This document shows, piece by piece, positions 1 through 23,495 of a stretch of DNA of 23,495 nt. Below the pieces are notes generated by a model. The model made no database searches. It was not told the origin of the DNA and saw only the letters and a list, made by a program, of their open reading frames with translations. The position numbers and the translations under genes are program-made. The number at the start of each line of letters is the position of its first letter. The first letter of the stretch is position 1. Origin of the DNA: a virus; IMG/VR virus record IMGVR_UViG_3300025645_000460, positions 1 to 23,495 of that record. One strand, 5' to 3'.

Positions 1-2
1 TC

Positions 3-296
3 ACCCTAACAGAGCAAGACTTCTCTGTTGGTGAAGGTCTACGGTCTGTAGAACGCCAGAAGAAACTTGTAGCTTCAGGTAAGTCTACAACAATGAACAG
101 CAGACACATCACAGGACATGCTGTTGACCTGTTTCCCTACCCTGTGTCGTGGGACTGGCAGTTCTTCTATCCTATTGCTGAGGCTATGAAACAAGCATCT
201 AACCAACTCGACGTGGACCTAGAGTGGGGTGGTGACTGGAAGTCCTTCCCAGACGGACCACATTTTCAACTCTCTTGGAAAGCTTACTCTAAATGA
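3..296 (+). CDS. Endolysin, M15/VanY-type peptidase, C-terminal part (5' end outside window)
   Basis: The reading frame is open to the left edge, so the true start lies before the window. The visible 97 residues carry the signature of M15 (VanY/D-Ala-D-Ala carboxypeptidase-like) zinc peptidases: SRHITGHAVDL (His35 and Asp42 counted from the first visible codon) and DGPHFQL near the C terminus, whose His would be the third metal ligand. In this family the enzyme cuts peptide bonds of the peptidoglycan stem or cross-bridge. Next to small membrane proteins and a spanin-like gene, the natural role is host lysis. The stop overlaps the next start as ATGA, so translation is probably coupled. An ATG at 93 exists, but it would cut into the conserved domain and is not the real start. 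The exact bond cleaved cannot be read from this fragment. Confidence 0.85.
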   Translation, partial: TLTEQDFSVGEGLRSVERQKKLVASGKSTTMNSRHITGHAVDLFPYPVSWDWQFFYPIAEAMKQASNQLDVDLEWGGDWKSFPDGPHFQLSWKAYSK

Positions 297-553
297 CTAC
301 TGAACCTTGGCACCTATCTAAAACTGTACCTGTAACCTTGGTCTTTGCAATTGCTATGCAGACTATTGCTCTTATTTGGTTTGTAGCTTCCTTGAATAAT
401 GCAGTAGAGTCTAACAAGGTTAGCATTATTAAGCTTGAAACTAAGACAGAAACCCTCTCCCAGATTGTCCAAGAACAGGCTATAGCTACTGCACGTATGG
501 ACGAGAATATCAAAGCTATCCGAACTGCTGTAGAGGCTATGGCTGGAAGATGA
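293..553 (+). CDS. Small membrane protein of the lysis cassette, holin or coiled-coil candidate
   Basis: The protein has 86 residues. One hydrophobic segment lies at about residues 11-31 (rich in V, L, F, I, W), followed by a charged helical tail (about 34-82) with regular hydrophobic spacing and no helix breakers, probably a coiled coil. The predicted form is an inner-membrane protein with one transmembrane helix near the N terminus. It overlaps the endolysin stop by 4 bases (ATGA) and ends in another ATGA overlap with the next gene. Position and architecture suggest a lysis role such as a holin, antiholin or i-spanin-like partner. No recognised family motif was seen, so the assignment rests on topology and context. 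Confidence 0.6.
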   Translation: MTTEPWHLSKTVPVTLVFAIAMQTIALIWFVASLNNAVESNKVSIIKLETKTETLSQIVQEQAIATARMDENIKAIRTAVEAMAGR

Positions 554-786
554 AACCTAAGACATACAAACGTGAAGTAGCTCTACTCCTATTTGTTTGG
601 CTGGCATATATTGTGGAAACTAAAGATGTTAACATTATTGAGATCTTGGTCTGGCCAGTCTTTACGTTTAGTGCTTTGGCTTTCGGTATGGATTGGTTTG
701 GTAAGTCTGACAGGGTGCGGGGCCAGTCCTCTGAGCCTTCTGACGGGCGGGGGTCCGAACGTAGCAGCGAATACACAGATAGGTAA
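550..786 (+). CDS. Two-segment membrane protein, holin candidate
   Basis: The protein has 78 residues. Two hydrophobic stretches, about residues 9-22 and 29-49, are separated by a short charged turn (ETKDVN), and a hydrophilic Ser/Arg/Glu/Asp-rich tail follows. Two close membrane spans with a polar tail fit class II holins, which release or activate the endolysin. The gene starts in an ATGA overlap with the preceding gene. Its last 161 bases also encode, in the +1 frame, the lipoprotein at 626-997, so the odd low-complexity tail (about residues 53-78) may be shaped by the overlapping frame. The holin call is inferred from topology and neighbours; the small protein at 293-553 is the other candidate. 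Confidence 0.6.
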   Translation: MKPKTYKREVALLLFVWLAYIVETKDVNIIEILVWPVFTFSALAFGMDWFGKSDRVRGQSSEPSDGRGSERSSEYTDR

Positions 787-997
787 AGAGAATAACCAGA
801 CTGTTGGAGTAGTTAGTAATACACGACCACAGATGCGTATAGAAGCTCCTGTAGATACTGTCGTACAGGATACGAGTACAACTAAGAATACTGAAGTTGA
901 CCCTCTTATGTTGTTGTTGCTTATACTAGGTTGGTTAGCCCCTAGCCCTGGTGAGATAGGCAGAAGCTTTGTAAATATGTTTAAGCGTAAATCCTAA
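626..997 (+). CDS. Lipoprotein with C-terminal membrane segment, spanin (possibly u-spanin)
   Basis: The protein has 123 residues from the ATG at 626, which has GGAA 7 bases upstream. A longer version from a TTG at 593 lacks a clear ribosome site. Residues 1-30 form a signal peptide ending in a lipobox Leu28-Thr29-Gly30-Cys31, so the mature protein should be lipid-anchored. The middle (about 38-90) is polar and includes the stretch GPNVAANTQIGKENNQTVG, which I recall from phage spanin-like lipoproteins. A second hydrophobic segment sits at about 94-106, followed by a basic KRKS end. A lipobox plus a C-terminal membrane span is the layout of unimolecular spanins (phage T1 gp11 type), which link outer and inner membranes for the last step of lysis. 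The gene overlaps the holin candidate in another frame, as Rz1 genes overlap Rz. If the hydrophobic segment does not span the membrane, it would instead be an o-spanin. Confidence 0.7.
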   Translation: MLTLLRSWSGQSLRLVLWLSVWIGLVSLTGCGASPLSLLTGGGPNVAANTQIGKENNQTVGVVSNTRPQMRIEAPVDTVVQDTSTTKNTEVDPLMLLLLILGWLAPSPGEIGRSFVNMFKRKS

Positions 998-1010
998 AGC
1001 TAAATACAAC

Positions 1011-1039
1011 TTGACAAAATACCTATTTACATGTATACC
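1011..1039 (+). promoter_or_regulatory. Sigma70-type promoter before the acyltransferase/virion block
   Basis: TTGACA at 1011-1016, a 17-base spacer and TATACC at 1034-1039, 33 bases before the gene at 1072. The -35 box is perfect and the -10 box matches 4 of 6. It lies in the 74-base gap after the lysis genes, the only gap in this stretch. Transcription should start near 1046. Confidence 0.6.
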
Positions 1040-1071
1040 TTAATGAATAAAAGCCCTTTAGGTATATACAT
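1031..1071 (+). promoter_or_regulatory. Inverted repeat that could mask the ribosome site of the acyltransferase gene
   Basis: ATGTATACCT (1031-1040) is complementary to AGGTATATACAT (1060-1071) apart from a 2-base bulge. The right arm contains the only Shine-Dalgarno-like AGG and runs up to the start codon at 1072. Transcripts reading through from the lysis genes would carry both arms. A transcript started near 1046 by the promoter at 1011-1039 would carry only the right arm and leave the ribosome site open. The pairing is seen; the switch is inferred. Confidence 0.4.
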
Positions 1072-1497
1072 ATGTACATAGATAAGTACAAGGCTATAGG
1101 GGATAGTTTAGGGTTACTAACTAAAGGTGATATACACTCTACATATACCCCTAGTGAAGTAATCTCTTATATACTACTGCCTATTAACACTAACAGATTT
1201 AGATTATACTATATAGATGAAAAGCCTATAGGTCTAATCACTTGGTGTTGGTTACCCCCAGATAAAGCCCAGCGCTTCTTGGAAGATACATATACTCCTA
1301 CTAGTAAAGACTACGAGTTGGAGAACCCTGGTGGAGACTATCAACTCTGGGGTATAGAATTTATAGCTCCCTATGGCCATGCTCTTAAGTTAATGAGAGC
1401 CATACGGAGAGAACACAAAGAACTCTATGGAACCACCTCTCAGGTCCACTTTCGTCGGTTCTATGATAGACAAAAGCTACACAGAAGGACGTTCTGA
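1072..1497 (+). CDS. HlyC-like toxin-activating lysine acyltransferase
   Basis: The protein has 141 residues and aligns by eye over its length with the RTX-toxin acyltransferase family (HlyC, ApxC), whose members move a fatty acyl chain from acyl-ACP to lysines of a protoxin. Shared landmarks in order: His22 in the DIHSTY segment, where HlyC has catalytic His23; the block RLYYIDEKPIGLITWCWL (42-61); and WGIEFIAPYGHA (93-104), matching HlyC WFIDWIAPFG. Glu96 stands where the family has its second key acidic residue, usually Asp. The protein is slightly short because the C-terminal tail of HlyC is absent. No RTX toxin gene is near; the gene runs straight into the internal-virion block (TGATG overlap), so the substrate may be a virion protein. 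Homologs of this family do occur in phages, with no role I know of. Confidence 0.8.
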   Translation: MYIDKYKAIGDSLGLLTKGDIHSTYTPSEVISYILLPINTNRFRLYYIDEKPIGLITWCWLPPDKAQRFLEDTYTPTSKDYELENPGGDYQLWGIEFIAPYGHALKLMRAIRREHKELYGTTSQVHFRRFYDRQKLHRRTF

Positions 1498-3443
1498 TGA
1501 TCTACAACCCTTTTATGCCAAACCGACACCTCCACCCTAGGGCTTCTGGTCTTATCGCTTATGGCGGGGGTGGAGGTAAGTCTGCTGCTCAGAAGGCTGC
1601 GGATAAAGCTATTGCTGATGCCAAGGCTGCTGCTGATAGGGTGGCAGCTAAGAAGGCTGCTGATGCCAAGGCTGCTGCTGATGCTGAAGCTAAAAGACTT
1701 GCTGATATTAAAGCTGCTGAAGCTGCTGCCATAGCTAAGACTGCTGCGGATGCTGCTGCTATTAAAAAGGCCAGAGCTGAACAGACAGCTAGTGGTGCGT
1801 CTGTTCTAATAAACAAAGCTATGACGGACCCTACTTCACTAGCTGAGAAGGCCGATGTAGCTACAATGAGTGCAGCTGCTCCTGGTACAAATATTGCAAG
1901 TGGCGCTGGGCAACTCACTGGAGCAGCACCTGCAGCTACTACTGCTCAATCTTTGTTGGCACCTGGTGTAGCCGCCGATACTGCTATTGGTACGTCTACA
2001 TATGAAGCTGCCACCACGCAAGAGGGTGTTACGGATGCTCTTACTGGACTAGAGGCTGCACAGGGTGAAGTATCTAAGGAAGCCCAAGTACAAGCTGCAA
2101 CTATGGAACCCTCTACTACTGCTGTGTCAGACCTTACTGCTGCACAGGGTGAAGCTGTTCTTATGGACAATCCTGTACAACGTGAGATCCAAGCTGGTGA
2201 GCTTATCTCTGGTACAGCTGATGCTGCTAAAGCTACTGCGTTTAATGAGCAGATCCAAGCAGCACAAGCAACACCTAGTGTACAAGCTACTGTTAAAGGT
2301 CAGCTAGACACACTCATGCAAGACTTTGAGGGTGGAGAAACACCACCTTGGGCTGCTGGTGCACTTCGTAATGCTACCGCACAGATGTCTGCTCGTGGCC
2401 TTGGTGCTTCTAGTATGGCTGGTCAGGCCCTAGTACAGGCTGCAATGGAAGCTGCAATGCCTATCGCTATGGCAGATGCACAGACACAAGCACAGTTTGA
2501 AGCACAGAACCTTAGCAATAGACAACAGAGAGCTATGCTAGCAGCGGAACAACGTGCTGCTTTCATGGGCCAAGAGTTTGATCAGCAATTCCAAGCTAAA
2601 GTACAGAATGCTTCAAAGATCTCTGATGTAGCTAACATGAACTTTACAGCTGAACAGCAAGTGGCTCTAGAGAACTCCCGTGCTGCTAATACCATGAACT
2701 TGAATAACCTGTCTAACCGTCAGGCACTTGTCATGGGTGAAGCTGCCGCTATTGCTCAGCTTGAGACACAGAACCTTAGTAACCAGCAACAGGCAGCTGT
2801 ACAGAATGCTCAGGCCTTCTTGCAGATGGATATGACTAACCTAGCTAACGATCAACAGACAGCTATGTTTAAGTCTCAGTCTGTAATTCAGTCTATCCTG
2901 ACAGACTCTGCTGCTACTAATGCTGCAAGACAGTTTAACACTTCATCTGAAAACCAGACTAAGCAGTTCATGGCTAACCTTACAACACAAGTAAGCCAGT
3001 TCAACAATACACAGATGAATGCCATGAACCAGTTTAACGCTGGTGAAGCTAATGCTATGTCCCAGTTTAGATCAACAATGGATAACCAGCGTGATATGTT
3101 TAACGCTCAGAACTCCCTTGTTGTACAGCAAGCTAATGCTCAATGGGCCCAGAACGTAAACACGCTTAATACTGCTGCACAGAACGAGGCTAACACTGCC
3201 TTTGCACTGTCAGCTAATGCTATGACTTCCACTGCTCTTGATGCTGCACTACAGCGGGAGAGAGACTTAATGTCCTTTTCCTTTGCAGCTAGTGAGTCTT
3301 CTGCAGATAGGGCTACACAAGTTGCTCTACAGAAGCTGTCAGCGAAACAACAAGCAGAACTAGCTGACAACATTGGTAAGGGTAAGCTGACTGCTGTTGC
3401 GGTTGAGAAGGGCCTCGAATGGGCTTTGAGTGGTGGTTGGTGA
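1497..3443 (+). CDS. Ala/Gln-rich helical internal virion or tail protein
   Basis: The protein has 648 residues. A Gly run with Lys28 (YGGGGGKSAAQ) is followed by an Ala/Lys/Asp-rich stretch (about 28-110) that should be one long helix. A Thr/Ala/Gln region and a short 'GGETPPWAAGALRNA' linker (about 279-293) come next. From residue 338 to about 579 the protein has a 22-residue periodicity rich in Gln, Asn and Ala, with the recurring start NLSNxQQ. No enzyme motif was seen. Its place at the head of a block with a lytic transglycosylase and two large helical proteins resembles the T7 gp14-gp15-gp16 ejection-protein set, so it is probably packaged and ejected with the DNA. It overlaps the acyltransferase stop by one base and is followed by a promoter. 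Assignment to gp14 is by position only. Confidence 0.7.
   Translation: MIYNPFMPNRHLHPRASGLIAYGGGGGKSAAQKAADKAIADAKAAADRVAAKKAADAKAAADAEAKRLADIKAAEAAAIAKTAADAAAIKKARAEQTASGASVLINKAMTDPTSLAEKADVATMSAAAPGTNIASGAGQLTGAAPAATTAQSLLAPGVAADTAIGTSTYEAATTQEGVTDALTGLEAAQGEVSKEAQVQAATMEPSTTAVSDLTAAQGEAVLMDNPVQREIQAGELISGTADAAKATAFNEQIQAAQATPSVQATVKGQLDTLMQDFEGGETPPWAAGALRNATAQMSARGLGASSMAGQALVQAAMEAAMPIAMADAQTQAQFEAQNLSNRQQRAMLAAEQRAAFMGQEFDQQFQAKVQNASKISDVANMNFTAEQQVALENSRAANTMNLNNLSNRQALVMGEAAAIAQLETQNLSNQQQAAVQNAQAFLQMDMTNLANDQQTAMFKSQSVIQSILTDSAATNAARQFNTSSENQTKQFMANLTTQVSQFNNTQMNAMNQFNAGEANAMSQFRSTMDNQRDMFNAQNSLVVQQANAQWAQNVNTLNTAAQNEANTAFALSANAMTSTALDAALQRERDLMSFSFAASESSADRATQVALQKLSAKQQAELADNIGKGKLTAVAVEKGLEWALSGGW
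2508..3233 (+). repeat. 66-base (22-residue) tandem repeat array inside the virion protein
   Basis: Six consecutive units of exactly 22 codons begin at 2508, 2574, 2640, 2706, 2772 and 2838. They start with NLSNRQQ, EFDQQFQ, NFTAEQQ, NLSNRQA, NLSNQQQ and NLANDQQ. A weaker 22-residue phase, marked by recurring Phe, Gln and Asn, continues for about five more units to 3233. Twenty-two residues equals two hendecads (11+11), the period of a nearly straight or slightly right-handed coiled coil. DNA identity between units is modest, so this is an old protein repeat and not a recent DNA duplication. Confidence 0.75.
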
Positions 3444-3470
3444 TAATACACAATCAAATACCTAAGCTTA

Positions 3471-3499
3471 TTGACACTACTACTATGGACATGTATAAT
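3471..3499 (+). promoter_or_regulatory. Perfect-consensus sigma70 promoter overlapping the next start codon
   Basis: TTGACA at 3471-3476, a 17-base spacer and TATAAT at 3494-3499. Both boxes match the consensus fully. The -10 box overlaps the ATG at 3498-3500, so a transcript starting near 3506 would begin inside the transglycosylase gene. It could serve the genes from 4432 on, or a shorter product of the same gene. It shares ACATGTATA with the promoter at 1011-1039. Confidence 0.7.
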
Positions 3500-4418
3500 G
3501 TATAAAAACAACTTAAACAACATTAGAACGATAGCAGATCGGATTGTAGACGCTGTTCAGGTGGATGAGTCTTCTGTTAAACAGATGTCGGACATTAGGC
3601 AAGGCTTGATGTCTCGTGCAGCTAGTACAGGCCAACGTAATACTTCTGAAGTAACTAGCCTTATGGAAGAAACAGAGAGTACATCTCAAGGTTCTGCTGA
3701 CAAGATGAACAGTATGCTAGCTGGTTATATTAACAGTATGCGTACAGAGAGCCAAGTCAACAGTGAGACTATCGGTCTTCAACCTATGAATGCTAGTTAC
3801 ACTGCTATTGTAGAAGACTCTAGTCAGTCAGGTAGACCTCAATCTCGTACGGGTAGAGTTACAAATGCGCCAGAAGAGATTAAGATGGTCATCAATGATG
3901 CTGCTATTTCCTATGATGTAGACCCTAATTACTTGCTTGGTTTAGCTAAGTCTGAGTCTAGCTTTAATCCCAATGCACAGGCTGAAACATCCTCTGCTGG
4001 TGGTTTGTTCCAGTTCCTAGACAGTACTTGGTTAGAAACAGTTAAGAAGCACAAGGTAGCAGCTGGTATCCCTGTAGACTCCATGTCTAACGCTGAGTTG
4101 TTAGCACTAAAGAAAGACCCTGCCCTCAACTCTATGATGGGTGCAGCCCTTGCTTCTGATAATGCTAATTCTATTCGTCAGAGTTTTGAACGGGAGCCTA
4201 GCTCTGCAGATCTATACGCTTACCACCACTTTGGTCCAACAGGTGGTCGCCAGGTCTTGGAAGGCTTGCAGACTAACCCTAATGGGCTTGCCGCTAATCT
4301 CTTGGGTCAAAAGGTTGTTACCGCCAATAGAAACATCTTCTACAAGGGTGGGGATCGTAGCAAACCACGTACTGTAAGAGAGCTCCACTCTTTGCTTGGC
4401 TTTAAAGTCGGATCTTAA
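3498..4418 (+). CDS. Lytic transglycosylase, virion-associated
   Basis: The protein has 306 residues from the ATG at 3498. An upstream TTG at 3471 is part of the promoter -35 box and was rejected. Residues 1-105 are polar and helical with no motif. From about 125 the soluble lytic transglycosylase fold is clear: the block LAKSESSFNPNA carries catalytic Glu153, followed by SSAGGLFQFLDSTW, the usual G-L-x-Q-F motif, and later YHHFGPTGG. Such enzymes cleave the MurNAc-GlcNAc bond and form 1,6-anhydro ends. In podoviruses the activity travels in the virion and opens a hole in the cell wall for DNA entry. T7 carries it at the N terminus of gp16, whereas here it is a separate gene. A weak ribosome site (GGAC, 3487-3490) precedes the start, and the gap to the next gene is short. 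Confidence 0.85.
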   Translation: MYKNNLNNIRTIADRIVDAVQVDESSVKQMSDIRQGLMSRAASTGQRNTSEVTSLMEETESTSQGSADKMNSMLAGYINSMRTESQVNSETIGLQPMNASYTAIVEDSSQSGRPQSRTGRVTNAPEEIKMVINDAAISYDVDPNYLLGLAKSESSFNPNAQAETSSAGGLFQFLDSTWLETVKKHKVAAGIPVDSMSNAELLALKKDPALNSMMGAALASDNANSIRQSFEREPSSADLYAYHHFGPTGGRQVLEGLQTNPNGLAANLLGQKVVTANRNIFYKGGDRSKPRTVRELHSLLGFKVGS

Positions 4419-4431
4419 AAGGTAGAATACT

Positions 4432-4977
4432 ATGCAAGATAAACTATTCACTGCACCCATCCCAGGACAGTCCTTGACGGATGAACCGCAGAACAGACCT
4501 TATGAGCGTCCTCCTGAGACTGTTGACCCTGAGGACGCCCTACAACGGCATATCTCACGCATTAATAAACCAGAGGTTCTGGACAACGTGTTGGACTTGA
4601 TGGAGATGGGTATCCCTATTAATGTACTAACAGAGTCTATGCTGACCTCTGCTGTTATGGCGGGTATTCACACTGTCCCTATTAGCATGATCATTGCACC
4701 TGTAATTCATGAGCAGCTACTCACTATCGCTAAAGAAGCTGGTATTAGTTATACAGAAGGCTTTGAAGAAGACACTGCTGCTAAGCAAGAGAAAGAACGT
4801 ACTATGCTTAGCCTTAAGCTAAAGAAAGCTCTTGGTACTACACCTACAGAAGAGCAAGATGAAGGCTTTGCTTTGGCTACAGAAGTATCACAGATTATGG
4901 AAGAACCTACTGAGGAAGCTGTACCAGCAATGGAAGCTACACCTGAGAGTGGCAACCTTATGAGCAGGAGAGTATAA
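4432..4977 (+). CDS. Virion-associated protein of unknown function
   Basis: The protein has 181 residues, starting 13 bases after the transglycosylase with AAAGGTAG as ribosome site. The N-terminal part (1-40) is Pro-rich (PIPGQSLTDEP, ERPPETVDPEDAL). A central region (about 45-110) mixes helices with a hydrophobic stretch containing MGIPINVLTESML and SMIIAPVIHEQL, and the C-terminal part (about 115-181) is acidic and probably disordered. No signal peptide and no catalytic motif were seen. The position, between the transglycosylase and two larger helical proteins, suggests a structural or ejection protein or a chaperone for one. I recall similar small proteins in the same place in marine podoviruses but know no function. 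Confidence 0.65.
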   Translation: MQDKLFTAPIPGQSLTDEPQNRPYERPPETVDPEDALQRHISRINKPEVLDNVLDLMEMGIPINVLTESMLTSAVMAGIHTVPISMIIAPVIHEQLLTIAKEAGISYTEGFEEDTAAKQEKERTMLSLKLKKALGTTPTEEQDEGFALATEVSQIMEEPTEEAVPAMEATPESGNLMSRRV

Positions 4978-4979
4978 TT

Positions 4980-6320
4980 ATGGCAGGTTTCTGGGCAGGT
5001 TTTGGTACAGAGTTAGCTACCAATATTAAAGAACGTGACATCTTTATTCGTGAAGAGACAGCTAGACGCCAAGATTACTTGATGCGTACAGGCTTACCAG
5101 CACGTATGAAGATTCAACAACAGATGGAGTCTGACCTATCTGTAATCAAGGATGCTCAAGCGTTGGGCTTCTCTGAGCGTACAGCAACAGCCCTGTATAA
5201 TGCAGGTCAACTGGATAGTGCAATAGGTGTTCTTACTTCTGGTAACGCCCCTGCTGATTACGTCAACACTGTTGTAACCTTTGCACAGGATAATGCTGGT
5301 GAACTCTCTGCTGAAGAAGCTGTTAAGAGAGCCTATGCTGCTGGTCTGGGTGGTAACATCAATGCTAATGAACCTGAAGGCCAACGCCAAGGTTTCTTTG
5401 AGGCTATGTTCTCGCTTAACCCACAGAAAGCTGTAGAGCAATCTATGGCCGGGTTTGATATTGGTGGCATTGGTCAGGCTGAACTTACTGCTGCTATTGG
5501 TTTTGCTGGCCCTAGTCGTAATGCTGTGCCTGGCGCAAGGTATAACCCAACATCAGGTTATTCTATGGATCAGAGTGAAGAGCGTAGAGCAAGGACTATG
5601 ATTGGCAACGTGATTGCCAGCTACATCCCAGAGGGTCTATTCACTCAGACTAACTCTATGGGGTACACGGTCACATTGTTTAATGCTGATAATGCCGCTC
5701 AGCTACAGAATCTAGAAAGCATAGCTGTTGCCGCATATGATAGACTCAGAAGAGTTGGTGTGGATGGTAAAGGTGTTGGCATGTCTCACGGAGAGGCTAA
5801 TGCGGTAATCAATGAAGTCCTATCCCAGAACCGTATTGAAGACGGGACTGACCTAGACCTTGCAGCAGCAGGTAGCGCATTTGATGTTATTGGTATACAG
5901 TCTGCTGACACAGTACCTGATGGCGTAGATCCAGATGCCACTGCTACTAGTGTTACTATGCCTGAAGTTAAGGTTACTCCTCTGCCTTCTGTAGAGGAAA
6001 CGGCTCAAGCGGCTATCTTGGAATCTGAGCTAAGCAATAGTGTCGGTACTGCTTATAGCATAGGCTCCTCCTTGCGTGAAGCTAGGCTTTCGGGTAACGA
6101 GTTAGAGGATACTATTAACCAGACGGTAGAACGTGAGCGGGAGAAGCGTAAGGATAGTCTGAGTGAAGACGAACTAGAACTACACTTGGAACAATATGAG
6201 GCTGCTCTGCGTGGTAAGAGACCTACTCAACTAGAAGAGGCCTCCACCCAAGAACCTCAAGAACCTGGTAGTAATACCGCAGGATTTGACATTACAGCAT
6301 TAGACGCTATAAAACAATAG
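4980..6320 (+). CDS. Putative internal virion (ejection) protein, 446 residues
   Basis: The gene begins two bases after the previous stop, with AGGAGAG as ribosome site. The N-terminal segment MAGFWAGFGTEL (1-12) is hydrophobic and amphipathic. A long helical region (13-150) rich in Ala, Gln and Glu follows, then a Gly/Ala-rich middle, a low-complexity Thr/Val/Pro/Asp segment (about 305-345) and a strongly charged helix (about 370-415) with Glu/Arg repeats. No motif of an enzyme family was seen. Between the transglycosylase and the 1116-residue protein it occupies the place of T7 gp15, which lines the DNA ejection channel. That role is inferred from order and composition only. It is followed after 8 bases by the next gene. 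Confidence 0.65.
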   Translation: MAGFWAGFGTELATNIKERDIFIREETARRQDYLMRTGLPARMKIQQQMESDLSVIKDAQALGFSERTATALYNAGQLDSAIGVLTSGNAPADYVNTVVTFAQDNAGELSAEEAVKRAYAAGLGGNINANEPEGQRQGFFEAMFSLNPQKAVEQSMAGFDIGGIGQAELTAAIGFAGPSRNAVPGARYNPTSGYSMDQSEERRARTMIGNVIASYIPEGLFTQTNSMGYTVTLFNADNAAQLQNLESIAVAAYDRLRRVGVDGKGVGMSHGEANAVINEVLSQNRIEDGTDLDLAAAGSAFDVIGIQSADTVPDGVDPDATATSVTMPEVKVTPLPSVEETAQAAILESELSNSVGTAYSIGSSLREARLSGNELEDTINQTVEREREKRKDSLSEDELELHLEQYEAALRGKRPTQLEEASTQEPQEPGSNTAGFDITALDAIKQ

Positions 6321-6328
6321 GTAAGCAC

Positions 6329-9300
6329 ATGGCTGATGAAAATGACCTGTACTACAATAGAGTAACAGGTAAGAAGATCAATGATATCCAGTCTGATGTA
6401 GGCTTTCAGAGAGACTTGATTAAGTTCTTTCAGAGTGATAGGCATGGATACTCAAAAGAGACAATCCTTGAGAAGGGTTTGCCAGGTCTAGTTGAAGACT
6501 TTGCTGAGCACATGAGATATCAAGAGAACAATGAAGTCTCAGCAATCAAAGATCTGTACTTTGCTTCAAACAAAGAAGAGCGTACTGCTGAGAGTAGAGA
6601 CGCCTTTGGTAGACTGATGGCAGCTTGGGACAACTCTGAAGGTACAGAAATGTCCTTTGGTAAAGCATTTGATTATGTTGAGTCTATTGGTTCTGCACCA
6701 TCTACTTGGGCTTCCCTTATCACAGCAGGTACAGGTAAGCTTGCAGCTAAGGTAACTAGTAAGGGTGCACAGATTGCTACTAGACGTGCTGTAGCTGCAA
6801 CCATTGCTAAGGAGACAGCAGGACAGGCAGCTAGACGTGGTGCTATTCAGGGTGCCGTGGCAGAGGGTGCTTTTTCAGGTGCTACAGAGGCTATTAATCA
6901 AGGTACTAGGGTTAATGCCATTGAGGGTTATGACTTCGATACAGGTACTGTAGCCCTATCCACTATTGCTGGTGGTGTACTTGGGGGTGCTGGTGGTGCC
7001 GCTACTCGTATGGTTACCTCCAAGAAGGCTAATCAGGCTATTGATCTACTTGAAGAGAGAGCTAAAGGCATCACAGTTCGAGCTACAGAACAGGCTACTG
7101 CTGCTAAGGGTACTGTTTCTGCTGCACCAAGAAATCTGTTGGATCAGTTTATTGAACAGATGACAGACTATAACACAACCGTAGCTAAAGCTGGTAAAGC
7201 CCTCAAGAAGGGTGCAGCTAAGCTTGATCCACTACCTACAGATGTAGTAGAGGCTGGTGAGCTAATCAGACGTACCGTTATGAATGGCCCTACAGATGGT
7301 AAGACAAAGACCTTCACTGTTGGTGGGCTTAGCTCTGATGCTGTACAGTCGTTAGCTGCTGCCTATGTTGATATTCATACACACTTCAAGGCGGACCCAG
7401 ATAAGCGTATATCTAACATTATTGCTGATGCCATTGCAGAGGGTCGCATGGATGACGTAGAAGCTGTAAAGGTTATTAGAGAAAAGTATGGTCTGTCTAC
7501 AGATGAGTTCTCACACGTATTCATGGCAGAGTTGTCTAACGCAGGTCGTTTGCTAAATGCTGCTGGGCAAGTTGCTAAGAAGACAAAGCCAGGAACTGCA
7601 CAACCAAGTAAGAAGGCATTGGATCAAGCCCAGGCTAAGTTTGATGGCCTAGTAGGTAATGCTAAGATCCTATTTGCAAAGCGTGTATCCACCGTTTCAG
7701 ATGAAAAGGTTGATGATGTAGTTAAAAACATAGCCAAGGATAAAGTGGCTGGTCTAGAATTTCTTAAAGGGGTAGACTCTTTACGTATTGGCTTTATGAC
7801 CTCCCAGCTTGCTACTACAGCAGCCAACGTGGCATTCTCTGGTGGCAGACTAACTGTAGATGTAGCGGATCGTTTCTTCTATAACATTACTAAAGGTCAG
7901 AACCCATTCAAGGGTACATTTAGCACTATTGGTGCTTTGACATGGGATAAGTATACAGCAGACGCTTTGGCACTGATGGCTGACACAGATGCACCAGAAA
8001 GTATTGGTAGACTGATCTCTGATGTGTTCAAGTCGGAGGCTATTGAAGGCTCTAGTAAAGCAGCAAAGATTGGCCAGACCGTAAACTACTTCAACGGACT
8101 TACTGATAACATCTTCAAGAAAGCTGTACTGCTGTCTTCCATTGATAGACAGTTGATGGACTTGGGTGATGAGGCATTGGGTAAAAGCTTTAAAGACTTT
8201 ACTAAAAAGAACCTCACACTAGATAAGCTGCCAGATGACGTTGTAAAGAACGCCGTTAATGATGCACTAGAGTATACCTTTCAAAAGAGTTACCGAGGAG
8301 AAAAGACATACTTTGCTAAGGGTTCTCAGGCTGTAATGAAAGCCCATAAAGCAGTACCCTTCCTTGTATCTTCAGCAATGCCATTCCCTAGATTTATTGC
8401 TAACCAACTAGAGTTTCTTCACGACTACATGCCAGGTGTAGGTGTGTTGGGTATAGGTAGAGAGATGCTCTATGGTGCAGTAGAGAGCAAGAGTATGCAA
8501 GATCGTATTGCTCGTCAGATGACAGGTGTAGCACTACTATCCTCTGCTTATGCATTTAGAACAACGCAGGGTACAGAATCTAAGTATAACCAGTATGTTG
8601 ATGATGATGGTGTTCACGACCTATCTCGTATTGCTGGCCCTATGAACGTCTTCTTGTTGGTAGCGGATGCCATCTATCGCTATAAAAATGAAGAGGAGCT
8701 AGACTACAGCGCTTACAAGATGGGTGTTGAACTGGCGGAACTCACAGGATCTACAGGGTTTATTCCAGATTCTAGTCCTGTCATGAATATATTTAAAGCA
8801 CTGACCACTGGTGAGGATATAAAAGCTGTTGGTACTTACCTCCCAGACTTCATCGCTACATTCACATACCCTCTAGCTACCTTCAATGACGTGTATGGTC
8901 AGATTGATCCTAGGTCTTCTGAGAAGCCTTACACTAAGATCATTGGCGGTGAGGAGACTGTTAACTTCTTTGATCTGATTGAGGTGAAGGCTTCAACAGT
9001 AGCTAGAGCCTCTAGGTTCATACCTGATGTACCTTGGTCACAGATAAATGAATCTCTTGAAGGTAACTATGATCTGCAATACTTCACACCTTTTAACAAC
9101 CAGTCTATCCGTAAGGTTAACCCTCTGGTCACACAGTTTACAGGTGTAACCAATACACCTAAGCAATCTGAGATACAAGCAGACATCAATAGGTTTAACC
9201 TAGAAGAATATAAGTTGTCTATGCCTAATGAAAATCCGTCTATTGATTATGCTGTAAACTTCTTGCTTTCTAGCACAGAACATGTAGACCTGCCTAAGCA

Positions 9301-9679
9301 GTGGGTTAATTGGAAAGAGGCAAACCAAGAAGAATGGGACAGCTACACACCTGAGCTAAAGCAGACCAAACTCAAAGCGTTTATTGCTAGTGTAAGACAA
9401 GAGACTACTACTAACGTAACAGAGTCCTTCAACTACCTAGCTGAAAATAACCCTGTCAAGGTTGCTGGTTATATCAAGAATATGTATGTAACCTCCATAA
9501 GGAAGCATACTAGAGAAGATGGTATTGCACCTTCAGAGATTATTAAAGCTGCATTTGGGCAGACCAATGAAGAATACATTGCTGGTGCTGAGAGCTTAGA
9601 GGATCAGCTTACTAGGATGCAGCAGATTATGTATGCCTTGGATAATGCTGCTAAAGCAAACGTGCAAGAGTTTAAGTAA
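6329..9679 (+). CDS. Large internal virion (ejection) protein, 1116 residues
   Basis: This is the largest gene of the window and the last of the rightward block, ending 19 bases before the terminator hairpin. Residues 1-130 are polar and helical. Residues about 130-240 are rich in Ala, Gly and Thr with several amphipathic or weakly hydrophobic helices (for example VALSTIAGGVLGGAGGAA), able to touch membranes. The middle is mostly helical and includes a hydrophobic stretch with KAVPFLVSSAMPFPRF (about 674-689). The C-terminal third is polar. No transglycosylase motif is present; that activity is encoded at 3498-4418. Size, order and composition match the gp16-like channel protein of podoviruses, which crosses the inner membrane during DNA entry. 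Homology to gp16 itself cannot be shown here. Confidence 0.7.
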   Translation: MADENDLYYNRVTGKKINDIQSDVGFQRDLIKFFQSDRHGYSKETILEKGLPGLVEDFAEHMRYQENNEVSAIKDLYFASNKEERTAESRDAFGRLMAAWDNSEGTEMSFGKAFDYVESIGSAPSTWASLITAGTGKLAAKVTSKGAQIATRRAVAATIAKETAGQAARRGAIQGAVAEGAFSGATEAINQGTRVNAIEGYDFDTGTVALSTIAGGVLGGAGGAATRMVTSKKANQAIDLLEERAKGITVRATEQATAAKGTVSAAPRNLLDQFIEQMTDYNTTVAKAGKALKKGAAKLDPLPTDVVEAGELIRRTVMNGPTDGKTKTFTVGGLSSDAVQSLAAAYVDIHTHFKADPDKRISNIIADAIAEGRMDDVEAVKVIREKYGLSTDEFSHVFMAELSNAGRLLNAAGQVAKKTKPGTAQPSKKALDQAQAKFDGLVGNAKILFAKRVSTVSDEKVDDVVKNIAKDKVAGLEFLKGVDSLRIGFMTSQLATTAANVAFSGGRLTVDVADRFFYNITKGQNPFKGTFSTIGALTWDKYTADALALMADTDAPESIGRLISDVFKSEAIEGSSKAAKIGQTVNYFNGLTDNIFKKAVLLSSIDRQLMDLGDEALGKSFKDFTKKNLTLDKLPDDVVKNAVNDALEYTFQKSYRGEKTYFAKGSQAVMKAHKAVPFLVSSAMPFPRFIANQLEFLHDYMPGVGVLGIGREMLYGAVESKSMQDRIARQMTGVALLSSAYAFRTTQGTESKYNQYVDDDGVHDLSRIAGPMNVFLLVADAIYRYKNEEELDYSAYKMGVELAELTGSTGFIPDSSPVMNIFKALTTGEDIKAVGTYLPDFIATFTYPLATFNDVYGQIDPRSSEKPYTKIIGGEETVNFFDLIEVKASTVARASRFIPDVPWSQINESLEGNYDLQYFTPFNNQSIRKVNPLVTQFTGVTNTPKQSEIQADINRFNLEEYKLSMPNENPSIDYAVNFLLSSTEHVDLPKQWVNWKEANQEEWDSYTPELKQTKLKAFIASVRQETTTNVTESFNYLAENNPVKVAGYIKNMYVTSIRKHTREDGIAPSEIIKAAFGQTNEEYIAGAESLEDQLTRMQQIMYALDNAAKANVQEFK

Positions 9680-9698
9680 AACACTACTCCACAATAAG

Positions 9699-9731
9699 AA
9701 AGAGGGCGGCACATAAAGTGACCGCCCTTTT
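9699..9731 (+). terminator. Rho-independent terminator at the convergence of the two blocks
   Basis: GGGCGG (9704-9709) pairs with CCGCCC (9722-9727). An inner CAC/GTG pairing leaves an ATAAA loop, and TTTT follows. It ends the rightward virion transcript. The opposite strand gives the same hairpin followed by a T-rich tract, so it may also stop leftward transcription from 9817 and beyond. The rest of the gap, 9680-9816, holds no open frame but has the promoter-like element listed separately. Confidence 0.85.
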
Positions 9732-9772
9732 AGTTTGTCAGGAGAGGAAGTTAAAGAGGACCAACAAGCCCT
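9699..9772 (-). ncRNA. Candidate small RNA of about 74 nt
   Basis: It would run from the promoter-like element at 9779-9808 to the bidirectional hairpin. No open frame lies inside. The 5' part is unstructured and pyrimidine-rich, with TTCCTCTCCT, complementary to a strong ribosome-binding sequence. The 3' part is the GC-rich hairpin with a T-rich tail, the usual layout of small regulatory RNAs. Inferred from promoter plus terminator only. Confidence 0.3.
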
Positions 9773-9778
9773 AACATA

Positions 9779-9808
9779 AGTGTAACACTATCACCAATTA
9801 ACTGTCAA
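9779..9808 (-). promoter_or_regulatory. Leftward promoter-like element in the gap after the last early gene
   Basis: On the minus strand: TTGACA (9803-9808), 18-base spacer, TACACT (9779-9784; 4 of 6). It lies just downstream of the stop of the leftward gene at 9817 and points to the terminator hairpin, with no gene between. The spacer is one base longer than ideal. Confidence 0.4.
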
Positions 9809-9816
9809 TAATTAAA

Positions 9817-10059
9817 TTAGTCCTGCCACTCTACAGGGGTTACTAACTCTTTGATGCCATGAGTATCTACAGCATGATTAATCCAGAAGCCAAACTCTGC
9901 CAAGCTTTGTAGTGCATGGTCTCGTTCTTTGGTATCATGAACATTATCTTTTACGTACTCCAAAGTAGGAAGCATGTATTCTGCTAGCGCTGCTTTAAAT
10001 AGTTTAGCAGGACTCCGTTCACTATTCATAAACTCAATAGCCTCATCTTCTAAGCCCAT
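9817..10059 (-). CDS. 80-residue acidic helical protein, resembles the Acb2/Tad1 hairpin family
   Basis: This is the last gene of the leftward block. The protein is mostly helical and acidic. Its second half contains KERDHALQSLAEFGFWINHA, close by eye to the core of phage Acb2/Tad1-type proteins (pattern roughly S-R-E-x-S-x-A-x-x-x-L-E-E-A-x-x-W-x-x-x-A-I). Those proteins bind cyclic oligonucleotide or cADPR-like signals and blunt CBASS or Thoeris defence. The length of 80 residues fits single-domain members. The gene has its own near-consensus promoter with a dyad, and AAGGGG upstream of the ATG as ribosome site, so it can be made in high amount independently of the operon. The family call is tentative; the alternative is an unrelated small phage helical-hairpin protein. 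Confidence 0.4.
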   Translation of the reverse strand: MGLEDEAIEFMNSERSPAKLFKAALAEYMLPTLEYVKDNVHDTKERDHALQSLAEFGFWINHAVDTHGIKELVTPVEWQD

Positions 10060-10079
10060 AAGTAACCCCTTATTGTTGA

Positions 10080-10126
10080 TTGACGCTAACCAGTAGAATT
10101 ATACTATTAGTGCTAGCTAGCGTCAA
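10080..10126. repeat. 9-base inverted repeat flanking the -10 box (operator candidate)
   Basis: TTGACGCTA (10080-10088) is repeated inverted as TAGCGTCAA (10118-10126), with 29 bases between. The right arm contains the -35 box, and the left arm lies just after the start of transcription. A GCTAGCTAGC palindrome (10112-10121) overlaps the right arm. The layout suits a repressor that bridges or loops the promoter; the protein is unknown. Confidence 0.5.
10098..10126 (-). promoter_or_regulatory. Near-consensus sigma70 promoter for the 80-residue gene
   Basis: On the minus strand: TTGACG (10121-10126), 17-base spacer, TATAAT (10098-10103). It sits in the 71-base gap between the PhoH gene and the 80-residue gene, giving a leader of about 30 bases. 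The perfect -10 and 5/6 -35 make it one of the strongest promoters in the window. Confidence 0.7.
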
Positions 10127-10130
10127 CCTT

Positions 10131-10841
10131 TTAAATACCTTCTTTCATAAATACTTTTACCCACTCAGCACAGATACCACTACGTACAATATCATCTACA
10201 CCAAACTCTACTACTGGTACATCTAGCATGTGCTTCTTAGCAAGGTGGATAATCTTGGCTAGACCAGATGTACCTTTCAGGTCTGACTGTTGGATGTCAC
10301 CATTGAGCACAATAGTGCTACCCTCACCAACACGGGTTAGCAACATCTTGATCTCTGGGATCTCAATATTCTGTGCCTCGTCTACAATGATGAAAGCATT
10401 ATCAAAGCTTCGACCTCGCATGAGCGCTAATGTAGCAACCTCAATGTTACCAGCTTTCAGGCCCGTCTCTACCGTACCCTTGCCTAAATGCTTGGTGAGT
10501 ACGTCCAGCACAGGTAAGGCCCAAGGTTGAGCTTTCTCTTCTAGTGTGCCTGGCAAGAACCCAATGTCTTTACCTACAGCTACGTGAGGCCGTGTGATAA
10601 CGATCTTGTCAATCTCTTTGAGAGTATACAGATCAGCAGCACATGTAGCTGTGACGTAGGTCTTACCCGTACCAGCAGGGCCAAGTATAAGCACTTGCTG
10701 GCTTGCGTTGATGGCTTGGATAAGCTTTCCTTGGTTTACCGTCTTAGGTACAATACCAGATACAGACTTTGACTCTGCTCCTTTGTACGTAGTCTTACGG
10801 CGGGAGCGTGTCTGCTTCTTTGGTGGCTCTTTATCGTTCAT
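10131..10841 (-). CDS. phoH: PhoH-like P-loop ATPase
   Basis: The protein has 236 residues. A basic N-terminal tail (5-20) precedes a PhoH-family ATPase domain: Walker A GPAGTGKT (54-61), the family block ITRPHVAVGKDIGFLPGTLEEK (about 82-103), Walker B IIVDEAQN (151-158), and LNGDIQQSDLKG with the sensor residues. The RNA or DNA target is not known. PhoH genes are widespread in marine phages, and their role there, despite the phosphate-stress name, is unsettled; RNA metabolism or helicase-like work has been proposed. The gene overlaps the upstream gene by 4 bases and is followed by the promoter at 10098-10126. Confidence 0.92.
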   Translation of the reverse strand: MNDKEPPKKQTRSRRKTTYKGAESKSVSGIVPKTVNQGKLIQAINASQQVLILGPAGTGKTYVTATCAADLYTLKEIDKIVITRPHVAVGKDIGFLPGTLEEKAQPWALPVLDVLTKHLGKGTVETGLKAGNIEVATLALMRGRSFDNAFIIVDEAQNIEIPEIKMLLTRVGEGSTIVLNGDIQQSDLKGTSGLAKIIHLAKKHMLDVPVVEFGVDDIVRSGICAEWVKVFMKEGI

Positions 10842-11284
10842 AGCTTTACTAACTCTGCTGATGTGTAGGGGATATGGAAAAACAACTCACCCTTCTGGAT
10901 GTATCTACCTAGAGCTTCTCTTAGACTCTCTTTAGTTAGGAGGGTATCTTTAATGCGCCATGCCTGTTTGAAGTCAGGGCGGAAGATGTAGAAGTTTAGA
11001 ACACCGTCTACATTCTTGTGTTTGTCTAATAGACGCTGCTTTCGCTCTGGTAGTCGGATCTCTTTCCAGTTTGTATTCCAATCACCTGTCCACCCTGTTT
11101 TAACTTCAACTTCATTGAAGTAGGTTAAGCCATTCTTCTGTGATACTACATCTACATTGTAATTCTCTTCGTTGCTTACAATGGTATGCCCATTAGCCTC
11201 TAGGTGACCTACCAAAGCTACACGAGCAGGTTCGTCATAAGCTTTGTATAAGGCGTTACTAAATGGTTTTCTATAAGCTGACAT
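10838..11284 (-). CDS. PD-(D/E)XK nuclease-like protein
   Basis: The protein has 148 residues. The likely active site reads Asp45 (NVDVV) then Glu60-Val61-Lys62 in NEVEVKTGW, spaced as in PD-(D/E)XK nucleases, on predicted strands after an N-terminal helix (18-33). The next part, WKEIRLPERKQRLL (73-86), is conserved in similar phage proteins as I recall them. The C-terminal part has LNFYIFRPDF and a final HIPYT. Possible roles are degradation of host DNA or a restriction-like function; no specific family is recognised. It lies between the tRNA genes and PhoH, starts after AAAAGGA, and overlaps PhoH by 4 bases. The call rests on one motif, so the nuclease activity is a prediction. Confidence 0.6.
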   Translation of the reverse strand: MSAYRKPFSNALYKAYDEPARVALVGHLEANGHTIVSNEENYNVDVVSQKNGLTYFNEVEVKTGWTGDWNTNWKEIRLPERKQRLLDKHKNVDGVLNFYIFRPDFKQAWRIKDTLLTKESLREALGRYIQKGELFFHIPYTSAELVKL

Positions 11285-11302
11285 GGTGTATCCTTTTTAC
11301 TA

Positions 11303-11350
11303 TGGTGTCAGTCAGGGGAATTGAACCCCCTCAACAACTGCGCTACTGAC
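11303..11350 (-). pseudogene. tRNA-like element lacking the anticodon arm, with encoded CCA
   Basis: On the minus strand, GTCAGT (11345-11350) can pair with ACTGAC (11307-11312) as a 6-pair acceptor stem. A perfect T arm (GGGGG-TTCAATT-CCCCT, 11314-11330) lies directly before the 3' acceptor strand, and A plus CCA (11303-11306) ends it. Between the acceptor and T arm only about 13 bases remain, with D-arm-like AGCGCAGTTG and no anticodon arm. A second GTCAGT at 11384-11389, just after the tRNA-Arg CCA, could act as an alternative 5' strand and give an 87-nt element, but no D or anticodon arm folds there. Most likely it is a tRNA remnant, possibly still processed as a minihelix. Confidence 0.55.
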
Positions 11351-11391
11351 GCCTAAGGTAACTATTGTTGTCGGCTAACCTGCACTGACTT

Positions 11392-11468
11392 TGGTCCTCC
11401 CTACAGGACTCGAACCTGTAACCTAGTCATTAGAAGTGACTTGCTCTGTCCAGTTGAGCTAAGGAAGG
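11392..11468 (-). tRNA. tRNA-Arg (anticodon UCU)
   Basis: All four arms fold: acceptor CCTTCCT/AGGGAGG, D arm GCTC...GAGC, anticodon arm AGTCA-CTTCTAA-TGACT with TCT at positions 34-36, a 5-base variable loop, and T arm ACAGG-TTCGAGT-CCTGT. The discriminator is A, and CCA is encoded (11392-11394). It reads AGA codons, which are common in the phage genes here and usually rare in GC-rich marine alphaproteobacteria, so it probably helps translate phage genes. Confidence 0.93.
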
Positions 11469-11480
11469 GTTTGGGTGAAG

Positions 11481-11507
11481 ACTATAGGCTCTTGATATAC
11501 TTGTCAA
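11481..11507 (-). promoter_or_regulatory. Possible promoter for the tRNA region
   Basis: On the minus strand: TTGACA (11502-11507) and TATAGT (11481-11486), but with only 15 bases between. It overlaps the end of the glutaredoxin gene and would start transcription near 11474, just before the tRNA-Arg 5' end at 11468. The short spacer makes it weak or doubtful. Confidence 0.35.
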
Positions 11508-11709
11508 GTTCGTCGTAGCCACCAATGTATATACCCTCTGAGTTCCAGACTTGGGGTACAGATGTGATACCTGCTTGGCCTAGCAAGTCTTTGAGCCACT
11601 TGGATCTACGGACGTTGTGAGTTACAGAGTGGATCTTGTTGTCTACCATAAGCTTCTTAGCCTTATCGCAGTACGAACACTGGTCTTGTGTAATGATGAT
11701 GAATGTCAT
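11482..11709 (-). CDS. Glutaredoxin
   Basis: The protein has 75 residues, a minimal thioredoxin fold. The redox site is Cys11-Ser-Tyr-Cys14 (QCSYC) after the first strand. TSVPQVW holds the cis-proline loop, and GGYDEL is the glutathione-binding Gly-Gly-Tyr-Asp seen in glutaredoxins. It reduces disulfides at the expense of glutathione or a reductase. It lies immediately downstream of the ribonucleotide reductase in the same operon, so electron supply to that enzyme is the natural job, as with NrdH or phage T4 NrdC. The ribosome site is a ten-base match to the 16S tail and lies in a small hairpin. Confidence 0.92.
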   Translation of the reverse strand: MTFIIITQDQCSYCDKAKKLMVDNKIHSVTHNVRRSKWLKDLLGQAGITSVPQVWNSEGIYIGGYDELDKYIKSL

Positions 11710-11712
11710 TGG

Positions 11713-11728
11713 TCACCTCCTAAAGGTG
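11713..11728 (-). promoter_or_regulatory. Extended Shine-Dalgarno inside a small hairpin before glutaredoxin
   Basis: On the minus strand TAGGAGGTGA (11713-11722) matches the 16S anti-Shine-Dalgarno over about ten bases and ends 3 bases before the start codon. CACCT (11724-11728) can pair with AGGTG (11714-11718) around a 5-base loop, so half of the site lies in a stem. Such a hairpin could moderate a very strong site. The pairing is seen, the effect is inferred. Confidence 0.5.
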
Positions 11729-11762
11729 TAAGCAGTTTAGACACATGCTCAGGTGGTTAGGG

Positions 11763-13766
11763 TTAACGGATAGGGCAAGCACCTGTGGCACAAGCTTCGT
11801 CAGACAGATCATCTGTAGAGGCCAAGTTAGTCAAGTCTACTGGCATCAACGTGTTAGAATACGCACGATAGACTTCCTCAGAGACAACCTCTTGTGGCAG
11901 GTAAGCATAGCCCAAGTCTTCTGCTGTCTTAGTAGGGTCATTACGATAGATGAATGACACACCCACGTATGTATCCCAGTTGTCCAAGATCCAGTCAATG
12001 ATAACAGGAACCTCACCAGTGTCGTAGCTGATAGTAACAGAACAGTTGTGGTCTACGTAGTGATCCATCATCAACTTGTAACGATCAAGCTGACCAATGG
12101 CTGACTCAAGGTTGACATGCTTACCGTCTACTACATCGAACTTAACATCCTCGTATGCTACAGGGAATGTAACCAACACACTGTCAATCTCGAAGGGCTT
12201 GTCGATAACCTTATACCCAGCAGCTACCAGTGTAGGGATGATCTCGTCATGCTTAGAGAACGTCACGTTGTTGAAGAGATACTTACCTAGTGGTTTGTGT
12301 ACACCCTCTGTAGTGTCCATGATCTTAGACAGTGTACCAGATGGCTTGACTGTAGTGACCAGCTTAGCACGAGGCAAGCCCAGCGCATCAGCCATAGAGT
12401 TAGCGCCCTTCTTAGCTGAAGAACGTAGAGCCTGTAGCATGGACTCAATGTTGCTGTGACCTTGGTGGTGATCCAAGAACTTAACAATACCTGTAGCACC
12501 TACACCACAGAGACGCAGGAACTCGTTAAGCTCATGCCATGAACGCTGCAACACACCATCATCTAGGTTCACACATGTCTGACGGTAGTTAGCACGAGCT
12601 ACAATCTCAACAGCTTCTTGTAGTCCACCGAAGTCAGTAAGGAACTTACCCCAATCAACCTCAACTAGGTTGCAGAAGGACTTGTTACCCAAGAGGATCT
12701 CAGCACATGGGTTAACTCCCTTGAAGTGAGGTGCTCTCTTCTTGGCTGACTCAGCATTGATGAACCCAGGCTCAGAACCACCAGCCTCAACCATCTTGTC
12801 GAAGATGTATGACAGTTCCCACTTGGTTGGCTTCTTGTGGAAGACGATGGAGTTGTTGGACTGTTGACGGTGTTCGTTACCGTGCAACCAGAAGTCTTTC
12901 TTAGCTGAGATGAAAGCATCTACTTCAGGGTCAGACACAGGCATCAAAGCAATCTCAGCTGAACGACGAGAGGACAGTGTAGTACCAAGGTGGTTAAGCA
13001 CATCAAGGATGTCGATACGTGTAAGCAACTGACCAGCACGATCATTCATCAAGTCACAGATGCGTTGGAATGCTACAGTAACAGTGGCATCGCCTGAGCT
13101 AATCCAACCGTAACCCTTGAGGCGTTCACCTGCTGCACGTACCTCAGTAAAGTCCAGTACCAATACATCTACAGCATCCTTCATAGCAAACAGTTTACCT
13201 GCTGACTTAGCCCAAGCCTCAGCACTATCACCAATCTTGAGGTGGTATGTCTTCTTGCCTTCCTCGTCTACAGATGTCCATGACTGGTTGCTAGGACAGC
13301 CCTTAGCTTCACCCAAGACCTTGGCAGAGCGAATGATCTTTACGTCTACCTTCTTAGCAAAGCCATTGAGTGTACCAACAACAGGCTCGAAGCCTACGCC
13401 ACAACCCTGAAGCAGCAACCACATAGCATCTACGATGTCATGTACAGTCTCAACACGGCCAAAGGAACAGTTGAACTGGGATGCTTCACGTGTCTTGGAT
13501 ACATTTGTACCACCCAGCCACAGTGTACGACCTGACACAGTAGCCTTACGTTCCATCATGAGAGTGCGTAGCTTATCAAGCTCAACAATCTCTAGCATGT
13601 CTAGGGTGTTGCCCTTGGCACGTTCCCAGAGCCACTGCTGGTGCTCAACAACACGATCTACTGTCTCACCCCACGTCTCGAAGGTGCCATCCTCTTTAGG
13701 GCGGTTATATGTACGCCGTGTCACCACATTGGCACGAGTAGAAAACTCTTGGTAGTTCTTGGTCAT
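11763..13766 (-). CDS. nrdJ: Adenosylcobalamin-dependent (class II) ribonucleoside-triphosphate reductase
   Basis: The protein has 667 residues, the monomeric class II form known from Lactobacillus leichmannii. It reduces NTPs to dNTPs using a cobalamin-derived thiyl radical. Key residues by position: Cys100 in FNCSFG (one of the redox pair); Cys354 and Glu356 in NPCAEI (radical cysteine and base); Cys365 in SFCNLVEV, eleven residues after Cys354 as in the Lactobacillus enzyme; and a C-terminal Cys659/Cys664 pair (CATGACPIR) that re-reduces the site. All are intact. The gene starts after AAGGAAG, 17 bases from MazG, and is followed by glutaredoxin. Class II needs no oxygen or partner subunit but depends on host B12, which suits hosts that make or import cobalamin. 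Confidence 0.95.
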   Translation of the reverse strand: MTKNYQEFSTRANVVTRRTYNRPKEDGTFETWGETVDRVVEHQQWLWERAKGNTLDMLEIVELDKLRTLMMERKATVSGRTLWLGGTNVSKTREASQFNCSFGRVETVHDIVDAMWLLLQGCGVGFEPVVGTLNGFAKKVDVKIIRSAKVLGEAKGCPSNQSWTSVDEEGKKTYHLKIGDSAEAWAKSAGKLFAMKDAVDVLVLDFTEVRAAGERLKGYGWISSGDATVTVAFQRICDLMNDRAGQLLTRIDILDVLNHLGTTLSSRRSAEIALMPVSDPEVDAFISAKKDFWLHGNEHRQQSNNSIVFHKKPTKWELSYIFDKMVEAGGSEPGFINAESAKKRAPHFKGVNPCAEILLGNKSFCNLVEVDWGKFLTDFGGLQEAVEIVARANYRQTCVNLDDGVLQRSWHELNEFLRLCGVGATGIVKFLDHHQGHSNIESMLQALRSSAKKGANSMADALGLPRAKLVTTVKPSGTLSKIMDTTEGVHKPLGKYLFNNVTFSKHDEIIPTLVAAGYKVIDKPFEIDSVLVTFPVAYEDVKFDVVDGKHVNLESAIGQLDRYKLMMDHYVDHNCSVTISYDTGEVPVIIDWILDNWDTYVGVSFIYRNDPTKTAEDLGYAYLPQEVVSEEVYRAYSNTLMPVDLTNLASTDDLSDEACATGACPIR

Positions 13767-13783
13767 CTTTAGCTTCCTTGCTA

Positions 13784-14266
13784 TTAAATAAGGTCTGTTA
13801 GGTCTGGGGCTTTGTAGTTAGGCCCTTTTAGGATCTTACCATCTTCTCGTCGGATTGGTTTACCATCCTCACCTAGCTTTGACATGTTGCTTAGGTGTAC
13901 TCTAGTAAATGCTTCCGATATCTTACTCTCACCGTATGTAGTATAGTGTTCTTGTAGAGCACGGTCTGATCTAGCCAACAGCTTTCTAAGTGTGACTAGT
14001 TCATCATCAGGCATCAGGGTAGCAGCAGAGTTATTCTCAGAGACAAGGAACAATCCTACAGATACATAGTACAGATCTACATACTCTTTGAGATGTTCTG
14101 CTGTGTTTGGTTTCTCTGCATACAACTCGTCAAGCTCTTCCTTAACTAAGTTGATCCACAAGCGAGGGTCAAGAGAACCCCCAAATGCTTTAATGAATTC
14201 AGCCAAGCACTCACTAGGGTCAATCGCCTGTTGCTCCATGCCGTCAATGTCATCTTGAGAAATCAT
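13784..14266 (-). CDS. MazG-like nucleoside triphosphate pyrophosphohydrolase
   Basis: The protein has 160 residues. The all-alpha NTP-PPase signature is visible: Glu43, Glu44 and Glu47 in KEELDELYAE, then Glu61 and Asp64 in KEYVDLYYVSVGL, the metal-binding acidic pairs. A C-terminal tail with SNMSKLGEDGKPIRREDG and GPNYKAPDL is typical of phage MazG-like proteins. These enzymes cut (d)NTPs to (d)NMPs and pyrophosphate; in phages they may clear non-standard nucleotides, adjust pools or lower (p)ppGpp. The start is in an ATGA overlap with the 57-residue gene upstream. It sits directly before the ribonucleotide reductase in the same operon. Confidence 0.88.
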   Translation of the reverse strand: MISQDDIDGMEQQAIDPSECLAEFIKAFGGSLDPRLWINLVKEELDELYAEKPNTAEHLKEYVDLYYVSVGLFLVSENNSAATLMPDDELVTLRKLLARSDRALQEHYTTYGESKISEAFTRVHLSNMSKLGEDGKPIRREDGKILKGPNYKAPDLTDLI

Positions 14267-14436
14267 CCTAGTTCCTTCACTTTTAGGTTTCTGATATGCA
14301 TGTCATTGTAATCATACATAATATCTTCAACTGTATCTCTTACATCATCTTCATAGGCAGACGGATCAGCGGATAGCACATGGCTAGCAGCCTCAATATC
14401 CGCTACAAAGGTAATGCTGAAAGTCTTCTTACTCAT
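14263..14436 (-). CDS. Small acidic protein, 57 residues, unknown
   Basis: The frame runs from ATG at 14436 to TGA at 14263 and begins MSKKTFSITFVADIE. It is tied to both neighbours by ATGA overlaps and filled without gap, and AAGGGG lies upstream of the start, which argues that it is real. The composition is acidic in the middle (EDDVRDTVEDIMYDYND). A strand-helix alternation is possible. No family is recognised. The location, between the DUF5664-like gene and MazG, suggests a role in nucleotide metabolism or regulation, but nothing in the sequence proves it. Confidence 0.75.
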   Translation of the reverse strand: MSKKTFSITFVADIEAASHVLSADPSAYEDDVRDTVEDIMYDYNDMHIRNLKVKELG

Positions 14437-14732
14437 TTGTAATCCCCTTGCTCAATCTTGATCTGGAGATTAGCTAATGCTCTCCAAGCTACCTCCGCCC
14501 AATCTCCATCTAACATGTGACGCATCATGGAGTCAAGATGATCCATAGACTTGGTTTTATCCCAATGCAGTGTGTTAGGTGTTTGTCCATGTTGAAGGCC
14601 ACCCGCAAGAGATAACTTAGCAATGCATACCAGTGCATCAGGGAAGTAGTTAATCACCCCTGTATAGATTGGTATAGCTTTACGTTCCATTGCATCCGTT
14701 GGTAATACTGATGGCTTAGTAAGGTCAGTCAC
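14433..14732 (-). CDS. DUF5664-like protein (dATP/dGTP diphosphohydrolase N-terminal family)
   Basis: The protein has 99 residues from the GTG at 14732, which overlaps the endonuclease stop by 8 bases and has AAGGG upstream. An ATG at 14789 would add 19 residues that merely shadow the endonuclease frame. The core is ERKAIPIYTGVINYFPDAL (15-33), AGGLQHG, HWDKTKSMDHLDSMMRHM (57-73), ending in a helix. This resembles the phage family named dATP/dGTP diphosphohydrolase N-terminal (DUF5664), with conserved His, Asp and Arg in the last blocks. In phages with 2-aminoadenine DNA a related MazZ enzyme removes dATP and dGTP; no PurZ is in this window, so Z-DNA is not indicated. The enzyme activity here is only presumed. 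Confidence 0.65.
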   Translation of the reverse strand: MTDLTKPSVLPTDAMERKAIPIYTGVINYFPDALVCIAKLSLAGGLQHGQTPNTLHWDKTKSMDHLDSMMRHMLDGDWAEVAWRALANLQIKIEQGDYK

Positions 14733-15171
14733 TCTTTTTCCCTTCTTTGAGTTTAATATGTAATTCTGTGGGTAATGAACCTGGTTCATCTAGCCAAGCT
14801 TCAGGTGGAAACTTTTCTGCCCATAGGAACCCATGCTTGTCACACCAAGCACCATATGTAGTTTTAGAATTAGGTGTGATCTTAGTAGAAGCACGAGAGA
14901 ATACAAACCTGATATCTAGCTCAGGGTGTTGCTCTTTAATGATTAAGTGCTTCTGCCTGTCATCGTTTTCGAAGTACCCTTTGGTCTCGATTATGATGCC
15001 ATTGTCTAGCAGGAAGTCAGGCTTATAGCTCCTGATCTTAGTAGGAAGGTACTCAATCTTCAGTACCTCATACCTGACTTCCTTTTGACGCTCTTTTAGG
15101 TAAGCATTGTTCTTTACCTCCAGCCCACTCTTATATGCGCTGGAGGCGTGGCGTCTAGGCTTCTTGGGCAT
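14725..15171 (-). CDS. T7-type endonuclease I (Holliday junction resolvase)
   Basis: The protein has 148 residues, almost the length of T7 gp3. Landmarks align throughout: SGLE with Glu18; YKPDFLLDNGIIIETKGYF holding Asp52, Glu62 and Lys64, the catalytic PD-(D/E)XK triad equivalent to T7 Asp55, Glu65 and Lys67; DDRQKHLIIKEQHPELDIRF; and YGAWCDKHG near the end. The enzyme resolves branched DNA and trims replication and packaging intermediates, and in T7 it also breaks host DNA. It lies one base after the Cas4-like nuclease gene and before the DUF5664-like gene, within the replication operon. The basic N terminus (PKKPRRH) may help DNA binding. Confidence 0.93.
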   Translation of the reverse strand: MPKKPRRHASSAYKSGLEVKNNAYLKERQKEVRYEVLKIEYLPTKIRSYKPDFLLDNGIIIETKGYFENDDRQKHLIIKEQHPELDIRFVFSRASTKITPNSKTTYGAWCDKHGFLWAEKFPPEAWLDEPGSLPTELHIKLKEGKKSD

Positions 15172-15172
15172 A

Positions 15173-16027
15173 CTAGTCCCCTTTGATATGGATGTAGTCT
15201 ACAAGCCCTGCTGTCTTAGCCTTAGATACCAAGGATGCTTGTGTCTTAAGCTCAGGCCAACACTTCTTCTTATGACCACAGAAGGTACACTCCATGCAGA
15301 GCTTAGTATTACCAGACTCTTTCTTGTAGTATGTCTCCTTGACAGGTTCAAAGCAACGCTCAAAAGGCTCATCCTGATTGATGTAGTTTACGTTCTCAAC
15401 AATCTTATCCATCTCTTCTTCCATAGAGATTTGCTCAGCGTTGATATACTTAAACTCACCATTCTGTTTGTTTACTACCCACCAGCCCCCTAGCTTCTTA
15501 TCAGCAGCAGTAGCGTAACCTACTAGCTGTGACATATAACCAAAGCTATCATTAGCACGTAATGTTTCAGCATCTTTGAACTTGTTCTGGTACGAGTAAG
15601 GAGAAGCAGATTTGATATCATCTACTCGACCATCTAGCACCAAATCATACTCACCATTGATGACAGTACCATCAGGCAAGTTAAGCTTTACGTAAGCAGC
15701 ATCTTCAAACTTTACACCAGAGGCCCGTAAGATACCTTTGAATACCGCCTCCACAATATCACCAATTAACATGTTCATGATGAAGTGTGGGGGTGGTGGT
15801 ATCTTATCTACAGGATTGTTCTTCTCAAACCAGAGTTGGCACTTCGGACGCCCAATGTTGGACATCCGAAGCCTGAACGCATCCCGTGGACCGCTGTTGA
15901 ACTGTTTGTTTAGTCCAGCTGCTACATCAGAAGCGACACGTTGAATGATCTCCTCCGACATAGAAGCTTTACCATTAACTGCATCCTTAAGAAACAGTTC
16001 GATAGGCAGTTCAGCAGCGTGTTCCAT
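15173..16027 (-). CDS. Cas4/RecB-like PD-(D/E)XK nuclease with probable Fe-S cluster
   Basis: The protein has 284 residues. The nuclease core shows GEYDLVLDG (Asp128), VDDIKSAS (Asp137, Lys139) and the RecB motif Q-x-x-x-Y (Gln167, Tyr171). One Cys lies ahead of the core (Cys63) and a group follows it (Cys244, Cys247, Cys250, Cys256 in CMECTFCGHKKKC). This is the one-plus-three cysteine layout that holds a 4Fe-4S cluster in Cas4 and AddB/Dna2 nucleases. By position it may be the exonuclease that resects DNA for recombination and recycles host nucleotides, like T7 gp6 in role but not in fold. The gene overlaps its upstream neighbour by one base (TAATG). No CRISPR array is present, so a link to CRISPR is not suggested. 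Confidence 0.85.
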   Translation of the reverse strand: MEHAAELPIELFLKDAVNGKASMSEEIIQRVASDVAAGLNKQFNSGPRDAFRLRMSNIGRPKCQLWFEKNNPVDKIPPPPHFIMNMLIGDIVEAVFKGILRASGVKFEDAAYVKLNLPDGTVINGEYDLVLDGRVDDIKSASPYSYQNKFKDAETLRANDSFGYMSQLVGYATAADKKLGGWWVVNKQNGEFKYINAEQISMEEEMDKIVENVNYINQDEPFERCFEPVKETYYKKESGNTKLCMECTFCGHKKKCWPELKTQASLVSKAKTAGLVDYIHIKGD

Positions 16028-16893
16028 TAGTCAGCTGCCTCCACATTTACGAATGAGCCTACAAGATCTGCATCCTCTTTAGAAAGCTTGGCACTGTTAT
16101 TCTCTGACCACTTGTCCAGAACATAAGTATTCGTGCGGCTAATGTAATCGAAGAAAGATCGAACTAGATCCTGATCTGCTTCTGTAACACTAGCTTCATC
16201 TAGCAGGGTCACTGTAGTTGTACCAAGTTCACCACCATCTGGTTTCGTAGTAACATCAGCAGTTAAAAGCATAGTGTACTGGATAGGTAACAAGCCTTTA
16301 CGTGTGATCTTAGCCAGAGCTTCATTGATGTTCTTTGTACCCTGTGTGCTACGTACTTCCATGAGGAATGGGGTAGGAGTAGAAGGATCACTGCCAACAG
16401 GGTTACCTTGTTCATCCTTTGGATCATTCATGGTAACTTCACCCATGATAACCGTCACACGCTTGACTGCTCTCATGATGTCTTTAGTTGCTTTAGGAAG
16501 AGCTTCCCAGTCCTTGACGTAACCAGACGGACGACCCAGGTTGAACCCACCTTTGGTATCCTTCAGATCATTGTACACATCATTAGCCATGACAGTCTTG
16601 TACATCACCTTAGCCTCAGAGTCCCACATACCCCAGTGCATACGCTTAGCAAAGACACGTACTGTTACGTCCTCTGAATACACGATGGAGCCATCTGTGT
16701 TATTGAGTCGATAAGCACCTACAGGTACTACCTCAGTCTTTACCTTCTTACCGTTGATCTCTTCAACACCCATGATAGCTGTCTGCTGTAGAGCAAGACG
16801 TGCAATACTAGCTTTCGCTTGTGTCACAGATGTTCCCATCATCTCCGCCAAGGCGGGATCAAGTTTGATCGTTGTTGCTAGTGCATTAGTCAT
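16027..16893 (-). CDS. Unknown replication-module protein, possible ssDNA-binding protein
   Basis: The protein has 288 residues. No catalytic motif was recognised. The central region alternates strand-like segments (GAYRLNN, VTVRVFAKRMHWGMW, RVTVIMGEVTM, QYTMLLTADVTT), consistent with a beta-rich fold such as an OB barrel, and it has several aromatic and basic positions. The C-terminal tail (KEDADLVGSFVNVEAAD) is mildly acidic. It lies between DNA polymerase and the recombination nuclease and has its own promoter, so it is probably needed in quantity. Those are the usual features of a phage single-strand-binding protein, replacing T7 gp2.5. This is inference from context, not homology. Confidence 0.5.
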   Translation of the reverse strand: MTNALATTIKLDPALAEMMGTSVTQAKASIARLALQQTAIMGVEEINGKKVKTEVVPVGAYRLNNTDGSIVYSEDVTVRVFAKRMHWGMWDSEAKVMYKTVMANDVYNDLKDTKGGFNLGRPSGYVKDWEALPKATKDIMRAVKRVTVIMGEVTMNDPKDEQGNPVGSDPSTPTPFLMEVRSTQGTKNINEALAKITRKGLLPIQYTMLLTADVTTKPDGGELGTTTVTLLDEASVTEADQDLVRSFFDYISRTNTYVLDKWSENNSAKLSKEDADLVGSFVNVEAAD

Positions 16894-16928
16894 AATACAT
16901 CCTTTGTATGTTAAGATTTGGAGTTGTA

Positions 16929-16957
16929 GTTATACTATCAAACGTCTTTTGTGTCAA
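16929..16957 (-). promoter_or_regulatory. Sigma70-type promoter for the putative ssDNA-binding gene
   Basis: On the minus strand: TTGACA (16952-16957), 17-base spacer, TATAAC (16929-16934). The -35 box lies in the last codons of the DNA polymerase gene. The leader is short and has AAAGGATG before the ATG at 16893. Perfect -35, 5/6 -10 and ideal spacing make it likely. Confidence 0.7.
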
Positions 16958-18986
16958 GCCAGTTGGGGCCAATCTTAGCTTCGAGAAGTAGTGGTACATT
17001 CATCTCAATGCCATAGGCGTCCATAACAAGTTTGTTTAGGCCTGTGTTCAGATCGTCGATAATGCCAATGACAATAGCCCGTTCTTCTGGGTGTATGTCA
17101 ATCACGGTGGAGTCATGCACAGTATTTACCAAGCAAGACTGGTAAGGTGCTAGACGCCTATCCAACTCAAGAATAACAACAGGTACAACATCACCTGTAG
17201 CAAAGCCTTGAACTGGATAATTCTTGATCATCGTAAAGTGTGTGGGTGATCCATTAGCTCTACGAGTTACGTCAGGGAAGGCGTACTGTCTGCCTGACAC
17301 GTTGGTAATCTTCTGGAAGCGTATGGCTTCGTCCCCTAGCTTCTTATGCCAAGCAGCAATCCCTTCATACTTCTTGTTGAAGTGGATGTAGTAGGCCTCT
17401 TCTGCCTTGCTTCTGCCATAACCTGTAGCCCCGAAGAGTGGAGCAAAGGTATGCTCTTTAGCAGCCTGACGTGTAGTGGGCTGTCCTGCATCTGTGATAA
17501 CCTTTGCAGTGTAGCTGTGAACGTCGAAGCCATCTGCAATCTCTGCCATAGCTAAGACATCCTGTGATAGGAATGCAGCAGTACGGAACTCTAGCTGAGC
17601 AAAGTCTGCCTCCATTATCTCTCCACCATCCCAACGTGATATGAACACACGCTTAACAGGGAATGTACCACCACGAGGCATGTTCTGCATGTTAGGGTTA
17701 CGACCACTAAACCGTCCAGTAGCAGTGATGTGTTGCGTCAAGCTTACGTGTAGTAGGCCATCATCCTTCGTATATACATCAATACCCTCTACGAAGGATG
17801 ACAAGTAGCTAGACACAGCTGACATTCGACGCAGGTCTGTCATGAAGTCCATAGCTTCTGTCATGCCATTGTTCTTAGCAGTAGCAATCAAGATCGTCAG
17901 GTTGTCTTTACCTGTGCCAAACCCGTTAGCTGTTACCCACTCCTTGCTAGGTGCAGAGAACTTTAGTCCAGCTAACTCATTGAGTTCTTTGAGTTTAAAT
18001 CCTCTGGACTCACACTCTTTACAATGGTTAGGCTTCTTGAATTTGCTGCCATCCTTCTTGGTTTTAAAGACACGCCCAGCTCCATCACAAGTTGGACACG
18101 TGTAGGCCTCTGTTTTACGGATAGCTGTAGTGTTAGACGACACGGCATCCTTAAACTCCTTGGGTGTCTTTGTGAAGTTGAAGAGGTCTACCCACTCTTT
18201 CTTGTTGTTAACCTTACGTGAGAACACTACCTGGGACATCTGCTCAGGCGAGTTTAGGTTAATTGGAGTGGCACCCATGAGATGCCTTACCTGTGCTTGA
18301 AGCCGTGTCTCAATGTCTGCAAGCTCACGTTCAAATAACTCACGTACAGCAGCAAGCGCTGGGCGGTCTACCTTGATGCCATCCATATACATACGAGATA
18401 GAACTACACATACCTCATTTGTAATGTCACGGATCTTAATAAGACTAGCACTCTCAGGCTTAGCATAGTCAGCCTCTTGGTCATGGAAGAGATCACAAGT
18501 AGTATCTAGGTCAGAGATCAGATACTCAGACAATTCTGCTAGAGGTATCTGGTTGGTATTAAAGCCATCCCTATAGTAACGCTTCAGGGTATCTCCCTTA
18601 CGGTGAGATAACTCTCTACGGTCAGCACAGCCCTCTAGACTAAGTGGATACTTCTGACCTCGCAGTAATACATACTCAGCCAGCATGGTGTCATAGATTA
18701 GTCCACTATACTTAAAGCCTGACTCCCAAATCCAAGGTAAGTCATGCTGAGCATTGTGCATGATAAGAAGTGTAGTCTCATCAAGGAAAGCTTGAAGTAA
18801 CTTAAAGGCAGTACCCTTGGTGTCCTTCTGCTCATCATGGTTAAAGTTCAAGACATGCCGTTCTTGCTGACGATCCACATTCTTAATGCCAACCTGTACT
18901 AAATAGTTACCCGTCTCATAGGGGTCTCCGTGGATCTTGCCACCACGAGTAGTGATAGTGTTTTCTACATCAAGAACTAATCTCAT
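16938..18986 (-). CDS. Family A DNA polymerase with 3'-5' exonuclease and inserted zinc finger
   Basis: The protein has 682 residues. Exonuclease domain: Asp6/Glu8 (LDVENT), Asn78/Asp82 (IMHNAQHD), Tyr155/Asp159 (EYLISD). Polymerase domain: motif A with Asp461 (MEADFAQLEFR), the O helix with Arg506, Lys510 and Phe514 (RQAAKEHTF), and motif C His624-Asp625-Ser626, where Ser replaces the usual Glu. An unusual insert at about 297-325 carries two CxxC pairs (Cys297/300, Cys322/325), a likely zinc knuckle at the thumb. Phe514 stands at the E. coli 762 position, which affects fidelity and ddNTP discrimination. No 5'-3' exonuclease domain is present, as in T7 gp5. The start is preceded by AGGAAGAGGA. 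It is the replicative polymerase. Confidence 0.93.
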   Translation of the reverse strand: MRLVLDVENTITTRGGKIHGDPYETGNYLVQVGIKNVDRQQERHVLNFNHDEQKDTKGTAFKLLQAFLDETTLLIMHNAQHDLPWIWESGFKYSGLIYDTMLAEYVLLRGQKYPLSLEGCADRRELSHRKGDTLKRYYRDGFNTNQIPLAELSEYLISDLDTTCDLFHDQEADYAKPESASLIKIRDITNEVCVVLSRMYMDGIKVDRPALAAVRELFERELADIETRLQAQVRHLMGATPINLNSPEQMSQVVFSRKVNNKKEWVDLFNFTKTPKEFKDAVSSNTTAIRKTEAYTCPTCDGAGRVFKTKKDGSKFKKPNHCKECESRGFKLKELNELAGLKFSAPSKEWVTANGFGTGKDNLTILIATAKNNGMTEAMDFMTDLRRMSAVSSYLSSFVEGIDVYTKDDGLLHVSLTQHITATGRFSGRNPNMQNMPRGGTFPVKRVFISRWDGGEIMEADFAQLEFRTAAFLSQDVLAMAEIADGFDVHSYTAKVITDAGQPTTRQAAKEHTFAPLFGATGYGRSKAEEAYYIHFNKKYEGIAAWHKKLGDEAIRFQKITNVSGRQYAFPDVTRRANGSPTHFTMIKNYPVQGFATGDVVPVVILELDRRLAPYQSCLVNTVHDSTVIDIHPEERAIVIGIIDDLNTGLNKLVMDAYGIEMNVPLLLEAKIGPNWLDTKDV

Positions 18987-19012
18987 ATCTTTATCCTCTT
19001 CCTATCATCCGT

Positions 19013-20239
19013 CTATGCTGTGTATTGACTACGAGAACCGTCTAATTCTGTATGAACAATCCCATGCCAGCCACCCTTAAGCTTGTTCTTAGCAATATTC
19101 AAGTGTCGTTGTGTGTCCTGATCCTCTGCACCTTCAACAGTAGGGTTCTTCGAGATGAGGATCATAAGGTCTGTCTCTGCTGCCTTACCTGTCTTTGAAC
19201 CCTCTAGCATAGATTGATCTACGTGGATCTTACCCTCTGCTTCAGCAGATAGTTGAGACATCCAGATGATTGCTGTCTGGTATTGCTTAGCAATGTTACG
19301 AGCATGGATAGCAGCGTTCTTCAAGTAAACGTCTGACTTGTCACTTGTCTTGGAAGCAAACTTATCACCCATATCAAGTACCACAATGTCAGGACGGTAG
19401 TTCTTAACGACAGCCTCCACCCAAGCCATGTCCTTACCTGTACTATCCTTAACCAGAACGTTGTCATTAACAATGTTATAACGTGATGCTGCAAGGGCTC
19501 TGTTATCTCGTACCTCATCAAGATCCATACTTGTAGCTGCACTCAAGTAACGACCCCCAACACGATCATAAGACTCCTCGTTACACAACACCATACACTT
19601 AGCACCTTGGTGAGCGAACCCACCTGGGGCAGCAATAAGAGAGGCGTGGAAGGATGTCTTACCTGTGTTAGGCCTAGCACCTACCAAAACTAAGTGACCC
19701 CCTGAGATACCCTCTACACGTCGTTTAAGGGATGGGATGTTAAACTTCCATTGAGACTGAATGTCATTAGCTTTCAGCAATGTTTCCATGCTCATGTCTT
19801 CCCACTCAACCTTGAGGTTTGGAGTGAAGTCTTCCTGATAGTTAGACAAGAGTTTACGTAAAGGTTCTAGGCTAGTCTGCGTACCATTGACGTATTCAAA
19901 CCCTAGGTTAGCTAATTGCTCACCAACAAACTGTTGGAACATAGAGCTAAACACATCATCCGCAATCTCCTTTGACATATGCTCCTCTTTGTCAAGCAAG
20001 CGGAACAGAGACTTGTAAGCATCCTTGTTAGCTGTAGTCATAGTCTTGTTAGCTGCGAAGAACAGAGCCTCTAGTTCAGCAGGGGTAATGTCCTTGTCGT
20101 AAGCTTCCATAGCGTGGTCCAAGGTCTGCTTGATCTTACGCACATCCTTAGTGAATAGCTCATCAGGGCAGCGGATACCCCTGTGTGAAGCATGGAAATC
20201 CTTATTGAGAAGCGTCTTGATAAGCGCTAGTTCCATCAT
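19013..20239 (-). CDS. Replicative DNA helicase, DnaB/RecA-like
   Basis: The protein has 408 residues from the ATG at 20239, which has AAGGAC upstream; a TTG at 20263 overlaps the preceding gene and was rejected. The N-terminal part (1-140) is helical, as in the DnaB-type N-terminal or linker region. The RecA-like core follows: Walker A GARPNTGKTSF at about 187-197, CNEES near 220 with the catalytic Glu, a Walker B-like DIVVLDMGD near 287, WMSQLSAEAE near 325, and a late Arg-finger region. The primase is a separate gene (21195-21989), so the T7 gp4 fusion is split here. It unwinds the fork ahead of the polymerase. Confidence 0.88.
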   Translation of the reverse strand: MMELALIKTLLNKDFHASHRGIRCPDELFTKDVRKIKQTLDHAMEAYDKDITPAELEALFFAANKTMTTANKDAYKSLFRLLDKEEHMSKEIADDVFSSMFQQFVGEQLANLGFEYVNGTQTSLEPLRKLLSNYQEDFTPNLKVEWEDMSMETLLKANDIQSQWKFNIPSLKRRVEGISGGHLVLVGARPNTGKTSFHASLIAAPGGFAHQGAKCMVLCNEESYDRVGGRYLSAATSMDLDEVRDNRALAASRYNIVNDNVLVKDSTGKDMAWVEAVVKNYRPDIVVLDMGDKFASKTSDKSDVYLKNAAIHARNIAKQYQTAIIWMSQLSAEAEGKIHVDQSMLEGSKTGKAAETDLMILISKNPTVEGAEDQDTQRHLNIAKNKLKGGWHGIVHTELDGSRSQYTA

Positions 20240-20240
20240 C

Positions 20241-20438
20241 TTATTCGTCCTTATCTGCACCAAGTAGGCGGTTAATGATTACCTTGATAGCCAAGTAAGG
20301 CCACTCTAAAGCAATCAGTGTTAATTCTTTTTCTGCATCGTCTAGGTCTGTTCCATCTTCAAAGTCCATAGTCTCCAACAAGAGAACTACACCTAGGAGG
20401 TACAGGATAACAGCACCCCATATAAAACCCATAATCAT
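20241..20438 (-). CDS. Small membrane protein, unknown
   Basis: The protein has 65 residues. An N-terminal hydrophobic segment (about 3-22: GFIWGAVILYLLGVVLLL) is followed by an acidic part (ETMDFEDGTDLDDAEKEL) and an amphipathic helix. The first ATG at 20438 overlaps the previous stop (ATGA), and an alternative ATG lies two codons on. It ends one base before the helicase start and is presumably co-translated. No family is recognised. A membrane protein in the replication block could anchor replication or change the host membrane early; this is speculation. Confidence 0.6.
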   Translation of the reverse strand: MIMGFIWGAVILYLLGVVLLLETMDFEDGTDLDDAEKELTLIALEWPYLAIKVIINRLLGADKDE

Positions 20439-20671
20439 TTATCTTGTACCTTTGTATGGTAGGCACCCACTGGTAGATCCATTGCTAACAGCAGATCGTT
20501 GAGCTGTTTGTACGAGATGTAAATGATATCTATGTCATCTGACTCTGTATTGTATTGAGATAGCAAAACGGAGTCATCACTATGGATAATAGCATCAATG
20601 TCATCGTAGAGATCACTCTCATCTAGCACAACTATCTTAGTAACCTCTTCATCCATCTCAACAGTAATCAT
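20435..20671 (-). CDS. Small acidic protein, unknown
   Basis: The protein has 78 residues from the ATG at 20671, which overlaps the stop of the 29-codon frame as TAATG; this coupling is why I chose it over the ATG at 20725, which would add 18 hydrophobic residues. The composition is acidic in the first 40 residues (MDEEVTKIVVLDESDLYDDID), and the rest is mixed. The strand-helix pattern with YISYKQLNDLL suggests a small alpha/beta fold. No motif or family is recognised. Confidence 0.6.
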   Translation of the reverse strand: MITVEMDEEVTKIVVLDESDLYDDIDAIIHSDDSVLLSQYNTESDDIDIIYISYKQLNDLLLAMDLPVGAYHTKVQDK

Positions 20672-20760
20672 TAGACAAACCACCGTGAAATACCAAAGAA
20701 CACACCATACAAGAGTACAACACAACTAACAAACTCTATCAGTAAAATATAATCATTCAT
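20671..20760 (-). CDS. 29-residue membrane peptide, unknown
   Basis: The short frame begins MNDYILLIEFVSCVVLLYG and ends FGISRWFV. It starts one base after the stop of the preceding gene and its stop overlaps the next ATG (TAATG), so it exactly fills an otherwise empty 91-base gap. The sequence is one hydrophobic helix of about 20 residues with a charged residue near each end, as in many phage membrane microproteins. No strong Shine-Dalgarno sequence was seen, so it would depend on coupled translation. Its function is unknown. Confidence 0.5.
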   Translation of the reverse strand: MNDYILLIEFVSCVVLLYGVFFGISRWFV

Positions 20761-20761
20761 A

Positions 20762-20971
20762 TTAGTTCAACTTATTGTTTGAGGGTGGCGTCATGGCATC
20801 GTAGTCTTCCATGTCGTCTTCTGAGGGTCCATAGCCTAGGTGTTCAAAGGTCAGATACATCTTGACAGACTCCAGTGCGCCATATGCCTGTTCCATAGTC
20901 AGGCTATCACTATAGTTATAGACAACCTCCAAGATGGATGCTGCTAGTGTACCTTTTGGTTGCTCAGTCAT
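20762..20971 (-). CDS. Small hypothetical protein, 69 residues
   Basis: The protein begins MTEQPKGTLAASILEVVYNY and is helical through about residue 48 (MEQAYGALESVKMYLTFEHL), then acidic and Pro/Asn-rich (GPSEDDMEDYDAMTPPSNN). It overlaps the upstream gene by 4 bases. The start is preceded by AAAGGAAAG. No family is recognised; it is a small operon member between primase and helicase. Confidence 0.6.
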   Translation of the reverse strand: MTEQPKGTLAASILEVVYNYSDSLTMEQAYGALESVKMYLTFEHLGYGPSEDDMEDYDAMTPPSNNKLN

Positions 20972-21201
20972 TTGGACTTTCCTTTTGGTTTACTGCCACG
21001 CTTAGCTGGCTCAGGTACAGGTGTAGGCTTAGGAGAGAACCCATACTGCTTAGCCTTAGCTACTGCTGTCTCAGGCTCAAGGTTATGCACAAAGATGGCG
21101 TCACCTAGTAGCCAATCAATCATGTGCTTTGCATCATCATTGCTTAGTATCTGTTGCCGTTCATACTCTAGCAACCATTTAGGTGTACCATAAGCTACCA
21201 T
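20968..21201 (-). CDS. Small hypothetical protein with basic tail, 77 residues
   Basis: The first 50 residues are helical and mixed in charge (PKWLLEYERQQILSNDDA, then MIDWLLGDAIFVHNLEPETA). The last 20 are Pro- and Lys-rich (PVPEPAKRGSKPKGKSK), a flexible, basic tail that could touch nucleic acid. It overlaps the primase end by 7 bases. It could be a helicase or primase accessory protein, but there is no motif to show it. Confidence 0.6.
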   Translation of the reverse strand: MVAYGTPKWLLEYERQQILSNDDAKHMIDWLLGDAIFVHNLEPETAVAKAKQYGFSPKPTPVPEPAKRGSKPKGKSK

Positions 21202-21989
21202 TTTAGTGCCTCCTTCAATGCCATTACATCTTTTTCATTCTTGTACTTGATGTCATCACCAAGCCTCAGTGCTTTAGTTGGTAACCCTGTCCAGCATTCA
21301 ACCTGGCGCTTAAAGTCTATAGTCTTGTTAGCAGCATCAGGGTCTAACGCTATGATAACATTGGAGTAATTAGATATAAACTCCATGTGCGCTGGGCCTA
21401 AAGATGTACCTAGGATAGCCATACCTGTAGTACCACGTGATACTTTTGCAACAGTTATGGCACTGATAACATCTTCTAGGATTACAACGGAACCATTGGG
21501 TTCACCAACTACATACTCGTATACTACAGCCTTGCCCGTGTAACGCAACCACTTTGGTATAGCACCAGATAGGCTACGACCATTAGCATCAATCATCCTA
21601 CCCTTGTGATAGATAGGGAATACTGCTCTCTTATCCTTCAGGTCAAACAACAAGGGTATGTCACCCAAGTCCCACTTATCCTTAAAGGTATTGAGTAAAC
21701 TGTTACCATTCCCAGGATACACCATACTTAAAGGTATTTCCATAGTAGGTAGTTCAATAGTTGGCTTACTATTTGCTCTATGTTTCAAACGCTTAGCTAT
21801 GTCAGCAGCAGTCATGACTCCACTAACAGCACCACGTGTACCACACCCTAACTTGTAACAGTTGTACACAACAAAGCCTAGGTCATTAGATGCGGTAAGA
21901 GTGTTAAACCCACCGCAAGCAGGGCAGTTCAGGCGTTTACGTTCCCCATCACGGAGATCCCAGTCCAATACTATCTTTCTTATATCCAT
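21195..21989 (-). CDS. DNA primase (zinc-binding and TOPRIM)
   Basis: The protein has 264 residues. A zinc ribbon lies near the N terminus (Cys22, Cys25, Cys44, Cys49: LNCPACGG ... YNCYKLGCG), as in T7 gp4 and DnaG primases. A TOPRIM-like core follows: Glu in VVILEDVISA (about 167-176) and the Asp pair in VIIALDPDA (about 214-222). It makes RNA primers for lagging-strand synthesis. In T7 the primase is fused to the helicase; here the helicase is a separate gene about 1 kb downstream with small genes between. The end overlaps the next gene by 7 bases. Confidence 0.88.
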   Translation of the reverse strand: MDIRKIVLDWDLRDGERKRLNCPACGGFNTLTASNDLGFVVYNCYKLGCGTRGAVSGVMTAADIAKRLKHRANSKPTIELPTMEIPLSMVYPGNGNSLLNTFKDKWDLGDIPLLFDLKDKRAVFPIYHKGRMIDANGRSLSGAIPKWLRYTGKAVVYEYVVGEPNGSVVILEDVISAITVAKVSRGTTGMAILGTSLGPAHMEFISNYSNVIIALDPDAANKTIDFKRQVECWTGLPTKALRLGDDIKYKNEKDVMALKEALKW

Positions 21990-21994
21990 AATGT

Positions 21995-22186
21995 TTACCT
22001 ATAGTCCTTCGCCTCTTGTATGGTGGCATCAATGTATGCTGATACGTAGTAAGAGTCATCATTATTCTTGAGGTAAGATTTTAGAGCAATCAAGTTATCC
22101 ACTAACATGCTAACCTTATCTTCTGCTATCATAGCTCGTTCAGCCCACTCCTCTTTGGTTGCTGCGTCTACTCGGTAATCACTCAT
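21995..22186 (-). CDS. Small helical protein, 63 residues, unknown
   Basis: The protein begins MSDYRVDAATKEEWAERAM and has two likely helices (10-40 and 48-60) of the form DKVSMLVDNLIALKSYL. It is acidic overall. The start overlaps the upstream stop by 8 bases (ATGAGTGA). It lies 5 bases before the primase gene and is translated in line with it. No motif or family is recognised. It might be a primase-operon regulator, but nothing in the sequence shows this. Confidence 0.55.
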   Translation of the reverse strand: MSDYRVDAATKEEWAERAMIAEDKVSMLVDNLIALKSYLKNNDDSYYVSAYIDATIQEAKDYR

Positions 22187-22376
22187 AGTCTTTCACTCCA
22201 TGCTTCTCAATGTCTTTCAACACAGTTTTAAGCAGCCACTTGATGTCAGCTTTGTCCTGTCCCTGGACCCTTACAGGTTCTATAGTCCAACCGTTACCTT
22301 CGTAGAACTCATGTATGCCATACCAGACCTTATCGTCAGGTTCCGTGTGCTTCATTAGTTGGTAGTGCCAAGTCAT
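22179..22376 (-). CDS. Small hypothetical protein, 65 residues
   Basis: The protein begins MTWHYQLMKHTEPDDKVWYG. A compact alpha/beta pattern is seen: aromatic-rich strands (HYQLMK, VWYGIHEFY, GWTIEPV) followed by a charged helix (ADIKWLLKTVLKDIEKHG). This HYQxMxH...W..HE.Y sequence resembles small phage proteins of unknown function I have met before. The start has GAGGGAGA upstream and one of four near-identical initiation sequences of this region, so the ATG at 22376 is preferred over the ATG 7 codons later. It overlaps the upstream gene by 41 bases. Confidence 0.6.
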   Translation of the reverse strand: MTWHYQLMKHTEPDDKVWYGIHEFYEGNGWTIEPVRVQGQDKADIKWLLKTVLKDIEKHGVKDYE

Positions 22377-22692
22377 TCTGTTTCTCCCTCAGTACATAAG
22401 TGATACCATCAATTACGATCTCTTTTCCAGCACAGGTAGCCTTAGTAGTAGCTTCTTTATGTTCTTGTTCTGTTAGAGGTGTATCGTTTAGGTAGTAAGC
22501 CTTGTAACCACCAGACCCCTCAATAGCTGGACCATCCTCACGGTGTAGTTTATCGTTCAGATACCACTCCGTAGTGCCACTAGCGAGTTCAAGAGCTGGA
22601 CCATCCTCACGGTGCAGCCTATCGTTTAGGAACCAATACTTAGTGCCATCAGGGTATACTTTTACTGTGTACTTAATTATTTTGTTAGTCAT
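22336..22692 (-). CDS. LHREDGPA-repeat protein, 118 residues
   Basis: The start is the ATG at 22692 with GGGGAGA upstream; a longer frame runs further but only mirrors the Ala-rich gene in another frame. Two tandem 23-residue repeats end in LND(R/K)LHREDGPA, with a partial third (YYLNDTPLTEQEH). The DNA copies share a 21-base stretch starting 69 bases apart. The repeats resemble short Trp/Tyr-rich strand repeats (for example WYLNGKxHREDGPA) found in phage and giant-virus proteins, whose function I do not know. They may form a small beta repeat used for binding. The C-terminal part (about 80-118) has a short strand and a charged tail. It is an early accessory gene. Confidence 0.7.
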   Translation of the reverse strand: MTNKIIKYTVKVYPDGTKYWFLNDRLHREDGPALELASGTTEWYLNDKLHREDGPAIEGSGGYKAYYLNDTPLTEQEHKEATTKATCAGKEIVIDGITYVLREKQNDLALPTNEAHGT

Positions 22693-22693
22693 T

Positions 22694-22927
22694 CTATTTC
22701 TCCCCTTGATATTTTCGTTTAGCATCCTCGGCAGCCCAAGCCTCAGCACGAGCAGCATAAGCAGCCTCACGAGCGGCATAAGCATCCTCGGCAGCAACAT
22801 AAGCATCAGCACGAGCAGCATCAGCAGCAGCAGAAGCTGCAGCACGAGCAGTATAAGCAGCATTGGCAGCATCATAAGCTGCTTCAGCAGCATTACGAGC
22901 AGCTTTCAGGTCTTCAAGTTTAGTCAT
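22694..22927 (-). CDS. Ala-rich coiled-coil protein, 77 residues, intact tandem copy
   Basis: The protein begins MTKLEDLKAARNAAEAAYDA and is about 45% Ala with Arg, Asp, Glu and Tyr in regular spacing; it should be one long helix or coiled coil. It ends KYQGEK, where these codons also supply the GGGGAGA ribosome site of the next gene. An incomplete copy with the same start (MTKLEELKAA) and a related end lies immediately upstream, so the pair is a tandem duplication. There is no known family; low complexity makes homology searches unreliable. The spacing and strong start suggest it is translated. Confidence 0.65.
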   Translation of the reverse strand: MTKLEDLKAARNAAEAAYDAANAAYTARAAASAAADAARADAYVAAEDAYAAREAAYAARAEAWAAEDAKRKYQGEK

Positions 22928-23104
22928 TTTGTTTCTCCTCTTGGTATTTTAGCTCAGTATCATAATCAGCATACCAAGCAGCATTAGCAGCCGTGCAGCA
23001 GTACAAGCAGCGTTAGCAGTAGCAACACGAGAAGCATAAGCAGTATCATGGGCAGCATCATGGGCAAAATCATGGGCAGCTTTTAGTTCTTCAAGTTTAG
23101 TCAT
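22920..23104 (-). pseudogene. Frameshifted tandem copy of the Ala-rich gene
   Basis: From the ATG at 23104 the frame reads MTKLEELKAAHDFAHDAAHD, then Ala-rich to ...NAACTAAR, after which it changes into hydrophobic LLMLLGMLIMILS and stops at 22949. In the adjacent frame the Ala-rich sequence continues as AANAAWYADYDTELKYQEEK, the counterpart of AAYAARAEAWAAEDAKRKYQGEK in the intact copy, and ends at 22920. A single missing base near 22987 explains the break (CGG-GCT-GCT would restore it). Either the gene is decayed, or the 51-residue product with a hydrophobic tail is used. The sequence and the ribosome site GGAGA before the start look otherwise intact. No slippery heptamer was seen. Confidence 0.7.
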
Positions 23105-23181
23105 TTTGTTTCTCCAATCATCTGTTCATCAGGGTCGTCACGGATTGATCAGTAGTATGACCCACAAGTCATATCAGTGGT

Positions 23182-23495
23182 TTATGATCTACAGGCCATT
23201 AAGGCAGCCCACGACACTGGAAACAATTCAGACATCTTCTTGCTAATGTCATCTGCAACTAACCGTGTCTCGTATTGTGTATCACTAGCACAACGTAAGC
23301 GGCACATGTCTGCAAAGGCATCGAGGCTACCAGACCAATACCACTCAGTCATTGTAGACTGTGGCAGCACCATACGGGCTTGCTCGGGTGCTACGCCATC
23401 GTCCAGCAGCTTCTTGTATAGTTCTAATGGTTGCTCCATGCCATAATAGGCGAAGTCATAATAGAGAGTATAGGAAGTCACCTCACCCTCAGACC
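23182..23495 (-). CDS. thyX: FAD-dependent thymidylate synthase ThyX, C-terminal part (5' end outside window)
   Basis: The frame is open to the right edge, so only about the last 104 residues are visible. A GTG at 23481 lies inside the frame and is not the start. The conserved ThyX C-terminal region is present: GVAPEQARMVLPQSTMTEWY (a version of the G-x-x-x-E-x-A-R-x-x-L-P block), then RLRCASDTQYETRLVAD (the lower substrate-binding and flavin part) and the closing PVSWAAL helix. The RHRxxSxNxxSxR signature lies upstream of the window. The enzyme methylates dUMP to dTMP using methylenetetrahydrofolate and reduced flavin, and in phages it keeps dTMP supply independent of host ThyA. The gap to the Ala-rich genes (23105-23181) holds no frame. 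Confidence 0.92.
   Translation of the reverse strand, partial: SEGEVTSYTLYYDFAYYGMEQPLELYKKLLDDGVAPEQARMVLPQSTMTEWYWSGSLDAFADMCRLRCASDTQYETRLVADDISKKMSELFPVSWAALMACRS

Follow-up and report, generated by a model that had tools for sequence, protein, structure and literature searches.

A probable divergent branch of the Acb2/Tad1 hairpin superfamily encoded behind phoH in HMO-2011-type roseophages

The DNA analysed here, referred to as the window, comprises 23,495 nucleotides of the viral record IMGVR_UViG_3300025645_000460 and is a fragment of an HMO-2011-type roseophage. Phages of this type have been described as both dominant and widespread in the sea. Zinc-finger-like motifs of CxxCxGxG type (CPTCDGAG and CKECESRGF) occur in a 682-aa ORF of the window (16938-18986), in line with the published description of a partial DnaJ domain in the DNA polymerase of the HMO-2011-type group (PMC6918029). 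The gene considered in this study closes the minus-strand block of the window, and the plus-strand structural block stops at 9679; the features of this region are collected in Table 1. An earlier note on this DNA had described an 80-residue protein with a quoted peptide, encoded by the last gene of its block, and both statements are borne out, since the ORF starts with ATG, contains the peptide KERDHALQSLAEFGFWINHA within its product and is terminal in the minus-strand block. Relatives likewise carry a G+C-rich repeat directly after the hairpin-protein gene.

Table 1. Features of the window at the hairpin-protein locus (a dot denotes that no strand applies).
Feature	Position	Strand	Basis
AGGGCGG...CCGCCCT inverted repeat between two convergent gene blocks, probable two-way terminator	9703..9728	.	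sequence, inference
Gene of an 80-aa predicted helical-hairpin protein, very probably a divergent relative of the Acb2/Tad1 hairpin superfamily	9817..10059	-	ORF, orthologues, profiles, AlphaFold
Shine-Dalgarno-like AAGGGG, 6 nt before ATG	10066..10071	-	sequence, inference
Inverted-repeat arm TAGCGTCAA (TTGACGCTA on the plus strand)	10080..10088	.	perfect 9-bp repeat
-10 hexamer TATAAT	10098..10103	-	sigma-70-type promoter match
Inverted-repeat arm TTGACGCTA (read on the minus strand), overlaps the -35 box	10118..10126	.	perfect 9-bp repeat
-35 hexamer TTGACG, 17-bp spacer to -10	10121..10126	-	sigma-70-type promoter match
phoH, conserved upstream neighbour	10131..10841	-	Pfam PhoH 219 bits and synteny

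The 80-codon ORF is a true gene, as orthologues are present in named phages and in many viral contigs. In CRP-2 and CRP-603 the orthologue follows phoH directly, and in CRP-207 it lies one gene further; in all three it is annotated only as a hypothetical protein. A first scan of viral contigs with the window protein as the sole query returned no relative, an alignment-based scan yielded 27 contigs with relatives, and a scan using PhoH as bait recovered 80 loci, of which 49 carry a member of the family, 26 do not over at least 300 bases downstream of phoH, and five were too short to be scored. The family profile did not find the gene in HMO-2011, CRP-1, CRP-345, CRP-3, CRP-212 or CRP-738, and in several contigs without the hairpin-protein gene a DUF3310 protein was observed. 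Because a member occurs in 49 of the 75 scorable phoH loci and was not found in these six named phages, the position after phoH is a variable slot, and the hairpin-protein gene is not part of the core of the whole HMO-2011-type group. Two scans of bacterial genomes, one with the family and the other with the ribonucleotide reductase of the window as a route to host genomes, produced no matches, and a literature search on HMO-2011 or roseophages together with Acb2 or anti-defence yielded no report of this gene among the matches listed. In addition, a protein of 72-73 aa occupies the same slot, approximately 320 bases after phoH, in 11 loci (L093, L094, L096, L099, L105, L110, L111, L112, L116, L118 and L121); its LEQEAxxF N-terminus is common to the hairpin family while the remainder differs (at most 10.7 bits), which may reflect either a shared N-terminal module or chance.

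The 71 bp between the hairpin-protein gene and phoH carry a promoter and a 9-bp inverted repeat. The near-perfect promoter reported previously holds, with TTGACG and TATAAT at a spacing of 17 bp (10126-10098, minus strand) giving an 11/12 match to a sigma-70-type promoter; for a random 71-bp stretch of the dinucleotide make-up of the window, the chance of a promoter of at least 11/12 is 0.00025. In all three lineages identified in which the gene has a non-coding leader of its own, a promoter match of 10/12 or 11/12 is present; these are the window, the group of phoH loci L122 and L124-L128, and the loci L068, L070 and L073; in the L122 group the -35 hexamer is unchanged and the spacer is different. 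Where the gene abuts phoH (gap of -4 to +1), the 120 bases upstream hold no match of 9/12 or better to a promoter, and in four other loci, in which 635-748 bases that may be partly coding lie between phoH and the gene, no promoter match was detected. A second 11/12 match on the minus strand of the window, TTGACA-17-TATAAC (16957-16929), precedes an ORF at 16027-16893.

The inverted repeat had been described as flanking the -10 box. The 9-bp repeat is indeed perfect, and its arms, 29 bp apart, lie on either side of that box; one arm, however, overlaps the -35 element, consisting of the -35 hexamer plus 3 bp, and the other begins 9 bp after the -10 box. It is unlikely that this repeat serves as the operator through which a phage or host repressor controls the gene, a reading that would be compatible with any function of the protein. 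Perfect arms placed over the -35 box and the start region, with a chance of 0.005 in a random 71 bp, would be expected of such an operator, but the other promoter-bearing lineages have different repeats or none (7% of such stretches contain a 7-bp repeat by chance), the window contains no further exact copy of the dyad, and an exact scan of viral contigs for the dyad pattern gave eight loci, close to the estimated chance number, with no convincing family member there. No close relative of the leader of the window was found for a comparison of conservation, and Rfam gave no match on this leader. Of the earlier proposal that the gene is expressed strongly and under control, the strong promoter is supported by its recurrence in other lineages, while an operator role for the dyad is not.

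The relationship of the protein to known families was assessed using sequence profiles. A profile search against Acb2/Tad1 models, suggested previously as a check, gave no match for the window protein by itself in Pfam, PHROGs, NCBIfam or PADLOC, whereas its relatives match PF24729 (Acb2_Tad1_hairpin) weakly. This model is matched by nine of the 23 family members, the most of any Pfam family, with a best E-value of 2.5e-4, and the best-scoring relative, L068, reaches 21.6 bits against a curated cut-off of 27 bits that no family member attains. PF24729 is a domain model, and to our knowledge most of its members have no tested function. Among PHROGs, phrog_1454 leads with 14 of the 23 members (best 1.8e-6), and three actinophage proteins of phrog_1454 themselves score 59.1, 76.6 and 78.3 bits on PF24729. 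These scans were blind, covering 24,736 Pfam and 38,880 PHROG models, and the leading families are those of the Acb2/Tad1 hairpin superfamily. Profile-profile comparison by hhalign of the family with an actinophage-type hairpin set gave probabilities of 93.7-95.8% and scores of 39-45, compared with maxima of 13.6-18.7 for column-shuffled targets and failure of reversed targets, in a comparison that is non-blind because a PDB hit of the family's own profile was the starting point for assembling the target sets. Even the window protein alone reached 71% and a score of 28.4 against this set, compared with a shuffled maximum of 15.9. In the profile alignment, the KERDHALQSLAEFGFWINHA peptide falls on the core of the second helix of the superfamily.

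A ranking test points in the same direction. Across the complete set of 8741 ORFs with 35 codons or more in the fetched loci, the family profile ranks PF24729 proteins highest after the family members themselves, and PF24729 proteins also take the next four places when the window protein is the only query (E 0.73 to 5). Six real PF24729 proteins score 23.0, 21.3, 16.5, 14.8, 13.7 and 7.1 bits with the family profile, and the best of 12,000 shuffled versions of these six scores 10.8 bits, so that one of the six, at 7.1 bits, does not stand out. Judged from these comparisons, the 80-aa protein is very probably homologous to the Acb2/Tad1 hairpin superfamily, in which it would form a divergent branch.

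Structure prediction agrees with the sequence evidence, although on its own it would not carry a claim of homology. AlphaFold models the window protein as all-helical, with helices at residues 3-11, 17-39 and 43-66 (pLDDT 76, pTM 0.49), and the branch member L024 as a two-helix hairpin (pLDDT 89); the helical hairpin expected by the earlier note is predicted in both proteins. In the Foldseek search of BFVD, seven of the 11 best matches are named Acb2/Tad1 hairpin proteins (E 0.34-0.96); all E-values are at least 0.29, with matches enriched in such proteins. Against the PDB, the L024 model places T4 Vs.4 at rank 5 (E 1.6) among unrelated hairpins, and Foldseek with the window protein's own model found no Acb2, its PDB matches being hepatitis B core proteins and other helical bundles that are not meaningful. 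The PDB matches all have E > 0.7 and are mixed with other hairpins and designed proteins, and no model is reached at its curated cut-off, as would be expected if the protein were an unrelated small helical hairpin whose likeness to Acb2/Tad1 reflects the convergence of simple two-helix sequences. This explanation is nevertheless very improbable, since column-shuffled and reversed controls fall far lower, the superfamily supplies the leading families in the two model collections, and the shuffled hairpin proteins stay at or below 10.8 bits when the real ones reach 13.7-23.0, the single exception at 7.1 bits notwithstanding.

Comparison with known systems defines the branch more closely. The actinophage proteins of PF24729/phrog_1454, such as Gordonia phage Anon gp46 and Mycobacterium phage Eureka gp101, resemble the branch in size and in their two-helix hairpin core and share with it the L/W/A positions of helix 2, with a profile similarity of 94-96%; in contrast to them, the branch lacks the P-x-G-R and T of the superfamily and is sub-threshold to PF24729. 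Acb2 (Pseudomonas PaMx/PaP2 type; T4 Vs.4) is, like the window protein, a small helical protein, and it forms a homo-hexamer with signal pockets between protomers (PMC10419184). The branch differs from Acb2 in lacking the IKGY motif and T68, and it shows no significant profile similarity to the Pseudomonas-type sequences; when six classical Acb2 sequences served as the only targets, hhalign scores were 15-21 and could not be separated from shuffled controls. Tad1 has in common with the branch the hairpin domain that gives PF24729 its name, and a search of PDB sequences with the deep family profile, which returned only chance-level matches, ranked it fourth as one weak match (E 0.8). Tad1 carries an N-terminal beta-sheet before its helices (PMC12043709), whereas the window protein is predicted to be all-helical. 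The window protein does not qualify as a classical Acb2 or Tad1, and the Acb2/Tad1 likeness claimed earlier survives as remote homology to the superfamily, not as a match to classical Acb2, to the Pfam cut-off or to the residues linked to ligand affinity.

These residues were compared solely on the basis of data for T4 Acb2, in which Y8A is binding-deficient and T68M lowers affinity (PMC12657230). T68 aligns with the threonine column of the superfamily, which in the branch is occupied by E in 14, K in eight and Q in one of 23 members, the window protein having Q51. Y8 belongs to the IKGY segment, which is missing from the branch as well as from the actinophage proteins, so that neither affinity residue of T4 Acb2 (Y8, T68) is found in the window branch. 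The arginine column of the superfamily is K in the window protein and mostly E or D in other branch members, and a swap in which the basic R46 of the branch replaces this arginine was considered, but R46 lies two positions off in the profile alignment. Within the branch, E4, E6, A7, F21, L53, W59 and G68 are invariant, and E45, A49 and H67 are almost invariant. If the hairpin is antiparallel, the first and the last conserved positions would come close to each other, and a pocket might be located there. Since the affinity-linked threonine and tyrosine are missing, any signal binding by the branch would have to work differently from the Acb2 mode, and the ligand is probably different as well.

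Of the known hairpins that do not belong to the branch, the one scoring highest with the family profile is SUFG_00048 of Sulfitobacter phage phiCB2047-B, also a roseobacter phage. It comprises 188 aa (L039:2039-2605) with two domains, RyR at 40.5 bits and the hairpin at 33.4 bits, both above the Pfam cut-offs; unlike the branch, it retains NGR and T, and it is approximately 30% identical to L024 over 43 residues. Phage RyR-domain proteins act on the cyclic ADP-ribose signals of the Thoeris system, degrading or sequestering them, and the homologues encoded by a Ruegeria and by a Pectobacterium phage are sponges (PMC13232231). The RyR fusion links a near relative of the branch to counter-defence by association only. 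SUFG_00048 itself could be a two-function counter-defence protein.

With regard to function, the proposal is that a small helical-hairpin protein of a putative divergent Acb2/Tad1 branch, carried by HMO-2011-type roseophages in the variable slot after phoH, would most likely assemble into an oligomer, which we infer may serve in counter-defence as a sponge that takes up a nucleotide-type immune signal stoichiometrically. Its pocket would differ from the classical Acb2 pocket, and the high level required of a sponge would come from the dedicated promoter. The variable slot is as expected of an accessory gene. A sponge-like action of the window protein is plausible, and we hold it tentatively, at slightly under even likelihood. 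It is possible, though on the doubtful side, that the protein is a true Acb2/Tad1 relative that has lost signal binding and performs another job, for example assisting nucleotide metabolism or binding a host protein; the ligand-linked threonine and tyrosine are not conserved, and the residues that are invariant in the branch are at other positions. Ligand residues, however, also vary in accepted members, as in the actinophage proteins without the N-terminal motif, and the variable slot, the strong promoter of the gene and the RyR-fused relative fit counter-defence at least equally. Returning to the sponge proposal, a stronger form, in which the hairpin sponges of HMO-2011-type phages make up a class of their own, with a remodelled pocket for a signal not bound by classical Acb2 and with their own promoter, seems distinctly unlikely. 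Should the branch bind defence signals, this would suggest that nucleotide-signal immunity is important for the hosts that these phages infect, and its altered pocket would provide a lead to a new ligand.

Several further features were recorded elsewhere in the window. The minus-strand block includes a tRNA-Arg with a TCT anticodon (11392-11468), and a Phage endonuclease I gene is located at 14725-15171 (minus strand, 168 bits). A weak match to a dATP/dGTP diphosphohydrolase N-terminal domain lies at 14433-14789 on the minus strand (18.5 bits against a cut-off of 27), and the structural block encodes an HlyC/RTX acyltransferase-family protein at 1072-1497 on the plus strand (53.8 bits, cut-off 25). 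Two adjoining short minus-strand ORFs (22694-22927 and 22949-23104) start with MTKLEDLKAA and MTKLEELKAA, respectively, and continue as Ala-rich sequences; they may be tandem copies.
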